In this document: positions 1 through 64,000 of the stretch, one piece after another | Layout of the letters: every line of letters starts with the position of its first letter | How positions within the stretch are numbered: position 1 is the stretch's first letter | From: Natrarchaeobius chitinivorans | Lineage (GTDB): Archaea > Halobacteriota > Halobacteria > Halobacteriales > Natrialbaceae | DNA: 64,000 bases | NCBI RefSeq assembly: GCF_003841505.1 | Contig: NZ_REGA01000001.1 | Span: 434,001 to 498,000 of the forward strand | Reading direction: 5' to 3' | The notes under the pieces: model-generated | Seen by the model: only the letters and a program-made list of their open reading frames with translations | Told to the model about the DNA's origin: nothing | Database searches by the model: none | Translations under genes and position numbers: made by a program

Positions 1-44
1 GGCGGTCCCGGTAGATTCCACGCGCACGGACAGCCGACAACGCA

Positions 45-52
45 CTTTTTAA
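45..52 (+). promoter_or_regulatory. TATA-like box upstream of sppA
   Basis: A T-rich CTTTTTAA stretch stands alone in GC-rich sequence about 45 bases before the sppA start. A GAGGTG ribosome-binding site lies at 85-90, six bases before the ATG at 97, so this gene probably has a short leader rather than a leaderless transcript. It is the only such stretch before the gene. Confidence 0.4.
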
Positions 53-96
53 CAGTTCGGGCCGTCCAACGTTCGGTATGACTCGAGGTGAGATCG

Positions 97-1089
97 ATGG
101 TCAGTAAAACCGGGGTCGGTCGACTCGCGATCGTTCTGTCGGCGGTGGTACTGTTCGCCGTCGTCGGTGTGGGACTGTTCGTCATGTATCCGGAGACGCT
201 TGCGGACCTGTTCGGCGTCGTCCTCGCGATCGGCGTGTTGCTCGCCGGTCTCAAGATCGCAGGAAACGTCGCCGGATCGTTGTTTCCCGGCTACGACGTC
301 GCCGAGGTCGCCGTCGAGGGGCCGATCACTCGCGACGGCGGCGGACGGTTCCCCTCGAGTCCGGGCTCGACGCCCGCCGACGATATCGTCGAACAGATCG
401 ACCGAGCCGAGGAGGACGACAACGTCCGTGCGCTCCTGTTGAAGTTGAACACGCCCGGCGGCGAAGTCGTCCCGAGCGACGATATCAGGCTCGCGGCCGA
501 GCGCTTCGACGGGCCGACGGTCGCGTACGCCACCGACGTCTGTGCGAGCGGCGGCTACTGGATCGCAAGCGGCTGTGACGAACTCTGGGCGCGCGAGGGA
601 TCGATCGTCGGTTCGATCGGCGTCATCGGCTCCCGGGTGAACGCCAGCGAACTCGCGGAGAAGGTCGGCCTCTCCTACGAGCGACTCGCCGCAGGCGAGT
701 ACAAGGACGCGGGCACGCCGCTGAAGGAACTCGAAGAAGACGAACGCGAGTACCTCCAGGGAGTGATCGACGACTACTACGAGACGTTCGTCGAACGCGT
801 CAGCGACGGACGCGACCTCGAGCCGGAGTTCGTCCGTGAGACCGAGGCGCGCATCTACCTCGGTGACTCCGCTCACGAACTGGGTCTCGTCGACGAGTTG
901 GGCACTCGTCGCGACATCGAGGACGAACTCGCTGACCGGCTCGGAACCGACGACGTGGCAGTCGAGGAGTTCGAACCTCAGCGGCCGCTGATGGCTCGCG
1001 TCGGTGCCGGAGCGAGAGGGATCGCCTACGCCTTCGGAGCCGGCATCGCCGGGCTGGCCGAACAGCGGGAGTTTCGTCTCCGACTCTGA
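97..1089 (+). CDS. sppA: Signal peptide peptidase SppA (S49 family)
   Basis: Membrane serine protease of family S49 that degrades leftover signal peptides and other membrane peptides. The protein has 330 residues. Two hydrophobic segments lie near residues 8-28 and 33-53, followed by the S49 domain. The nucleophile is Ser151 in the CASGGYW motif and the general base is Lys203 in GEYKDAG, the usual single-domain SppA dyad. An in-frame GTG lies at 88, but the ATG at 97 has the better-placed GAGGTG site and is preferred. The stop codon TGA begins palindromic element A1. The next gene, a DUF373 protein, is on the same strand but separated by this element. Confidence 0.93.
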   Translation: MVSKTGVGRLAIVLSAVVLFAVVGVGLFVMYPETLADLFGVVLAIGVLLAGLKIAGNVAGSLFPGYDVAEVAVEGPITRDGGGRFPSSPGSTPADDIVEQIDRAEEDDNVRALLLKLNTPGGEVVPSDDIRLAAERFDGPTVAYATDVCASGGYWIASGCDELWAREGSIVGSIGVIGSRVNASELAEKVGLSYERLAAGEYKDAGTPLKELEEDEREYLQGVIDDYYETFVERVSDGRDLEPEFVRETEARIYLGDSAHELGLVDELGTRRDIEDELADRLGTDDVAVEEFEPQRPLMARVGAGARGIAYAFGAGIAGLAEQREFRLRL

Positions 1090-1170
1090 GACGGATTGGT
1101 GTACCGATGGACCGGCACACCCGCCTCCCGGACCGCGGGCACGTCGGAACTGACGGACAGTAAACCGTAT
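1087..1170. repeat. Palindromic element family A, copy A1 (degraded)
   Basis: The copy starts with TGAGACGG, where TGA is the sppA stop, and ends with ACAGTAAACCGTAT. Inside are a left part ACCGGCACACCCGC and a right part GCGGGCAC that resemble the central stem of intact copies, but the stem is eroded. It lies between two genes on the plus strand. See copies A2 to A7 for the intact form. Confidence 0.7.
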
Positions 1171-1331
1171 GAGGGCAACCGGGAACGGCTCTCACGGGAT
1201 GGACGCGCTCGAGTGACCGGTGCGTTCGACGTCGGAGCCGGGCCGACGGCTCGAGCGAGGGTGGATCTCACAGACGGAGCCGAGGCGAACGAGTAAGTGG
1301 TTTTATCGTCTCACAGAAAGGAACGGATACC

Positions 1332-2663
1332 GTGACAACGCTGGTCGTCTGTCTCGACCGGACCGACGATGTTGGCCGGGAGACCGGACTCCGGTCGCCG
1401 ATCGTCGGCTGGGAGGCAGTCCGCGCGCTGGTAACCGATATCGGACTCGCGGATCCGGAGGACTCGGGAGTCAACTCCCTGCTCGAGACGCTTCGCGTCG
1501 CCCAGAACCTCCGCGACGAGGACGAGGAGGCGATCGTCGCGGTCGTCTCGGGTGACCGGGAGTCGATGGTCTCCGCGGACAGAGCCGTCGCCCGGCAGCT
1601 CGACGAACTCATCGCGGAGTACGAACCGGAGTCGGCGGTCGTCGTCATCGACAGCGCGGAAGACGAACGACTGGTCCCCGTCGTCGAGAGTCGCGTTCGA
1701 GTCGATTCGGTCGATCGGGTCGTCGTCCGGCAGGCCCGGGACATCGAGTCGACGTACTACCTCCTCAAACAGTTCCTCGCGGACGAGGAACTCCGCCAGA
1801 CGGTTCTGGTTCCGATCGGTCTGACGCTTCTGGTCTTCCCGATGCTCGCGACCGTCGTGGGTCCCGCGGAGGGTGCGGCGGCGATCACGAGCGTCATCGG
1901 CCTCTTCTTGCTCTACAAGGGCTTTAGCATCGACGAGATCATGACCGGCGTGGCCCATCAGGTCCGGGAGTCGCTTTACTCCGGGCAGGTGTCGGTCGTT
2001 ACCTACGTCGCCGCCGCCGGCCTGACGCTCATCGGACTGTTCGCGGGCGGCCTCGGCGTCTCGAATCTCGAGGACACGCAGGGCGTGTTGATCCCGGCGA
2101 TGCAGTTCGCCTTCGACAGCGTTCCGTGGCTCGCCGTCGCCGCTCTCACCGCCAGCGCCGGACGGCTACTCGACGAAGTGATCGACGAAGAACCGATCCG
2201 GAGTTCCTTTCTCAATCTGCCGTTTATCGTCGTCGCCGTCGGGCTGGTCGTTCGTGGATTCTCCGCGTACTTCCTCGAACAACAGCGGATCATCGATCCT
2301 ATCTCCGTCCCCGAGGGTGGAGCCCTCCCGGTCGAAGGCTTCGTCATCACTGGCGGTGAGCGGCTGGCGCTGTACGTCGTCACCGCAGTCGTGATCAGCC
2401 TCGTCGGTGCTCGACTCGCGTCGTATTTCAGCGGAGCGAACGGAAACGCCGAACTCGCGGACGGTTCCGGCGGAGAATCCGGCGTGACCGACGGTGGCCC
2501 CCTCCCCCCAGATCCGGCAACGAGCGCCGGCGACGACGGATCCGGGGTCGAAATCGTCGACAGCGCGGACCCGCGATCCGATTCGACGGACGGCCCGGAG
2601 CCTTCGGTGGAGTCGGAGTCCGAATCGGAGACGGCGTCCGACCCGGATCACGACTCGAGTTAG
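1332..2663 (+). CDS. DUF373 family membrane protein
   Basis: Archaeal DUF373 protein of 443 residues; its molecular function is not known. The N-terminal 150 residues form a soluble, nucleotide-fold-like domain with acidic loops (LDRTDD at residues 9-14). After it come about six hydrophobic segments between residues 155 and 370, and then a tail of about 70 residues rich in Asp, Ser and Glu that is probably disordered. The start is GTG with GGA about nine bases before it. It is separated from sppA by 242 bases and from the next gene by 93 bases. Family membership is clear from the N-terminal pattern MTTLVVCLDRTDDVG; the role is unknown. Confidence 0.85.
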   Translation: MTTLVVCLDRTDDVGRETGLRSPIVGWEAVRALVTDIGLADPEDSGVNSLLETLRVAQNLRDEDEEAIVAVVSGDRESMVSADRAVARQLDELIAEYEPESAVVVIDSAEDERLVPVVESRVRVDSVDRVVVRQARDIESTYYLLKQFLADEELRQTVLVPIGLTLLVFPMLATVVGPAEGAAAITSVIGLFLLYKGFSIDEIMTGVAHQVRESLYSGQVSVVTYVAAAGLTLIGLFAGGLGVSNLEDTQGVLIPAMQFAFDSVPWLAVAALTASAGRLLDEVIDEEPIRSSFLNLPFIVVAVGLVVRGFSAYFLEQQRIIDPISVPEGGALPVEGFVITGGERLALYVVTAVVISLVGARLASYFSGANGNAELADGSGGESGVTDGGPLPPDPATSAGDDGSGVEIVDSADPRSDSTDGPEPSVESESESETASDPDHDSS

Positions 2664-2756
2664 TCGCGTCACCACTCGCAACTCGAGACACCCACGGTGT
2701 GTTCACCCGGTTCCACGACTCGTCACCCATTTACTCCCGTGGGCACACCCTCGACT

Positions 2757-3491
2757 ATGAGCGACGCAGACGGTGCGTGGGTGAGCCTCTTTTCGGGTGG
2801 CAAAGATTCCTCCTGGGCGCTGTATCGCGCCCTCGAGAACGGACTCGACGTTCGCCGACTCGTCACCGTCCACCCGACCGACGACTCGTACATGTATCAC
2901 GTCCCCGCGACGGAACTCACCGCACTCGCCGCCGAGAGCATCGGAATCGAGCTGATCGACGTCGACCCGGGTGACCTCGAGGCCGGAGCCGCCGCCGATT
3001 CGAGCGTGCAGGGTGACGCCGAACTCGAGCCGCTGGAAGCCGCCCTCGAAACGGTCGACGGGGAACTCGACGGCGGAATCGCAGGTGTCATCGCGGGAGC
3101 CGTCGAAAGCGAGTATCAGACGAGTCGAATCGAGCGCATGTGCGACCGTCTCGGCTGTGAACTGTTCGCGCCGCTGTGGCAAAAAGAGCCGCGAACGCTC
3201 GCCGAGTCGATGCTCGAGGCCGGATTCGAGATCGTCCTCGTTCAGGTCGCCGCCCACGGACTGGACGAATCCTGGCTCGGCCGGACGCTCGATCGCGACG
3301 CCCTCGCGGAACTCGAGGCGTTGAACGAAGAGTACGGTGTCCACGTGCTGGGTGAAGGCGGCGAGTTCGAGACGCTGGTCGTCGACGCCCCGCACATGGA
3401 TCGCCGGATCGACCTCGAGTACGACACCGAGTGGGAGCGGACGCGCGGATCGATTCGGGTCACCGACGCGCAGTTGAGCCACAAGCGGTGA
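2757..3491 (+). CDS. Diphthine--ammonia ligase-like PP-loop ATPase (Dph6 family)
   Basis: ATP pyrophosphatase of the Dph6/MJ0570 family. The eukaryotic member amidates diphthine on elongation factor 2, the last step of diphthamide synthesis. The protein has 244 residues. The PP-loop SGGKDSS is at residues 13-19, and conserved segments later include GAVESEYQ, LWQKEP and GEGGEFETLV, all typical of the family. The frame is open further upstream, but the ATG at 2757 places the PP-loop at the usual distance and is preferred. Diphthamide amidation is inferred from the family; other PP-loop roles remain possible for archaeal members. Confidence 0.87.
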   Translation: MSDADGAWVSLFSGGKDSSWALYRALENGLDVRRLVTVHPTDDSYMYHVPATELTALAAESIGIELIDVDPGDLEAGAAADSSVQGDAELEPLEAALETVDGELDGGIAGVIAGAVESEYQTSRIERMCDRLGCELFAPLWQKEPRTLAESMLEAGFEIVLVQVAAHGLDESWLGRTLDRDALAELEALNEEYGVHVLGEGGEFETLVVDAPHMDRRIDLEYDTEWERTRGSIRVTDAQLSHKR

Positions 3492-3549
3492 TCGGCGGTC
3501 GCCCATGCGGTGACCGACGGGATTCCGTACGGTGCTCGAGGGAGACCTG

Positions 3550-3732
3550 TCACGAGGATACCCATACCTGGGCCTGGGGCGTCCCACAGCTGTCACAGAC
3601 GGCGGCCCTGTTGTCCTTGTAGGTCGATCGCTCGAGTTCGCCCTCCGGACAGGACGGACAGGACCGGCCCTCCAGAATCTCGAGTACTCCTCGCCCCTGG
3701 CGGTCGACTTTTGACTGCTGTGATTTTGCCAT
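3550..3732 (-). CDS. Small zinc-finger protein (HVO_A0556-like)
   Basis: A 60-residue haloarchaeal protein with one zinc ribbon formed by Cys25/Cys28 (CPSC) and Cys46/Cys49 (CDSC). The N-terminal MAKSQQ start is preferred over longer in-frame extensions because the extension is basic and shadows the opposite strand. It resembles the small HVO_A0556 family of two-CxxC proteins; that match is from memory. No function is known. It is transcribed away from the DUF457 gene, whose start is 98 bases off, and converges on the Dph6-like gene. Confidence 0.75.
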   Translation of the reverse strand: MAKSQQSKVDRQGRGVLEILEGRSCPSCPEGELERSTYKDNRAAVCDSCGTPQAQVWVSS

Positions 3733-3830
3733 GTCACCACTCCCGCCTGGGTCGGGGGTAACCGTTGAGCATGACTGTGCCGTGTCGAATAGCGATCGAT
3801 ATATCCGACTCCACGGAGAACGCTCGAGGG

Positions 3831-4400
3831 ATGTGGCCCTGGGGACACCTCGCCGTCGCCTACCTCCTGTACACCGTCTACACGCACCGCCGGTTCGATC
3901 GGCCACCGCGTGCGCTGCCGGCTCTCGCCCTCGCGGTCGGCTCGCAGTTTCCCGACCTGATCGACAAACCCCTCGCGTGGACGTTCGACGTTCTTCCGGG
4001 CGGTCGGACGCTGGGACACTCCCTGCTGTTCGCGGCCGTTCTGATACCCGCCGTCTACGTCCTCACCGTCCGCCTCGAGGCCCGCGAGGCCGGCGTCGCG
4101 TTCGTACTCGGCCACCTGTCACACCTCCTCGCCGACGTCCCGCCCTCGGCGCTCACGGGCGATCTCTCCGGAACCGAGTTCCTCCTCTGGCCGCTGGTCG
4201 AACAGCCGCCCGAAGAGCCCGTCGGGGGCATTCTCGAGGCGATTTTGCACTACTACGCGATGGGGCCGTACGAACTGTTTCAGTTCGGGCTGTTCGGCGT
4301 CGCGGCGTACGTCTGGTATCGCGACGGCGCGCCCGGGACGGAGTTCCTCTTCGCGGTGATCGAACGCGGCACACGCGAACCGACTCGAGACGAACGGTAA
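3831..4400 (+). CDS. DUF457 membrane-bound metal-dependent hydrolase
   Basis: Integral membrane protein of 189 residues in the YdjM/DUF457 family of predicted metal-dependent hydrolases. It opens with MWPWGHLAVAYLLY, whose early His belongs to the family motif. Other family features are FPDLIDKP, the GHSLLF segment, the GHLSHLLAD histidine-aspartate cluster and a final aromatic helix. There are four to five membrane segments. The ATG at 3831 is preferred over an earlier in-frame ATG at 3765 because the extra 22 residues are polar and unlike the family. Its stop lies inside the first unit of a 26-base tandem repeat. Substrate unknown. Confidence 0.82.
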   Translation: MWPWGHLAVAYLLYTVYTHRRFDRPPRALPALALAVGSQFPDLIDKPLAWTFDVLPGGRTLGHSLLFAAVLIPAVYVLTVRLEAREAGVAFVLGHLSHLLADVPPSALTGDLSGTEFLLWPLVEQPPEEPVGGILEAILHYYAMGPYELFQFGLFGVAAYVWYRDGAPGTEFLFAVIERGTREPTRDER

Positions 4401-4466
4401 CACTGCTGGCCCGGGACGAACGGTGACACTGCCGAAACAGAACGACTCGTGATCCTGCCGGCTCGA
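4389..4466. repeat. Degenerate 26-bp tandem repeat, three units
   Basis: Three units of 26 bases run from 4389, 4415 and 4441. The first two share GACGAACGGT and ACACTGC, and the third is diverged (AACGACTCGTGAT). The DUF457 stop codon is inside the first unit, so the array includes a gene end. Similar short arrays follow the metallophosphoesterase gene at 7037 and precede cofC at 24598. Confidence 0.6.
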
Positions 4467-4518
4467 GACGGAGAGAGCAAACCGTCGGGGCTAACCGCAT
4501 TGCCAGCCACGTTCGGAT

Positions 4519-5112
4519 ATGCGCCAGTTCGTACTCCTCGCCCACGAGGTACCGACGGAACCCGACTTCTCGCTCGACGACCTCGCCGGCGGTGCCGGCC
4601 GACTCGACGCGCTCTGTCGGTCGATCACCGCCTCGTTCGTCACCTCCCACGGAATCCGCGAGGACGTCCGCGTCCACCTCGTCGTCCGGGACGAACTCAC
4701 GATCACGTTCGACGGTCGTGACCTTCGGCGGCTCAATCCCGACGAACGGAGTACCGCCGCACTCGTCCGGAACGCACTTGAGCACCGCGACGAGGCGATC
4801 GGCGCGCTTCCCGCCGAACCGAGTCCCGGCATCGAGGTCTATCGTCGCGGGCTCGAGGAAACGCTCGCGGCCGTCGACGACGGTCCGATCGTCCAGTTAC
4901 ACGAGGACGGCGAACCGGTGACCGACGCGGGCGATCTGGGCTCTCCCGTCTTCGTCCTCTCCGATCACCGCGACTTCACCGACGAGGAGGGGCGAACGCT
5001 CGAGGAAACGGTCGACCGACGGGTTCGACTCGGCCCCGAGCGGCTACACGCCGATCAGGCGATCACGATCGCCCACCACTACCTGGATACGAACGGATAC
5101 GAGAGCTGGTAG
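4519..5112 (+). CDS. trmY: tRNA pseudouridine(54) N1-methyltransferase TrmY
   Basis: SPOUT-fold methyltransferase that converts pseudouridine 54 in the tRNA T-loop to N1-methylpseudouridine, the archaeal replacement for ribothymidine. The 197-residue length and start MRQFVLLAHEVPTEPDF are typical. Other signature parts are RDELTITFDGR, an LSDHRDFTDEE region near the C-terminus that forms part of the SAM-binding knot, and the closing segment HADQAITIAHHYLD. It acts alone in the cytoplasm on tRNA. The gene lies 70 bases before tRNA-Pro on the same strand; this is probably coincidence, since the tRNA has its own TATA box. Confidence 0.93.
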   Translation: MRQFVLLAHEVPTEPDFSLDDLAGGAGRLDALCRSITASFVTSHGIREDVRVHLVVRDELTITFDGRDLRRLNPDERSTAALVRNALEHRDEAIGALPAEPSPGIEVYRRGLEETLAAVDDGPIVQLHEDGEPVTDAGDLGSPVFVLSDHRDFTDEEGRTLEETVDRRVRLGPERLHADQAITIAHHYLDTNGYESW

Positions 5113-5151
5113 CCCCCTCCGGTTCTCGTCAGATGACGGGTTTCGCAACCG

Positions 5152-5157
5152 TTAAAA
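5152..5157 (+). promoter_or_regulatory. TATA box of tRNA-Pro
   Basis: TTAAAA lies 26-31 bases before the first base of the tRNA, the usual distance for an archaeal box A element. It is the only AT-only hexamer in the spacer after trmY. Confidence 0.65.
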
Positions 5158-5182
5158 TCTCGCACAGCCACGATTCGAATGC

Positions 5183-5255
5183 GGGCCGGTGGGGTAGCCT
5201 GGTATCCTTCGGCCTTCGGGTGGCCGTAACCGCAGTTCGAATCTGCGCCGGCCCA
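5183..5255 (+). tRNA. tRNA-Pro (anticodon CGG)
   Basis: A 73-base tRNA without intron. The acceptor arm GGGCCGG pairs fully with CCGGCCC, followed by discriminator A. The D arm carries GGTA. The anticodon stem CGGCC/GGCCG encloses the loop TTCGGGT, which gives anticodon CGG. The variable region is TAAC, and the T arm is CGCAG-TTCGAAT-CTGCG. CCA is not encoded. A TATA box precedes it. The last 21 bases recur downstream, see the repeat entry that follows. Confidence 0.95.
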
Positions 5256-5580
5256 CTTTTCCCACCGAACAACGACGACGAGCGCAGCGAGTCGTCCGTG
5301 AGGTGGGAAAATGCAGCCAAGCAGATTCGAGCAGGGAAGTCGCAGCGTCAGAGCGAAGCGAGGACGACCGTCTTCCCGTGTTCGAATCTGCGCCGGCCCA
5401 CTTCTGCCCGCGAACAAACCCGTGAGCGGGCAGTACGTGTAGCCGCGCGATTCGAGTCAGCGAGTCGCAGTGTACGAACCGCGTGAGCGCGACCGTCTCG
5501 CCCGATTCGAATTCGCGCCGGCCCATCTCTGCCCGCGTTCGTTCGGTCGGATGCGGCCCCCGGGTGGCCGTAACCACGTT
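5256..5580. repeat. Remnant copies of the tRNA-Pro 3' part, with hairpins
   Basis: The tRNA end TTCGAATCTGCGCCGGCCCA recurs exactly at 5381-5400 and in an altered form at 5504-5525. A piece of its anticodon arm, CGGGTGGCCGTAACC, recurs at 5561-5575. The real tRNA end and the exact copy are each followed by an inverted repeat: TTTTCCCACC (5257-5266) with GGTGGGAAAA (5302-5311), and CTGCCCGC (5404-5411) with GCGGGCAG (5426-5433). Two explanations fit: attachment-site scars of elements integrated at the tRNA, or a decayed tandem tRNA array. No integrase is nearby. The rest of the gap to 5695 holds only GAGCGAAGCGA-type short repeats and the next promoter. Confidence 0.75.
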
Positions 5581-5695
5581 TTCGTGAGCGAAGCGAACGA
5601 GAGCTAACGATCGAGACGGTTACCGAACGGTCGGACCGTCGGTTCGTCAGCACGAGAAGACAGCTTTTTTGAGAGGGGCTCGAGTTGTGGAGACG

Positions 5696-7030
5696 ATGGC
5701 CACCGATACCGACGATCGGGCCTACTACGTGATCAGCGACCTCCACATCGGCGGCGACGAGCAACTCGAGGAAGTCGAGTTTCTCGACGAGTTGCTCGAC
5801 TTTCTCGAGCGCCTCGAGACGATCGACGAGGACGCCGAGTTGATCATCAACGGTGATGCGTTCGGGCTCTGGGAGTTTACCACGATCGAGGGGGTCGAGA
5901 AGTTCGACGTGCTCGAAGAAACCTATCCGGAACTGTTCGAACAGTTCCGCGCGACGGGCGAGAACGTCGACATCACGTTGTTGCCGGGGAATCACGACCA
6001 CGAACTGGCGGCCTACGACGAGTACGTCGACCGGTTCGCTGCGTACAACGTCGACCTTGTCCAGGACCAGTCGATCACGCGATCGATCGGTGAGCAAGCG
6101 ATTCACTTCGAGCACGGCCACCAGCAGGACGCGAACAACCGGATCGAAGACTGGGGAAACCCGCATGCGACCCCGCTCGGGTACTATTACAACACGCTCG
6201 TCACGAGTCGAGCGGGAAAGCTCTCGGATCGCGGCCGGTACAACTGGTTGAAAGACGTCCAGGCGGTCACGCCGACCGAACGGATGCCGGTGTGGCTCTT
6301 CTCGAAGTACTTCTACCGGGAGATGAACCCGGTACTGCGATACTCGCTGGTGCCGTTTTTGCTGTTGTTCAACGTCAGCGCGATCCTCGCAGTGCTTGCT
6401 GGGTTGGACATGGCGGGCGTCTGGGCGATGCCCGTCGACCGGACGGAAGCGTTTCTCGGCCAGTTCGGCAGAGCCGGGACCGCGGCCTGGTTCTTCCTTG
6501 CACTCAACGTAACCGTCGCTGGCCTGTTGTTACTCGTCGGGATTCCGCTGTACTTCATCCGCCGGGACGTCAGGAAAACCGTCGATCGGTTCGGCGTGTT
6601 CGAGACCGAACTGACCGTCGATCCCGACGAACCGTACGAAAACGCTGCCCGAGAGGTCTTTACCGAGCAGCCGGAGACGACGATCTTCTGTTACGGCCAC
6701 ACTCACCGACCGACGATACGGGAGATCGACGGCGGCGTTCTGGTCAACACCGGAACGTGGTTGAAGCGACTCCATCGACGGGACGGCATCATCGGTATCC
6801 TGCCGCCGGTTTTCTACCCGTCCTACCAGTTGGGCGCCGTTCGCATCGCCGCCGAATCCGCCGGCGTGGCCGTGGAGTACGAACGGATCGCAAAGCCCAG
6901 CCCGGCGACGGAAGAACTCACGCGCACTGAGCGCTTTTTCACCGTCGGCCGAGAACCTGACCCCGACCCTCCTGATCGCCTCGTCGTGGAAAACGAAGCG
7001 GAAACACCATCGCCGAAAACGACCGCGTGA
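5696..7030 (+). CDS. Membrane-anchored metallophosphoesterase
   Basis: Calcineurin-like phosphoesterase of 444 residues; substrate unknown. The metal-binding motifs appear in order: SDLHIGG at 14-20, NGDAF with Asp54, GNHDHE at 98-103, an EHGHQQD segment near 137 and YGHTHRP at 333-339. Between the fourth and fifth motifs sits an insertion with two long hydrophobic segments near residues 214-236 and 265-290, which should anchor the enzyme in the membrane. Such an insert is unusual for the fold. The ATG at 5696 is preferred over the upstream frame because a T-rich promoter (CTTTTTT, 5664-5670) leaves almost no leader. The gene stands alone. Confidence 0.87.
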   Translation: MATDTDDRAYYVISDLHIGGDEQLEEVEFLDELLDFLERLETIDEDAELIINGDAFGLWEFTTIEGVEKFDVLEETYPELFEQFRATGENVDITLLPGNHDHELAAYDEYVDRFAAYNVDLVQDQSITRSIGEQAIHFEHGHQQDANNRIEDWGNPHATPLGYYYNTLVTSRAGKLSDRGRYNWLKDVQAVTPTERMPVWLFSKYFYREMNPVLRYSLVPFLLLFNVSAILAVLAGLDMAGVWAMPVDRTEAFLGQFGRAGTAAWFFLALNVTVAGLLLLVGIPLYFIRRDVRKTVDRFGVFETELTVDPDEPYENAAREVFTEQPETTIFCYGHTHRPTIREIDGGVLVNTGTWLKRLHRRDGIIGILPPVFYPSYQLGAVRIAAESAGVAVEYERIAKPSPATEELTRTERFFTVGREPDPDPPDRLVVENEAETPSPKTTA

Positions 7031-7036
7031 CCGACC

Positions 7037-7111
7037 GAATCCGGGATTGACTCACGAGCGAATCCGGGACCGACTTACGATCGAATCCGGGACCGACTTA
7101 CGATCGAATCC
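7037..7111. repeat. 23-bp tandem repeat, 3.3 units
   Basis: Units start at 7037, 7060 and 7083; the second and third are identical and begin GAATCCGGGACCGACTTACG. A partial fourth starts at 7106. The array begins seven bases after the stop of the metallophosphoesterase. There is no coding sequence in the rest of the gap to 7300. Confidence 0.85.
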
Positions 7112-7300
7112 ATCCCGGCCCCACACTCGAGCCGGCGGACACTGGACTCGAACGCGAACTGCTCTCGAGCGGTCGACGGCGGTGTGGCGGACCTGCTCGC
7201 TTCGCTAACCGACCGTCCGCTGGCACTCGTTCGGGCTGGTGGGACGTTTCCGGAGACCGCGGGACGTCACGGTCTCCGGAAACGGCGTACCCTGCCCGTA

Positions 7301-7567
7301 TCAGTCGGACGACGATTCGGCGGAACGACGGGTCGGTTCGATCTCGACCTCTTGTGGACCGGTGACGGACACCGTATAGCCCCTGTAGGTAAACTCGAGA
7401 CGAACGGTTGCGGTATCGGTATCGTCTCCCGACGAACGGAATAGCGCGTCGAGTGCTTCCGTATCGACCACCTCGTACAGTGGTGGCTCCAAGTCGGTCG
7501 GACGAACTCCGTCGCGGTCGGAAATTTCCTGAACGATCGTGACTGTCGTTGACTCCCCGGGCCCCAT
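7301..7567 (-). CDS. HalOD1 output-domain protein
   Basis: An 88-residue protein consisting only of the haloarchaeal output domain HalOD1, which is often found at the ends of signalling proteins or on its own. The signature is DGVRPTDLEPPLYEVVDTEALDALF at residues 19-43 followed by a TVRLEFTYRGYTVSV strand pair. A TATA-like T7 run about 30 bases upstream (complement of 7590-7600) fits a near-leaderless start at the ATG complementary to 7565-7567. Partner proteins are not evident nearby. Confidence 0.85.
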   Translation of the reverse strand: MGPGESTTVTIVQEISDRDGVRPTDLEPPLYEVVDTEALDALFRSSGDDTDTATVRLEFTYRGYTVSVTGPQEVEIEPTRRSAESSSD

Positions 7568-7792
7568 ACCTGCTGTCCAACGAACCGGTAAAAAAAGCCC
7601 ACTGATTCTTTTCTGACGTGCGCACGACGGTCGTCAGACGCGGTTCCGTTCGGCCGATCGAACGGAGTAGGCTCGTTTCCGGCCGAATCGCCGACATCCC
7701 GAGCGTCGAAGGGCCGACCGAGCACGCCGACTCCTCTCGCGTACTGCTGATCGAGCCTGAACGTCGCACCCCCCAGGCGTTTCGCTGGACGT

Positions 7793-8179
7793 CTACAGAT
7801 CCTGCAGTCGAATCCCGTCCTGGACCAGCCGTGCGTTCCGTTCACGCTCGAGGCGCGGACCGAGGTCGTCGTGGTCGTACAACTGTGCGACGACATCGGC
7901 GTACAGCGTTCGCCAGGTGAGCGCGTAAATCGGCGACTGTCCCCACGCCCGCAGTTCCGGGACGAGGTCGTCGTACGCCTGATAGCGTTCCTCGAACCGG
8001 TTGACCGCCTCGAGGACGCGTCTGGCTGCCTCCTGTTCGTCCTCGGCGTCGGCGATCGCCTCGTTGAGCCGTCGTTCCCAGCCAGCGACCGCCTCCTGCA
8101 TGTCGACTGCGGCGGTCTCGTCGTCTTCGGGCAACCGCGATAGGATCGGTTCCGGAACGCCCAGTGAGAGTTCTTCCAT
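7793..8179 (-). CDS. Hypothetical protein
   Basis: A soluble, acidic, mostly helical 128-residue protein that I do not recognise. It is rich in Glu, Ala and Arg, with a heptad-like stretch at residues 25-60 (AVAGWERRLNEAIADAEDEQ) and a tryptophan-containing C-terminal half (AWGQSPIYALTWRTLYADV). The start at MEELSLGVP is preferred because the longer open frame upstream is rich in Ser, Arg and Cys and looks non-coding. It is transcribed in the same direction as the HalOD1 gene, 225 bases before it. Confidence 0.65.
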   Translation of the reverse strand: MEELSLGVPEPILSRLPEDDETAAVDMQEAVAGWERRLNEAIADAEDEQEAARRVLEAVNRFEERYQAYDDLVPELRAWGQSPIYALTWRTLYADVVAQLYDHDDLGPRLERERNARLVQDGIRLQDL

Positions 8180-8680
8180 GCGAGGCGATAACTCGCCGAT
8201 CGGCAAGAAAGTACGCCCCCGCCGGCGGCATTCGGGGACGGCGAATCGGTCCGGCACGCGTTTCGAAGACGACGACGAATCAGTTCGACATCCGTTTCGA
8301 AGACGCGAGTGCAACGAGATCGGGTGGCATCGGCTCGAGCGAACGAACGCGTTGATCCGACGTTTCGAAGTTGCGTTCCACGCCGTGACCGTCTCGAAAG
8401 CGGGATGATTCGATATACCACTATCTGGTTTATATGGGACATATCACCCGATCAAAGCCCGACGAGTGTCCCGTCGTGCCATCGGACCGAACGAGGCGGG
8501 GCTGGTTGCGTCGGCGGTTGTGGTCGGTTCGTCCCCCAGTGAAATCACGGAATCGTATCGTACGATTGATCGGCGTGTCGGGCGCGTATTAGCCGGTACC
8601 GATGGCATCGAACGATCAGGACGGTCCCGTTCGAGAGACAGTTCACTGCGTTTAACAATACGGTACCACTAGTACAGCCT
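8180..8680. other. Intergenic gap, no gene seen
   Basis: About 500 bases between divergent genes. It contains a direct repeat of CGTTTCGAAGACG (near 8259 and 8291) and an AT-rich spot at 8408-8450 with TTTATATGGGACATATC, which could be a promoter. A TTTAACAATA stretch at 8651 lies close to the right distance for the following gene. Open frames crossing it have no coding character. Confidence 0.5.
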
Positions 8681-9673
8681 ATGTCGTCCCGATTCGACCG
8701 GCTATCGTCCGTCTTCGAATCGAAACCCGGCATACTGTATACGACCGATGGAAGCAGATTTCGAGCGACCTGGAGGGTCCTCGTTCCGCTACTCGTCGCA
8801 ACGCCGCTTTATTTCGCCGCCAACGTTTTCGGCCCGCTCCCGTTGCAGATACTGGTCGATACCGAACTCGAGGGGACGGCTGCCATCGTCGCGAACCTGG
8901 GTGCGCTGTTGCTGATTACGGCCGGAATCGCGCTCGCGACCGCAGTCGCGTTTCGCCTCGTCTCGTGGCTCGATCGGCAACGCGCGTTTCGCGGATCCGT
9001 CGAGTATTCCTCCGCCTGGGTTCGTGACTTTCTCGGCGGCGTGCTGATCGGAGCGGTTGCAACCGTGGTCGCGATGGTGTATCTCGGCGCTCGCGGACAC
9101 CTGACCCTCGAGACGGGGTACTACGGCGTCGGGATCGAATCGGTGCCGCTGGCCGTCGCGGCACTCGCCGCCGGGTCGCTGTTCTACCTCGCGAACAACG
9201 CGTTCGAAGAGGTGGTGTTTCGCGAAATCGCGTTACGACACACCGCTCGCGGAATCCGTTCTCGAGGGGCATCCGTGTGGGTGGCCGTCGGAGCTGCCCT
9301 GCTCATCAGCACGGTTCTGTTCGGGGCGTTTCACTTTCCCATGCACGGGATCGGCGGACTGATCACCAGCGGAGCCGGCGGAATTCTCTTCGGTGTCGCC
9401 TACCTGTTGACCGGGCGACTGGCGATGCCGGTGGGGGTTCATTTCGGCGGTCTCGCGTTCGTCGCGATCATGCGGGAAGAACTGGCGGGGTTCATCTTCC
9501 CCACGCTCCTGCGAGCGACTCCGGAGTTCGCTCCCGCCGAGGGGGTCTCGTTCGGGCTGGAGATGTGGGCCGTCCGGATCGTCGTCGGCGCGGGGTTGTT
9601 GCTCGCGTGGGTGTACTACTGGCACGGACGCGTCGGTATCCCCGAACGGGTGTACCGACTCGAGCGGGAGTAA
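8681..9673 (+). CDS. CPBP family intramembrane glutamic protease
   Basis: Membrane protease of the CPBP (Abi, Rce1-like) family, 330 residues with about eight hydrophobic segments. The catalytic motifs are in place: paired glutamates Glu176 and Glu177 in FEEVVFREIALRH with Arg181, His218 and His222 in FGAFHFPMHG, and His254 in GVHFGG. Family members cleave membrane proteins or prenylated peptides, and some bacterial ones protect against bacteriocins; the substrate here is unknown. The gene stands alone after a 500-base gap. Confidence 0.9.
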   Translation: MSSRFDRLSSVFESKPGILYTTDGSRFRATWRVLVPLLVATPLYFAANVFGPLPLQILVDTELEGTAAIVANLGALLLITAGIALATAVAFRLVSWLDRQRAFRGSVEYSSAWVRDFLGGVLIGAVATVVAMVYLGARGHLTLETGYYGVGIESVPLAVAALAAGSLFYLANNAFEEVVFREIALRHTARGIRSRGASVWVAVGAALLISTVLFGAFHFPMHGIGGLITSGAGGILFGVAYLLTGRLAMPVGVHFGGLAFVAIMREELAGFIFPTLLRATPEFAPAEGVSFGLEMWAVRIVVGAGLLLAWVYYWHGRVGIPERVYRLERE

Positions 9674-10146
9674 TCCGCCACCCTCTCGACCCAAAATCCC
9701 CGAACCGGTACGGCACTTCGTCTGTCGTCTGTCGAGTTCCTCGAGCGAGTGTTGTGCTGGTCGACCCGCGTTAATCGGAGAGGGTTCGCTCTGCACGTCC
9801 CGACCACGTCCGGTCGATTTCATTTCCTGTCGCGGCTATTGAGGCGCACGATCGGTCCGGAATCCGACTCGAGCGGGACCTCCCGAAGTGTGCAAAGCGC
9901 GGTGTCGTGGTCGGTCGGGGTGGGCAACGAAAACCGCGTGGCAGATAGCTGAAATCGTCCGTACTCTTACTCGTCGCGTGCGCGTACCACCGAAACTGAG
10001 CCGCTATCCCCGCCGTTTTCGATACTGGCTCGGCCGGAACCCGCTCGTGTCACGCCTGATAAACCCCATACAACGATAGCAAATCTATCGGAAGTTTCGG
10101 AAACGGCCCGGCGGCGCTTAAGGTACTCGAGGCGGTACCGAAACCC
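9674..10146. other. Gap before the Orc1/Cdc6 gene
   Basis: No coding region is supported. The right end holds a 13-base motif GTTTCGGAAACGG (10094-10106) that recurs exactly downstream of the orc gene at 11257-11269, and a GCTTAAGG TATA box at 10116-10123. Origins of replication often sit beside such genes in haloarchaea, but no long AT-rich unwinding tract or repeated array is visible here. Confidence 0.5.
10116..10123 (+). promoter_or_regulatory. TATA box of the Orc1/Cdc6-like gene
   Basis: GCTTAAGG ends 23 bases before the GTG start at 10147, which implies a leaderless transcript. It lies ten bases after the GTTTCGGAAACGG motif, so a protein bound there could touch the promoter. Confidence 0.55.
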
Positions 10147-11178
10147 GTGATCGTCGACGAGCGCGTCCTTCGCGAGGACTTCGTACCGGGTGAGGTGGTC
10201 CATCGCCACGACGAGGTGAACCTCCTCTCGGAAACCCTCGAGCCGCTGGTGTACGATCGACGACCCGATCCGGCGTTTTTGCTGGGACCGACGGGAGTCG
10301 GGAAGACCTGCATCGCTCGATATACGCTGGCACAGTTGTGCAAACAGGAGCCGACGGTGGAAGTCGCGTACGTCAACTGCTGGCAGGAGTACACCAGGTT
10401 CCGGGTGCTCTACAGCATTCTCGAGGCGGTCGGGCGGGCGGCGGACGTCCACCGGTCGACGCCGAAAGACGAACTGTTCGATCGGCTTCGGAAGGCGGAC
10501 GGTCAACCGATCGTCGCGATCCTAGACGAGGCCGACCAGCTAGAAGAGACGGCGGCTCTGTACGACCTCCACCGGCTCCCCCACGTCTCGCCCGTTTTGA
10601 TCGCCAATCGCGAGGACGAACTGTTCGCGGGGTTCGACGACCGGGTGCGCTCGCGACTGCGGGCTGGAACCCGGGTTCGGTTCGACAGATACGGCACCGA
10701 CGAACTCGCCGCGATCCTCGAGAAGCGAGCGTCGAAGGCCCTCGAGCCGGACGCGATTACGGACGAGCAGTTGCGAACGATCGCCGACGCGGCCTCGGGC
10801 GACGCCCGCGTGGGAATCGGCGTCCTTCGCTCGTCCGCCCTCGAGGCGGAGCGCCAGGGTGTCGAGTCGATCAGCAACGAGGGTGTGAAACGAGCGATCC
10901 CAACCGCGAGGACGGCGATCAGGCGAAAGACGCTCGAGGGGTTGATCGAACATCAGCGGGTGCTGTACGACGTCATCGCCGACGCGGGCGAGATCGAGCC
11001 GGGAGAGCTGTACGCGACGTACGAACGCCGGGTCGAGAGCCCGAAGTCGCGGCGGATGTTGCGAAACTACCTGACGAAGATGGTCCACTACGATCTGATC
11101 GAAGCCGTCGGAAAACGCCGGGGCCGAACGTATCGCGTCGTCGACGAGGACGCAGACGTCGACGTCGACGCGGAATGA
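10147..11178 (+). CDS. Orc1/Cdc6-family AAA+ protein
   Basis: Replication-initiator-like ATPase of 343 residues, at the short end for Orc1/Cdc6. Walker A GPTGVGKT is at 47-54 and Walker B ILDEAD has Asp127 and Glu128. The sensor and lid regions follow (DRVRSRL, GDARVGIGVLR), and the C-terminal part from about 255 is a winged helix ending in RTYRVV. The start is GTG. Family members bind origin repeats and load MCM, but haloarchaea carry many paralogues, and those linked to accessory genes may not serve an origin. It stands on the same strand just before a RecA-like/PolB2 operon, which suggests a joint role; that link is inferred from position. Confidence 0.88.
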   Translation: MIVDERVLREDFVPGEVVHRHDEVNLLSETLEPLVYDRRPDPAFLLGPTGVGKTCIARYTLAQLCKQEPTVEVAYVNCWQEYTRFRVLYSILEAVGRAADVHRSTPKDELFDRLRKADGQPIVAILDEADQLEETAALYDLHRLPHVSPVLIANREDELFAGFDDRVRSRLRAGTRVRFDRYGTDELAAILEKRASKALEPDAITDEQLRTIADAASGDARVGIGVLRSSALEAERQGVESISNEGVKRAIPTARTAIRRKTLEGLIEHQRVLYDVIADAGEIEPGELYATYERRVESPKSRRMLRNYLTKMVHYDLIEAVGKRRGRTYRVVDEDADVDVDAE

Positions 11179-11256
11179 AAACTGGCCGATATCGGCGAGC
11201 GCCGACTCGGCGATCGTCCCGAGGAGATAGCCGTCGGAACCGGAGTATCGGAACCG

Positions 11257-11269
11257 GTTTCGGAAACGG
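11257..11269. repeat. 13-bp motif flanking the orc gene (second copy)
   Basis: GTTTCGGAAACGG, identical to 10094-10106 on the other side of the Orc1/Cdc6-like gene. A shorter version GTTTCGGAAC lies at 11331-11340. The core GTTTC-G-GAAAC is an inverted repeat, as expected for a dimer or paired binding site. Confidence 0.55.
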
Positions 11270-11392
11270 GAGCCGAGGGCAGAATGGGCTGAACTCGCCG
11301 AATTGGTGGACATCAGCCGTGGGGCGGCTGGTTTCGGAACAATCGGAAATCGGACGCCGTCGCTTATGGATCGGTCTCTCGACCCCTCAGGT

Positions 11393-12064
11393 ATGCATCG
11401 ACTCGAGTTCGAGGAGGGACTGACGCTGATCGAGACGCGCGAGCCACGGTCGCCGCTGATTTACGAAATCGTGTGCGAACGGCTCGAGGGGACGGCGGAA
11501 ATAGCCGAAGGAGAGACGGCGTACTGGATCGACGCGCGAAACGCGGCGATGACCCACGCGCTGTACGACTGCGCCTCGAGCCAGCGTACACTCTCCGGGC
11601 TACGGATCGCGCGGGCATTTACCGCCTATCAACACCACTCGCTGGTTCGAGCGGTAACCCGGAGCGCCGGGCCGGAGACGGAACTGATCGTCGCGCCGAA
11701 CGTCGCCACACTCTACCACGACCCCGACGTGCCCGACTACGAACGCGAGGAGTTGCTCGCGTCGACACTCGAGACGCTGGCGGAGCTGGGACGAGTGCTC
11801 GAGTGTCCCGTCGTGGTCACGAGCGCTGCGGAGCGTCGGGCGTCGACGGTCGACGACTACGCCGGAACGTCGATCGAGTGCGTGCGGACGCGAGAGGGGA
11901 TCCGTCTGGTCGGGGGTGGCGACGACGTCGTGACCGAGGGCTACCATCACGGTGCCCACTGGCAGACGACGATCCCCTACTGGGCTGACCTCTGTGGAAC
12001 TGTCGACCGTCTCGATCCGACGGTCGTCGCTCACGACCGGGGACTGCTCGAGGTGCGTTCCTGA
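11393..12064 (+). CDS. RecA-superfamily-like protein with degenerate P-loop (PolB2-associated)
   Basis: A 223-residue protein with a RecA/RadA-like layout. The position of Walker A reads LIETREPRSPLIYEI, with no GKT/S. A later strand WIDARNAAMTHAL, the segment ARAFTAYQHHSLVRAV as in RadA-type proteins, and an ELIVAPNV strand match the core fold. It therefore probably does not hydrolyse ATP. The ATG at 11393 is chosen because CTTATGG about 30 bases before it fits a leaderless start; an in-frame ATG exists at 11366. It overlaps the next gene by one base, giving an operon with a PolB2-type polymerase. The fold assignment is from pattern recognition. Confidence 0.65.
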   Translation: MHRLEFEEGLTLIETREPRSPLIYEIVCERLEGTAEIAEGETAYWIDARNAAMTHALYDCASSQRTLSGLRIARAFTAYQHHSLVRAVTRSAGPETELIVAPNVATLYHDPDVPDYEREELLASTLETLAELGRVLECPVVVTSAAERRASTVDDYAGTSIECVRTREGIRLVGGGDDVVTEGYHHGAHWQTTIPYWADLCGTVDRLDPTVVAHDRGLLEVRS

Positions 12065-12423
12065 TGGGGCGGACGAACCCGACGTACCGGGACGCGATTC
12101 GGCGAATGGAGGCGGAGTGGGAACCGATGCGGAGAGCGCTTCGCCGGACGTACCAGACCGACTTCGATCGGCTGTTCGACCGCTCGCGAGAATTCGCCGA
12201 CGCGGCGGGGTACGCGAATCCGGCGAGCCCCGAGCGCGCGCTGGTGCTCTCGCTGTTGCTCGCACACGAGATCGAACTTCGGCGACTTCGCGAAGAGCGC
12301 GAGGGGCGTCGCGAATCGGAGCCGAGGTTCGAGCGGGGAGATGACGAACAGGGAGAAGCCACTCGAGAGGAGAAACAGGACAGCGAGGACGACGATCGAA
12401 CGGGAGAGGACGGAGAGCGGTAG
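12064..12423 (+). CDS. Small acidic protein of the PolB2 operon
   Basis: A 119-residue protein that I know only as a neighbour of haloarchaeal PolB2 genes. Residues 1-80 are basic-amphipathic and helical (RDAIRRMEAEWEPMRRALRR), and the last 40 residues are a highly charged tail rich in Glu, Asp and Arg. The start ATG overlaps the stop of the RecA-like gene by one base and its own stop touches the polymerase start, so all three are translationally coupled. It may be a polymerase accessory subunit; that is inference. Confidence 0.7.
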   Translation: MGRTNPTYRDAIRRMEAEWEPMRRALRRTYQTDFDRLFDRSREFADAAGYANPASPERALVLSLLLAHEIELRRLREEREGRRESEPRFERGDDEQGEATREEKQDSEDDDRTGEDGER

Positions 12424-14796
12424 ATGAGCCCGTACACGCTCGAATTCGAGGGCGGGTCCGTCCGGGAGTGGACTCTGACCGAGACGGGGTCCGAGTCACG
12501 CCTCGTCGAGGACTACACGCCATCACTCTTCGTCTCCGGACCCCACGATGCGCTCTCGAATCTCCGTGAACGACTCGAGGACGATCCGAAGGTGGCCGCG
12601 ACCGGCTACGAACGGTGGGCGACCGACCTCCACGAGGCCCACGTCGAGGAACGAAGTCGAATGCTCCGGATCGATCTCGAGCGCATCGGCGAGGTTCGGA
12701 CCCTGGCCCGCGAAATTCGGGGGGTCCACGAACGCGAAACGCACGCTCCGGGAACGTTTCGGCTGTTCGACGTCGATCTGGCGCCCGGGTTCAGGTACTG
12801 TCTCGATCGGGGGATCGATCCGACGCCGAGTCGTGACCTTCGAACGCTTTCGATCTCCCTGTCGGAGCTGGCACTGGCCGACGGCGACGTCTCGGCGCTC
12901 CGACTCGAGGGCGATTCCCTCGAGAACGCACAGGACGGGTCGACGGCCGAAATCGACACGCTTCGGACGCTCCAGCGGCGGCTCGAGCGCGACGATCCCG
13001 ACGTTCTCGTCGTGAGCCACGCGAGGGTGATTCCGTTGCTCGAAACGCGGGCGGAAGACTACGGTCTGGAAACGTTTCGGCTCGGACGGCGTCCCGGATG
13101 GACGCGGTTGGCCGGCGAGAACACCTACGCGAGTTACGGGCAGGTGGGACACTCGCCCGCGCGCTATCGCGTCCCCGGTCGGGCGATCGTCGACAGGTCG
13201 AACAGCTTCCTGTGGCACCAGTCGGGGCTCGACGGGTTGTTGTATATGATCGACCGAACCGGACGGCCGCTGCAGGAGGCCGCCTGGGGAAGCATCGGAA
13301 CGCTACTGACGGCGAGACAGGTCCGACTGGCGCGCGATCGGGACGTTCTCGCGCCGTGGAACAAGTGGGAACCCGAACGGTTCACCGACGTCCGGACGCT
13401 CCACGCGGCCGACCGCGGCGGCTTTACGTTCGCACCCGACGTCGGATTCCACGAGAACGTCTACGAAATCGACTTCGCGTCGTTGTATCCGCGAATCATC
13501 TGTGAGCACAATATCAGCCCGGAGACGGTCGATTGTGGCTGCGGCCACGGCTCCAGCACACCGGGCACGACGCCCGACGGGCCCGGCGACGGTCACTGCG
13601 TTCCGGAACTCGAGTACCGGATCTGCGGCGAGGACGGCTTTCTCCCCGACGTCCTCGAGCCGCTGCTCGTCGATCGGGCAACTCGCAAACGCCGGTTAGC
13701 CGAGGATCCGCCGGCCGACGAAGCCGCTCGGCTTCGTGGCGAGTCGGGGGCGATCAAGTGGGTGCTCGTCTCCTGTTTCGGCTATCAGGGGTATCGAAAC
13801 GCCAAGTTCGGGCGAATCGAGTGCCACGAGGCGATCAACGCCTACGCCCGCGAGATCGTCCTCGAGGCGAAACGCCGGCTCGAGGACGCCGGCTGGCGGA
13901 TCGTTCACGGGATCGTCGACAGCCTTTGGGTGACGCCACGGGTCGACGACCCGACACCGCTTTCGACCGTTACCGCCGACGTTTCCGACTCCGTCGGGAT
14001 CGAACTCGAGCGCGACGGGAGCTACGAGTGGGTCTGTTTCGTCCCGCGGCGCGACTCGATCGGCAGGGCCTCCGGCGCGACTCGAGCGCCGACGACGAAC
14101 GGCCGCTCGGGGCCCGGTTCGGTGTCCGGAATCGGATCCGGACCGGCGGGCGCGCTCACGAAGTACTTCGGCAAACGCCGCGAGGGTTCCGGTGAATCGG
14201 CGACGACGGCCGACGCCGCGAAGCAAGCGAGCGACGACGACGGGAAAACCGATGCGGAAGCCGCGAGCGGCGACGGCGGCAGCTACAAGATTCGTGGACT
14301 CGAGTGTCGCCAGCGGAGTACGCCGCCGTTCGTCGCGGAGTGTCAACGGCAGTTCGTCGAACTGCTCGACCGCGAGCGTAAACCGGAGGCCGTCTGTGAC
14401 GTGCTCGGCCGGCGGCTGAGCGAACTTCGATCGGGGTCGGTCGATCCGTCCGACCTCGAGATCACGAAGCGAGTTTCGAAACCGATCGAGGCGTATCGCC
14501 AGCGAACGCACACCGTCGCGGCGCTCGAGCGCTACCGATCGAACGGGATCGATCGATCCCCGGGCCAGTCCGTTCGGTACGTCGTGTCCGACGACGACGC
14601 GGCCGGTGCCGAGCGCGTTCGACTGTCGCTCGAGGAACCGACGACGTACGACGACGACTGGTACGCCACGGCGCTGATCCGGGCCTGCGAGAGCGTCGTC
14701 TCGCCGCTTGGCTGGGATCGGGGCCGGATCCGGTCGTACCTGCGAGACGGGACGACGGTTCGGCTCTCGTCGTTCGGGAATGCTCCGCCGGAGTAA
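12424..14796 (+). CDS. Family B DNA polymerase, PolB2 type, with altered catalytic motifs
   Basis: Polymerase-fold protein of 790 residues. Motif A EIDFASLYPR holds the catalytic Asp350. Motif B is KWVLVSCFGYQGYRNAKFG. Motif C reads HGIVDS at 495-500 where active enzymes have YGDTDS, so one of the two acids is replaced by Ile497 while Asp499 remains. The 3'-5' exonuclease region (residues 130-225) lacks the expected DxE and the Asp of motif II (the segment is SHARVIPLLETRAEDYG). A low-complexity linker at about 545-620 splits the thumb. PolB2 proteins are proposed to be weakly active or inactive. It ends an operon with the RecA-like and small acidic genes. Confidence 0.85.
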   Translation: MSPYTLEFEGGSVREWTLTETGSESRLVEDYTPSLFVSGPHDALSNLRERLEDDPKVAATGYERWATDLHEAHVEERSRMLRIDLERIGEVRTLAREIRGVHERETHAPGTFRLFDVDLAPGFRYCLDRGIDPTPSRDLRTLSISLSELALADGDVSALRLEGDSLENAQDGSTAEIDTLRTLQRRLERDDPDVLVVSHARVIPLLETRAEDYGLETFRLGRRPGWTRLAGENTYASYGQVGHSPARYRVPGRAIVDRSNSFLWHQSGLDGLLYMIDRTGRPLQEAAWGSIGTLLTARQVRLARDRDVLAPWNKWEPERFTDVRTLHAADRGGFTFAPDVGFHENVYEIDFASLYPRIICEHNISPETVDCGCGHGSSTPGTTPDGPGDGHCVPELEYRICGEDGFLPDVLEPLLVDRATRKRRLAEDPPADEAARLRGESGAIKWVLVSCFGYQGYRNAKFGRIECHEAINAYAREIVLEAKRRLEDAGWRIVHGIVDSLWVTPRVDDPTPLSTVTADVSDSVGIELERDGSYEWVCFVPRRDSIGRASGATRAPTTNGRSGPGSVSGIGSGPAGALTKYFGKRREGSGESATTADAAKQASDDDGKTDAEAASGDGGSYKIRGLECRQRSTPPFVAECQRQFVELLDRERKPEAVCDVLGRRLSELRSGSVDPSDLEITKRVSKPIEAYRQRTHTVAALERYRSNGIDRSPGQSVRYVVSDDDAAGAERVRLSLEEPTTYDDDWYATALIRACESVVSPLGWDRGRIRSYLRDGTTVRLSSFGNAPPE

Positions 14797-14848
14797 GCGC
14801 GGTACCCCGCCGGGTCCGCGAATCGGGAGGGCGAGAATCCCGGTCTTC

Positions 14849-14930
14849 ATACGGTTTACTGTAAATCAGTACCGGCGCACCCGTCGTCCGGGTCGCGGGT
14901 GCGCCGGTAAACAGGTACAGTAATCCGTAT
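14849..14930. repeat. Palindromic element family A, copy A2
   Basis: An intact 82-base copy. The outer arms are ATACGGTTTACTGT and ACAGTAATCCGTAT, and the central perfect 13-base stem is ACCGGCGCACCCG (14871-14883) with CGGGTGCGCCGGT (14896-14908). It lies 52 bases after the polB2 stop and is the main content of the 336-base gap to 15132, which otherwise holds the promoter region of the next gene. Confidence 0.9.
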
Positions 14931-15061
14931 CAGAGAAGACTAAACACTAACAGTGACGGTCTCGAATTCAGTTGTACGGCACCACATTTATGCCTCCTAG
15001 CCGATTCTTGAAAGGCAATCGGTTCATGGACGCACTCGATTCACTGGCAGGATATCTACAC

Positions 15062-15073
15062 ACATACGTATGT
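15062..15073. promoter_or_regulatory. Perfect palindrome before the response-regulator operon
   Basis: ACATACGTATGT is a perfect 12-base palindrome 60 bases before the start at 15133, in an AT-richer patch. It could be a regulator-binding site for the operon. A weaker inverted repeat (GCCGATT / AATCGGT) lies at about 15000-15023. Confidence 0.4.
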
Positions 15074-15132
15074 CTACCGGAGCGACACCTGACAGAGCGG
15101 CGTTTCGTGATCGAATTTGAGACAGTAACCTC

Positions 15133-15591
15133 ATGAGCACGTCCGAATACACCACGCCCGAGCGAGTACAGATCCTGTTGGTCGAGGACAACCCGGGAGA
15201 CGTTCGACTGACCGAGGAGGCGTTCAAACAGGGCCGGATCGAAAACGACCTCCACGTCGTCTCGGACGGGACGAAGGCACTCGAGTTTCTCAACAGAGAA
15301 GGAGAGTACGCCGACGCACCGCGTCCGGACCTCATCTTGCTCGATCTCAACCTTCCGCGGACGGACGGCGAGGAGGTCCTCGAGGAACTCAAAGAGGATC
15401 CGGATCTTCGGTCGATTCCGGTAATCGTCCTGACGAGTTCGCGAGCCGAAGAGGACATCGTCAAATCCTACGAACTGCACGCGAACGCCTACCTGACGAA
15501 ACCGGTCGATCCCGACGAATTCATCGAGGCGGTCCGAGCGTTCGAACAGTTCTGGTTTTCGGTCGTCAGACTTCCTCCGGAGGTCGAGTGA
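15133..15591 (+). CDS. Single-domain response regulator (Rcp1-like)
   Basis: A stand-alone receiver domain of 152 residues. The phosphate acceptor is Asp71 in LILLDLNLP; the acidic pocket is VEDN at 17-20, and Thr101 and Lys123 (LTKPV) complete the site. The extended helix after strand 5 and the start pattern are typical of cyanobacterial Rcp1-like regulators common in haloarchaea. It receives phosphate from a histidine kinase that is not encoded next to it. Its stop overlaps the GTG start of the following regulator by four bases, so both are translated together. Confidence 0.9.
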
Positions 15592-17318
15592 TCGTGAACG
15601 AATCCGATACCCAGGCAGGATCCATCGACGGGTTCGAAGACATCCACGAGCGAAGCCAGGACGTCGATCGCGAGGACGGGAACCTCCAGATTCTCCTGAT
15701 CGAGGACAACCCGGGCGATGCCCGGCTAATCGAGGAGATGCTCAAAGACGCAGAAGAGCTTGCCCAACGTATCAGCATCGACGAATCCGCCGACGGGGCA
15801 CCGGAGACGACCCGAGAAACCCGCCTCGAGGACGGGATCGAAACCCTGGAGTCAGACCCCGTCGATCTCGTGTTACTCGATCTGAACCTTCCCGACAGCG
15901 AGGGGCTGCATACGCTCGAGACGGTTTCCGACCGGGACGACGAGACGCCGGTCGTCGTGTTGACCGGACTTCGGGATCAACAGGTCGGCGTCCAGGCGAT
16001 TCAGCGAGGGGCGGAGGACTTCCTCGTCAAAGACGAGGTGACGAGCGAGTTGTTGATTCGGACGATCCATCACGCGATCGAACGGGCCCGTCAGAAACGA
16101 GAGCGACGACAGCAACGAGAACAACTGGAAGCGCTCAACCGATTGAACCGGATCGGACACGACATCACCCACGCCGTAATCACGACCGAAACCCGAGAGG
16201 AACTCGAGCAGCGAGTCTGTGATCGACTCGCCGAACCCGACGCCTACCGGTTCGCCTGGATAGGCGGCGTCAACCCCGGCAGCGACCGCGTGGTTCCGAA
16301 TGCGGCGGCCGGCGTCGAAGACGGTTATCTCGAAGACGTCGAGATTACGGTCGACGAGAACTCCCACTCCGGGCGAGGACCGTCAGGAACGGCGATTCGA
16401 ACCGGCTCCGTGCAGGTGATGAGCGACGTCCACAGCGATCCCGACTACGAACCGTGGCGCGAGGAGGCGAAAGACCGCGGCTACCAGTCGTCCGTCGCGA
16501 TTCCGATAATTCACGAAGATCTGGTCTACGGCGTTCTGAACGTGTATTCGACGTTACCGAACGCGTTCACCGGCCCCGAAACGACGATCCTCGCCCGGAT
16601 CGGCGACGTCGTCGCTCACGCCATTACGGCGATCGAACGGCGGGACGCACTCGTGACCGATTCGGTTATCGAACTCGAGTTCCGCATCGACGACCTCGCC
16701 GAGCCGTTGATCGCACTTTCGGGAGACCAGTCGTGTCGAGTCGAGATCGAACAGTTGATCCGCGGAGACGACACCTTACTCGCGTACGGGTCGGCACACG
16801 ACGTCTCCCAGGAGGCGTTCAGCGAAGCGGTCGACGAAAGCGACGGAATCGGTGAGGTCCGATTTCTCGCAGCCAGACGCGACGGGTTCGAGTTCGAACT
16901 CGTCGCACCCGCTGCGGTGTCGTTGCTCGAATCGATCGCAACGCACGGGGGACGGGTCAAGTCGGCGACGATCGAAAACGGCGAGTTTCGGTTCGTCGTC
17001 GAATTGCCGCGTGGAAGAGACACTCGCCAGATGATCGAGGTCATCAAAGAGGATCACAACGACGTCACGTACCTCGCACAGCGTACGACAGAACGGAGCG
17101 ACCGAAGCGACGTGAGTACGCCCTCGGTACTCGAGAACGAACTCACCAGCAAACAGCGGGCGGCACTCGAGACGGCCTACTTCGCCGGCTACTTCGACTG
17201 GCCTCGAGAGAGTACCGGCGAAGATATCGCGGATCGACTCGGCATCGCGCCGGCAACGTTCAATCAGCACCTCCGGACTGCAGAGCGGAAGTTCTTCGAC
17301 TCGGTGTTCGAGGAGTAG
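15588..17318 (+). CDS. Receiver-GAF-HTH regulator (bacterio-opsin activator type)
   Basis: A 576-residue regulator. An N-terminal receiver domain (about 33-155) has Asp98 in [13 protein letters not shown] domain (about 195-345) is followed by a Bat-type C-terminal half with a final HTH_10 helix-turn-helix (about 510-570: [18 protein letters not shown], then [18 protein letters not shown]). This domain order joins a phosphorylation signal and a small-molecule or redox signal to DNA binding. The start is taken as the GTG at 15588, which overlaps the previous stop; another GTG is at 15594. Targets are unknown. Confidence 0.9.
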
Positions 17319-17391
17319 CTTCCCGCTCTCCCACCCGGGTCTCGAGCGCGGTCAGTATCCGCTGTATCGGCAGTAGCGTCGAAAAAACGGA

Positions 17392-17988
17392 TTACGCACT
17401 TCGTGGCTCGGTTGCGGCGGACGTCGTCTCCGCTGCGCTTCGGCCGGTGAACGCGACGATGACCATCGAGAGACCGGTCACGAAGAGGCCGACACCGACG
17501 AGGACGCCGATCGCCCAGCCGGCATTGGCCGGGAATCCGGTCCAGAGAAGGCCGGCGAGGACCAGCGAGAGGAGGCCGCTGACGGCGACCGATGCCCGTC
17601 CGGGCTGATCGTCCATCCGCATCGACATCCAGAGTTCGGCGGCGGCGTCGACCAGCAGGTACGCGATCGCGAGGGCCGTAAGCGACACGAGCCCGACGAC
17701 CGGGTTGACGACCAGAGCGACCCCTGCAACGATCGAAATCGCGGCGAGTGCGGCCTGCCAGAGGGAGCCACTCCAGCCGCGTGCGGTAAACGCGTGTGCG
17801 CCGTGGACGATCCCCCCGACGAGGAGCAAGACGCCGAGGCCGACCGTTACCGAAAGCCCAGTCACCATCGGAAACGCGATAGCGAGTATACCGAGCAGAC
17901 CGACGACGCCGCCGGCGATAGCGAGCGTTCGCCATCCGCGCTCGAGGGAGTATCCGTACGATTCATCGGTTGCTGTAACTGAGTTCAT
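17392..17988 (-). CDS. HdeD/DUF308 family membrane protein
   Basis: A 198-residue protein with six hydrophobic segments in three helix pairs, the DUF308/HdeD layout. The helix pairs carry repeated glycine-rich motifs (GVVGLLGILAIAFP, GVLLLVGGIVHGAHAF). HdeD is linked to acid resistance in enterobacteria; in archaea the role is unknown. The ATG at 17988 is chosen because GGTGA stands at the right distance before it; ten residues of open frame lie upstream. It converges on the regulator gene ending at 17318. Confidence 0.85.
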   Translation of the reverse strand: MNSVTATDESYGYSLERGWRTLAIAGGVVGLLGILAIAFPMVTGLSVTVGLGVLLLVGGIVHGAHAFTARGWSGSLWQAALAAISIVAGVALVVNPVVGLVSLTALAIAYLLVDAAAELWMSMRMDDQPGRASVAVSGLLSLVLAGLLWTGFPANAGWAIGVLVGVGLFVTGLSMVIVAFTGRSAAETTSAATEPRSA

Positions 17989-18118
17989 GTGAGTCACCAA
18001 ACCAATATACGCTAGCAAAGGATTTAAACTCGATATACGAAACTACAGTAAGTCCGTCCACTAGATCTGTTTATTAGGTACTCGAGAAGCAGTTATCTGA
18101 GTGAGTTCTTCCGTTTCG

Positions 18119-18778
18119 CTAAGATCCCGACGTCAGCTCCCAGCCGCGTTCGGTTCGTCTGACGATCCCCTCGTCGGCCATCCGCTCGAGCAACTCCGCG
18201 ACGATCTCCCGGGAGGCTCCGATATCGGTGCTAAGTTCGCCAACCGATTTGGGTTCCGAACGGACGCTTGCCAGAAGATCCGCGTAGATCCGACTCTCGG
18301 GCCCATCGCCGGCCGTCTCGGATATCTGATCGAGGACGTCACAGAGCCGCCCCTGGACCCACCGCTGGGCAAGCGAGAGTTCGTTCTCGAGTTGCTCTAA
18401 GTTCTCGAGTGACTGGAGCAACTCGTCGAGTTCGTCGGCGTCCTCCCAGGCGACGTCGAGCGAGAGGTGTCGACAGGTCGTGATATCGAAGCTGCTGCTG
18501 GCGGGATAGGCGCTCTTGCTCGCGAACCCGTACGGTGAGACGTTGACCTCGAGTCGGACGTTTCTGGCGATGTGGAAGTACTTTCGGCGCTGGTCGTCGA
18601 CTCGGCTCTCGATGAGCCCCGCCTCCTCGAGCTTTCGGAGGTGTTCGATGACCGCTTTGGGACTCACGCCGAGGTACTCCGAAATTTCGGTCACGTAACA
18701 CGGTTTACGGGCGAGCAATCGGAGAATCCGTCGCCTATTTTCGTTTCCCAGTAAATCCAACAACGCGGCGGAGTCCAT
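18119..18778 (-). CDS. ArsR-type winged-helix transcriptional regulator
   Basis: A 219-residue DNA-binding protein. The N-terminal winged helix (about 5-65) has the pattern LLGNENRRRILRLLARKPCYVTEI...VSPKAVIEHLRKLEEAGLI, as in haloarchaeal ArsR-type regulators. A middle domain of about 90 residues carries a heptad-like leucine stretch, and a second winged helix forms the C-terminal end (SVGELSTDIGASREIV). No metal-binding cysteine pair of classical ArsR is seen. It is flanked by family A repeat copy A3 upstream. Targets unknown. Confidence 0.87.
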   Translation of the reverse strand: MDSAALLDLLGNENRRRILRLLARKPCYVTEISEYLGVSPKAVIEHLRKLEEAGLIESRVDDQRRKYFHIARNVRLEVNVSPYGFASKSAYPASSSFDITTCRHLSLDVAWEDADELDELLQSLENLEQLENELSLAQRWVQGRLCDVLDQISETAGDGPESRIYADLLASVRSEPKSVGELSTDIGASREIVAELLERMADEGIVRRTERGWELTSGS

Positions 18779-18832
18779 CGACCGAGCGTATGGTTTCGGC
18801 GCTGAAAAGCGTGTCTGCTCGACCGACGACTC

Positions 18833-18914
18833 ATACGGATTGCTGTACCTGTGTACCGGCGCACCCGTAACCCGGGCGGCGGGTGCGCCGGCAATGACGT
18901 ACAGTAAACCGTAT
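18833..18914. repeat. Palindromic element family A, copy A3
   Basis: An 82-base copy, with ATACGGATTGCTGT at the left and ACAGTAAACCGTAT at the right. The central stem is CCGGCGCACCCG with CGGGTGCGCCGG. It lies between the ArsR gene and the secreted protein gene, both on the minus strand, and does not touch a stop codon. A partial right end (ACAGCAATCCGCATCAG) follows at about 18969-18985. Confidence 0.88.
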
Positions 18915-19007
18915 CACCGACCGAGGAATCGTCCGTCATCCCATCGCCGCTTCGGCGGGACATCGGGACAGCAATCCGCATCAGAGAGTACTCCCGTCGG
19001 ACTACCG

Positions 19008-19757
19008 TTACTCCCCGTCGGCAAGTGCTGATGCGTTTTCGCTCTGCTCAGCCACGGTCGCGTTCTCGCCCTGTCCGGGCACCGTCGCGTTCGCGTCCTG
19101 TTCGGGCACCGTCGCGTTCTCGCCCTGTTCGGGCCCCGTCGCGTCGTCGTCGTGACCTGGTGGCGTCACGTCGTCGCCGCCACTGACGTTAGATGCGGGA
19201 GCCGGCGACTGACCGTGGTATCCCGTCAGGCCACGCGCAGCCATTGAAACGTTCGATGCCGAGAGATCCGTGGCGTTCGACTGAAGTCCGTCGAGTCGGT
19301 CGTGGTCCACGCCAGCGTCGGCCGCTCGCGGAACGGTTCGATCGATCGATCGCTCGAGTGCCGCTATTTCGACCGCGAGTTTCGCCATCCGTGCGTGATA
19401 CTCTCCCGTGGAGAGAGTCTCGTTCCCCTCGCTGAGTTCGTCGCGTTCGGCCTCGAGCGCCTCGAGTCGGACCTCGAGTTCGGCCACGCGGTCGTCGACG
19501 AGCGTCGCCCTGTCGTCGTCGCTAGCCCGTTCGTACTTCGTTTCGAACAGACCCGACTCGACCGTGTTCGCGGTGTCAGCGGCGCTCGATTGCATAAACG
19601 ACGAGACGGTGTGATTCGCTTCCGAGTCGACGGTTTCGTTCGATGGCGACTCGGTGTCGGCGGGCGAGCTCGCGACCGCGCCACCTGCGACGGGTGCAAT
19701 CGTCAGCCCGACTACCGTGGCGAGAACGAGGACGGCGAGGGCCCGAGTAGCTCTCAT
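19008..19757 (-). CDS. Secreted coiled-coil protein with sequon repeats (DUF7096-like)
   Basis: A 249-residue exported protein. It has a signal peptide (residues 1-28, RALAVLVLATVVGLTIAPVAGG) and a coiled-coil core at about 70-140 (LEVRLEALEAERDELSEG). The C-terminal 45 residues consist of nine-residue units built on PEQGENATV, each with an N-glycosylation sequon (NAT or NAS). Similar haloarchaeal proteins are grouped as DUF7096; that assignment is from memory. It probably sits outside the membrane. A TATA-like TTTTTAGT about 30 bases upstream fits a leaderless start. Confidence 0.75.
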   Translation of the reverse strand: MRATRALAVLVLATVVGLTIAPVAGGAVASSPADTESPSNETVDSEANHTVSSFMQSSAADTANTVESGLFETKYERASDDDRATLVDDRVAELEVRLEALEAERDELSEGNETLSTGEYHARMAKLAVEIAALERSIDRTVPRAADAGVDHDRLDGLQSNATDLSASNVSMAARGLTGYHGQSPAPASNVSGGDDVTPPGHDDDATGPEQGENATVPEQDANATVPGQGENATVAEQSENASALADGE

Positions 19758-20204
19758 CAGCTCTCCGTGAGGCCGAATACACTAAAAATGCGAACAGTCG
19801 TTCGGACCGTTCACGGAATCGGTCTACGGCTCGAGCGTATTCAAAAGCGTTTACTTTCCGTTCATTCGGTTTTATTCGGTGAAGAACTCCGACACTAAAC
19901 ATCGGTCGAACGACGAGCAACACTCCCCCAGTGAACGCGGACGCCGACTCCGACGAACGCGGACGCCGGACACGAATGTTAACTATCGAAAGATCTCGAT
20001 CGATCGGTGCCATCGACTCGTCGTCCGAAGGCCGTCGAACGATCTGGTGTGTTCCATCCTCGGCCCAACCGGCGACGGGGCGCAGTCCCATCGGTACTGT
20101 AATCGGATCAGCTAGAAACCCGAATCACCGATGACGTTGATAGCGATTCGTTGTAAATCTGTTCGCAAATAGTTATGCCGCTCGAGACCGTGTGATTAGC
20201 TAGC
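19758..20204. other. Divergent intergenic gap, no gene seen
   Basis: About 450 bases between divergent genes. It contains a direct repeat of GAACGCGGACGCCG (19933 and 19954) and T-rich patches at 19850-19880, with promoter-like sequence at both ends. Open frames across it are rich in Arg and Ser and unlike coding sequence of this genome. Confidence 0.5.
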
Positions 20205-20609
20205 ATGTTCGAGGTGTTCTCTGGCAGCTACTATCTCGGACGACTGTACGTGACCCCCACCGCCGGGGACCGTGCGGCCATGCACCGTGATCAACACGAG
20301 CGCATCAACGAGGAAGTGTATGCGACCGGCGAAGGCGTCGAACGGCTCGACGCACCGCTCGTGATGAAACTCGAGTCCCGGCACTTCCCGGTTCACGGCG
20401 ACGAAGCCGTTCCGGCGAACACGCTCGCAGTGCCGGAATCGATGCTCGAAGAGACCGACGTCAAGAATCCACCGTCGCTTCGCGAGGTGTTTCTCGCCCG
20501 TCGCGACCGCGCACGGCAGTTGCTCGAGTTCGCTGGCGGCTGGCAGCCGGGCGGATCGTATTCCGGCGAGTACGATCCGACGGCGACCGACGACGAAACC
20601 GCAGGCTAG
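20205..20609 (+). CDS. DUF5802 family protein
   Basis: A 134-residue haloarchaeal protein of the DUF5802 family, function unknown. It begins MFEVFSGSYYLGRLYVTP and contains the conserved segments MHRDQHERINEEVYATGEGVERL and LVMKLESRHFPVHGDE. A TATA-like TAGTTATG lies about 35 bases upstream. Its TAG stop is the first three bases of palindromic element B1. The last 20 residues are low in complexity and not conserved-looking. Confidence 0.85.
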   Translation: MFEVFSGSYYLGRLYVTPTAGDRAAMHRDQHERINEEVYATGEGVERLDAPLVMKLESRHFPVHGDEAVPANTLAVPESMLEETDVKNPPSLREVFLARRDRARQLLEFAGGWQPGGSYSGEYDPTATDDETAG

Positions 20610-20692
20610 TACCCTCCCAACCGTCGACTGCTGAGCGAAATCGGACCACACCGCGTGATTTCGCTCACCAGTTCAGGCCTGGGACGTCACTA
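20607..20692. repeat. Palindromic element family B, copy B1
   Basis: An 86-base copy that begins TAGTACCCTCCCAA, where TAG is the DUF5802 stop, and ends GGGACGTCACTA. An inner perfect stem GAGCGAAATC / GATTTCGCTC encloses a loop GGACCACACCGCGT. The outer part is CCCAA with a matching GGCCTGGG. Its end runs directly into element C1. Confidence 0.88.
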
Positions 20693-20774
20693 TAGTAGCC
20701 ACTGAACGTCATTGCACACCCGATCGCCAGACTGATCGGCGATCGGTGTGTACATCGTTTCAGTTGTTACTATA
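20691..20774. repeat. Palindromic element family C, copy C1
   Basis: An 84-base nested palindrome. The outer arms TATAGTAGCCACTGAACG and CGTTTCAGTTGTTACTATA are imperfect inverses. The inner arms CACACCCGATCGCC and GGCGATCGGTGTG pair with a one-base bulge. It is fused to the end of B1 and ends 63 bases before the Vms1-like gene. Confidence 0.85.
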
Positions 20775-20837
20775 GCACCGTCGCTTCCCCGCGAGCCCCG
20801 GAATCTAAAAGTAGCTCCGCTTCGCGTGTTCGGTCGG

Positions 20838-21767
20838 ATGTTCGACGAGTTGCTCGGTCGCGCATCGCTCAAAGAACGGATCGACGAACTCGAAGCGGAA
20901 AACGAGCGGTTAGAAAAGCGGTACGAGGCCGAAGCCGACCGGCGCGCGGAGGCGACGACGGCGAGACAGGAGGCCGAACAGCGGGTGAACCGCCTCGAGG
21001 ACCGCATCGCGCAACTCGAAGGGGAGCTCGACCGGCTCGAAGACGACGACGTCGGACTCGAGTTTCGCCGTCGCGACCGGATCGGGCGGACCGAACTCGC
21101 GGACGTACTGGATCGACTGTCGTCGGTTCGAACCGGACCCGAGGGTGCGCTGACCGCCGTTCTCGGCGAGGACGAGCGGAGCCGCGATCTCGAGGTCGAC
21201 CTCGAGGACGTCCTCGGCGACCGGATCGCCCTCGTCGACGACGCCGCGCCGTGTGTCTGTTGTGTCGACGACGCCGGACTCCTCTCGGTCGCGCTGAAAC
21301 CGCCGATACGTCCCGACGTCGACCCGACGTGGGACGACCGGTTCCGCCTCGACCGCGAGTGGTTCCTCCCGAGCGGACGCCACGCGGTGGCGCTGGTACG
21401 GGCCGATCTGTTCGCCCTCGGCGTCTACGAGGACGACGAACGCGTCGAGTACCGCGGCTTCGAGAGCGACGTCAAAGGAAGCCACTCGAAAGGCGGCTTC
21501 TCCCAGGCCCGGTTCGAACGGATCCGCGACGATCAGATCGACGACCACCTCGAGCGCTGTGAGGAAGTCCTCGAGGAGTACGGCGCGTCCGATTCCGGCG
21601 GCGATCCCCTCTACCTGGTCGGACAGCGAGGCGTCGTCGATACCCTCCTCGAGGAGTCGACCGTCGAGGCGGACGCGACGGCTGCCGTCGACGCGACCGG
21701 CGCTCCCGACGCCGCGCTCGAGGACGCCGTCGATTCGTTCTGGACGACGGAGGTACTGGTTCTTTGA
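20838..21767 (+). CDS. Vms1/VLRF1-type peptidyl-tRNA hydrolase
   Basis: A 309-residue protein of the Vms1/ANKZF1 class, which releases nascent chains from stalled ribosomal subunits. An N-terminal coiled coil (about 9-75) precedes the release-factor-like VLRF1 domain. Its catalytic loop GSHSKGGFSQ is at 214-223, with Gln223 in the place of the release-factor glutamine. A CVCC segment lies at about 137-140. The ATG at 20838 is preferred because the frame upstream runs into the C1 palindrome. This archaeal type lacks the zinc finger and ankyrin parts of the eukaryotic protein. Ribosome-rescue function is inferred from the family. Confidence 0.85.
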   Translation: MFDELLGRASLKERIDELEAENERLEKRYEAEADRRAEATTARQEAEQRVNRLEDRIAQLEGELDRLEDDDVGLEFRRRDRIGRTELADVLDRLSSVRTGPEGALTAVLGEDERSRDLEVDLEDVLGDRIALVDDAAPCVCCVDDAGLLSVALKPPIRPDVDPTWDDRFRLDREWFLPSGRHAVALVRADLFALGVYEDDERVEYRGFESDVKGSHSKGGFSQARFERIRDDQIDDHLERCEEVLEEYGASDSGGDPLYLVGQRGVVDTLLEESTVEADATAAVDATGAPDAALEDAVDSFWTTEVLVL

Positions 21768-21812
21768 TAGACGGGCCACGAGAGCGACTATCCTGCGAAC
21801 GTTCCGTCCGAC

Positions 21813-21820
21813 AGTATAAG
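21813..21820 (+). promoter_or_regulatory. TATA box of the dgcN-dgcA operon
   Basis: AGTATAAG ends 23 bases before the ATG at 21844, so the operon is probably transcribed without a leader. Confidence 0.6.
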
Positions 21821-21843
21821 TTCGCGCCGACTATATCGGGGAT

Positions 21844-22860
21844 ATGCGCGTTGCAATTCTCGCTCACGACCGGTTTCCCGACCGGGCGAAGACGGCCCTC
21901 GGCGTCCTTCGGTACACCGACGACGAGGTCGTCGCCGTGCTCGACCGCGCCGAAGCGGGACGGCGCGTCGCCGACTTCGTTTCGGACGTACAGGACGCCC
22001 CCGTCGTCGCCGGCATGGACGACCTCGAGGCGGCGGACGTCGATGCGCTCCTGATCGGCATCGCCCCCATCGGCGGCGGCTTCGAAGAGAGCTGGCGAAC
22101 CGACGTTCGGACGGCGCTCGAGTCCGGCTGCGACGTCATCGCCGGCTTGCACTACTTTCTCTCCGAGGACGAGGAGTTCGCCCGGTTGGCCGACGAGAAC
22201 GACTGTGAACTGCGGGACGTCCGTCGGCCGCCGGAAGACCTCACCGTCAGCGACGGCGTCGCCGGCGAGGTCGACGCCGAGGTCGTGTTGACCGTCGGCA
22301 CCGACTGCTCGGTCGGCAAGATGACCGTGTCGATGGAACTCGCCCGCGACGCCCGCGAGGCGGGATACGACGCCGCCGTGATCCCGACCGGGCAGACGGG
22401 GATCATGATCGAAGGGTGGGGAACGCCGATCGATCGCGTCGTCAGCGACTTCACCGCGGGGGCGGTCGAGGAGATGATCGTCGAAAAAGGCCAAGAGTAC
22501 GATTACCTCTTCGTCGAGGGACAGGGCAGCATCGTCCACCCCGCCTACTCGGCGGTCACCTGTGGCATCCTCCACGGGGCGATGCCCGACGCCCTCGTCC
22601 TCTGTCACCGCGCCGGTCGGGACGCGATCCACGGCTACGAGTCGTTCCCGATTCCGCCGATTTCGACCTGTGTCGACCTCTACGATCGTCTGGCTCAGCC
22701 GATCTGTGAGGGGACCGTCGTCGCCGGCGCGCTCAACACCGCCGGACTCGAGGACGAGTCGGCGCGCGCGGCCGTCGAATCGTACGCCGAGGACCTCGAC
22801 GCACCGGCGACGGACGTGATCCGCGCTGGAACCGAAGACGTCCTCGAGGTCCTGCTATGA
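21844..22860 (+). CDS. dgcN: DUF1611 protein, DgcN-like (D-glutamate N-acetyltransferase)
   Basis: A 338-residue DUF1611 protein. The N-terminal half is Rossmann-like, and a P-loop-like GTDCSVGKMT begins at residue 152. Later conserved segments are PTGQTGIMIEGWG, VEGQGSIVHP and LCHRAGRDAIHGYE. In marine bacteria this family (DgcN) N-acetylates D-glutamate, after which the racemase DgcA converts it to N-acetyl-L-glutamate. Its stop overlaps the start of a DgcA-like enolase-superfamily gene by four bases, which supports the same pathway. Older annotation calls the family unknown or ATPase-like. The reaction is inferred from pair conservation. Confidence 0.85.
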   Translation: MRVAILAHDRFPDRAKTALGVLRYTDDEVVAVLDRAEAGRRVADFVSDVQDAPVVAGMDDLEAADVDALLIGIAPIGGGFEESWRTDVRTALESGCDVIAGLHYFLSEDEEFARLADENDCELRDVRRPPEDLTVSDGVAGEVDAEVVLTVGTDCSVGKMTVSMELARDAREAGYDAAVIPTGQTGIMIEGWGTPIDRVVSDFTAGAVEEMIVEKGQEYDYLFVEGQGSIVHPAYSAVTCGILHGAMPDALVLCHRAGRDAIHGYESFPIPPISTCVDLYDRLAQPICEGTVVAGALNTAGLEDESARAAVESYAEDLDAPATDVIRAGTEDVLEVLL

Positions 22861-23897
22861 GCCTCGAGACGTCCATCGAGCGGCGGTCGCTTCCGCTCGA
22901 GCGTCCGTTTACGATCTCGCGGGGGACGACGGCCGAAACGGAGGTCGTCATCGTACGGATCGAAGACGACGACGGCACGGTTGGAGTCGGCGCGGCAGGG
23001 CCCGCATCACACTACGGCGAAACCGCGGCGACGGTCGAGGCGGTTCTGCCGGACCTGCTCGCGGTCGTCGAAGACGTCGGCGACCCGGCCCAACTCGCTC
23101 GAATCGAGTGGCGAATGCGCGAGACGATCGGCCGAAATCCGGCAGCGCGGACGGCCGTCAGCATCGCGCTGCACGACCTCGAGGCGAAGCGACTCGACGT
23201 TCCGCTGTACCGCTACTGGGGACTCGACCCGTCTGCAACCCTGGAATCCTCCTACACCATCGGACTCGACGACACGGAGACGATGCGCGAGAAGACCGCC
23301 GACGCGGTCGAGGCGGGCTACGGGACGTTGAAGGTCAAACTCGGAACCGATCGCGACGTCGAGATCGTTCGAACGATCCGGTCGGCCGCCCCCGACGCCC
23401 GACTGTTCGTCGACGCGAACGAGGCGTGGACGCCGCGGGAGGCGGTCGAGACGATCGATCGACTCGCGGAGTACGACCTCGCGTTCGTCGAACAGCCCGT
23501 TCCGGCCGGAGACCCCGAGGGACTGAAGTTCGTCTTCGAGCGCTCGTCGGTTGCGATCGCTGCCGACGAATCCTGCGTCACGCTCGAGGACGTGCCACGG
23601 ATCGCAGACCGGTGTGACGTCGCCAACCTCAAACTGATGAAGTGTGGCGGCCTGCGGGAGGCGTGGCGGATGATCCACGCCGCCCGCGCCCACGGCCTCG
23701 AGGTCATGCTCGGCTGTATGATCGAATCGAACGCCTCGATCGCGGCGGCCTGTCACCTCGCGCCGGCGCTCGACTACGCCGACCTCGACGGCGCGCTCTT
23801 GCTCGACGACGACCCCGTGGACGGGGTTCCGATGCCAGGCGGCCGGATCGATCTCGAGGCGCTCGATCGGCCGGGAACCGGGGCGGTACCCGAGTAA
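22857..23897 (+). CDS. dgcA: Enolase-superfamily racemase, DgcA-like
   Basis: A 346-residue muconate-lactonizing/mandelate-racemase fold enzyme of the dipeptide epimerase subgroup. The bases are Lys159/Lys161 in KVKLG and Lys259/Lys262 in NLKLMKCGG. The metal ligands are Asp186 (DANEAW), Glu212 (EQP) and Asp237 (ADES). The motif GCMIESNASIAA near the end is typical of the subgroup. With the upstream DgcN-like gene it probably interconverts N-acetyl-D- and N-acetyl-L-glutamate; an L-Ala-D/L-Glu epimerase activity is the alternative. It overlaps dgcN by four bases and ends exactly where convergent cofC ends. Confidence 0.87.
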   Translation: MSLETSIERRSLPLERPFTISRGTTAETEVVIVRIEDDDGTVGVGAAGPASHYGETAATVEAVLPDLLAVVEDVGDPAQLARIEWRMRETIGRNPAARTAVSIALHDLEAKRLDVPLYRYWGLDPSATLESSYTIGLDDTETMREKTADAVEAGYGTLKVKLGTDRDVEIVRTIRSAAPDARLFVDANEAWTPREAVETIDRLAEYDLAFVEQPVPAGDPEGLKFVFERSSVAIAADESCVTLEDVPRIADRCDVANLKLMKCGGLREAWRMIHAARAHGLEVMLGCMIESNASIAAACHLAPALDYADLDGALLLDDDPVDGVPMPGGRIDLEALDRPGTGAVPE

Positions 23898-24560
23898 TCA
23901 CGACTCCAGCGTCGACTCCCCGTCGCGAACGACACCGACTCGCCCGCTCTCGTCGGCGAGACGGAAGCCGAACTCCCGAAGACGGGCCGGCGAGCGACCC
24001 GTTCCGTGGACGAGCACCTCGACGAGGTCTTCGGGTTCGTCGACGTCGGTTCCGAGCCTGAACGAGTCGACCGCCGCGAGCGATGCGCCCGCCTCCCGAG
24101 CGATCGCCCGGTGGTCGAGATAGGACATCCCGTGGTAATCCACTCGAAATTCGGGGTGGTCGACCACGAGTGCATTCGTTCCGCCGCCCCGGCCGGGTGC
24201 GATCGCGACGTCCGCGTCGGTCGCGAAAAGCGCCTCGAGCGCGTCGGGCGTCGCGAGCGCCAGATCGGCCATCACGACGGCCACGGGGTCGTCCCCCTCG
24301 TCGGGGAGGCGAGCGTCGACCGCGTCGGTCAACGACCGGGTATCGACGGCGACCGAGGCGGACGGCGGGACCGACGCGAGTTCGTCCTCGAACGGAAGCG
24401 TCGCCGTCGAGAGGACCGTAGGCTCGTGGCCCGTTTCGTCGATCGCCGCCAGAACGTCCGCGAGCATCGCTCGAGCGAACGTCGATCGCTCCGAACTCGT
24501 GAGTACGTCTCCGAGACGGGTTTTCGGCGTTTCGGCGGCAAACGGGACGACGACCTCCAT
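23898..24560 (-). CDS. cofC: 2-phospho-L-lactate guanylyltransferase CofC
   Basis: Nucleotidyltransferase that activates 2-phospholactate with GTP in coenzyme F420 synthesis. The 220-residue protein begins MEVVVPFAAETPKTRLGDVLTSSER, with the family motif KTRL for nucleotide binding. It continues with VVMADLALATPDAL, APGRGGGTNALVV, and YHGMSYLDHRAIAREAG, all CofC signatures. The gene stands alone on the minus strand and its stop abuts the convergent dgcA stop with no spacing. Confidence 0.92.
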   Translation of the reverse strand: MEVVVPFAAETPKTRLGDVLTSSERSTFARAMLADVLAAIDETGHEPTVLSTATLPFEDELASVPPSASVAVDTRSLTDAVDARLPDEGDDPVAVVMADLALATPDALEALFATDADVAIAPGRGGGTNALVVDHPEFRVDYHGMSYLDHRAIAREAGASLAAVDSFRLGTDVDEPEDLVEVLVHGTGRSPARLREFGFRLADESGRVGVVRDGESTLES

Positions 24561-24597
24561 CTTCCGGCGACGGTTACCCGCACGCAGTCAAAAGGCC

Positions 24598-24689
24598 GTC
24601 GGCTCGCAACACTCCGGACCGTCGGCTCGCGACACTCCGGACCCTCAGCTCGCGACACTCCGAACCGTCGGCTCGCGCCATTTCGCTCG
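24598..24689. repeat. 23-bp tandem repeat, about four units
   Basis: Units start at 24598, 24621, 24644 and 24667; they share GGCTCGC and ACACTCCGGACC, and the fourth is diverged. The sequence differs from the 23-base array at 7037, but the unit length is the same. It lies in the 347-base gap upstream of cofC. Confidence 0.8.
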
Positions 24690-24740
24690 AGACGAATGCG
24701 TTGGGCGAGTCGTCGGCTTCGAGCAGCCACGGGCGGTACC

Positions 24741-24793
24741 CGAAAGCACCCAGACGAGTCGCCGAACGCACCCGAACGAGTCGCCGAAAGGCG
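24741..24793. repeat. 22-bp tandem repeat, two units and a part
   Basis: Units of 22 bases start at 24741 and 24763 and share CGAACGCACCC and GACGAGTCGC; a partial third starts at 24785. It is the second short tandem array in the same gap. The remainder of the gap to 24907 holds no gene. Confidence 0.65.
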
Positions 24794-24878
24794 ATTGCGT
24801 ACTCGGACGGATCAGTGTCCGTCGTCTCCGGTAGGGCCGGTGTTCGTCAGCGCCGTGTGAGCGCGATCCGCCCCCGAT

Positions 24879-24908
24879 TCGCCGGAAAACCGGTACACCA
24901 GACCGTAT
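24879..24908. repeat. Half copy of palindromic element A at the cetZ stop
   Basis: CCGGTACACCAGACCGTATC matches the right half of family A (GCCGGTACACAG, then CCGTAT). The trailing TCA at 24908-24910 is the cetZ stop codon read on the minus strand, the same placement as in copies A4, A5 and A6. Confidence 0.55.
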
Positions 24909-26086
24909 CAGAACAGCGGCTCGAGTTCGTCCTCGTCGTCCTCGACGAGTTCCTCGAGGTTTTCTTCGCTTTCGGCCTGGATGTCGTCGATGTTGTCCTG
25001 TGCTTCGATCGCGACCTGCTGCAGACGCTTGATTCGCGGGACGTTCGTGACGCCCGAAAGCAGGATCGCTGCGGCGACCTCCGGTTCGTTTCTCGGAAAG
25101 TCACCGCCGCGGACTTCCATGCTGCCGGTTTCCTCTTCGAGCCACTTGCGCCCGCGTTCGATCCCTTTTCTGTTCAGGTACTCGGAGGGGCCGGAGAGAA
25201 CGAGCAGGGCGCGTTCGGTCCCTTCTATCTCACAGGGGAGCGTGAGCCGGCCGAGAGCGGCCTTTCGAACGAGGCTCGTGATCCGGTTGGTCGTGTTCGC
25301 CGCGTCGAGGTCGTCGCCACCCCCGTCGTCGGCCGTAAATCGAGAGAGAAGGCCGCCGCCACTCGAGAGTTCGACGTTCTCGCTCGCGAATCCGACCGTC
25401 GAGACGCCGCCGCCCGAGAGGGTGTTGATGATCTCGGAGGAGTCGACGACGCTCTCTGCCACCTCCTGGTTGCCGGTTACCTCCCCGGCACCGAAGAGAA
25501 TGCCGAACCGACGAACGATCTCCTCGTTGATCTGGTCGTATCCGCCCTCGACGGATTCGCCGGTCTGTCGCCACGAGTCGTTGTCGAAGACGAGTAGATT
25601 GTCGACCTCGCGGACGAACGTCTGGAACGAGCGCGCGGCGTTGAGCGTGTAGATACCGCCCTCGTCCGTTCCCGGCAACACGCCGAGACCGTACACCGGG
25701 ATCGTGTAGATCCGTTTGAGGTGTTTTGCGAGCACCGGAGCGCCACCGGAGCCCGTTCCGCCACCCATACCGGCGACGATCAGGAACGCGTCGACTTCGT
25801 GGGTCGGAATCGCGTCGATCGCGTTCTGAACCTCGTCGATGTCCTCTTCGGCGATTTCCGCGCCGAGTTCGTTGTCCGCACCAACACCGTGGCCCTTGAC
25901 GCGGGCCTGCCCGATGAGTACGCGGTTGTCCTGGGGGATGCGATCGAGACCCATAAGGTCAGCTTTCGCGGAGTTAACCGCGATCGCAGCCCGGACGATC
26001 CCGCTGTTCGTTCGATCGTCGTAGTCGAGAAATCGATCGACGATCTTGCCACCGGCCTGTCCGAATCCGATCATCGCCAGCTTCAT
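24908..26086 (-). CDS. cetZ: CetZ tubulin-superfamily protein (CetZ1-like)
   Basis: GTP-binding cytoskeletal protein of the archaeal CetZ group, 392 residues. It begins MKLAMIGFGQAGGKIVDRF and has the tubulin signature GMGGGTGSGG at 107-116. The near identity of long stretches to CetZ1 (for example AARSFQTFVREVDNLLVFDN) places it in the CetZ1 subgroup, which controls rod-cell development and motility in Haloferax. The acidic C-terminal tail ends in ELEPLF. An inverted repeat overlaps the promoter region upstream. The stop is inside a half copy of repeat A. Confidence 0.95.
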   Translation of the reverse strand: MKLAMIGFGQAGGKIVDRFLDYDDRTNSGIVRAAIAVNSAKADLMGLDRIPQDNRVLIGQARVKGHGVGADNELGAEIAEEDIDEVQNAIDAIPTHEVDAFLIVAGMGGGTGSGGAPVLAKHLKRIYTIPVYGLGVLPGTDEGGIYTLNAARSFQTFVREVDNLLVFDNDSWRQTGESVEGGYDQINEEIVRRFGILFGAGEVTGNQEVAESVVDSSEIINTLSGGGVSTVGFASENVELSSGGGLLSRFTADDGGGDDLDAANTTNRITSLVRKAALGRLTLPCEIEGTERALLVLSGPSEYLNRKGIERGRKWLEEETGSMEVRGGDFPRNEPEVAAAILLSGVTNVPRIKRLQQVAIEAQDNIDDIQAESEENLEELVEDDEDELEPLF

Positions 26087-26126
26087 TGTTTGTCAGGGGG
26101 CTCCGTTGGATTGGACCAGTGCGATT

Positions 26127-26141
26127 AAGACTATAAGTCTT
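26127..26141 (-). promoter_or_regulatory. Inverted repeat overlapping the cetZ TATA region
   Basis: AAGACT-ATA-AGTCTT, six-base arms around a three-base centre, 41-55 bases before the cetZ start. On the minus strand it contains CTTATAGT, a plausible TATA box. A protein bound here would block or assist TBP, so it is a candidate operator. The sequence beyond it to 26260 is unusually AT-rich. Confidence 0.5.
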
Positions 26142-26263
26142 GTGATGATGTGAATTTCTCTCATAATTCCAGATTACTCGAAATCGAGCGACTGCACGGC
26201 TGTAAATAGATCACGTATATAGGCAATATATAAGATATCCGGCCGAATCGTGTTCTTTATATT

Positions 26264-26329
26264 ATGAGTGCTGAGGAACAAGGGGAGGACGAAGAGAACG
26301 GGCCCAGTACAGAATCGAAGGGCAGTCAG
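26264..26329 (+). pseudogene. Possible truncated start of a lost gene
   Basis: A promoter-like AATATATAAG at 26228-26237 is followed by an ATG at 26264 and about 20 codons of typical haloarchaeal acidic sequence (MSAEEQGEDEENGPSTESKG). The frame then runs antisense through the 3' end of the convergent dehydrogenase gene, where it loses coding character. It may be the stub of a gene removed by a rearrangement, or a short real peptide. The evidence is slight. Confidence 0.25.
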
Positions 26330-27213
26330 CGCGACGGTACGCCGAGATACGACCCGAGCGTCGTCAACTCCGCTTCCTCGACGCCGAATGCGGTAACGTC
26401 GTTGTCCCGGACGGTGTTATCGATCTCGAGCGAGCGGCCCTGGTCGGCTCCGAACGGAACGAGCGGAACGGGATCAGCTACTGTCAGCCCGAGTTTCGCG
26501 AGGGGCATCGGAATCGGGAGGATCGTGACGGGCTTGCCCTCCGCCTCGTAGACGAGTTCCGTCGCATCGGCCAGCGTTACGACCTGTGGACCGCCGACTT
26601 CGTAAATCTCGCCGACGTGGTCGTCGTCCGTTATGGCGTCGGCCAGTATCGGCGCGAAGTCGCCGATCCAGATCGGCTGAAAGCGAGTGCGCCCACCGCC
26701 AGGCAGTCCGGTCACGTACGGCGTCGTCAGTTTCTTCGTGAAGGGAACGAACTCACAGCCGTCGCCGATGACGACTGACGGTCTGACGATCGTCCACTCG
26801 AGGTCCGAATCCCGAACGACCGTTTCGGCCCGACCCTTCGCCCGGATGTGATCGATGTCGCTTTCCGGATCGGCACCCAGCGCGCTGATCTGGACGAACC
26901 GGTCCACATCGCCGTCCTCGGCGGCCCGGACGAGGTTCTTCGTGCCGCCGAGGTGGACGCGCTCCTGTGCGCCGTCGGGAGCCTGATACAGCGGCGAGAG
27001 CGCGACGAGGTTGACGACGCCGTCGTGGTCGGCGACGGTGTCGGCGATCGACTCGGAGGTCGTGACGTCCCCGCTCGCGAGTTCGACGTCGTCGGGAAGG
27101 CCTCCACGCTCGGGGTCGCGCGCGAGTGCCGTCACCTCGTGGCCGCGTTCGGCGAGTTCGGTACAGAGGTTGGATCCGATAAAGCCGGTTCCGCCAGCGA
27201 CGAGGACCTTCAT
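26326..27213 (-). CDS. NAD(P)-binding protein, NDUFA9-like atypical SDR
   Basis: A 295-residue atypical short-chain dehydrogenase/reductase related to complex I subunit NDUFA9. The nucleotide-binding loop GGTGFIGSN is at 7-15, then the segments GDVTTSESI, NLVALSPLYQ, VQISALGADPESD and TIVRPSVVIGDG. The usual catalytic YxxxK is absent, as in the group. The ATG at 27213 directly precedes the nucleotide-binding strand; the longer frame upstream is not supported. It is divergent from tmk, with 89 bases between the starts. It may bind quinone- or respiratory-complex-linked cofactors, but this is not shown. Confidence 0.87.
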   Translation of the reverse strand: MKVLVAGGTGFIGSNLCTELAERGHEVTALARDPERGGLPDDVELASGDVTTSESIADTVADHDGVVNLVALSPLYQAPDGAQERVHLGGTKNLVRAAEDGDVDRFVQISALGADPESDIDHIRAKGRAETVVRDSDLEWTIVRPSVVIGDGCEFVPFTKKLTTPYVTGLPGGGRTRFQPIWIGDFAPILADAITDDDHVGEIYEVGGPQVVTLADATELVYEAEGKPVTILPIPMPLAKLGLTVADPVPLVPFGADQGRSLEIDNTVRDNDVTAFGVEEAELTTLGSYLGVPSR

Positions 27214-27302
27214 AGTTACAGAATGATCGCGGAGCGACAAATATGTTCTCTGCGAGGCTGCGAACAGCACGATACATGTAGCCGGCACGCAGACGTACGC
27301 GC

Positions 27303-27920
27303 ATGCTCGTCACGCTCGAGGGGCTCGACGGTAGCGGCAAGACGACGGTCCGGGCGGCGCTCGAAGAGCGGTTCCCGGACGCGACGTTCACGCGAGAACC
27401 GACGAACTCGTGGTACGGCGACGCCGTCTATCGGTCGATCGAGGACGACGACGCCGATCCACTCGCCGAACTCTTCCTGTACACCGCTGATCACGCCGAT
27501 CACCTCTCACGGGTGATCGAACCCGCCCTGGAGCGTGGCGACCTCGTGATCTCGGATCGGTACTCCGACTCCCGATTTGCATACCAGGGAGCGACGCTCG
27601 AGGCGTGGAGCAACCGTCACACGGGAGGGAAGCGACGGCTCGAGGACCCGCTCGAGTACGTCGTCGACGTCCACGAACCGATCTCGATCGTGCCGGATCT
27701 GACGATCTATCTCGACGTCGATCCCGAGACGGCCGCCGCTCGAGCGGGAGCGACGAACAAGTTCGAACGCGCCGAGTACCTCGAGTCCGTCCGGGCGAAC
27801 TACGAGCGACTGATCGAACGCGACTCGGACCGGTTCGTCCGGATTGACGCGACCCGCGACCCAGACGACGTGCTCGAGCGCGTCGAAGGGGCGGTGTATA
27901 CGGCCCTCGAGGCCGAGTAA
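27303..27920 (+). CDS. tmk: Thymidylate kinase (dTMP kinase)
   Basis: Phosphorylates dTMP to dTDP in dTTP synthesis. The 205-residue protein has the P-loop GLDGSGKTT at 7-15, [11 protein letters not shown] in the dTMP-binding region, the DR motif in [19 protein letters not shown], and [12 protein letters not shown] with the lid [10 protein letters not shown]. All essential motifs are intact. It begins 89 bases from the divergent dehydrogenase and is followed after 148 bases by an E1-alpha gene on the same strand. Confidence 0.94.
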
Positions 27921-28068
27921 AACCGTCGACGACGATTCAGGAGAGGCAGGGAGGATCGGGGGAGGCGAGGACGATCGAGGAACGTGGGGACGATCACGGG
28001 GCAGGGGGCGAACGCGAGAGACCTGTCGTCAGCACAACCGATTTCAGGATCGACAGTGTTCGTCCGGC

Positions 28069-29112
28069 ATGCACCGCATCGTCGGCGAGCGCGACCTCGA
28101 GGAGACACGGTTTTCGATCGAAGACGCGCTCGGTATCTACAGGGATCTGGTCCGGACGCGGCTGTTCGACGAGCGAGCGATCGCCCTCCAGCGGCGGGGC
28201 TGGATGAGCGGCTATCCGCCGTTTGCCGGCCAGGAAGCGTCCCAGGTCGGTGCCGCCCACGCGCTCGCGGACGACGACTGGCTCGTCCCGACGTACCGGT
28301 CGAACGCGTTTCAGATCGCCCACGGCGTACCGATGGCCGACATCCTTCGCTTCCGCCGGGGTCACCCCGAGTTCGGCTCCGACCACGACCTAAACGTGTT
28401 TCCGCAAGCGGTTCCCATCGCGACGCAGATCCCGCACGCGACGGGGATCGGAATGGCCGCGGCCGACGCGGAAAGCGACGTAGCGGTGTGCTGTTGTTTC
28501 GGCGACGGCGCGACCTCCGAGGGTGATTTTCACGAGGGGCTCAACTTCGCGGGGGTGTTCGACGCCCCCGTCGTCTTCTTCTGTGAGAACAACGGCTGGG
28601 CGATCTCGTTGCCCCGCGAACGCCAGACCGCAAGCGAAACGATCGCAAAGAAAGCAAACGCCTACGGCTTCGAGGGCGTTCGCGTCGACGGCAACGATCC
28701 GCTCGCGACGTTCGACGTCGTCGCGAGCGCCCTCGAGTCCGCCCGGGCCGGCGATCCGGTCCTCGTCGAGAGCCTGACCTACCGCCAGGGTCCACACACG
28801 ACGAGCGACGATCCATCCAGATACCGGACCGACGAACGGACCCTCCCCGACTGGCGCACTGCGGATCCCCTCGAGCGGTACGAACGGTACCTCCGCGAAC
28901 AGGGCATTCTCGAGGACGCGTTTCTCGAGCGAATCCACGAGGAGGCTGCCGCGGAAATCGACGACGCCGTCGAGACGGCCGAGGCGACGCCGGACCCGGA
29001 GCCAGCGGAGGTGTTCGATCCGGTCTACGAGGAACTGCCAGCGCGTCTCGAGGAACAACGAGCCCGACTCGAGGCGTTCGACGGCGACACGGAAGTCGAA
29101 GACCTCGAGTGA
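28069..29112 (+). CDS. 2-oxoacid dehydrogenase E1 alpha subunit (TPP-dependent), orphan
   Basis: Thiamine-pyrophosphate-dependent E1 alpha subunit, 347 residues. The TPP motif starts GDGATSEGD at residue 145 and ends with CENNGW near 172. FAGQEASQVG and YRSNAFQIAHG are conserved E1 alpha features, and YRQGPHTTSDDPSRYR covers the phosphorylation-loop region. The substrate may be pyruvate or a branched-chain oxoacid. The E1 beta, E2 and E3 genes that normally follow are absent in this window, so it is an orphan copy. Its TGA stop is the left end of palindromic element B4. Confidence 0.88.
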   Translation: MHRIVGERDLEETRFSIEDALGIYRDLVRTRLFDERAIALQRRGWMSGYPPFAGQEASQVGAAHALADDDWLVPTYRSNAFQIAHGVPMADILRFRRGHPEFGSDHDLNVFPQAVPIATQIPHATGIGMAAADAESDVAVCCCFGDGATSEGDFHEGLNFAGVFDAPVVFFCENNGWAISLPRERQTASETIAKKANAYGFEGVRVDGNDPLATFDVVASALESARAGDPVLVESLTYRQGPHTTSDDPSRYRTDERTLPDWRTADPLERYERYLREQGILEDAFLERIHEEAAAEIDDAVETAEATPDPEPAEVFDPVYEELPARLEEQRARLEAFDGDTEVEDLE

Positions 29113-29197
29113 GAGCACCAACCCGAGCGACGGCTGACGAGCGAAAACGGACTACACCGGTTGATTTCGCTCACAGTGCCCGTTTGAAACGCCACTA
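29110..29197. repeat. Palindromic element family B, copy B4 (diverged)
   Basis: An 88-base diverged copy in the B1 orientation, with GACGAGCGAAAACGGACTACACCG, then TTGATTTCGCTCAC, and ending in GCCACTA. It lies between convergent genes and provides both stops: TGA of the E1 alpha gene at 29110-29112, and TAG of the AsnC-type gene at 29195-29197 on the other strand. Confidence 0.8.
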
Positions 29198-29425
29198 GTC
29201 CATCGCGATGTAGGTCTTCGTGTCGGTTACGCCCTCGAGTCCCTGCATGTTCGAGGAAACCGCCTTGAGGACGTCGTACATCTCCTCGGCGTCGACCTCC
29301 GCGATGATGTCGTAGTTGCCGGCGACGATGTGGGCGGTGGATACGGTCTCGAGGTCTCTGATCGCCGCGAGCAGGCCTTCGGACTTTCCGGCGGCGGTTT
29401 TCACCATGATGAACGCGTGAACCAT
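29195..29425 (-). CDS. AsnC/Lrp-type ligand-binding (RAM) domain protein
   Basis: A 76-residue protein made only of the RAM domain, which binds amino acids or other small molecules in Lrp/AsnC regulators; the DNA-binding half is absent. It begins MVHAFIMVKTAAGKSEG and contains TAHIVAGNYDIIAEVDA and the end TDTKTYIAMD. The same protein type is encoded on the other side of trkA, with near-identical key segments. It is divergent from trkA. It may form oligomers with that partner. Confidence 0.88.
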   Translation of the reverse strand: MVHAFIMVKTAAGKSEGLLAAIRDLETVSTAHIVAGNYDIIAEVDAEEMYDVLKAVSSNMQGLEGVTDTKTYIAMD

Positions 29426-29535
29426 CGACGCTGGTGTGTTACTCCCTGACAAGACTAAAGGCTTTGCCCGGTCGCACGCGCCAGGTGTGGTACAGTGGGG
29501 CAAGGTTATTGATGGGGGGCGGCGTAACGGTTGGC

Positions 29536-30243
29536 ATGCGGTTCGTGATTATCGGCGCAGGACGGGTCGGGTTGCGGGCGGCACGCGTCTTGCGCGACGA
29601 AGGCCACGAGGTGACGCTGATCGAACGCGACGACGCCACGATCAGACGCGCCCGCAACCAGGAGTTTCCCGTCGTCGAGGGCGACGGCGCTCGAGAGTCG
29701 GCCCTCGAAGATGCCGGCATCACGAACGCGGACGTACTCGGCGCGTTGACGGGCGATCTGAACGTCAACTTTACCGCCTGCATGATCGCCAAACACTACG
29801 GCTGCCGGACGGTCATGCGCATCGACGAAGCCTATCGCGAAGAGATCTACCGCAAGTACGCCGAGGAGGTCGACGAGGTGATCTACCCCGAACGCCTCGG
29901 CGCGATCGGCGCGAAAAACGCCCTGCTGGGCGGAACGATTCGCGCGGTCGCCGATGTCGCCCCGAACCTGCAAGTCGTCGAACTGACGGTCACCGATCGG
30001 GCACCCGTCAACGGCTACACGATGGGTGAACTGGAACTGCCGGCCGACGCGACGATTCTCGCGTTCGGAAAGCAGGACCGTCCGCTCGAGATCCCCTCCG
30101 AGGACGAATCCCTCGAGATCGGCGATCGACTCGTCGTGCTGGCGGACTTCGACGTGCTGAGCGAGGTCAGACAACTGCTCGTCGGCGAAACTCCCGAGCG
30201 GGCGGCCGCAAACGCCGGGTCGGAAGCCGGAGGTGTCCACTGA
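29536..30243 (+). CDS. trkA: TrkA-type potassium-transport regulator (NAD-binding)
   Basis: Cytoplasmic gating subunit of a Trk/Ktr-type potassium system, 235 residues. The Rossmann motif GAGRVG is at 7-12, followed by an RCK_N domain to about 140 and an RCK_C (TrkA_C) domain at about 145-225 (VNGYTMGELELPADATILAFG). The membrane partner TrkH is not in the window. It overlaps the start of an AsnC-type sensor gene by one base, so potassium gating may respond to a metabolite. A GGTTATTG TATA-like box precedes the ATG at 29536. Confidence 0.9.
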   Translation: MRFVIIGAGRVGLRAARVLRDEGHEVTLIERDDATIRRARNQEFPVVEGDGARESALEDAGITNADVLGALTGDLNVNFTACMIAKHYGCRTVMRIDEAYREEIYRKYAEEVDEVIYPERLGAIGAKNALLGGTIRAVADVAPNLQVVELTVTDRAPVNGYTMGELELPADATILAFGKQDRPLEIPSEDESLEIGDRLVVLADFDVLSEVRQLLVGETPERAAANAGSEAGGVH

Positions 30244-30473
30244 TGGTTACAGCGTACGTCATGATCAAGGCGAACACGGGAGAGGCGGACCGACTTCGAG
30301 ACGACATCGAGGGGATCGACGGCGTTCGATCGGCACACATCGTCGCCGGAGACGTCGACATCATCGCGAAGGCGCGAGTGGAGACCCCCGCGGAAGTAAA
30401 GGAAATCGCGGCGAACCAGATGCAGGGGATCGACGGCGTAGAGGACACACAGACCTACATCGCGATGGACTAA
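30243..30473 (+). CDS. AsnC/Lrp-type ligand-binding (RAM) domain protein
   Basis: A 76-residue RAM-only protein, paralogous to the one at 29195. Shared segments are AHIVAG and the C-terminal TYIAMD, with an intervening DVDIIAKARVETPAEV. The start overlaps the trkA stop by one base. Haloarchaea often pair this gene with trkA, so a role in sensing for potassium transport is likely but inferred. Its TAA stop touches the end of palindromic element B3. Confidence 0.88.
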   Translation: MVTAYVMIKANTGEADRLRDDIEGIDGVRSAHIVAGDVDIIAKARVETPAEVKEIAANQMQGIDGVEDTQTYIAMD

Positions 30474-30557
30474 GTGGCGTCCCAAGCCTGAACTGGTGAG
30501 CGAAATCACGCGGTGTGGTCCGATTTCGCTCAGCAGTCGACGCTTGGGAGGGTACTA
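30472..30557. repeat. Palindromic element family B, copy B3 (inverted)
   Basis: An 86-base copy in the opposite orientation to B1 and B2. It begins at the TAA stop of the RAM gene (AAGTGGCGTCCCAAGCC) and ends CTTGGGAGGGTACTA. The stem GAGCGAAATC / GATTTCGCTC is perfect. Confidence 0.9.
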
Positions 30558-30673
30558 CGTCGTCACAGCGGACCGAAGTTGTCGCCGCAAACTGAAGTCA
30601 CCGCCGCGAACCGAGTCGTCGTCGAAACCGGCCCGGACCACGCGGCCTCGAGACGCGGCGTGCGTGTTCGCTC

Positions 30674-31207
30674 TCACATCGGCATGCCGCCGTTGGCACC
30701 GGTCCCGTCCTCCTCAGCCTGCTGGCCGCGGCTCTGAGCGCTCTCGAGCAGTGTCGCCGCCGGACCGCGGTACTCGTACCCGGGCACGATTCCCTGGGCG
30801 AACGTCCCTTCGACGTACTCGACGAGCGCCTTGGCGTCCTCGACGCCTTCGCGGGCGTTCCAGGACGCGTACTCGAGGGTGACGCTGACGTCGGTCGCGT
30901 CGCGTTCGACGATCGGATCCTCGTGGGCGTTCGTGTGGGCGACGGTGAAGACGTCCGCGAGTCGGCGCTCGAGCGTTTCGAACCAGCCGTCTTCGACGAC
31001 CGGTGCGACTGTCTCGTTCGCCACGGCGGCGTCGAGCGTCGGGAGGGTGACGACGACGGTGAATCGGCCGTCGCGTTCGTCCGTCGTCTCGGTCGCGGTC
31101 ACGGCCGTCTCGAAGACGGTCGTCTCGAGTTCGTAGCCCTCGCCCGACACAGCGAACGCGTCGTGGGCCTCGAGTGCGCGTTCGACGGCGGTCGGAATGG
31201 AAGCCAT
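30674..31207 (-). CDS. DUF5813 family protein
   Basis: A 177-residue haloarchaeal protein of DUF5813, function unknown. It begins MASIPTAVERALEAHDAFAV and carries FTVVVTLPTLDAAV, EDGWFETLERRLADVFTVAHT and the C-terminal GTFAQGIVPGYEYRGPAATL. The last 20 residues are a Gly/Glu/Met-rich tail. The protein is acidic and soluble. It is alone on the minus strand. Confidence 0.85.
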   Translation of the reverse strand: MASIPTAVERALEAHDAFAVSGEGYELETTVFETAVTATETTDERDGRFTVVVTLPTLDAAVANETVAPVVEDGWFETLERRLADVFTVAHTNAHEDPIVERDATDVSVTLEYASWNAREGVEDAKALVEYVEGTFAQGIVPGYEYRGPAATLLESAQSRGQQAEEDGTGANGGMPM

Positions 31208-31380
31208 TACCGTCCCGAACGGGCGTGAGGGAAAAGGGTGTTGCGCTATGGGCCGAGCCCGGAAAAGCGGGATCGAACTCGGAGTTGGTTCCGATTTCGA
31301 ATCGTTTCGCGTTCACAGTCGTTCGTTTCCGATGTAAACGCCCCGCATAACTACAACGGATATCGACGTTTCTCGACGGC

Positions 31381-31608
31381 ATGTCCATCGACAGACACGC
31401 CGCGGAACGTCGACGCTTTGCACGTCTTCTCGGGATCGACGGTGAACTCGGATCGGGACTTCCGATCGGAGAGGGACCGGGTCGGGTATCTCAACGATCC
31501 GACGAGGTTTCGAACGAAACAGCGTCAGACCGAACGCGAGAGTCGAGTTCGAACGCCGGTTCCGACGAGGAGGTTACCGAACCTCGCGATCTCCGAGAAA
31601 CGAGTTGA
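31381..31608 (+). CDS. Small hypothetical protein
   Basis: A 75-residue open frame starting MSIDRHAAERRRFARLLGIDG, with an acidic Ser-rich C-terminal half typical of haloarchaeal disordered tails. It overlaps the 3' end of the convergent DUF7522 gene by 35 bases. The composition is plausible but no family is recognised. It might be a chance open frame. Confidence 0.35.
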   Translation: MSIDRHAAERRRFARLLGIDGELGSGLPIGEGPGRVSQRSDEVSNETASDRTRESSSNAGSDEEVTEPRDLRETS

Positions 31609-31963
31609 GCGCCGTCGCGACTTCTTCGAAGTCTTTGACCGTCAGTCCGTCCGTCGTGGCGAAAACGCCCTCACTTTCGTTCGTTACGCGAATCAAGAAT
31701 CCGTTGTCGAACACCCTGATCGTGTAGTTGTAATCACCGAGTTCCGATCCTTCGTACGCCGTTTGAGCCGTCTTGAACCCACGCCACTCGTGGCCGATGA
31801 ACGTCGAGAGATCGGCGTCGCGCTCGAGGTCGTTCCGAAGGTACACCTGTTCGTAGTCGTCGCGCGTGAAGTACGTCACCGACCGGAGACTATCGCCGAT
31901 CGCCGTTCGACATGTCGTTACGATCTGCTCCGCTTGCTCCGACGTGAGGAGGCCTGTGGCCAT
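31574..31963 (-). CDS. DUF7522 family protein
   Basis: A 129-residue haloarchaeal protein, probably DUF7522, function unknown. It begins MATGLLTSEQAEQIVTTCR and continues with SVTYFTRDDYEQVYLRNDL, WRGFKTAQTAY and VRVTNESEGVFATTDGLTV. It is soluble and acidic. The ATG at 31963 is preferred over an in-frame ATG eight codons upstream because it matches the family start as I recall it. Confidence 0.8.
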   Translation of the reverse strand: MATGLLTSEQAEQIVTTCRTAIGDSLRSVTYFTRDDYEQVYLRNDLERDADLSTFIGHEWRGFKTAQTAYEGSELGDYNYTIRVFDNGFLIRVTNESEGVFATTDGLTVKDFEEVATALNSFLGDREVR

Positions 31964-32181
31964 ACTCGAGAGATAGCATCGTGCCACCTTAACGACGGGG
32001 GAGATTCTCGAAGAGTTCGGATCGACGAACCCGCGGGACGACGCGGTCGCGTTCCGATTCGGTCATCAGCCGGACCGTCCGTTCTGTCAGCGGTGCTATC
32101 TCCCCGGTAGCAAAATCTTTATATTCGGTAATCCCGGAGTTCCGGCGAACGAGGAGGCAATGTGTCCGTCTCCACACCCCC

Positions 32182-32961
32182 ATGAAGATCCTCTCGTGTA
32201 ACGCCGGCTACTTGCTCGGATATCAGAACGTCCTCGGCGGCTACGTGCCGCCACCGATCGGCTCCGTACTCGGCGACGGCGAGGTCGAACGGCGGAAACT
32301 CGAGCAACTGGTCGCGCTCATCGAGCGCGAACGACCGGACGTGGTATCCCTTCTCGAGGTCGATCGCGGTTCCCACCGGACGGTGACAGGTGGGCAGTTT
32401 CGAGCGCTCCTCGAATCCCTCCGTGAACGGGGGCTGTCCTACGGCGGCGACGTGGCGAACAAGTACACCGACGGCGGTTTCGTCGGTTCGCTTCCGTTCT
32501 TCGGCCACCTCGGAAACGGCGTCCTCTCGCGTTCGAATCAACCGACAGCGACACACTACCTGTCGGCCGGACGAAAACGTCTCGTTATCGAGGTCGAACT
32601 CGCGTCGGACGCGGTCGCGTTCGTGGTCCACCTCTCGCTCGGCACGCGGAGCAGGCGACGACAACTCCGCCAGCTCGCGGACCTGATCGACAGGCGAGCG
32701 GGCGGCCGGAACGTCATCGTTACCGGGGATTTCAACACCTACGACGGAACCGACGAACTCGCTCGCTTCGCCGACCGGGCGGACCTCGAGACGCGAATCC
32801 CTGGCGCGACGGTTCCGTCCCGACCGCTCGACGACCTGCTCGTCGGCTCGAGAGCGCTCGACCTATTTCTCTGTTCGCCGAGCGTCGACGTCGAACGGTG
32901 TGACGTCCTCGACGTTCAGCTGTCCGACCACCGGCCGATCGTCCTCGAAACCGGGCGGTGA
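32182..32961 (+). CDS. Endonuclease/exonuclease/phosphatase family protein
   Basis: A 259-residue EEP-fold metal-dependent phosphoesterase. The motifs in order are SCNAGYLLG (Asn7), LLEVDRGS with the catalytic Glu near residue 59, VHLSLGTRSR, TGDFNTYDG, and SDHRPI near the C-terminus. The His-Asp pairs needed for catalysis are all present. Family members cut DNA, phosphoinositides or other phosphodiesters; the substrate here is unknown. Its start is 218 bases from the divergent DUF7522 gene. Confidence 0.88.
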   Translation: MKILSCNAGYLLGYQNVLGGYVPPPIGSVLGDGEVERRKLEQLVALIERERPDVVSLLEVDRGSHRTVTGGQFRALLESLRERGLSYGGDVANKYTDGGFVGSLPFFGHLGNGVLSRSNQPTATHYLSAGRKRLVIEVELASDAVAFVVHLSLGTRSRRRQLRQLADLIDRRAGGRNVIVTGDFNTYDGTDELARFADRADLETRIPGATVPSRPLDDLLVGSRALDLFLCSPSVDVERCDVLDVQLSDHRPIVLETGR

Positions 32962-33081
32962 TCGCCTCGGGGGTGCGATATTTCGAAGCCGCCGTACCGA
33001 ACGGACCGAATCGGTTCGGGTGAATCGGCCACGCGAACGAAACACCAGTCATTCAATATCTTCGCCGGTAGAGGTGAAACA

Positions 33082-33738
33082 ATGAACGAAATCGCCAGCG
33101 AATCGACGGTCCGACTGGTAGGGACGAACGACTCCGAGCGCCCGACCCAGGAGGCGCTTTCCGATCTGTTCGCGGGCGACGGCACGATCTACATCGTCAG
33201 CGGTTACTTCACCTACCAGGGCTACCTCTCGATACGGGACGACGTCGTCTCGTTTCTCGAACGATCGCGCGAGAACGAACTGGTGGCGGTCGTCGGTCCC
33301 GCCTCCGACCAGTTCTCGTCTCGGATCGCCTACGACCTCTGGTCGCTCGACGATTACAATCAGGTACACCTCTACAAGCAATCGCGGGGCCTCCACGCGA
33401 AGCTCTATCTCCGGGACGGTACGGAGCCGACGTGTATCATCGGCTCCGCCAACATCACGCAGGTCGCCTTCGAATACAACGTCGAACTCGGCCTCGAGAT
33501 GAGCCGGGAGACGAGCGACCACCCGGACCTGAAGCCGTTTCTCGAGTGGGCCGGCGACCTCGTCGCGTCGTCCGAGCCGCTTCGGCGACGGGACGTCTTC
33601 GGTCCGGTTCAGGTCGGGAGTTCGTTCGTCAACTGGTCGAACAAAGCCCGACTGCTGCCGGTGCGAAACGTCGCACTCAGAGTCGTTCCCGTACTCTTGG
33701 TTCTGTTCGTCCTCGCGGGGCTCTTTCGATTCGTCTGA
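33082..33738 (+). CDS. Phospholipase D-like protein with a membrane tail
   Basis: A 218-residue protein with a single HKD motif: His105 and Lys107 in LHAKLYL, then GSANIT from residue 121. Enzymes with one HKD usually work as dimers. A hydrophobic segment near 197-216 (ALRVVPVLLVLFVLAGLF) anchors the C-terminus in the membrane, which is uncommon for the small PLD-like nucleases. The substrate may be lipid or nucleic acid. It stands between the EEP gene on the same strand and convergent metY. Confidence 0.83.
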   Translation: MNEIASESTVRLVGTNDSERPTQEALSDLFAGDGTIYIVSGYFTYQGYLSIRDDVVSFLERSRENELVAVVGPASDQFSSRIAYDLWSLDDYNQVHLYKQSRGLHAKLYLRDGTEPTCIIGSANITQVAFEYNVELGLEMSRETSDHPDLKPFLEWAGDLVASSEPLRRRDVFGPVQVGSSFVNWSNKARLLPVRNVALRVVPVLLVLFVLAGLFRFV

Positions 33739-33833
33739 TCGACGTCTTCTCGACCGCGATCGACGATCGACTGTCCGCCACTCGAGTCATGGCAGACCGT
33801 ATCAGTGTCCCGAGTGCGGGATTGGAGACCCGA

Positions 33834-35120
33834 TCACGCTTTCGAGATGGCCTGATCGAGGTCGGCGATGATGTCGTCGACGTCCTCGATACCGACCGAG
33901 ATCCGGACGAGGTCGTCGCTCACGCCGCTTGCGAGTTTCTCCTCCTCGGTGAGTTGCTGGTGGGTGGTGCTCCCGGGGTGGATGATCAGCGACTTGGCGT
34001 CGCCGACGTTTGCCAGGAGGCTGAAGAGGTCGACCTCGTTGCAGACCGTCTCTGCGGCGTCGTAGCCGCCCTCGAGGCCGAACGTGATCATCCCGCCGTA
34101 GCCGCCCTCGAGGTACTCGCTGGCCTCGTCGTGGGTTTCGTGGCTCTCGAGTCCGGGGTAGTTGACCCACGAGACGTCCGAGTGGCCCTCGAGGTATTCG
34201 GCGACGGCCATCGCGTTCTCGCAGTGTTTCTCCATCCGCAGCGGCAGCGACTCGAGTTTCTGGAGGGTGACCCAGGCGTCGAACGGCGACTGCTGGTTGC
34301 CGAGGTCGCGCAGTCCGCGGGTGCGGGCGACGATCGAGAACGCGGCCTCACCGAAGGTCTCGTAGAAGTTGACGCCGTGGTACGCCGGGTTCGCCTCCGT
34401 GATCTCGGGATAGTCGCCCTCGTCCCACGGGAACGATCCGCCGTCGACGAGGACGCCGCCGACGGTCGAACCCGCGCCGTGGATCCACTTCGTCGTCGAG
34501 TTCCAGACCAGGTCCGCGCCGTGTTCGAGCGGTCGGCAGAGGTGCGGGGTCGCGAACGTGTTGTCGACGAAAAGCGGCACGTCGTGGTCGTGGGCGATGT
34601 CCGCGATCCGTTCGATGTCCGGCGTCACCAGCGCGGGATTGCCGATCGTCTCGAGGTGGACGAACGCAGTGTCGTCGTCGATCGCTTCGGCGTAGGCGTC
34701 GTAATCGAGCGTGTCGACGAACTTCGTCTCGATGCCGCGTTTCGAGACCGTGTGGGTGAGGTAGGTGTAGGTCCCGCCGTACAGCGACGACGAGGAGACG
34801 ATGTTGTCGCCGACGTCCGCGAGGATGAACGTCGCCAGATCGAACGCCGCCATCCCCGAAGACGTCGCGAGCGCGCCGACGCCGCCCTCGAGCGTCGCGA
34901 TGCGCTCTTCTAACATCGCGTTCGTCGGATTCATGATCCGCGAGTAGATGTTGCCGAACTCCTCGAGGCCGAATAAGGCGGCGGCGTGATCCGTGTCCTC
35001 GAACTCGTAGGACGTCGTCTGGTACAGCGGTGGCGCTCGGGCACCGGTCGTCGGATCGGCTTCCTGACCGGCGTGGATGCTGTTGGTGGCGAACTCGTGA
35101 TCGTCGCTATCGTCGCTCAT
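33834..35120 (-). CDS. metY: O-acetylhomoserine sulfhydrylase (MetY)
   Basis: PLP-dependent Cys/Met-metabolism enzyme of 428 residues. It makes homocysteine from O-acetylhomoserine and sulfide. The PLP lysine is in NSTTKWIHG, the aspartate in VDNTFATP, and the Tyr/Arg pair in [11 protein letters not shown]. The long insertion typical of the MetY branch ([21 protein letters not shown]) is present. The start is the ATG at 35120; the longer frame upstream is not supported. The enzyme acts alone and no other methionine gene is adjacent. Confidence 0.92.
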
Positions 35121-35176
35121 ACCCGTTTCAACTCGTCTGGAGGGGTAAAACGTTATCGTGACGGCGCGAGCGGAGA

Positions 35177-36874
35177 TCAGCGCTCGGTTCCACGGTGGCT
35201 GGCGACCGGTCCGTCCGCGCCGTCCCGTCCGGGGCAAGCGGTGACGAACGCGAACCGGGCTCCGCCGTCGTCGCCCGTTTCGACCGAGATCGACCAGTCG
35301 TGTGCGTCGACGACGGTTTCGACGATCGAAAGGCCCAGCCCGGTGCCGTCTCCGCCGGTGTACCCCTCCCGAAAAATCCGTTTGCGCTGTTCGGGTGGAA
35401 TTCCGGGACCGTCGTCCTCGACGGCGAACCCGTCGTCAGTTCCGACGACGGAGACCGTCACCCGCCTCCCGCCGTGTTCGACGGCGTTTCGAAACAGGTT
35501 CTCGAACGCCTGCTGGAGCCGACCGGGATCGCCCTGCACGGTCCCGGGGTCGCGTATCTCGAGCGTGGCGTTCGCCGTATCCACGGCGTTCCAGGCGTGA
35601 CTGGCCGTCTCCTCGAGATCGACCGACTCCCGTCCTTCGAGTTCGTTCCCCTGTCGCGCCAGGGTCAGGAGGTCGTCGATCATCGTCTCCATGCGATCTG
35701 CGGCGACGGAAACGTCCTCGATGTGCTCGACGTTGCCCGTCTCCGCGATGAGGTCGGCGTAGCCGGAGAGGACGTTGATGGGGTTCCGGAGGTCGTGGCT
35801 GACGACCGAGACGAACCGCTCGAGGCGGTCGTTCTGTCTGGCGAGTTCGCGACGACGCTGCTCTCGGTCGAGCGTGTAGCCGACGAGTTCGGCGAACGTC
35901 TGTATCTGCTGGCGGAGGGACCGGGGCCACGGCCGTCTGATCTCCTGTTCGATGGCGAGAATACCGACCAGTTCCCAGTCGACGACGATCGGTACCGCGA
36001 GAAAGGACTCGAGGTTCCGATCCCGAAGGTACGGATGCGACGTGGAGACTGCTTCGCCGTCTCTCTCGTGGCGACCCGGCGATGGGACGAGATCACCGAC
36101 GAAGTCGTCGGGGATGTCGAGGTTCAGGTCGTCGTCGGTCGTCGCGGGCACCGCACAGGGACCGAACGACTTCGAGATCGTTTCGAAGCCGGGAAACGAC
36201 GACGGCGGAACGGATTCGATTCGGTCGGTTCGAGCCGCCTCGCGCGTCCAGTTGTGGGTCGGCTCGAGGCGATCACCGTCGTACTCGAACACGAGACATC
36301 GATCCGCGTCGAGTTGCCGGCCGACCAGCTGGAGGCCCCACTCGATTTCGATGTCGGTTTCGTCGGGCGCAGCTCCCATCAACGATCGCGAAATATCGAG
36401 AACGGTCTCCCTGATGTCCGATATCGACCGGTGATAGTACTCGTCTATCCGCGCGCGGAGCCGTTCGACGTCCGTCTCGGTAAGCGAATCGGCGTCGGTG
36501 ACGGCGACGATCTCTGCGATTTCGACGTCGAGCAGGGATCGGAGAACGACCGGTTCGAACGAGGAGTCGACGCAGAGGACCGGGAGCTCAGGACGACGGT
36601 TGCGGACGTACTCGAGTAACTCGACCGTTCTCTCGGCGTCCAGATCGGATGCGGTGACGAGACAATCGACGCCGTCGTCGATCGCATCGCGGACGCCCGC
36701 AGGTGAGTTTGCGGTCCCAACGCAGTACGTCGGCTCGAGTTCGTCGGCGATCCGGTCACGGCTGCTCTCGCTGGCCCCGACGGAGAGAACGCGAAACGAA
36801 CGCCGGGACGTACCGGACTCGTCGAAGTCGCGATCGGACTCGGCTGACTTCGGATGCTGAGGTTCTCGGCTCAT
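35177..36874 (-). CDS. GAF-domain sensor histidine kinase
   Basis: A cytoplasmic histidine kinase of 565 residues. The N-terminal part (about 20-140) looks like a receiver domain without a clear phosphorylation site. A GAF domain follows (about 145-330), then HisKA with His360 in VSHDLRNPINVLSG. The HATPase domain has NLFRNAVEHGG, DDGPGIPPEQR and GTGLGLSIVE. No transmembrane segment is seen. A second kinase gene follows upstream on the same strand, with a small membrane-protein gene between. The response regulator is not adjacent. Confidence 0.9.
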   Translation of the reverse strand: MSREPQHPKSAESDRDFDESGTSRRSFRVLSVGASESSRDRIADELEPTYCVGTANSPAGVRDAIDDGVDCLVTASDLDAERTVELLEYVRNRRPELPVLCVDSSFEPVVLRSLLDVEIAEIVAVTDADSLTETDVERLRARIDEYYHRSISDIRETVLDISRSLMGAAPDETDIEIEWGLQLVGRQLDADRCLVFEYDGDRLEPTHNWTREAARTDRIESVPPSSFPGFETISKSFGPCAVPATTDDDLNLDIPDDFVGDLVPSPGRHERDGEAVSTSHPYLRDRNLESFLAVPIVVDWELVGILAIEQEIRRPWPRSLRQQIQTFAELVGYTLDREQRRRELARQNDRLERFVSVVSHDLRNPINVLSGYADLIAETGNVEHIEDVSVAADRMETMIDDLLTLARQGNELEGRESVDLEETASHAWNAVDTANATLEIRDPGTVQGDPGRLQQAFENLFRNAVEHGGRRVTVSVVGTDDGFAVEDDGPGIPPEQRKRIFREGYTGGDGTGLGLSIVETVVDAHDWSISVETGDDGGARFAFVTACPGRDGADGPVASHRGTER

Positions 36875-37137
36875 CTTGACTCTCCGTGGTACCGGGAGAT
36901 GGCCTCGCGAAATCGGACGCATTCGGTCCGGAGATCACGCCAGCCGACCGTCGCCGACTGCTCGGTCGCAGTCGATCGATCCGAACCGGTGGTACCGATC
37001 CACGACTCGCGACGGCGCGCCGATCGATCTACTCGACAGTACGACTACTGTGTCACCGGACGACGACTTTCGCGTGCCGAATCGAACGGATCGAGCGATA
37101 GTAAGAAGCGTTGACTGATTTACGATAAAGATAACGG

Positions 37138-37305
37138 CTATATCGCCAGGCCAGCGAACCCGAAGATAGCCGCGAACGGATCTCGAAGTACTACTAGTGC
37201 GACTCCGGCGAGGACGACGACGATCGTCCAGACGATCATGATGTACATGGTCCGACGGACGAACTCCTCGTCGTCGTCCGCCATCAGTGAACCTTCGTTG
37301 CTCAT
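37138..37305 (-). CDS. Small membrane protein
   Basis: A 55-residue protein: an acidic N-terminus (MADDDEEFVRRTMY) followed by two hydrophobic segments at about 20-40 and 45-55. No family recognised. The start at MSNEGS is preferred to the longer frame. It lies between the two histidine kinase genes on the same strand and may be a membrane partner, but this is inferred from position only. Confidence 0.7.
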   Translation of the reverse strand: MSNEGSLMADDDEEFVRRTMYIMIVWTIVVVLAGVALVVLRDPFAAIFGFAGLAI

Positions 37306-37410
37306 ACCGACGTGTTCCGATCCCGTGAACATAATAGTAGCGTCCGCAGTCGAGCGCCGCTTACGAACTTCCCCTCCCGTCAGTCGTAACGCTTCACGAA
37401 CGTCCTACGG

Positions 37411-37430
37411 TGGGTTGTGACGGTCCGTAT
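37411..37430. repeat. Fragment of palindromic element A at a kinase stop
   Basis: CGGTCCGTATCAG at 37421-37433 resembles the right end of family A. The TCA at 37430-37432 is the stop of the 7TM kinase read on the minus strand. Short inverted sequence CTACGG (37405-37410) faces it. It is either a remnant or a coincidence; the placement matches other copies. Confidence 0.35.
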
Positions 37431-39202
37431 CAGCCGAAATACGAAGCGCCGCCGGTCTCACTCCGATTACGGGGTGGCGACCTCCTCCGATCGTCGTCAG
37501 CCTCCCCTGCCGTTGGGCCGATCGGTTCGGCGACGGTGGGGAGACGGACGGTGACAGTCGTCCCGTCGTCGGTGTCGAAGGCCATCGTTCCCCCGAGGCT
37601 TCGAACACACCAGGTGGCAAGCCACAGTCCGAGTCCGCTCCCGTGCTCGAGCGCCGTCTCCTCGCCGCGTTCGATGACCGCCAGTTCGTGTCCTGGAATA
37701 CCCGGGCCGTCGTCTTCGACGGAGAACACGGCGAGTCGGTCGTCTTCGATCCCCTCGAACTCGACGGAGACCGTCGCGGACTCGCAGTCGGCGTGTTCGA
37801 TTCCGTTCTCCACCAGGTTTTCGAACAACTGGACGAACAGTCCTCGCCGCGTCCACAGGAGGAGGTCCTCGGGGACGGCTACCTCGACGCGGCCGTCCGT
37901 CGACGCTTCGACGTCCGCTGCAATTTCCGCGAAGACGTCGAACACGGCGACTGTCGTGTCCGATTCGTCGACCTCCTCGAGCGCCCGTTCGAACGACCAG
38001 GCCTTCTCGGCCATGGCGATCACGCTCGTAATATCGGCTCGAGCACGAGCGAGAACTTCCCTAAGTTCCTCCTCGTCGGCCCGCTCAGCCGCGATATCCA
38101 CGTATCCCTCGACGACGTTGAGGTCGTTTCGGAAGTTGTGTCGGAGGATCCGGTTGAGGATCTCGAGGCGCTGCTCGCGCTGGCGCTGGTCGGTGATATC
38201 CTGGAGCAACACGGTGTATCCGACGAGAGTATCGGAGGAATCGCGGAGTTTCGACGTCGAAACGGCCAGTTCCCTGAACTCGCCGGCTCCGTCGTCGGTG
38301 ACGATCCGGTCGCCACCGGTCAGTTCGACGTCCAGATCGATCGTCGATTCGAGCCGGTCACCCAAAACCGACGGGGCAGCGACGTCGAACTCGCGTTCAG
38401 CAGCCAGGTTCAGGTCGACGATACGACAGTTCGTGTCGACCACGACGAACGGGATCTCGAGTTCTTCGATCGCGGATTTCTCGGCCGTTCGACGGGTGGC
38501 CGGACTGTACGTGAACATGTTTCCGCCGACGAACGCGTACGCGTCCAGCAGGACGTGCGGGAGAAACGCGATGGGGACCAGACTGAGCTGCGTGACGGGG
38601 CCCAGTTCGAACAGCCACACGAGGAGGGCGACCCCCGGCGGGAGCGTACTGAGAACGACCGCGAGTGCCTCCGATCGATACAGCGGCCCGTAGCTGACGA
38701 CCGTATCGAACAGCAAGAACGTTCCCCAGACGGCATAGAGCATTCCGACGACGATCGCAACGTACGCCCACGTTTCGAACTCGTAGGAGGTCGTCGCAAC
38801 CTCGAAGACCGGATCGATCGCGAACCCGCTCCAGACGAGTTCGTGTGCCGGATTGGTCACGACGAGCAGCGTCGTCACCGCGGGAACTGCGGTCAGTACG
38901 CCGAACCAGACCGTGTGGACGGCGTTCCTGCGACCGGTGTACTCGAGGCTGAACGCCAGAAACGTCAGTCCGATCCACGCCATCGCGATCCAGGTCACCA
39001 CTTCGAACGCCCAGCGCACCGCGGGATCGAAGACGAGCAACGAAAGTCCGTACGAGAAACACCACGTCGCCTGCGCGAAAAGCGTCAGCAAGAACCAGTC
39101 GGCACTCGGCTTCCCACGGTATCTCCAGAGATATCCCAGGAGCACCACCGTTCCGATTCCCGAAAGCACCGAGCCGATCACGGGCCACGGGTACGGAAGC
39201 AT
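37430..39202 (-). CDS. 7TM-PAS sensor histidine kinase
   Basis: A membrane histidine kinase of 590 residues. Residues 1-220 form the seven-helix N-terminal sensor domain of haloarchaeal kinases (IGSVLSGIGTVVLLGYLWRY onwards). A PAS domain lies at about 235-340 (IPFVVVDTNCRIVDLNLAAE). HisKA follows, with His355 in ILRHNFRNDLNVVEGY, and an HATPase domain with NLVENGIEHA, DDGPGIPG and GSGLGLWL. The ATG at 39202 is the first that gives a hydrophobic sensor; the longer frame is unlikely. It shares a strand with the GAF kinase. Confidence 0.9.
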   Translation of the reverse strand: MLPYPWPVIGSVLSGIGTVVLLGYLWRYRGKPSADWFLLTLFAQATWCFSYGLSLLVFDPAVRWAFEVVTWIAMAWIGLTFLAFSLEYTGRRNAVHTVWFGVLTAVPAVTTLLVVTNPAHELVWSGFAIDPVFEVATTSYEFETWAYVAIVVGMLYAVWGTFLLFDTVVSYGPLYRSEALAVVLSTLPPGVALLVWLFELGPVTQLSLVPIAFLPHVLLDAYAFVGGNMFTYSPATRRTAEKSAIEELEIPFVVVDTNCRIVDLNLAAEREFDVAAPSVLGDRLESTIDLDVELTGGDRIVTDDGAGEFRELAVSTSKLRDSSDTLVGYTVLLQDITDQRQREQRLEILNRILRHNFRNDLNVVEGYVDIAAERADEEELREVLARARADITSVIAMAEKAWSFERALEEVDESDTTVAVFDVFAEIAADVEASTDGRVEVAVPEDLLLWTRRGLFVQLFENLVENGIEHADCESATVSVEFEGIEDDRLAVFSVEDDGPGIPGHELAVIERGEETALEHGSGLGLWLATWCVRSLGGTMAFDTDDGTTVTVRLPTVAEPIGPTAGEADDDRRRSPPRNRSETGGASYFG

Positions 39203-39366
39203 ACTAGTCGGATCTCTGAGCACACACTCTTTGGTGTTGTGGCCACCGGTACCACATGACTCGAATAACGTGCTCGAGCGAGACGAGACCGCTCGAGCGA
39301 CACTGGTTCTGACCGACACCGGCTCGATCGGCGACCGGGCCCGGGCAGGATCGCTTCGGCGGGAGG

Positions 39367-39449
39367 TATACTACCGGCTGCAAGTCATTCAAGATTCTCG
39401 CCGATCCGGTGTGGCGAGAGTCTTGACACAGTTAGAGCCGGCAGTATTA
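39367..39449. repeat. Palindromic element family C, copy C3 (diverged)
   Basis: An 83-base nested palindrome. The outer arms are TATACTACCGGCT and AGCCGGCAGTATTA, and the inner perfect stem is AAGATTCTCGCC / GGCGAGAGTCTT with one mismatch. CTGCAAGTC links it to C2. Its right end holds TTA, the gpmI stop read on the minus strand. Confidence 0.7.
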
Positions 39450-41021
39450 CTCGAGGAGGGGGTCGCCGGTCATCTCCGGCGGGCGGTCGACGCCGATCAA
39501 CTCGAGCAGCGTCGGCGCGACGTCGGCGAGCGTCCCGCCGTCGCGGACGGACCGGCCACCGCCGGTCACGTCGCAGCCGGCGGTACCGTCGCCTCGAGGC
39601 TCCGCTATCCCCTCCCGGGTACCCGGCGCGAGGTAGACGATGGGGACGTCGTTGTACGTATGTGCAGTGTGGGGCTCGTCTTCAGTTCCCATCTCGTCGG
39701 CGTTACCGTGATCGGCGGTTATCAGGACGTGCGCGCCGGCGTCCTCGAGTGTCTCGACCAGCCGACCGAGCTGTTCGTCGACGGCCTCGACGGCTTCGAT
39801 GGCCGCCTCGTAGTCGCCGGTGTGTCCGACCATGTCGGGATTGGCGTAGTTGAGCACGAGGACGTCGGGATCGTCCGAGCGAATTACGTCGATCGCCGCG
39901 TCGGTCACCTCGGGCGCGCTCATCTCGGGTTGCAGGTCGTACGTCGGCACGTCAGGACTCTCGACGATCTTCCGAATCTCGCCGTCGAACTCGACCTCCC
40001 GGCCGCCATTTAAAAAGTAGGTGACGTGGGCGTACTTCTCGGATTCGGCGATCCGAAGCTGGGTCTTGCCCGCCTCCGAGAGCACCTCTCCGAGGACGTT
40101 CTCGGGTTGGTTGGGCGGGTAAGCGATCGGGAGGTCGAACGTCTCGTCGTACTGGGTCATCATCACGACCTCGACCGCCGGTGGGTTCGTCTCGACGCGG
40201 TCGGCCCAGTCGTCCGAACGGATGTCCGCGAGCATCCGGGTCAGCTGCCGGGCCCTGTCCGAACGAAAGTTGAACCAGACGACCGCGTCGCCGTCCTCGA
40301 GTGCGGGCGCGCCCTCGATCGCCGTCGGCGCGACGAACTCGTCAGTCACCTCGCGTTCGTAGGACTGCTCGACCGCCTCGAGTGCCGACGCCGCCGCGAA
40401 CTCGGCCTCGCGGTCGACGATGGCGTCGTAGGCTCGCTTCGTTCGGTCCCAGTTCTGGTCACGATCCATCGCGTAGTACCGCCCCGAGACGGTGGCGACG
40501 TCTCCCGTTCCGTTCTCGGCGACGACGTCCTCGAGCGTCTCGAGGTACTCCCGTCCCCCGGTCGGCGAGGTGTCCCGGCCGTCGGTGATCGCGTGGGTGA
40601 CGGCCTCGACGTCGCGGTCTGCTGCCAGTTCGATCAGCGCGTGGAGGTGTTCGTGATCGGAGTGAACGCCACCGTCGCTGACCAGACCGACGAAGTGGAC
40701 CCGACCGTCGTTGTCGCGGGCGGTGTCGAACGCCGCGTTGATTGCGTCGTTCTCCCGAAACGAGCCGTCTGCGATCGAATCCGAGATCCGAGTGTACTCC
40801 TGGTAGACGACTCGCCCGGCCCCGATGTTCAGGTGTCCGACCTCGCTGTTTCCCATCTGTCCGTCCGGAAGGCCGACGCGACGGCCGGCGACCTCGAGGC
40901 GGCCGGCCGCGCCGGATTCGGCGAGGCGATCGAAATTCGGCGTCTCGGCCGCCGCGACCGCGTCCCGCTCGCTATCGTCTCCGAGTCCCCAGCCGTCGAG
41001 GACGACCAGCGCTGCGTTCAT
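39447..41021 (-). CDS. gpmI: 2,3-bisphosphoglycerate-independent phosphoglycerate mutase
   Basis: Interconverts 3- and 2-phosphoglycerate in glycolysis and gluconeogenesis. The 524-residue length matches the bacterial-type GpmI rather than the short archaeal ApgM. Features are the N-terminal LDGWG metal site, the catalytic serine in DGQMGNSEVGH near residue 59, FVGLVSDGGVHSDHEHL, ITDGRDTSP, a phosphatase-type C-terminal half with NYANPDMVGHTGD and ITADHGN, and an early AAAETPN. It stands alone. The stop is inside palindromic element C3. Confidence 0.95.
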   Translation of the reverse strand: MNAALVVLDGWGLGDDSERDAVAAAETPNFDRLAESGAAGRLEVAGRRVGLPDGQMGNSEVGHLNIGAGRVVYQEYTRISDSIADGSFRENDAINAAFDTARDNDGRVHFVGLVSDGGVHSDHEHLHALIELAADRDVEAVTHAITDGRDTSPTGGREYLETLEDVVAENGTGDVATVSGRYYAMDRDQNWDRTKRAYDAIVDREAEFAAASALEAVEQSYEREVTDEFVAPTAIEGAPALEDGDAVVWFNFRSDRARQLTRMLADIRSDDWADRVETNPPAVEVVMMTQYDETFDLPIAYPPNQPENVLGEVLSEAGKTQLRIAESEKYAHVTYFLNGGREVEFDGEIRKIVESPDVPTYDLQPEMSAPEVTDAAIDVIRSDDPDVLVLNYANPDMVGHTGDYEAAIEAVEAVDEQLGRLVETLEDAGAHVLITADHGNADEMGTEDEPHTAHTYNDVPIVYLAPGTREGIAEPRGDGTAGCDVTGGGRSVRDGGTLADVAPTLLELIGVDRPPEMTGDPLLE

Positions 41022-41231
41022 ACCCGAGGGATACCCAGCCTCGCCTAATTACCTATCGTTGTCTTCTGCATGCAACGCGTTCGAGTCGCCCCCTCGCTTC
41101 GGAACCGGAGTGTGTTGAGCCCAACGTGTCGATACAAAAGACATATTATCCTTCGATGGTGACTCGGGAGAAACGCCAGCTCTCCACGAGCCCCACCCCA
41201 GGCCAGTCGCGACCTTCCCCGCCCTCCACCG

Positions 41232-42926
41232 ATGACCCCCTCACTACCGACAGCCGTCCAGTCGAGACGCCTGCGAGACACCCTCGAGCGACGCGTCGGT
41301 ATCGACCAACGCGCGCTCGCGACGTTTCGAATTACGCTCGGAGTCGTCCTCCTGTTCGACGTCGTCCACCGATCCCGAAATCTGGTCGCGTTCTACACCG
41401 ACGACGGCGTCCTTCCGCGGGCTGTTCACCTCGAGGGGGCGGGGTGGGACGGCGTCTACTCGCTACACTCGTTGTCGGGCGAACCGTGGTTTCAGGCGTT
41501 TTTGTTCGGCCTGTCTGCGATACTCGCGGTCGCGCTGATCGCGGGCTACCGTCCCCGACTCGCGGCGGCCCTCTCGCTTATTCTGCTCGTCTCGGTCCAC
41601 CTGCGAAACCCACACGTCCTGAACGGTGCCGACAGGCTGTTTCGAGAACTGCTGTTTCTCTCGATCTTCCTCCCGATCGGCTCCCGGTGGGCGATCGGCG
41701 CGGGTGGAGCGGACGCGAGCGATGACGACCCGACGAACGGCTCGAGCGACGACGAACCGGCGAACAGCTCGAGCGTCGACACAGTGGACGCGGGTGACGA
41801 CGACACAGCCGGTGCGAGCGACGACGAACGAACGAACCCGAACGATGACGACCGGACGAACGCGAACGACGATCCGGTCGAAAGCCGAACAACGACCCCG
41901 GTGACGGCAGCCGTGCTGGTTTACGTCGTCACCGTCCTCTTCAACAACGCAGTGCACAAGTTCGCGGGGGAGACGTGGGTCGGCGGCGACGCGTTACGGT
42001 ACGCGCTCGGACAGGACCACCTGACGATCCTGCTCGGCACCCACCTCGCGAACCAGCCGGTTCTCCTCGAGGTCGGCACGTACGTCTGGTTCGGACTGCT
42101 CGCCGGATCGCCGCTGCTGTTCGCGTTCGGCGACCGACTCCGAATCGGCTACGTGAGCGTCTTTCTGGCGGCGGTCGGCGGAATGGCGCTGAGTATGGCC
42201 GTCGGTCTCTTCCCGCCGCTTCTGGCCGCGTCGATGATCCTCTTTCTCCCGCCGCGAACGTGGACCCGCCTCGAGTCGGTGGGAACGTGGACCCGTCTCG
42301 AGTCGGCGCGAACGTGGACCCGGTTCGAGTTCGCGGGGTCGGCGTCCCGCGAGAGACTCTCGAGCGGGGCGGGTCGACTTTCGAAGGGAGCGAAGGAGAC
42401 GTCGACGGCGAAACCGGAAGGGAAAGGCTCGAGTCGCCGCGTGCGTCGACGCCTTCGGTCGGCCGGTCGCTGGCTCGTCCTCGTCGTCGTCGTGGTGTGG
42501 TGTGTCGGCCTCTTCGGATCCACACCCGCCCTCGAACTGGCAGACGGGGTGAATCCTGAAGAACACCAGTGGGGGATGTTCGCTCCCGATCCGAGCGCGA
42601 GCTACGGCTGGTACACGGTCGCGGCCGACCTCGAGGAGGACGAGGCGGTCGACGTCCTCGCCGGATCGGAACTGCGGGCGGATCCTCCGCCCGACGCCGC
42701 CGAGACGATCCCCGACTTTCGCTGGCGACGGTACATGAACACGCTCGCGGAGAGCGACGCCCGTGACGATCGGTTCGCCGAATACGCCTGCGAACGCGTA
42801 GCGACCCAACACGACGCGACCGTTGAGAGCGTAAACGTGACCTACACGCACCAGCCGGTCGAACTCGAGGGGGAGACGCCGGAACCGACGACGCGGGTCG
42901 TCGTCGAAAACCGCTCGTGTTCGTGA
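41232..42926 (+). CDS. HTTM-domain membrane protein (vitamin K carboxylase-like)
   Basis: A 564-residue polytopic protein with the HTTM domain shared with vitamin K-dependent gamma-carboxylase. It begins with LATFRITLGVVLLFDVVHR and an FYTDDGVLPR segment; several helices follow, including the motif VLFNNAVHKFAGETWV. Two insertions are unusual: an acidic Thr/Asn/Asp-rich tract at about 162-215 in a loop, and three units of a nine-residue repeat (RTWTRLES) at about 341-368 encoded by 27-base tandem DNA. Function unknown in archaea. It is followed closely by nurA. Confidence 0.85.
   Translation: MTPSLPTAVQSRRLRDTLERRVGIDQRALATFRITLGVVLLFDVVHRSRNLVAFYTDDGVLPRAVHLEGAGWDGVYSLHSLSGEPWFQAFLFGLSAILAVALIAGYRPRLAAALSLILLVSVHLRNPHVLNGADRLFRELLFLSIFLPIGSRWAIGAGGADASDDDPTNGSSDDEPANSSSVDTVDAGDDDTAGASDDERTNPNDDDRTNANDDPVESRTTTPVTAAVLVYVVTVLFNNAVHKFAGETWVGGDALRYALGQDHLTILLGTHLANQPVLLEVGTYVWFGLLAGSPLLFAFGDRLRIGYVSVFLAAVGGMALSMAVGLFPPLLAASMILFLPPRTWTRLESVGTWTRLESARTWTRFEFAGSASRERLSSGAGRLSKGAKETSTAKPEGKGSSRRVRRRLRSAGRWLVLVVVVVWCVGLFGSTPALELADGVNPEEHQWGMFAPDPSASYGWYTVAADLEEDEAVDVLAGSELRADPPPDAAETIPDFRWRRYMNTLAESDARDDRFAEYACERVATQHDATVESVNVTYTHQPVELEGETPEPTTRVVVENRSCS
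42254..42334. repeat. 27-bp tandem repeat within the HTTM gene
   Basis: Three in-frame units start at 42254, 42281 and 42308; they share GAACGTGGACCCG and CTCGAGTCGG. They encode nine residues each, so the array adds repeats of TWTRLESxR to the protein without a frame change. Confidence 0.85.
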
Positions 42927-42982
42927 CTCGCCCGCCGCGGAATGGCGCTGGATTTTTGCGGGTGCGCCGGGAGCGATGGGGC

Positions 42983-44251
42983 ATGACTCTCGATCCGGTC
43001 CACTTCGACGGCATCGCACAACTCGCGAGGCGGATCGACCACGGTGCCGACGAGCGCGACCGCCGGGCGTTCGCCGAGACGGTCTGGGCGGAGTTTCTCG
43101 ACCCGCTTCGGACGGAAGAACGGACGATCCTCGAGCCGGTCGACGACCAGTCGCGCCGTCTCGTCGACTGCGAGGACGTGGCGTTGTGCGATCCCGAGTT
43201 TCCGACCCAACACGGTCTCGACGCCGGGACGATCAACCCGACGACGTTCAAAAACGGGCTGGTCATCGACATCGCCCAGGCAGCGATGAGTACGACCCCG
43301 AGCGATCTCGACCTCCACCGATCGCGGACCACGGTGATGACGGTTCACTCGAACGACGAGACGATGTCCGTCGACGAGACGTGGGGGAAGTTCGACGAGG
43401 GATACAGCCGGAGCCGGGCGGTGAAGGTGCCACAGCTTCCCCGCTTTGCGGAAGGGGTCGTCCACGCGCTCGCGCTGTATCTGGCCGAGAGCAAACACGC
43501 GCTGGATCACGCCGAGGACGTCACGGACCTGCTCGTCCTCGACGGGCCGCTGTACCCTCGCGGGTTGCTTCGCTGGACGGACCAACACCCCGACCTGGCC
43601 GACCTGTTGCTCGAGGATCCACGGCCGACGACGGTCCTCGAGAACTACGTCCGACTGGTCGAGAACTTCGTCGATCGGGGCGTTCCGCTCGTCGGGTTCG
43701 TCAAAAACCCCGCGACGCGGGTCGTCACGCGAACGCTGAAGAGCGATCGGAGCGTCGGCGTCAGCGTTCCGTGGGCCGACGACACCGCACTGTTCACCCG
43801 ATTGCTCGAACGCGGCGAGTACGTCGACGACGTCGAGGGCGAACGCTGGCAGCGCGAGACGGACGAACTCTCGTATACGAACTGGTTCCGGTCGCGCGGC
43901 GGCGTCGACCGGCCGCTGTCGATCGACGGTGACGCCCTCGGCGTCGAGCGCCGCCTCGATCCGGACGCCTACGAGGTGACGTTCTTCGTCGTCTACGACC
44001 CTCGAGACGATCTCGTCTACCGGATCGAAGCGCCGTACGCGTTCACTCGCGACCCGGACCTGCGCGAGCGGTTGACGTTGCAGTTGCTCCAGGACGTCGC
44101 CGTCGCTCACGGGCCGCCAACGATCGTCGAGAAGGCCGACGAACTCGCACGAATCGGCCGGTCGGAGAAACGCTCGCTTCGGGAGACGCTCGAACAGCAG
44201 TTCGACACCACCCACCGGCGGAGTTACGACGATCACCGCTGGGGCGAGTGA
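42983..44251 (+). CDS. nurA: NurA-family nuclease
   Basis: Archaeal 5'-3' nuclease that works with the HerA translocase in resection of double-strand breaks. The 422-residue protein has FVVYDP, NGLVIDIAQAAMS in the N-terminal domain, and LLVLDGPLYPRGLL with the metal-binding aspartate. Late features are ADDTALFTRLL and RSEKRSLRETL. The ATG at 42983 is chosen over an upstream in-frame ATG because of the GGTGCG sequence before it and a better N-terminus. The herA gene follows 1.6 kb downstream, split off by two other genes. It is transcribed toward element A4. Confidence 0.87.
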   Translation: MTLDPVHFDGIAQLARRIDHGADERDRRAFAETVWAEFLDPLRTEERTILEPVDDQSRRLVDCEDVALCDPEFPTQHGLDAGTINPTTFKNGLVIDIAQAAMSTTPSDLDLHRSRTTVMTVHSNDETMSVDETWGKFDEGYSRSRAVKVPQLPRFAEGVVHALALYLAESKHALDHAEDVTDLLVLDGPLYPRGLLRWTDQHPDLADLLLEDPRPTTVLENYVRLVENFVDRGVPLVGFVKNPATRVVTRTLKSDRSVGVSVPWADDTALFTRLLERGEYVDDVEGERWQRETDELSYTNWFRSRGGVDRPLSIDGDALGVERRLDPDAYEVTFFVVYDPRDDLVYRIEAPYAFTRDPDLRERLTLQLLQDVAVAHGPPTIVEKADELARIGRSEKRSLRETLEQQFDTTHRRSYDDHRWGE

Positions 44252-44320
44252 ACGTCGTTTCGGTGGATCGACCGAACCAATCGGAAATGCCGCCGGTCGT
44301 CGCCGGCGGGGACCGTCGTC

Positions 44321-44402
44321 ATACGGTTTACTGTAAGTCATTGCCGGCGCACCCGCGACCCGGGCGGCGGGTGCGCCGGTACACAGTTACAGTAATCCGT
44401 AT
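44321..44402. repeat. Palindromic element family A, copy A4
   Basis: An intact 82-base copy. Left ATACGGTTTACTGT, right ACAGTAATCCGTAT, central stem CCGGCGCACCCG with CGGGTGCGCCGG. It lies between convergent genes. Its last base, T at 44402, starts the TCA that is the DUF7113 stop on the minus strand. Confidence 0.92.
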
Positions 44403-44746
44403 CAGGAATCCATTTCTGCGTTTCCTTTCTCGACCTCGAACTCGACCTCGGTCGGGTCGATGCCGATCCGTGCGAACTGCGTCCGAATGTGTTCTTTGGC
44501 GCGCTCGAGGGCCTGCTTGCGGGTGTCGAACCCGCGTGGCATCGGCGATTCGAAGGCGAGATTGATCTCTCGGCCGTCGACGATCTGGGCGGTCCCACCG
44601 CTTGCGACCTCGTAGAACTCGTCGCAGACCCAGACGTACGCGGCATCTTCGTCCGGCGCGCCGCGGAACGACGGTGCTCGCTCACCCCGTTCGTACAGTG
44701 TACCGGTCAGATCGGTCCCTCCCGCGAGACCGCGTACGATGAGCAT
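44402..44746 (-). CDS. DUF7113 family protein
   Basis: A 114-residue haloarchaeal protein, probably DUF7113, function unknown. It begins MLIVRGLAGGTDLTGTLYERGE, then AYVWVCDEFYEVASGG, and ends with a charged helix DTRKQALERAKEHIRTQFARIG. The ATG at 44746 is the natural start; upstream extension is Arg-rich. It is divergent from the DUF7344 regulator. The position between nurA and herA may mean a connection to DNA processing, but nothing in the sequence shows it. Confidence 0.8.
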   Translation of the reverse strand: MLIVRGLAGGTDLTGTLYERGERAPSFRGAPDEDAAYVWVCDEFYEVASGGTAQIVDGREINLAFESPMPRGFDTRKQALERAKEHIRTQFARIGIDPTEVEFEVEKGNAEMDS

Positions 44747-44868
44747 ACGATCCCGTACGGCGCGCGAACGCAAAAATGTCGTGACCGCGCTCCCAGGAGT
44801 CGTCGACCATCGAGTCCGTTCGACGCGCACGCCGACCGAGTTCCGCGTCGGCGTCGGTGACCGCGACA

Positions 44869-44906
44869 ATCCCTCTAATATAATCATTAATCGCAATAAT
44901 GAGGGG
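44869..44906. promoter_or_regulatory. AT-rich divergent promoter with inverted repeat
   Basis: An AT-rich tract lies between CCCTC (44871) and GAGGGG (44901-44906), which pair as an inverted repeat; inside are CATTAAT and AATAATG in near-symmetry. It is between the starts of the DUF7113 gene (44746) and the DUF7344 regulator (45009) and is the likeliest shared control region. Confidence 0.45.
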
Positions 44907-45008
44907 TTCACGAATCGGTATTCGCGGACTACGAGAGTTGTCATCAGATTACCGACCCAAATCGTTTTGGAAATGTGCTTATCCACGTTGCACTGGTGTG
45001 TGTATCTA

Positions 45009-45620
45009 ATGAGCTCTGACGTTCACCCCGTTGGTAGCGGTGATCGGGGACCCCTCGACGACGTTCCACCCGATCGATACGAGATCCTTCGCCATCCTCG
45101 CCGTCTCCGTCTCCTCGAGATACTCGACGAGCACCGTTCGCTGGCAGTCGACGAGTTAACGACCGAGGTGATCGAGAGGGAGTCTCTCGACGGGCCGACC
45201 GGGAAGACACGACAGCAGGTCCGAATCACCCTCGTCCACAATCACCTCCCGCGGCTCGCCGAGTACGATATCGTCGAGCGAACCGACGACGAGGTCGAAC
45301 TCGTCGACGAGTCACTGGTACGTCCGGACTGGCTTGCAACGGTACTCGGGGAGTACGACCGCGAGTCGCTCGACCACCTCGTCGAACCGACTCGACTCTC
45401 CATTCTCCGGGAACTCGACGACGGCGATCGCCCGATTTCGCTCAAGCAACTGGCGTCCGCGCTCGTGCGCAACGGAACGACTCCCCTGGACGACAACACG
45501 GAGGCGAAGATCAGCCTGCATCACAGGCACCTCCCCGCACTCGACGATATCGGCGTCGTCGACTACGACCACCGATCCGAGCTGGTCACCCTCTCGGAGG
45601 AAAGTCCTCTCCTCGAGTAA
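45009..45620 (+). CDS. Tandem DUF7344 winged-helix regulator
   Basis: A 203-residue protein with two DUF7344 winged-helix domains, about 20-105 and 115-200. The first has DRYEILRHPRRLRLLEILDEH and RITLVHNHLPRLAEYDIVE; the second has LVEPTRLSILRELDDG and KISLHHRHLPALDDIGVVDYD. The layout matches haloarchaeal DNA-binding regulators. The ATG at 45009 is preferred because the upstream frame crosses an AT-rich promoter. A likely target is its own AT-rich region or the following herA; this is inference. It is 195 bases before herA. Confidence 0.83.
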   Translation: MSSDVHPVGSGDRGPLDDVPPDRYEILRHPRRLRLLEILDEHRSLAVDELTTEVIERESLDGPTGKTRQQVRITLVHNHLPRLAEYDIVERTDDEVELVDESLVRPDWLATVLGEYDRESLDHLVEPTRLSILRELDDGDRPISLKQLASALVRNGTTPLDDNTEAKISLHHRHLPALDDIGVVDYDHRSELVTLSEESPLLE

Positions 45621-45739
45621 CGTCCTTTTCAGACGCCTTCAACGACCGAATTCGTGGGCTCTCCCCGGTCTCTGTGAGCCTACCGTCGATACGAGCGTGG
45701 TCTCGACCGCGAGCGTGCGTTCTCCCCGAGAAAGTGAAA

Positions 45740-45761
45740 CGCGTCGAGAACGTTCGACGCG
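45740..45761. promoter_or_regulatory. 22-bp palindrome upstream of herA
   Basis: Perfect eight-base arms CGCGTCGA and TCGACGCG around GAACGT, 55 bases before the herA start. It is a candidate operator, or a weak hairpin. Confidence 0.45.
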
Positions 45762-45815
45762 TCGAACGGTCGGCCGATCCGGAGGGAAACGTGTTTGTGG
45801 AACCGGTCGGATTGC

Positions 45816-47714
45816 ATGAGTATGACCGATCTGGGCGACTTCGGCGAGTTCAACGCCGACTCCGGCGACGATCCGTCGCCGTCTTCGAGTTCTGACGGGG
45901 ACTCGAGTGCGAGCGACGGGTTCGAACGGACGGCCGTCGAACCCGATGGAACGGACGTCGGTATCGGCGCACTTTGCGTTTCACAGGGACTTCGGATCGC
46001 CGAGGACGAAGACGATACCGCACTGCGAGCGTACGTCACTCGTGGAAACCGGTCGTCGATCCGACTCGGAAGCTATCTGCTCGCTCCCTACCCCACGGAG
46101 GGAGCCGCCGGTGGGCCAAACGGCCACTCGCACGGAGAGACGCTGTTCTGCCGAATCACGGCCCTCGAGTACGCCCAGCAGTACCACGCCGACGACGCGA
46201 CCGAGATCCACGCAAGGCGGGCGATGCGCTCTGACGGCATCGAGGAAGCCGACTACAAGTTCGTCGCCTCGCTCGAGCCGATCGCGGTGTTGTACGAAGA
46301 CAGCGGGGAACCACGTTCCCCGAACAGCGCGGGACCACGTTCCGCGGACAGCGCGGAGAGCGAACTCAAGCGGCGGATGCCCGACCGGGTGCCGAAACCG
46401 CAGACGGTGATCCGGACCGCTGACGACACCGAGGCGATCAAAACGGGGCTGAAGATCCCCGAGGACGGCGTCTTCCTCGGTCACCTCTCCGTCGGCGGCG
46501 AGAAAGTCAGGACCGCAGCCTCGCCGCCGACGATCGACTACCGGCTGAAAGACGACTACGACTCGGGCGATCCGCTCGTCTTCCGCCACACGCTGATCGC
46601 CGGCGGCACCGGGTCGGGAAAGACCCATGCCGCGAAGAACGTCCTCCGACAGTTCCTCGCGGACGACCGGACGTACCCGATGGCAGACGGTCGCGAAGTG
46701 AACCCCGCGGTCGTCCAGTTCGACCCCCAGGACGAGTACGCCCAGATGCACGACGACAACCCCGACCTCGACGACGAGTTCGCCCGCAGACTCGAGCGGG
46801 AGGGCGTCGCCCACGGCGGCGTGTCCGAGACGACGACGTTCGTCCCGAAGGTCGGGTCGGCGACGTACTCGGCGGGCCACCACCGCGCACAGCAGGTCGA
46901 GTTTACGATCCCGTTCTCGATGGTCCACGACAACCCGTGGCTGGTCGCGGGCAGCGGCCTGAACGACAACCAGTACGGCGCGCTCGTCAGCGTCCTCCTG
47001 CCGCGGTTTCGAGACGACTACGGACCGGGCGCGACGTACGACGAGTTCACGACGTTCCTCGACGACCCCGCCCTCCGGGAGGAACTCGACGAGTCCGGAC
47101 GGGTTCACGAGGCGACCTTCGACGCCGTCCGCCGGCGCGTCCTCGGATTCGGCCACGTCTTCGATCAGGACGCGCGGCCGATCACCGATCTGATCCACGA
47201 GTTCGTCCGTCCCGGCGGTCTGAGCGTCGTCCCGACCTACCACATCAACGATACGCGGGCGACCGAGGCCGTCGTCCTCGCGCTCTCCTCGCTGTTGATC
47301 GACGAGAAACTCTCGAACGATCCGACCTACGACCGGATCAAGGAGACGCCGCTCGTTCTCGGGATGGACGAAGCCCACAACTTCCTCACCGACGCCGACA
47401 GCGTGCAGGCGGGCAAGGTCATCAAAAAGTTCACCGAGGCCGCCAAACAGGGTCGCAAGGAACGGCTCGGCCTCTTTCTCATCACGCAGGATCCCCAGGA
47501 CATCGACGACGCCGTCTTCAAGCAGATCAACACGACCGTCGTGCTCAACCTCGGCGACGAGGACGCGATCAAGAGCGTCAACATTCCGTCGAACCTCGAG
47601 TCGAAAGTGCCGTACATGGAGAAAGGACAGATGGTCGTCTACTCGCCGGACAACTCCGAACCCGTCGAACTGATCGGCCTCTCGAAGTGTCTGACGCGCC
47701 ACGGTCGGGACTGA
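45816..47714 (+). CDS. herA: HerA-family hexameric translocase
   Basis: FtsK/HerA-type ATPase of 632 residues; HerA with NurA resects DNA ends. After an acidic, Ser-rich disordered N-terminus (about 1-45), a HAS-barrel-like domain precedes the core. Walker A GGTGSGKTH begins near residue 261 and Walker B LVLGMDEAHNF has Asp518. Later features are LITQDPQDIDD and VLNLGDEDAIKSVNIPSNLESK. A 14-residue repeat-like insert with PRSPNSAGPRSADSAE lies near 170-185. The ATG at 45816 is used; another is at 45822. NurA is 1.6 kb upstream. Confidence 0.9.
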   Translation: MSMTDLGDFGEFNADSGDDPSPSSSSDGDSSASDGFERTAVEPDGTDVGIGALCVSQGLRIAEDEDDTALRAYVTRGNRSSIRLGSYLLAPYPTEGAAGGPNGHSHGETLFCRITALEYAQQYHADDATEIHARRAMRSDGIEEADYKFVASLEPIAVLYEDSGEPRSPNSAGPRSADSAESELKRRMPDRVPKPQTVIRTADDTEAIKTGLKIPEDGVFLGHLSVGGEKVRTAASPPTIDYRLKDDYDSGDPLVFRHTLIAGGTGSGKTHAAKNVLRQFLADDRTYPMADGREVNPAVVQFDPQDEYAQMHDDNPDLDDEFARRLEREGVAHGGVSETTTFVPKVGSATYSAGHHRAQQVEFTIPFSMVHDNPWLVAGSGLNDNQYGALVSVLLPRFRDDYGPGATYDEFTTFLDDPALREELDESGRVHEATFDAVRRRVLGFGHVFDQDARPITDLIHEFVRPGGLSVVPTYHINDTRATEAVVLALSSLLIDEKLSNDPTYDRIKETPLVLGMDEAHNFLTDADSVQAGKVIKKFTEAAKQGRKERLGLFLITQDPQDIDDAVFKQINTTVVLNLGDEDAIKSVNIPSNLESKVPYMEKGQMVVYSPDNSEPVELIGLSKCLTRHGRD

Positions 47715-47720
47715 CAGTCG

Positions 47721-48473
47721 ATGCTCGAAGACGCGATCAGCTATCCCGTCCGTGGTCCCCACGTCGAACGGGCGTTCGTCGGGAGCCTGCTCGTCGTCGC
47801 ATCCGCGTTCGTCCTCCCGGCGTTCGTACTCGCGGGGTATTGCGTCCGCATCCTCGAGCGAACCATCGAGGGTGACGATCAGCCGCCGGCGTTCGAGGGC
47901 TGGACGAATCTCGCCACGACGGGGGCTCGAGCGGTCGTGATCGCGGTCATCTATCTACTCGGACCGCTCCTCGCGGGGGCAGTGCTGGCGCTGGTAGTCG
48001 GCGGCGTCGGCTCCGTCGCCCTCTCCGCGCTGGCCCCGTTCGTCGCCGGAAGCGAGACGCTCGTCTGGTCCACGAGCGCTCTCGCCGCGGTCCTCGTGGG
48101 AATCCTCGCACTCGCGTTCGCCTGCGTTACGTTCGTGGTCTACTACACCCTCCCGGCCGGACTGGCGATCTACGCGAGGACGGGCCGGGTTCGGGCCGCG
48201 TTCGACCGGACGGCGCTGCGACCGATCGTGACCAGCGGCGAGTACCTCCTCGCGATGGCCGTCTTGCAGGTGGTCCCGCTCGTCGTGCCGGTCGTGGCCG
48301 TCGTCTGTCTGCTCACCATCGTCGGCATCGTCGCGGTGCCGGCGATCCCGTTCGTCGCCGCCGTGGTCAGTGCGCGACTGATCGGTCTCGCCGCCGTCCG
48401 GGCGACGAACCCCGAATCGGCCGACTCCGACCGAACGACGGTCACCGACCGCGCCAGGTTCGGCCGTTCGTAG
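47721..48473 (+). CDS. DUF4013 membrane protein
   Basis: A 250-residue DUF4013 protein with about five to six hydrophobic segments rich in Ala, Val and Leu. The signature is at the N-terminus (MLEDAISYPVRGPHVERAFVGSLLV) and at LERTIEGDDQPPAFEGWTNL. Function unknown. It begins six bases after the herA stop, so it is in the same transcription unit. Element A7 follows 16 bases after its stop. Confidence 0.87.
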   Translation: MLEDAISYPVRGPHVERAFVGSLLVVASAFVLPAFVLAGYCVRILERTIEGDDQPPAFEGWTNLATTGARAVVIAVIYLLGPLLAGAVLALVVGGVGSVALSALAPFVAGSETLVWSTSALAAVLVGILALAFACVTFVVYYTLPAGLAIYARTGRVRAAFDRTALRPIVTSGEYLLAMAVLQVVPLVVPVVAVVCLLTIVGIVAVPAIPFVAAVVSARLIGLAAVRATNPESADSDRTTVTDRARFGRS

Positions 48474-48488
48474 CAACCCCGAGGTCTG

Positions 48489-48568
48489 ATACGGTCTGCT
48501 ATGAGTCTTTACCGGTCGATCGCAGAACGGTGGGCGATCGACCGGCAATCAGTCATAGCAAACCGTAT
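48489..48568. repeat. Palindromic element family A, copy A7 (variant)
   Basis: An 80-base variant with outer arms ATACGGTCTGCTATGA and TCATAGCAAACCGTAT, which are an imperfect inverse. Its inner stem is different from the other copies: CCGGTCGATCGC with GCGATCGACCGG. The sequence TGATACGG starts at 48487, but here the TGA is not a gene stop. Confidence 0.75.
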
Positions 48569-48687
48569 GAGGTGACGCTCCGAGGTCCGGGTGGTGACTC
48601 GAGGTCCGAAGGTGGGGACGTCGGATCCTCCCCCCTCGACCGGAGTACACTTGGTCGTCCCCCCGAAGATTCGAGACGGGAACCGCC

Positions 48688-49725
48688 GTGACAAGCGAGT
48701 TCGAATTCGAGTTGCGAACCTGCCGGTGGGCCGAACGGGAGTGGGAGCCGGCCGGCAGCGACGCCGAACGGACGGTCTTCGTCGCACGCCAACTCGGGAC
48801 GAAACGTCGACGCTGGGATACGCTCGTCCTCGAGTGCGACCGCGACGGTCTTCGAGAGCGGGCGAACTTCGGCCCCGACCGTCTCGACGGGAACCTCCTG
48901 CACGTCGTTCGAAACGCGCCGGCCGAATGGGGCTACTACAGGGACGTCCTCCCTCATCCCGGCTATCCCTGGCGGTACGTCCGCGAGTCGATCCACCGGG
49001 CCGACGATCGGGGGATCCTCGAGACGCGACGTGACGGGAACCGAATCCAGATCCGACGAAAGTGGACCTACCCGGACTGGCTCGAGCGGATCGTCGCCAT
49101 CGAGAACAAGCCGGACCTCGACGCGAGCGCCGCCCGCGCGCTGGGCGGACAACTCGAGTACGACGTCGCGATGGCGCTTGCGGACGAGGTGTGGGTCGCC
49201 ACCCGAAAAACCGGCGACCGCGTCGAACCGGTGTTGCTCGAGGACCTCCCGATCGAAGCCGGCGTGATCGCGCTCGACCCCGAGTCGCTGTCCGGCGAGA
49301 TCGAGTGGTACCCTCGAACGCTTCCGGCGAACGAGCCGGGAACGCGGATCCTCGAGCGACCGGCCGGGAACGACCGTGACGCCTCGGCCGCCCGATTCGA
49401 GTACGTCGATCCACAAACGAAAGCCGACGTGCGCCTCGAAATCGCCGAGCGAGCGTACGAACGCGGCTGGCGATCGTTCCTCGAGACGATGCGCCCCGAC
49501 TGTCGACACTTCCAGTTGCAATCGCGGGAGGGAAACCAGCTGACCCCCCACTGCGACGCGAAGGGACGGTGTCAGACCGCCGCCGAGTGCTCGAGTTCCT
49601 GTCCGGACGTCGAGCCGGAGCCGCCCGTCTGGCGGACGAACGGGTGGCCGATCGAGGGCGGGCCCGGGAAGCGGTATCGACAGCTGCTCGAGGATCGCCG
49701 GCGCAGGCACCGTCCCGAACAGTGA
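48688..49725 (+). CDS. DUF5787 protein, nuclease-like
   Basis: A 345-residue haloarchaeal DUF5787 protein. It begins with FELRTCRWAEREWE and has PDWLERIVAIENKPDLDASAARALGGQLEYDVAMALADEVWVAT near 130-175, a pattern like the E-x-K core of PD-(D/E)XK nucleases. Near the end is a cysteine cluster: CRHFQL, HCDAKGRC and CSSSC, which may bind an Fe-S cluster or zinc. A GTG start is used. Nuclease activity is inference; no experiments known to me. Confidence 0.75.
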   Translation: MTSEFEFELRTCRWAEREWEPAGSDAERTVFVARQLGTKRRRWDTLVLECDRDGLRERANFGPDRLDGNLLHVVRNAPAEWGYYRDVLPHPGYPWRYVRESIHRADDRGILETRRDGNRIQIRRKWTYPDWLERIVAIENKPDLDASAARALGGQLEYDVAMALADEVWVATRKTGDRVEPVLLEDLPIEAGVIALDPESLSGEIEWYPRTLPANEPGTRILERPAGNDRDASAARFEYVDPQTKADVRLEIAERAYERGWRSFLETMRPDCRHFQLQSREGNQLTPHCDAKGRCQTAAECSSSCPDVEPEPPVWRTNGWPIEGGPGKRYRQLLEDRRRRHRPEQ

Positions 49726-49784
49726 ACGGGACTGGTTGCGGGAGAACGAACCGACGGCACGGCGTTCGAGACTATCGCCGCGAA

Positions 49785-49835
49785 GTTTCGGGTCTTCTGT
49801 GAAGTTTCGGATATTCCGCGAAACTCCGGGCTATC
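49785..49835. repeat. Short degenerate repeat after DUF5787
   Basis: GAAGTTTCGG occurs at 49786 and 49803, followed by an inverted version CCGCGAAACTCCGG. The units are about 18-21 bases. It lies between the convergent ends of DUF5787 and DUF5797 genes and could form a small terminator-like stem. Confidence 0.4.
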
Positions 49836-49840
49836 GCCGG

Positions 49841-50344
49841 TTAATCGGAGACGCCGACCTCGAGTTCCTCCCTCGAGACGGCGAGTCGGAACGTGGGAAC
49901 GGTTCGGTACTCGACGTCGACGACGTCCTTTCGGCGGAGACTCTGGAGATCGGATCGAACGTCCTCGGCGTCCGGATCGACGTCGAATCGCTCTCTGAGT
50001 TTGTGCAACACGGAGACGACGCTTTCGGACTTCTCGTCCGGTCCGGCGAGGACCTCGACGATCTGGGCCTGACGCTCGGGGACGCGGATCTTCGAGGGGG
50101 CACCGCCGTCGTCCGGTCCAGCTTCGATTCCCGGTTCGACGTCGACGAGATCCGCCGCCTCCTCGGTCGCACGGATCAGACTGTTGTCGTCGCGAAAGTA
50201 GTAGTCACTCAGTTCCCCCTCCAGATACTGGTGTACCTCGCTGCCGCTTTCCATCCCCCACCGGTCCTGTAGCTCGGCGTTTTTCGTCGGCTGTAGCTCC
50301 ACCACGTCGGCCAGCCGGTCTCTTGTCTCCTCCGAGAGAGTCAT
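49841..50344 (-). CDS. DUF5797 family protein (helix-turn-helix-like)
   Basis: A 167-residue haloarchaeal DUF5797 protein. The N-terminus has RLADVVELQPTKNAELQDRWGMESGSEVHQYLEGELSDYYFRDDNSLIRAT, like a winged helix. A second helical domain follows (RQAQIVEVLAGPDEKSESVVSVLHKL). Probably a DNA-binding regulator, target unknown. It converges on the DUF5787 gene. It lies 160 bases from repeat copy A5. Confidence 0.82.
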   Translation of the reverse strand: MTLSEETRDRLADVVELQPTKNAELQDRWGMESGSEVHQYLEGELSDYYFRDDNSLIRATEEAADLVDVEPGIEAGPDDGGAPSKIRVPERQAQIVEVLAGPDEKSESVVSVLHKLRERFDVDPDAEDVRSDLQSLRRKDVVDVEYRTVPTFRLAVSREELEVGVSD

Positions 50345-50503
50345 CGTCGAAGCGTATGTGGATCCGGTACTTTTGCGTTGCGTCCCGGCGCGCCCGGCGG
50401 CGTCGGATCGTGCGTTCGTTCATACCGATCGTTGGAGATCGGTACCGGAGATCGCTCGGACGAGGTCGGCGATCACCGACAACACGCTACACCGATTCCT
50501 CTC

Positions 50504-50585
50504 ATACGGTTTACTGTCCGTCGTTGCCGGCGCACCCGCGACCCGGGCGGCGGGTGCGCCGGTACACAGTGACAGTAATCCGTCT
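50504..50585. repeat. Palindromic element family A, copy A5
   Basis: An intact 82-base copy. Left ATACGGTTTACTGT, right ACAGTAATCCGTCT with one change, central stem CCGGCGCACCCG / CGGGTGCGCCGG. Its last T starts the TCA that is the MFS gene stop on the minus strand. Confidence 0.92.
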
Positions 50586-51868
50586 CAATCGTCGCCCGCG
50601 ATCGGACTCGACGCCGTCTCGAGGGTTTCCTCGATCTGGGTGGTCACGAGGATCGCACCGAGAACCGCGAGGACGGTCCCGAAGACGAACGGGACGGCGA
50701 AGCCGTAGCCGACCAGCGCGCCCGAAGCGAGCGGACCGATCGCGATCCCGAAGCCAAAGGCCATCGTCAGTACCGACAGCTTCGAGCCCGATTCGCCCTC
50801 CCCCGCGAGGTCGCCCGCGAGCGCGAGCGACGGTGCGAACACCATCGCGCCCGCGATGCCCTGAGCGAGTCGGGCGAAGAACATCGCCTCCGAACTCGTC
50901 ACGAACCCCTGTGCGAGCGTCGTCGGGATCAGCAGAATCATCCCGACGACGATGAACGGCCGCCTGCCGTAGCGATCACAGGCCCGTCCGATCGGTGTCT
51001 GTAAAGCGATCTGGGCGATGATAAACGCCGCGAACTGGAGGCCGAACCAGGTCGCCCCCTGCTCGAGTCGGGCGTTGACCTGCGGCTGGATCGTCGCGAG
51101 CAGCGCGATCGTCGCGGCCATGAAAAACGAGGCGACGCCGAGCGTGAAGATCGGATCGAACAGGTGCCGACCGGACGGGTCGCGGATATCAATCGAGAGG
51201 TCGGCACCCGCGTTGGCGTTCGTCCCCTCCGGGTCCGTAATCAGGACGGTCACGAGCAGGTAGCTGAGCGCGGCCGTGATCGCGGCGACGGAGAACGCGG
51301 CGTCGAAGCCGCTTATCGTCACGCCGGAGAGCCTGTAGGGGCCGAGATTGACCACGGCACCCGCCGCGATCGGACCGGCACCGAATCCCAGCAGCCGAAA
51401 CGTGTTGTAGACCCCCATGTTCCCGCCCCGGTCCTGGGTCGTCGCGAGTTCGTTGACGAGCGCGATCGACGTCGGAACGATAAACGCCACGCTGACCCCC
51501 TGCAGGCCGCGTATCACCACGAGCGAGAGGTACGACTCCGCGAACAGGTACGCCAGGTTCGTGGCCGTGAGACCGCCGAGACCGATCAGAATGAATCGCT
51601 TGCGTTTCCCGAGACGATCCGACCATCGGCCGGTAAACGGCTGAAAGCTGCTATTGAGAAATCCGAACAGCGAGAGGATGATCCCGATGATCATCGCCTC
51701 CTCGAGGCCGAATGTCGCGCCGCCGACGACGTCGCTGGTGACGTAAAGCGGGATGACGATGATCAGAAACGAGTTGCCCACGCCGTCGGCCATCCGTGCG
51801 AACGCGAGCGCGAGCACTCGTCGGTCGACGACGAACTGGGCGATGACCCGACGAGCGAGGTCTCGCAT
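50585..51868 (-). CDS. Major facilitator superfamily transporter
   Basis: A 427-residue membrane protein with twelve predicted helices in two halves. The loop 2-3 motif is GRWSDRLGKRKRF and the matching loop 8-9 is GRACDRYGRRPF, standard MFS signatures. Drug or solute efflux is the common role of close relatives, but the substrate cannot be read from the sequence. It begins 61 bases from the divergent end of the DUF5789 region. Its stop is inside element A5. Confidence 0.9.
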   Translation of the reverse strand: MRDLARRVIAQFVVDRRVLALAFARMADGVGNSFLIIVIPLYVTSDVVGGATFGLEEAMIIGIILSLFGFLNSSFQPFTGRWSDRLGKRKRFILIGLGGLTATNLAYLFAESYLSLVVIRGLQGVSVAFIVPTSIALVNELATTQDRGGNMGVYNTFRLLGFGAGPIAAGAVVNLGPYRLSGVTISGFDAAFSVAAITAALSYLLVTVLITDPEGTNANAGADLSIDIRDPSGRHLFDPIFTLGVASFFMAATIALLATIQPQVNARLEQGATWFGLQFAAFIIAQIALQTPIGRACDRYGRRPFIVVGMILLIPTTLAQGFVTSSEAMFFARLAQGIAGAMVFAPSLALAGDLAGEGESGSKLSVLTMAFGFGIAIGPLASGALVGYGFAVPFVFGTVLAVLGAILVTTQIEETLETASSPIAGDD

Positions 51869-52013
51869 CGGTCCTAACTGAATCGTCGGGACCGATTAGG
51901 ATTTCGAATCGAAATATCAGCAGGGGAGTATGGACGGGTTGGTCCGCTCGAGTGACTCTCAGTCGAACCCACAACGAGTTACAAGCAGACTGACGACGTT
52001 CGGTCGCCCACGA

Positions 52014-52271
52014 ATGGCCTCGGAGATCAAACTCAACGAAGTCGAGTCCGCGTTCGATCGACTCGAGTACCCGGTTGGCAACGAGGAAGCGGCGGCCGAA
52101 TTCAGCGACACGACGCTGTTGCTCGCCGATGGAGAACGAAATCTCGGCTCGCTCGTCGAGAGGAGCGACGTCGACCGCTTCGAGTCGGCCGAAGACCTCG
52201 AGTCCGAACTCCACAACGTGTTGCCCAGAGAGGCAGTCGGCGAGCCGTTCCAATCCGAAGGCGAGGGGTAG
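52014..52271 (+). CDS. DUF5789 family protein
   Basis: An 85-residue haloarchaeal DUF5789 protein, function unknown. The signature runs FDRLEYPVGNEEAAAEFSDTTLLLADGERNLGSLV and ends with LHNVLPREAVGEPFQSEGEG. The ATG at 52014 gives the normal family length; longer in-frame sequence is not supported. Its TAG stop is the start of element B2. Confidence 0.87.
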   Translation: MASEIKLNEVESAFDRLEYPVGNEEAAAEFSDTTLLLADGERNLGSLVERSDVDRFESAEDLESELHNVLPREAVGEPFQSEGEG

Positions 52272-52354
52272 TACCCTCCCAAGCGTCGACTGCTGAGCGA
52301 AATCGGACCACACCGAAGTAATTCGCTCATCAGTTCTGGCTTGGGACGCCACTA
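52269..52354. repeat. Palindromic element family B, copy B2
   Basis: An 86-base copy beginning TAGTACCCTCCCAAGC, where TAG is the DUF5789 stop, and ending GGCTTGGGACGCCACTA. The inner stem is GAGCGAAATC / ATTCGCTC (one arm reduced). The outer arms CCCAAGC and GCTTGGG pair. Confidence 0.92.
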
Positions 52355-52387
52355 GCTGCAGTCGACGACGGCGACGGTAAACGGGCC

Positions 52388-52395
52388 GTTTAAGT
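52388..52395 (+). promoter_or_regulatory. TATA box of the TFS gene
   Basis: GTTTAAGT ends 27 bases before the ATG at 52423, the classical haloarchaeal position for a leaderless gene. Confidence 0.65.
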
Positions 52396-52422
52396 CGTTC
52401 GGCGGACGTAGGCGGAATACCG

Positions 52423-52731
52423 ATGGAATTTTGCGACGAGTGCGGTTCGATGATGAAAGCCGACGACGGCATCTGGGAGTGTGGAAGTTGTGGCTTTACG
52501 AAGCCGAAAGGCGATACGGATCAGTACACGCTCACCGAAGACCAGGAAGCCAGCGAGATTATCGAGTCCTCCGAGGAGACGTCGCTGCCCGAAACCGATG
52601 CTCACTGTCCGGAGTGTGGCAACGACCGGGCGTACTGGTACATGCAACAGATCCGCTCGGCCGACGAGTCCGAGACGCGGTTTTTCATTTGCACCGAGTG
52701 TGAGTACAAGTGGCGAGAAGACGATAACTGA
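52423..52731 (+). CDS. tfs: Transcription factor S (TFS)
   Basis: RNA-polymerase transcript-cleavage factor of 102 residues, related to TFIIS and Rpb9/Rpb12-type zinc ribbons. The N-terminal ribbon has FCDECGSMM and WECGSCGFTK; the C-terminal ribbon has HCPECGNDRAYWYMQQIRSADESETRFFICTECEYKW with the catalytic DE pair. It helps stalled polymerase resume. A TATA box fits the start. The gene stands alone between element B2 and the low-GC block. Confidence 0.94.
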   Translation: MEFCDECGSMMKADDGIWECGSCGFTKPKGDTDQYTLTEDQEASEIIESSEETSLPETDAHCPECGNDRAYWYMQQIRSADESETRFFICTECEYKWREDDN

Positions 52732-52874
52732 CGCGGACCGTACGTCAGTACCGATGGGACAGCGACCCGTTGCGATCGGGCCGGTACATTGGTACAGCAG
52801 TGCGTATGAGACGTGGGACAGATACAGCGCGACTGTCCCGCGGGATTCTGATCGATCTGTGACGATGGGGATCG

Positions 52875-52956
52875 GTTAGTAGCCGCTGCAAGTCGTCTCA
52901 CACCTGTTCGCCAGACTGATCTCGAGAATGTATAAATCGGTTCAATTGTTATCATA
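52875..52956. repeat. Palindromic element family C, copy C2
   Basis: A diverged 82-base copy. The left TTAGTAGCCGCTGCAAGTC and CACACCTGTTCGCCAGACTGAT match C1, and the right end TTCAATTGTTATCATAG matches CAGTTGTTACTATAG. The inner stem is lost. It contains TATAAAT at 52930. Confidence 0.75.
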
Positions 52957-52991
52957 GTCGCTGAAACGGTTCTTCCCACCCCTACTCGAGT

Positions 52992-53014
52992 GGCCAGCAC
53001 TGGTGGTGCTGGCC
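52992..53014. terminator. Strong stem-loop
   Basis: A perfect nine-base-pair stem GGCCAGCAC / GTGCTGGCC around a five-base loop. No T-run follows, so it is not a clear terminator; it might act as an RNA hairpin. Confidence 0.35.
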
Positions 53015-53177
53015 GCCGATTCGCGAGCGGGAGTGTAGTGACGGAAATAGACATCATAGTAATTCAACCTGTAAGCACTGCCACGAAACCATTGGGACAG
53101 TACGTTCTCGGATAGTGATCGACATATTCAGCGATAGAAAGGCCAACTCTTACCCCCGACTACCCTGTAACGGCCGG

Positions 53178-53837
53178 ATGAGCGTTATCCTCGAATATAC
53201 GATCGAGAACGAAGAGTTCATGCTCGGGGAGGTACTGGCCGGGCCGCCTCAGATGCGCATCGAACTCGAGCGGATCGTCCCCACAGGTAACTCCGTCGTC
53301 CCATTCCTGTGGGTAACGGGAGACGATTTCGAAGCCTTCGAGCAACAGGTGACTGCACACGAGTTCGTCGATGACATTCTCGCGCTCGACAAAGTGGAGG
53401 ATAGCACGCTCTATCGCGTGAAATGGCACGGAAAACACAACGACCTTATCCAGGGAATCACGGAGGCTGAGGGGACGATTTTAGAAGGGCGTGCCGACGA
53501 CAGGTGGTATTTCCGACTCCGATTTCCCGACCACGATTCGCTCTCACGCTTTCACAACACCTGTACGGACCTCGGAATATCGATCCACATCGTTCGAACG
53601 TATACGGAAACAGACCGAACCGAGAGCGTCAAGCAATTCGCCCTCTCTCAGGAACAGCGTGAGGCACTCATCGTCGGGCTTCGGAGGGGGTACTTCGATA
53701 CGCCGAGTCAGGTGAGCCTGGACGAACTCGCCGACGAACTCGAGATCTCACAACAGGCCACGTCAGACCGGATTCGCCGAGGAACGAAACAGGTTCTCAG
53801 CGAGGTGTTACTGGCGAGTGCGACAGACTTTGACTGA
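53178..53837 (+). CDS. Bacterio-opsin activator-type HTH regulator
   Basis: A 219-residue haloarchaeal regulator. The N-terminal 140 residues are the Bat-associated sensor-like domain (SVILEYTIENEEFMLGEVL, FLWVTGDDFEAFEQQV), and the C-terminal end has the HTH_10 domain (about 160-215: LSQEQREALIVGLRRGYFDTPSQVSLDELADELEISQQATSDRIRRG). Codon use is richer in A and T than in most of the window, a sign of a different origin. The ATG at 53178 is preferred to a longer frame upstream. It starts a three-gene block with a DUF7344 protein and a kinase. Confidence 0.87.
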   Translation: MSVILEYTIENEEFMLGEVLAGPPQMRIELERIVPTGNSVVPFLWVTGDDFEAFEQQVTAHEFVDDILALDKVEDSTLYRVKWHGKHNDLIQGITEAEGTILEGRADDRWYFRLRFPDHDSLSRFHNTCTDLGISIHIVRTYTETDRTESVKQFALSQEQREALIVGLRRGYFDTPSQVSLDELADELEISQQATSDRIRRGTKQVLSEVLLASATDFD

Positions 53838-53997
53838 ATCTCGAAAATAACTTAAAAGGGTTGTTGAGACTATGATTATCCTTTCTTGACGCAGGGGACT
53901 ACACCTCTTCGATGTCAGTACCTCGCCGTCGGTCCCCCATCAGGATCGCGTCCAGTCGAAAGCGCAGTCCCGATACGAACAGCAACCGGCTCTCGTT

Positions 53998-54369
53998 ATG
54001 AACAACGTCATGAGTGAACGTTTCATCGAGTACGACACGGTGCTCGACCTCTGTCGAAATCGTCAACGCCGAATCATCCTTGCGGTCCTTACCAACCAGC
54101 AACGGTCGGTACCACTGAACGACCTCGTGGAAGCAGTCAATAAACACGATCATCATCGCGAAGATACAGCAGGTTCTGAAGACGAAATATCAGAGATTGG
54201 CCTCTCGTTGTATCACAAACATATTCCGGCGCTAGAAGAAGCGTCGGTCATCGCCTACGATGAGCACCGGAAACTGGTGGAACCAACGGAGCGATTCGAC
54301 GAATTGGAGCCTTATCTGTCGACTGTCCTCGAAGCCGATCCGGAACTCGAGTCACCAGTCGAGTTGTAG
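53998..54369 (+). CDS. Single-domain DUF7344 winged-helix protein
   Basis: A 123-residue protein with one DUF7344 domain (VLDLCRNRQRRIILAVLTNQQRSVPLNDLVEAV, then SLYHKHIPALEEASVIAYDEHRKLV). It is related to the tandem-domain regulator at 45009 but is lower in GC. A likely role is a DNA-binding regulator tied to the neighbouring signalling genes; target unknown. A GTTATGAAC stretch precedes the start. Confidence 0.82.
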   Translation: MNNVMSERFIEYDTVLDLCRNRQRRIILAVLTNQQRSVPLNDLVEAVNKHDHHREDTAGSEDEISEIGLSLYHKHIPALEEASVIAYDEHRKLVEPTERFDELEPYLSTVLEADPELESPVEL

Positions 54370-54479
54370 TCTCGTTCGGCTCACTGGGGTCCGAGCTTAT
54401 TTTCACGTGTAGCAATTGAAGAGCAGTTGATTGCTCCCCATCGCAAGACTCATACTCCGATCCCCTCATAAAGAGGGCA

Positions 54480-56486
54480 ATGCTACCTCGACGACGGCTG
54501 CTGTCCGCTGCTGGTGCGAGACGCGCCATCGGCCTTTTAGGCACCCTTTTCATCGTGTTTGCCGTCGGACGAGCGATTGTTGTGAGTGGGCAAGGCCAGC
54601 CGACCGTAACCACTCTCGTCACCTCTCTGATGATTTCTGTGCCGGGTTTTCTCCTCGTTTCTGGTGCGTATTGGCTCTCACGTGCCGATATCGATCCCGA
54701 CTTCTATCCACGCATCGCTCGCTGGTGTCTCGCCGGGTTCGGCGTAATGGCCTGCCTCCTCGTGGTCTATCACCTCCAGCCCGGGGAAAGTGTGTCCACC
54801 AGAGCGCCACCGATCCTGACCGCACTTGCAAGCGTTGCGGGCCTTGCTGTGGGTATCAACGACGGACGTGCGAGGACGCGAACGTACGAAGTCGAAACTC
54901 GCAACCGGCAACTCGAGCGCTATCGAGAGTACACCGACGACGTCCTGAACGCGATCCGCGACGTATTCTACGTGCTCGAAACCGATGGCACGCTCCACCG
55001 CTGGAACGACAGTCTCTGTGAGGTTACAGGATACGAAGATTCGGAGATTACATCGATGCACGCACTGGAGTTCTTCGGCGAGAACGATCACGACCCGATC
55101 GCCGAAGCAATCGAGGAGGGGTTCGAAACGGGGAGTGTGCAGGTCGAAGCGGAGTTACTCACCAAAGACGGTGCCTCCATCCCGTACGAGTTCGCGGCGT
55201 CGACGCTCACCGACCCGGACGGCGAGACGGTGTTGGCGGGCATCGGCCGAGACGTCACCGAGCGGATGGACCGCGAACGCGAGCTCACAAAGCGGGCCCA
55301 TCAACAACAGGTCGTGGCAGACCTCGGTCAGACCGCCCTCGAAACCGACGATCTCGACGAACTCATGCTCGAAACCGCCCGGCGCGTGACGGACACGCTC
55401 GACACCGACTACTGTAAAGTACTCGAGCTGGATGAAGGGAGCGGGGAACTCCTGCTCCGTCAGGGCGTTGGGTGGGAGGAAGGGCTAGTTGGTGAGGCGA
55501 CAGAGCCGGCCGTCGCAGAAGCGTCCCAGGCCGCGTACACGCTGGCGAACGATCGGCCGATCGTCGTCGAAGATTTCGAGACGGAAACACGGTTTACCGG
55601 CCCCGAACTGCTGACGAGCCACGACGTCCGGAGTGGTATCAGCACCGTCATCGGACCGTTCGACCAGCCGTGGGGCATCCTGGGCACACACGATACTGAC
55701 AGTCGTGAATTCACCGAGGAGGACATCACGTTCGTCCAGAGCATCTCTAACGTCCTCGCGGAGGCGATCGAGCGCCACCACTACCAGCTAGAACTCGAGG
55801 AGTCGAACGAACGCCTCGAACAGTTCGCCCACGCCGCCTCGCACGACTTACAGGAGCCCCTCCGAATGGTTTCGTCGTACGTTCAACTCATCGACACCCG
55901 ATACGGTGACGAACTCGACGACGAGGGACGGGAGTTTCTCGAATTCGCCGCCGACGGTGCCGATCGAATGCGCGCGATGATCGATGGATTGCTCGAGTAC
56001 TCGCGGGTCGAATCCCAGGGAGAGCCGTTCGAAGGGATCGATCTCGACGACGTGGCTTCGGACGTACGTAGGGATCTCGAGCCAAGAATAACAGATACCG
56101 ACGCCGAGGTGCGTATCGAGGATTTGCCTCGCGTTGAAGGCGACGAGAGTCAACTTCGACAGGTATTCCAGAATCTCGTGAAAAACGCGATCGAATACAG
56201 CGGGGACGGGAGACCACGGGTTCACGTGTCGGCCGAAAAGAACGGCACGGAGTGGGCCGTCTCGGTTCGAGATGAAGGGGTCGGCATCGACCCCAGCGAA
56301 CAAGAGCGTATTTTCGACGTCTTCCACCGTCTCGATCCGCACGACGATCAGCCAGGATCCGGGATCGGGTTGGCCCTCTGTGAACGAATCGTCGAGCGCC
56401 ACGGCGGCGAGATCTGGGTCGAGTCCGAACCCGGTGAGGGAGCCACGTTCTCGTTTACGCTGCCCACAACGCAGGATCACGAGTAG
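54480..56486 (+). CDS. Membrane PAS-GAF histidine kinase
   Basis: A 668-residue sensor kinase. Three to four hydrophobic segments occupy residues 15-125, a PAS domain lies at about 150-265 (DVFYVLETDGTLHRWNDSL), and a GAF domain at about 280-435. The HisKA domain has His455 in HAASHDLQEPLRMVSSY, and HATPase has NLVKNAIEYSG, DEGVGIDPSEQE and GSGIGLALCERIVERHGG. All catalytic motifs are intact. It ends a compositionally distinct block that starts with the Bat-like gene. The output regulator is not obvious. Confidence 0.9.
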   Translation: MLPRRRLLSAAGARRAIGLLGTLFIVFAVGRAIVVSGQGQPTVTTLVTSLMISVPGFLLVSGAYWLSRADIDPDFYPRIARWCLAGFGVMACLLVVYHLQPGESVSTRAPPILTALASVAGLAVGINDGRARTRTYEVETRNRQLERYREYTDDVLNAIRDVFYVLETDGTLHRWNDSLCEVTGYEDSEITSMHALEFFGENDHDPIAEAIEEGFETGSVQVEAELLTKDGASIPYEFAASTLTDPDGETVLAGIGRDVTERMDRERELTKRAHQQQVVADLGQTALETDDLDELMLETARRVTDTLDTDYCKVLELDEGSGELLLRQGVGWEEGLVGEATEPAVAEASQAAYTLANDRPIVVEDFETETRFTGPELLTSHDVRSGISTVIGPFDQPWGILGTHDTDSREFTEEDITFVQSISNVLAEAIERHHYQLELEESNERLEQFAHAASHDLQEPLRMVSSYVQLIDTRYGDELDDEGREFLEFAADGADRMRAMIDGLLEYSRVESQGEPFEGIDLDDVASDVRRDLEPRITDTDAEVRIEDLPRVEGDESQLRQVFQNLVKNAIEYSGDGRPRVHVSAEKNGTEWAVSVRDEGVGIDPSEQERIFDVFHRLDPHDDQPGSGIGLALCERIVERHGGEIWVESEPGEGATFSFTLPTTQDHE

Positions 56487-56609
56487 CGAAACGAGGTGAC
56501 TATGCCGACCGTCTCTCACGCGCGCGATTGGTTGTGGGGTTTCCCAGACTCGTCAGTACCGGTGGGCCCCGCCCCTTCTCCCGTTTGCCGTGACATCGGG
56601 ACGTCCGTC

Positions 56610-57713
56610 TCAAATCATCGGCTCGCCGCCAACGTCCGGGTTCTCGCGGGCGTACCCGACCAGTCGGTCGACGTAGGATTCGAACGGTGGGACCTCGAGT
56701 CCGCTGCCCGAGAGTGCCTGTCGCGTCGCCGGGCAGGCGTACCGCGTCGGGTGATCCAGATAGTCGATCGTCGCCGGTTCGACCGATACCCGCGTCCCCT
56801 CGAGACGATCGAGGAGCGTTCGCGCGAGCGGTTTCGGGATCGTCAGCGTTACGCATCGGTGGCCAGTCGCGTCCACCAGCGCGTCGACGAACCGCGGGAC
56901 CGACGGCGGTGACGGATCGCATAGCTGGTAGACCTCGCCGACGGACGACTCGCGGCCGCTGAGGTAGGCGATGGCGTCGACGACGAAATCTCGAGGCACG
57001 ACGTTCAGTTCCGCGTCGCTCGAGCCGGGCACGGAGACGGTGGCAGAGAGCCACGACGGTTGAGCGAGGATCGACTGGAGGAGGTAGTAGGGCCCGTCGT
57101 ACTTGTCGGTTTCACCGGTCCGGCTGTCGCCGACCACGATCGCGGGCCGATAGACCGTCGCGGGCATGCCCGCCGCCATCCGCTCTCGAACCGCCACTTC
57201 CGCGCGGAATTTCGTCTCCTCGTAGTGGTTGTTGAACGACTGGCCCTCCCGAAGGTGCGCTTCCGTGAACACGCCGTCGTAACGGCCGCTGACGTAACAC
57301 GTGCTGACGTAGTGAAAGCGCTCGACGTCGCGGTCCGTGGCGAACTCGAGGACGTGTTCGGTGCCCCGGACGTTGACCGCCTCCGCCAGTTCTCGCTCGA
57401 CGCCGAGATCGTAGACGGCGGCGAGGTGGTAGACCTCGCGGATGGACTCGAGTCCGCCGGCGTCGTCGAGTCCCAGATCAGGGTCGGTGATATCTCCCTC
57501 GTAAAGCCTGATCGCGTCCTCGCGGTCGGCGTCCGCCCGGGTACCGCTGGCGGCTTCCTCGGTGATCTCTCTGGCTCGCCGTCGGGCCGTCTCGAGATAG
57601 GGTGGCTGGACGAGGCAGGCGACCGGACCGTCGCCGCGAGCGAGGACGCGCTCGAGCAGCGCCGAGCCTAGAAACCCCGGGAATCCGGTGAAGAAGACGG
57701 CCGGTTCGGTCAC
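56610..57713 (-). CDS. NAD(P)-dependent reductase (extended SDR, thioester-reductase-like)
   Basis: A 367-residue extended short-chain dehydrogenase. The nucleotide loop FTGFPGFLGSALLERVL sits at the N-terminus (GFPGFLG), followed by GDITDPDLGL, VYHLAAVYDL and the catalytic YEETK. The fold is close to the fatty-acyl and thioester reductase groups, which reduce activated acids to aldehydes or alcohols. The GTG start at 57713 overlaps the ALDH stop by four bases, so they are an operon and may handle the same aldehyde. Substrate unknown. Confidence 0.83.
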   Translation of the reverse strand: MTEPAVFFTGFPGFLGSALLERVLARGDGPVACLVQPPYLETARRRAREITEEAASGTRADADREDAIRLYEGDITDPDLGLDDAGGLESIREVYHLAAVYDLGVERELAEAVNVRGTEHVLEFATDRDVERFHYVSTCYVSGRYDGVFTEAHLREGQSFNNHYEETKFRAEVAVRERMAAGMPATVYRPAIVVGDSRTGETDKYDGPYYLLQSILAQPSWLSATVSVPGSSDAELNVVPRDFVVDAIAYLSGRESSVGEVYQLCDPSPPSVPRFVDALVDATGHRCVTLTIPKPLARTLLDRLEGTRVSVEPATIDYLDHPTRYACPATRQALSGSGLEVPPFESYVDRLVGYARENPDVGGEPMI

Positions 57714-59296
57714 GGCAGCCACCTCGAGAGGCGTCGCTGGAGAGTGGTGATCCTCGACACGGCGCGGGCGTACCAGCCGGGCGGGACGCCGGGCGGCGCG
57801 TCGATGGGGCCGATCCGGGAGGTCGCGATCGTCTTCGCGTCGACGTAACGCCGAAGCCCTTCCGGTCCGTGGCGACGTCCGAGTCCGGAGTCGCCGGTTC
57901 CACCCATGGGAGCGTCGACGGCCGCCCAGCCGACCGTGTACGGATCGTTGACGCAAACGGTGCCGCAGTCGATCTCGCGAGCGACGTCGCGACCGCGAGC
58001 CCGATCCGACGACCAGACGCTGGCGTTGAGTCCGTAGGGCGTGTCGTTTGCGCGTTCGATCGCCTCGTCGACGTCGGCGACGGGGAAGACGGAGACGACG
58101 GGGCCGAACGTCTCCTCGGAGGCGATCCGAGCGGCCGGATCGACGTCGGTCAAAATCGTCGGCTCGTAACAGAAGGGACCGACGTCGGGTCGAGCCCGTC
58201 CACCGGAGAGCACCGACGCGCCCGCTTCGACGGCCTCGTCCACGTCGTCGCTGACGCCCTCGAGGTGGTCGCCGTCGATCAGCGAACCGACGTCGGGTCC
58301 GTACTCGAACGAAAGGCCGAGACGGAGTTTCCGCGTCGCGCCGACGAAGGCGTCGAGAAACGGCTCGTAGCGGTTTTCGTGGATGTAGATCCGCTCGGGA
58401 GCGAGACAGAGCTGTCCTGCGTTCGTAAAGGCCCCTTTGACCGCACCGCGGGCGGCGGTCTCCACGTCGGCGTCCTCGAGGACGATCATCGGGTTCTTGC
58501 CGCCGAGTTCGAGCGAGCAGTCGATCAGGTTTCGACCCACCCGTTCGGCGACGGCCCGTCCGGTTTCGGTGCTGCCGGTGAACGCGACGTAGTCGACCGC
58601 ATCGATCAGCGCCGGGCCGACAGTCGGTCCCTCACCGGTGACGACCCCGAAGAGGTCCTCCGGGACCCCGGCCTCGTCCAGCAGGTCGGCCAGCGCGAGA
58701 GCGATAAACGGTGTTCGCTCGTCGGGCTTGCAGACGACGGCGTTGCCGGCGAGCAGCGCCGGAATCGCGTCGGCCATCGCGAGCGTCAGCGGATAGTTCC
58801 ACGGAGCGATCACGCCGACGACCCCGAGCGGATCGTAGCCGACGGTCGCGTCCGAAACGAGTGAGATCGCTCCCGACCTGCTCTCGTCGGCGAGCATCGA
58901 CGGCCCGTCGGTAGCGTAGTACGAACACGAAAGCGGTACGTCGAGGACCTCCTCGAGAGCGTGATGGCGAGCCTTTCCCGTCTCGAGCTGGACGATATCG
59001 AGTAGCCAGTCTCGGTGGTCGGAGACGAGGTCGCCGAACCGCTCGAGTATCGCGGCCCGCTCGGAGACGGGCCGGGACGCCCACGACGACTGTGCCCGGC
59101 GAGCGCGGTCGACCGCGGCGGCAACGTCCGGAGCCGTACACGCCGGGACCGTCCCGATCGGCTCGTCCGTGACCGGTGTCCGAACCGAAATCGCGTCGCG
59201 GCCGCCGGTCGTCTCGACGCGGGTCGAGAGCGCCTCGAGCATGTCGGCCGAGAGCCCGACGTCGTCGAACGTCGATGCGGTCGCAGATCGTGACAT
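57710..59296 (-). CDS. Aldehyde dehydrogenase (succinate-semialdehyde type)
   Basis: A 528-residue NAD(P)-dependent aldehyde dehydrogenase. Features in order are APWNYPLTLAMADAIPALLAGNAVVCKPDE, FTGSTETGRAVAERV, the glutamate in LELGGKNPM, the nucleophile cysteine in NAGQLCLAPERIYI, and EETFGPVVSVFPV. It is closest to succinate-semialdehyde or coniferyl-type dehydrogenases. The ATG at 59296 is chosen over the longer frame. It is coupled to the downstream reductase by a four-base overlap. The two enzymes could oxidise and reduce an aldehyde in a pair; that is inference. Confidence 0.88.
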   Translation of the reverse strand: MSRSATASTFDDVGLSADMLEALSTRVETTGGRDAISVRTPVTDEPIGTVPACTAPDVAAAVDRARRAQSSWASRPVSERAAILERFGDLVSDHRDWLLDIVQLETGKARHHALEEVLDVPLSCSYYATDGPSMLADESRSGAISLVSDATVGYDPLGVVGVIAPWNYPLTLAMADAIPALLAGNAVVCKPDERTPFIALALADLLDEAGVPEDLFGVVTGEGPTVGPALIDAVDYVAFTGSTETGRAVAERVGRNLIDCSLELGGKNPMIVLEDADVETAARGAVKGAFTNAGQLCLAPERIYIHENRYEPFLDAFVGATRKLRLGLSFEYGPDVGSLIDGDHLEGVSDDVDEAVEAGASVLSGGRARPDVGPFCYEPTILTDVDPAARIASEETFGPVVSVFPVADVDEAIERANDTPYGLNASVWSSDRARGRDVAREIDCGTVCVNDPYTVGWAAVDAPMGGTGDSGLGRRHGPEGLRRYVDAKTIATSRIGPIDAPPGVPPGWYARAVSRITTLQRRLSRWLP

Positions 59297-59541
59297 ATCC
59301 GTCCCATCGAACCGGAGGGTCCTGTAGGTTCCTGACGTTCCCATGCGCCGGACGGTCTCGACTACCGGAACCTCGGCCCATCTTTATTTGCGACGTCGAT
59401 GCACAGGGACGTGTATCGTCCGGACGATCGAACACGCGCCACGAGAGGGCGTGACCGACCGGGTCCGGTATCGGTCGCCCAAACGGATCGGTCGGACTCG
59501 AGTACGACACGCCGGCCGTGGCGTCGACATCCCACCACACG

Positions 59542-59937
59542 ATGAACTACAAGGAATTCGTCGGCCAGGTACAGCATCGACTCGAGTACGCTCAGTTCGG
59601 ACACGCCGTCCGGGCGACCCGGGCGGTCCTGACGACGCTCGGTGAACGCCTCCAGGAAGGGGAGGCGACGGACCTCGCGAGCCCGCTGCCGATGGAGATC
59701 GACCGCTATCTCGTGGCGGCCGAACACGGCCAGCGCTTCGACTACGAGGAGTTTCTCGATCGGGTCGCCGAGCGAGAGGGCGTCGATCGCGCTGACGCCA
59801 ACTACCACGCTCAGCAACTGCTGGCCGTCGTCGCCGAGGTGGTCCCACCGGGCAACGTCGAGAAAGTCGAGGGACAACTCCCCGAGGACTACGAGGGACT
59901 GTTCGAGTTGATCGATGACCGAGAGGCGGAACCGTGA
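59542..59937 (+). CDS. DUF2267 family protein
   Basis: A 131-residue all-helical DUF2267 protein. It begins MNYKEFVGQVQHRLEYAQ and contains RATRAVLTTLGERLQEGEATDLASPLPMEIDRYL and VPPGNVEKVEGQLPEDYEGLFEL. The family is widespread and its function unknown. The ATG at 59542 is the natural start. It is divergent from the ALDH gene, with 245 bases between. Confidence 0.88.
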   Translation: MNYKEFVGQVQHRLEYAQFGHAVRATRAVLTTLGERLQEGEATDLASPLPMEIDRYLVAAEHGQRFDYEEFLDRVAEREGVDRADANYHAQQLLAVVAEVVPPGNVEKVEGQLPEDYEGLFELIDDREAEP

Positions 59938-60494
59938 CTGGGGACGGGTGATCGCTCTCGTGGACGGCCGCTCACACTCCGCTACCAGACACTCGAGGAT
60001 CGAGACGTCGACGAGAAGCGCGAGCGTTCGAGCGTAGTTCGTCGACTCGTTTCCGGTCGACGGGACGGTCGTCGAGGTCCGGTACGATCCGACCGGAAAC
60101 GGTTCCGGTCGTATGCAAAACGCGTCTGCGGATCGACTCCCGCGGGTGCCGACCAGCCGTGTTTCCGTTTTGGTAGTGACCGAAAACCGCCACGTTCCCC
60201 GGATTACTACTCCGATGGCTATCTGGAGTCGAACGTGGATCGCCTCTATGAAACCGGCGGTCACGCTCAATCGATCGTTATCGACACCCGGCTTCCACGT
60301 TCGGACGTGACTTGCACCCGTCCGCCATCGATGAACGTCGACGGTGACATTTCGGATTCGTCGGTTCACTTTTTCGATAGTTCCCGATAATACACGATTC
60401 ACACGTCTCATTGATTCTTTTACCGTACGGATTTATTCCATCCCTTCCATATCCTGCATAATATAGATGGTCGGGAGAAGACGAAGACGATAGT
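59938..60494. other. Intergenic gap, no gene seen
   Basis: A 557-base gap without supported coding sequence. The AT-rich part CATAATATAG (about 60455-60465), 30 bases before the following gene, is a likely TATA box. No repeats were found that match families A to C. Confidence 0.5.
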
Positions 60495-61292
60495 ATGGTG
60501 CAAACCCAACCCATCCAGCAAGTACAGGTTCCCGAATGGCTGCAAGATCCGGTTGCCGAACTGGTCACGTTCCTGCCTCGACTGGTCGGAGCGCTCGTGA
60601 TCCTTCTCATCGGCTGGATCGTCGGCCGTTTCACCGCGCGGGTAGTGCGTCGGATCGCCGACGGGGTCGAACTGGATCGAATGGTCCTCGAGACGCCGCT
60701 CGGGAGAATTCTCGGCGGAACCGAACGTGCCGTCTCTGGTGCGTTCGGGAAGCTCGGAAAGTGGTTCGTCTACGGCCTCGCCATCCTCGCGGCAGCGAAC
60801 GCGCTCGCGATTCCGACCCTCTCGGAGTGGGTCTCGACGGCCGTCTCGTACCTGCCGGCGTTCATCGCGGGCCTGCTCGTCATCGTTCTCGGGTTCGTCG
60901 TCGCCGACTTCATCGGTGACGTCATCGAACGCACGCGGGCGGCAGCGGAAACGGCGTACGCGTCGTGGTTCGCGAACGGCGCTCGAATGTTCCTCTACTT
61001 TACCGCGATCGTCATCGGACTGGACACGATGGGAATCGACGTCGGAATCCTGTACGTGTTCGCTCGAGCGCTCGCGTGGGGACTGGCGGCCGCCGTCGCG
61101 ATCGGTGCCGGGATCGCCTTCGGGTGGGGTGGAAAGGACTACGTCGCCGACAATATCGATCGGTGGATGGGCCGGACCAGTACGGTCACGCCGACCGAGA
61201 GCCAGGCGGGCAGCGAACCGAGCCGTGGCAGCGAGTCGCGTGGCTCCAGTCGAGAGCCAGGCGAACCCGGACCGAGCGCCGAAGACGACTGA
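60495..61292 (+). CDS. Mechanosensitive-channel-like protein (conserved TM helix type)
   Basis: A 265-residue membrane protein with five hydrophobic segments at about 26-48, 90-110, 115-145, 165-185 and 190-210. It contains the MscS-associated conserved helix repeats (LVGALVILLIGWIVGRFTARV and PAFIAGLLVIVLGFVVADFIGDVI), and ends with AIGAGIAFGWGGKDYVADNIDRWM. The beta domain of true MscS is missing, so it resembles the small CmpX-like group. The last 50 residues are a disordered Ser/Glu/Pro tail. Osmotic protection is the likely role. It is transcribed toward element A6. Confidence 0.83.
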   Translation: MVQTQPIQQVQVPEWLQDPVAELVTFLPRLVGALVILLIGWIVGRFTARVVRRIADGVELDRMVLETPLGRILGGTERAVSGAFGKLGKWFVYGLAILAAANALAIPTLSEWVSTAVSYLPAFIAGLLVIVLGFVVADFIGDVIERTRAAAETAYASWFANGARMFLYFTAIVIGLDTMGIDVGILYVFARALAWGLAAAVAIGAGIAFGWGGKDYVADNIDRWMGRTSTVTPTESQAGSEPSRGSESRGSSREPGEPGPSAEDD

Positions 61293-61309
61293 GCGCCGTC
61301 CGATCAGTC

Positions 61310-61389
61310 ATACGGTTTACTGTACGTCATTTCCGAAGACTGCGGGACTGCGCCCGGTCGCTTCGGTACACAGTGACTGCAATCCGGAT
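61310..61389. repeat. Palindromic element family A, copy A6 (variant)
   Basis: An 80-base variant. Left ATACGGTTTACTGTACGTCAT matches A4, while the centre is another sequence (CCGAAG / CTTCGG stem) and the right end reads CAGTGACTGCAATCCGGAT. It lies between convergent genes, and its last T is the first base of the TCA stop of the minus-strand gene. Confidence 0.82.
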
Positions 61390-61796
61390 CACTCGGTCGA
61401 AGAAGATGCGATCTCGCGTCGGTCGGACGGATCGGACGGGAAGAGGGGTTTGACCGGGACGACGACGTACGACCGCACGAGGCGTCCGTCGATCGATCGC
61501 CACTTCTCGAGGCACACGAGCCGGTGTGTCTCCCGGTACGCGTCTTCGATTCGATCGAGGATCGCCTCGAAGGCGGTTACGTCGAACTCGTCCGCCGGCA
61601 CGCGGTCCGTAACGACCGCGATACCCTGCAATCGAGCGTAAACGTCGAGTCGGCCCTCGAAGGCGTGCTCGAGTTCTTCGACTCGCTCGTGGACGTCGGC
61701 GACCAGCGTTCCGTCCGTCGCCGATGGGAACGAAACGTACGCCCGGTACTGGTCGGGACGACCCGTAACGTGTCGCTTCCAGAGACGGCGCAACAT
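61389..61796 (-). CDS. Hypothetical protein
   Basis: A 135-residue soluble protein that I do not recognise. It begins MLRRLWKRHVTGRPDQYRAYVSFPS and contains DVHERVEELEHAFEGRLDVYARLQGIAVVTDRV and LEKWRSIDGRLVRSYVVVPVKP. It is alternating beta and helix. The stop lies in element A6. Upstream is a 240-base gap. Confidence 0.7.
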   Translation of the reverse strand: MLRRLWKRHVTGRPDQYRAYVSFPSATDGTLVADVHERVEELEHAFEGRLDVYARLQGIAVVTDRVPADEFDVTAFEAILDRIEDAYRETHRLVCLEKWRSIDGRLVRSYVVVPVKPLFPSDPSDRREIASSSTE

Positions 61797-62036
61797 CGTT
61801 ATCGCTCCCGCGTCGGGTCGAAGTGACTCGACCGGTCGATCGTCGGTCCGATCGTCGAGCGCCGGTTCGGGAGCGAGGTCGTGACCTGCCGCATACGTTC
61901 TTACGCGTCCCTCGGTGGGATCGGTAATACGTCCTTTGTTGTCCGCCGAGGGAGGTCAACGATCTGTTTCGTCACTGTAGCCGACCGTTCGTCGTTCGCG
62001 AGAGCTTTGTACGACCACTGACTACCGACGATCGAT

Positions 62037-62489
62037 ATGCGTCAGATCGCTCCCGCATCGTCGACGCTCTTTCCCGCAGTTTCCACCGGGTTCGTCGCAC
62101 TCGGTGTCGCGGTTAACGACGGTTTTGCTCCGTCCGTAAGGACGATTCCGGCGCTCCTGTTGATCGCCGTCGGTCTCGTGGGCGTGACCAGTTCCGTGAG
62201 CGATCGACCGGTCGATTCGCTACGGGTGCTCGCAGGACGGTGGTGGGCGCTCGCGTTCGTCGCGTTCCTCCCGTACGCCCTCGCGACCGCACCCGCGAGC
62301 GATCGAGCCGTCGAAGCCGCCGACGCCATCTCCGGACCCGTCGCCACCACCGCGCTCGAGGCAGTCGCCGGGGCGGCGGTGCTCGCTGCAGTCTCGGTGA
62401 CGGTACTCTACTGGTTCGCGGAGTACGGGATTCACCCGGGCCGGCCCGCTCCCGAAGACCGCATCCTCGAGGATCGGCGAAAGAAGTAA
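62037..62489 (+). CDS. Haloarchaeal membrane protein, unknown
   Basis: A 150-residue protein with four hydrophobic segments (about 12-30, 37-55, 70-88 and 105-130) and a short charged C-terminus PEDRILEDRRKK. No conserved motif is recognised. It is typical of small haloarchaeal integral membrane proteins. The start ATG fits a TATA-like TTTGTACG region weakly. It converges on the methyltransferase gene. Confidence 0.72.
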   Translation: MRQIAPASSTLFPAVSTGFVALGVAVNDGFAPSVRTIPALLLIAVGLVGVTSSVSDRPVDSLRVLAGRWWALAFVAFLPYALATAPASDRAVEAADAISGPVATTALEAVAGAAVLAAVSVTVLYWFAEYGIHPGRPAPEDRILEDRRKK

Positions 62490-62536
62490 CTGGAGCGTTC
62501 GATTCGGCGTGATCGGCGACTCACGACGAAAAGCCG

Positions 62537-63391
62537 TCACACGTTCCGAGCGATCGTCAGATATCCCGTGTGCCCGACGGGAGCCGTCGACGGCCTCGAG
62601 CCCCGGTCGTCGAACTGCATCTCGCGCTGGATCGTCTCGCGGGTCCGAACGTTCGACAGGCCGACCTCGCGGGCCGCCTCGACGACCGCCCGGGTCGATT
62701 CGATAAACGGGCTGTAGACTGCGACGAAACCGCCGTCGACCAGCAGGTCCGGCGCGTGCGTAATCACTTCGTCCGCGTCGCCGGTATCGAGCGTGAGCAC
62801 GTCGAACGACGACGGCTCGAGCGACTCGAGTTCCTCTCGGAGGTCGCCGGTCCGGACGTCGACCGCGTCCTCGACGCCGCCAAGCGCCATGTTCTCGCGG
62901 GCGACGTCGGCGAACTCGGGGTCGCGCTCGTAGGTCACCACCGACGCGCCGGCGCGGGCCATCGACGCCGCGAGCACGCCCGTCCCGGTTCCCGCGTCGA
63001 GGACCCGGTCGCCGCGAGCGATCCCCGTCTCGCCGATTACCAGTCCGACGTCGCGGGGGACCATCGGCGCGCCCGTCCGCTCGAAGTGGTGAAACAGGTC
63101 CGGTCCCCGGAGCCTGCGAACCGTAAACGCTTCCTCGAGATGCGTCTCGACGGTCTCGCCCGGTTCGACGTCCGCGGGCACCTCGAGGACGCCGAGGTCG
63201 GTCCCCATCTCCTCGCCCGGCTGAACGAGGAACTCGCGGTCCTCGCGAACGAGCAAAACCGGAACGCGATCGCTCTCATCGTCGCTCGAGGCGTCGCTAT
63301 CGTCCCCGGTTTCGCTCGAGGCGCTCCCGCCAGTCGACTCGTCGTCGCCGTCACCGTTTCCGACCGTCTCGGCGTCGGTCTCGTCGGTCAC
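62537..63391 (-). CDS. trmI: tRNA (adenine-N1)-methyltransferase TrmI-like
   Basis: SAM-dependent methyltransferase of 284 residues that makes m1A at tRNA positions 57/58. The motifs are VLVLVREDREFLV-like N-terminal barrel, GDRVLDAGTGTGVLAASMA (SAM loop), TYERDPEFADVARENM, and LTLDTGDADEVI; the family MPRDVGLVIG is also seen. An acidic Ser/Asp-rich N-terminal tail of about 45 residues is added. The GTG start at 63391 is five bases after the nac stop, so both are in one operon. Confidence 0.88.
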   Translation of the reverse strand: MTDETDAETVGNGDGDDESTGGSASSETGDDSDASSDDESDRVPVLLVREDREFLVQPGEEMGTDLGVLEVPADVEPGETVETHLEEAFTVRRLRGPDLFHHFERTGAPMVPRDVGLVIGETGIARGDRVLDAGTGTGVLAASMARAGASVVTYERDPEFADVARENMALGGVEDAVDVRTGDLREELESLEPSSFDVLTLDTGDADEVITHAPDLLVDGGFVAVYSPFIESTRAVVEAAREVGLSNVRTRETIQREMQFDDRGSRPSTAPVGHTGYLTIARNV

Positions 63392-63396
63392 GCGAG

Positions 63397-63777
63397 TTAC
63401 TCGAGGTCGCCGATCGCGGCGGCGAGATCGCCGTCGTTTGCCTCGAGCGCCTCGCGGGCCTCGTCTTCGCTCACGTCGGCGCGGGTCGCGACGAGTTCGA
63501 CGTCGTCGTCGGGGATCGCTCCGTCGGCGTCGGCTTCGGTCTCGGCGTCGCCGCCGGCACTTCCCGATTCGACCTGCTCGGGCGAGCCGATGATCTGGTA
63601 GGTCTCCTGACCGCGGGCGTCCATCTTGGTCACTTCGGGATTGCCGAAGACGAGGTCGTACTCCTCGGTCCGGATGACGACCTCCTGGGCGTCGATTTCG
63701 TCGACGTCGATACCCATCTGTTGCATCATCTGTTCCATCTTGCGCGGGTTGAGTCCGCCGCCGCCTCCTCCAAACAT
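63397..63777 (-). CDS. nac: Nascent polypeptide-associated complex protein (NAC)
   Basis: Ribosome-associated chaperone of 126 residues that shields nascent chains. The N-terminus is [35 protein letters not shown], followed by the NAC fold ([14 protein letters not shown]) and, after an acidic Gly-rich linker, a C-terminal UBA-like helix bundle ([21 protein letters not shown]). The ATG at 63777 is the typical start; a GTG at 63786 is an alternative. It is followed at five bases by trmI. Confidence 0.93.
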
Positions 63778-64000
63778 ACTCGTCACGTCGACTCCCGCGA
63801 CCTTTTACCCTGCGGTCTCCGGTAGCGACGAGTACGGAACGGCGGGGACGCCGACGCTCCGGTAGTGGCGGTCCCAGACGGAAACGGCGAAGATGTTGAC
63901 CCACCGGTAGTGACGGGGACGGAAGGACACGACGACTACGTGCCGGTAGGACGGTTCCGGACGGACACGACGCCGACAGTCGGTCCACCGCTCGAGACGA

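Follow-up and report, generated by a model that had tools for sequence, protein, structure and literature searches.

Stop codons as insertion sites of a near-palindromic MITE-like repeat family in Natrialbaceae

Why should the ends of one repeat coincide with the stop codons of unrelated genes? This question is raised by a 64-kb window of the Natrarchaeobius chitinivorans genome (by which we mean the whole stretch of DNA analysed; 64% GC), which carries eight copies, seven of them full and one clearly decayed, of a near-palindromic 80-bp repeat, here called family A (TACGGWTTACTGT…ACAGTAAWCCGTA), present in ~300 copies across the genome. Each copy is listed below with its coordinates and its flanking triplets, which are target-site duplications (TSDs), as set out further on.

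Copy A1, 1087..1172: TSD TGA 1087-1089, element 1090-1169, TSD TGA 1170-1172 (from alignment and TSD); the left TSD is the stop codon of the S49 peptidase gene sppA (97-1089, plus strand; gene calls).
Copy A2, 14847..14932: TCA, element 14850-14929, TCA; intergenic, off stops.
Copy A3, 18831..18916: TCA, element 18834-18913, TCA; intergenic, off stops.
Decayed copy of ~102 bp, 24803..24910: cetZ (24908-26086, minus strand) has its stop codon in the right TSD, TCA 24908-24910; left TSD eroded to TCG.
Copy A4, 44319..44404: TCA, element 44322-44401, TCA; right TSD 44402-44404 is the stop of the DUF7113 gene (44402-44746, minus strand).
Seventh copy, a 78-bp subtype with a different inner stem, 48487..48570: TGA, element 48490-48567, TGA; intergenic, off stops, 14 nt past the stop of gene 47721-48473.
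Copy A5, 50502..50587: TCA, element 50505-50584, TCA; right TSD 50585-50587 is the stop of an MFS gene (50585-51868, minus strand).
Copy A6, 61308..61391: TCA, element 61311-61388, TCA; right TSD 61389-61391 is the stop of an ORF (61389-61796, minus strand) that has no Pfam match.

The original prediction placed the ends of A1, A4, A5 and A6 on the stops of these four genes, and the gene calls bear this out. It also named two partial copies, of which the one at the cetZ stop (24908) proved to be the decayed copy, while the one at the 7TM kinase gene (37430) is an 8-base match (TGATACGG) beyond which the sequence diverges; we rejected it as a family A copy and dropped it from the count. Finally, it gave the right end of A4, A5 and A6 as CCGTA-TCA, of which the TCA holds throughout, but the inner end reads CCGTC-TCA in A5 and CCGGA-TCA in A6.

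The family A unit has a modal length of 80 bp, contains no ORF, and consists of two imperfectly palindromic arms bounded by conserved 13-bp terminal inverted repeats (TACGGWTTRCTGT) at both ends. A search for half-sites returned 597 matches in the 4.57-Mb N. chitinivorans genome, with a reversed control giving none, and a search of 80 genomes found matches in 42. Outside Natrialbaceae these were isolated single matches, so that among the 80 genomes family A is restricted to this one family, within which its distribution is very patchy (580 half-sites in N. chitinivorans, 489 and 488 in two others, and down to 0). Named hosts, all of them Natrialbaceae, include Salinadaptatus, Natrialba, Halopiger, Natrarchaeobius, Natronorubrum and Natrinema, among others, and a 137-bp version in three other genomes has the same ends and the same duplication. 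No Rfam family matched the window above its gathering score, and no match to family A was found in the phage records searched.

To characterize the triplets we assembled 212 copies from three sources: 1.12 Mb of the N. chitinivorans genome, stretches of four relatives totalling 0.8 Mb, and 53 loci of named Natrialbaceae picked up by a DNA pattern scan, with genes in this sample called by a home-made dicodon model. Matching flanks (TGA/TGA or TCA/TCA) were found at 158 copies, compared with 3 mixed pairs. Read inward, the two ends of each copy begin one with TGA and the other with TCA, as would be expected of a 3-bp direct repeat. Empty sites show the same arrangement without the insertion. At C1:421440 of the N. 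chitinivorans genome, a family A copy lies inside a repeat of another family, family B, and reads TATAGTAACAAC-TGA, the 80-bp element, and TGA-AACGGTG, while unoccupied family B copies elsewhere read TATAGTAACAACTGAAACGATG, many of them AACAAC-TGA-AACGA; likewise, a segment of one relative (G016) that holds a family A copy has a 97% identical duplicate with a single TCA. These empty sites come from repeats and other species rather than from strain polymorphism. The triplet is thus a 3-bp duplication of the target and not part of the element end, so the proposal that the element inserts at TGA stands in amended form: the target is TSA, that is TGA or its complement TCA, and it is duplicated.

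The presence of copies in a family B repeat and in a recent duplicate that also occur empty, together with copy numbers that are patchy between genera, points to movement of family A. In G016, a copy at C1:2783150 (locus L088) lies within a transposase gene of the IS630 type (DDE_3) and interrupts it, while a near-identical paralogue of this gene at ~C1:2645700 is uninterrupted; a TCA within coding sequence is thus also a target.

How often, then, do copies sit on stop codons? In 91 of the 212 copies, the TSD on the gene side and a gene's stop codon are one and the same triplet (43/100 in N. chitinivorans, 33/66 in named species, 8/32 in G016 and 7/12 in G003), compared with the 11% predicted by random choice of TSA in noncoding DNA. 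The original prediction had proposed just this comparison of end triplets and in-frame stops with chance, and had held that a majority of copies off stops would speak against it; ~57% indeed lie elsewhere, yet the number on stops exceeds chance. The offset spectrum is equally sharp: of 283 inward-reading ends in the 1.12 Mb, 55 start precisely where a gene ends, and none of the other offsets within 40 nt has more than 3. The gene ends at offset 0 comprise 54 TGA, 1 TAA and 0 TAG, so that ~9% of TGA stops (54/598) bear a family A copy, while TAA and TAG, which make up 40% of stops, are almost never used. Independent NCBI annotation places the same coincidence at an FAD-dependent oxidoreductase gene on N. 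magadii pNMAG01 and at the archease gene of a Natrinema plasmid, and hence it is no artefact of our dicodon gene calls. These results confirm that family A ends coincide with stop codons far beyond chance.

We then considered what the supply of targets alone would produce, using a target motif derived solely from non-stop insertions (ten-fold cross-validation) and computing expectations within the same intergenic gaps. Compared with background, non-stop insertions are enriched for C at -1 (70% vs. 29%), G or A at +3 (87% vs. 41%) and C at +5 (58% vs. 24%), and the motif also includes A at +4 and G at +6, giving a preferred target of C-TSA-RACG. Target supply and motif together predict 57.5 of 134 insertions on stops, with 67 observed (z 3.3); in convergent gaps, which lack promoters, 32.5 are expected and 36 observed; and after removal of re-used sites (insertions beside an older copy), 39.6 are expected and 47 observed (z 2.9). 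Supply and sequence preference thereby explain ~86% of stop insertions, with a residual of ~15% unexplained. Haloarchaeal genes often terminate in ...GAC-TGA, which matches the family A target, and in the N. chitinivorans stretches TGA preceded by C bears 25 of the 32 stop insertions even though C precedes just 39% of TGA stops (occupancy 25/233 after C, 4/223 after G). An older family A end directly follows in 20 of 67 stop insertions, compared with 5 of 67 insertions elsewhere, and such repeated use of the same stops is expected if selection maintains TGA. Most of the stop excess therefore reflects the supply of good targets and the harmlessness of a duplicated stop, with a small residual.

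Two explanations that assign a more direct role to the stop codon are both highly improbable. One, offered as an alternative in the original prediction, holds that the element end carries a stop of its own, which takes the place of the gene's earlier stop and is then kept. The rare coding insertions do end the reading frame inside the element, as in the G016 transposase gene, but the triplet comes from the target and is duplicated, and in the offset spectrum termination falls on the TSD, in no case a few codons into the element. Moreover, genes without the element were expected to reveal the old stop if the end had replaced it, and here the old stop is visible at the same place: with C-termini aligned to the last residue, 18 of 19 element-free orthologues stop with TGA at the same codon (the remaining one has TAG), such as the S49 peptidase orthologue of A1 in L125, and three congeners that lack the element (G001, G002 and G003) likewise end the MFS gene of A5 with TGA at that codon. 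In a further case, from N. aibiense, TAA occupies the same codon. These stops were not created by the element, and the idea that its end supplies a new one is rejected. The other explanation, to which we give hardly any weight either, is that the insertion machinery recognizes stop codons or translation termination itself. The sharp spike at offset 0 would fit it, but more than half of the copies lie off stops, TAA and TAG are nearly unused despite their abundance, and insertions away from genes follow the same TSA motif; family A does not specifically recognize a stop codon as such.

A third explanation, which we consider unlikely though less so than these two, is that insertion is random and positive selection retains copies at stops, where a hairpin after the stop would act as a transcription terminator or as a stabilizer of the mRNA 3' end. 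The hairpin is indeed very stable (-50.3 kcal/mol, z -6.75 for copy A4), convergent gaps and 3' flanks are preferred over divergent gaps, and the residual stop excess persists at z ~3. The inner stem also covaries: it differs between copies with pairing kept (102 double-change cells compared with 43 in shuffles and 8-25 in slid controls), and compensatory changes between alignment columns 23-35 and 46-58, including CG, AU and GC at pair 31-50, define stem subfamilies with identical ends, with both strands behaving alike. However, the excess mostly vanishes with target weighting, as in the convergent gaps; the fraction on stops shows no consistent rise with divergence (9/25 at 0 mismatches, 15/25 at 1 and 14/32 at 2 or more); a T-run is absent; and both orientations are equally common at stops. 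The more far-reaching version, in which the host has domesticated a selfish element across its genome and keeps the hairpin at ~9% of TGA stops as a 3'-end signal, whether terminator or stabilizer, is somewhat less likely still. The covariation itself may come from a hairpin on which movement depends, from homogenization of the arms or from a role as RNA; it would not be produced by simple decay of dead MITEs, and so counts against a plain MITE account.

Our preferred reading, to which we assign a probability of about 0.9, is that family A is a non-autonomous MITE-like element with a TSA target, whose 3-bp duplication preserves TGA stops and whose coding insertions are purged. The element would insert at TSA, favouring C-TSA-(G/A)(A)CG, and duplicate 3 bp, a step we regard as demonstrated. 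Insertion at a TGA stop would then give TGA-element-TGA, with the gene retaining both stop and protein, and because the duplicated TGA leaves the gene undamaged, many copies would lie exactly on gene ends. Insertions in coding DNA would be removed by selection, as the near absence of coding copies suggests; the rare exceptions are in dispensable genes, such as the IS630-type transposase. As a result, nearly half of the surviving copies would begin exactly at a stop codon, and old copies would recreate a similar junction at which the same stop can be targeted again. A transposase would presumably act in trans. Where the triplet that is targeted and duplicated happens to be a stop codon, each insertion is self-repairing, and by this rule a mobile element can fill a gene-dense genome harmlessly. 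For annotators, this means that repeat ends and gene ends may coincide for purely mechanical reasons.

With regard to class, family A shares these features with MITEs: it is short and ORF-less, with terminal inverted repeats, a fixed 3-bp duplication and signs of movement. No autonomous parent with family A ends was found among long terminal-inverted-repeat pairs in 1.1 Mb of the N. chitinivorans genome and in low-copy relatives, or in the match lists of ten relatives; across the whole genome, none of the 18 PF01609 loci has the terminal-repeat pair, and a PF13586 search gave a single sub-threshold match. Two candidate parent pairs, of 4.4 and 1.9 kb, were rejected, as ordinary genes and no transposase lie between their ends. 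A TNA target is characteristic of the IS1031-like group of the IS5 family; the PF01609 and PF13586 searches above also covered a DDE transposase of this group with family A ends.

Mycobacterial MIRUs are likewise reported at stop codons, where these overlap the start codon of the adjoining gene (TGA/ATGA); MIRUs, however, are non-palindromic, carry small ORFs, and belong to other organisms with other sequences. Bacterial and archaeal MITEs in general, such as RUP, Correia/NEMIS and ERIC, resemble family A in being short, ORF-less, hairpin-forming and mostly intergenic, with terminal inverted repeats, a target duplication and hundreds of copies, but the published description gives them a high A+T content and TA ends, with TA as the target of RUP (PMC2229807), whereas family A is GC-rich and almost entirely palindromic, with a 3-bp TSA duplication and TGA stops among its targets. 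YPAL of Yersinia, a palindromic intergenic element of 168 bp with internal inverted repeats that is expressed together with upstream genes, likewise duplicates its target, but over 3 to 26 bp (PMC2229807) rather than a constant 3 bp. Haloquadratum SMR-A, of ~110 bp, is like family A haloarchaeal, with prominent inverted terminal repeats and no known transposase, but it makes no target duplication and targets IS605/PATE (PMC3119063), and we rejected it for family A, which duplicates 3 bp at TSA in gene flanks. REP/BIME sequences with RAYT, 20-40 bp hairpins with a GTAG or CGTC foot (PMC3733652), were rejected as well, since family A is 80 bp long with TACGG ends and a 3-bp duplication. Of the pneumococcal BOX repeats, which are modular, 36 copies provide a gene with its stop codon and show no sign of truncation relative to orthologues; the passages of that study drawn on here report no comparable stop-restoring 3-bp duplication (PMC3049150). 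Our literature search found no description of family A. It is apparently a new MITE-like family, high in copy number, whose stop-codon target is self-repairing, the class of mechanism being known and the family undescribed.

The same rule predicts that other repeat families avoid or use stops according to their targets, and two further families in this genome agree. Family B, an intergenic palindrome (TATAGTAGCC...GATCG...GTTACTATA; window 20690-20776) with dozens of copies in C1 and C2 of N. chitinivorans and a different target, coincides with stops at 1 in 69-78 ends. Family C (window 20594-20692, 30473-30557 and 52256-52354) is also a palindrome; its ends, AGTACCCTCCCAA / AGTGRCGTCCCAR preceded by CT, follow CTA(G), and it lies on stops that are mostly TAG (20607-20609 and 52269-52271, with TAA at 30471-30473), with TAG stops at both ends in several copies. 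The stop coincidence of a repeat thus follows from its target triplet. Family B has also inserted into a family A copy (~C1:329080-329500). A fourth repeat, family D (ACGGCCGCGAATTCGCGACCGACGT..TCACTGACTTCTGTCCGACAGTAT), which has many copies (C1:139256, C1:275465, C1:69454 and others in N. chitinivorans), contains an empty site for family A. Finally, short tandem repeats of 23-27 bp occur in or beside genes at 19033-19167, 24596-24685 and 42250-42349 of the window.
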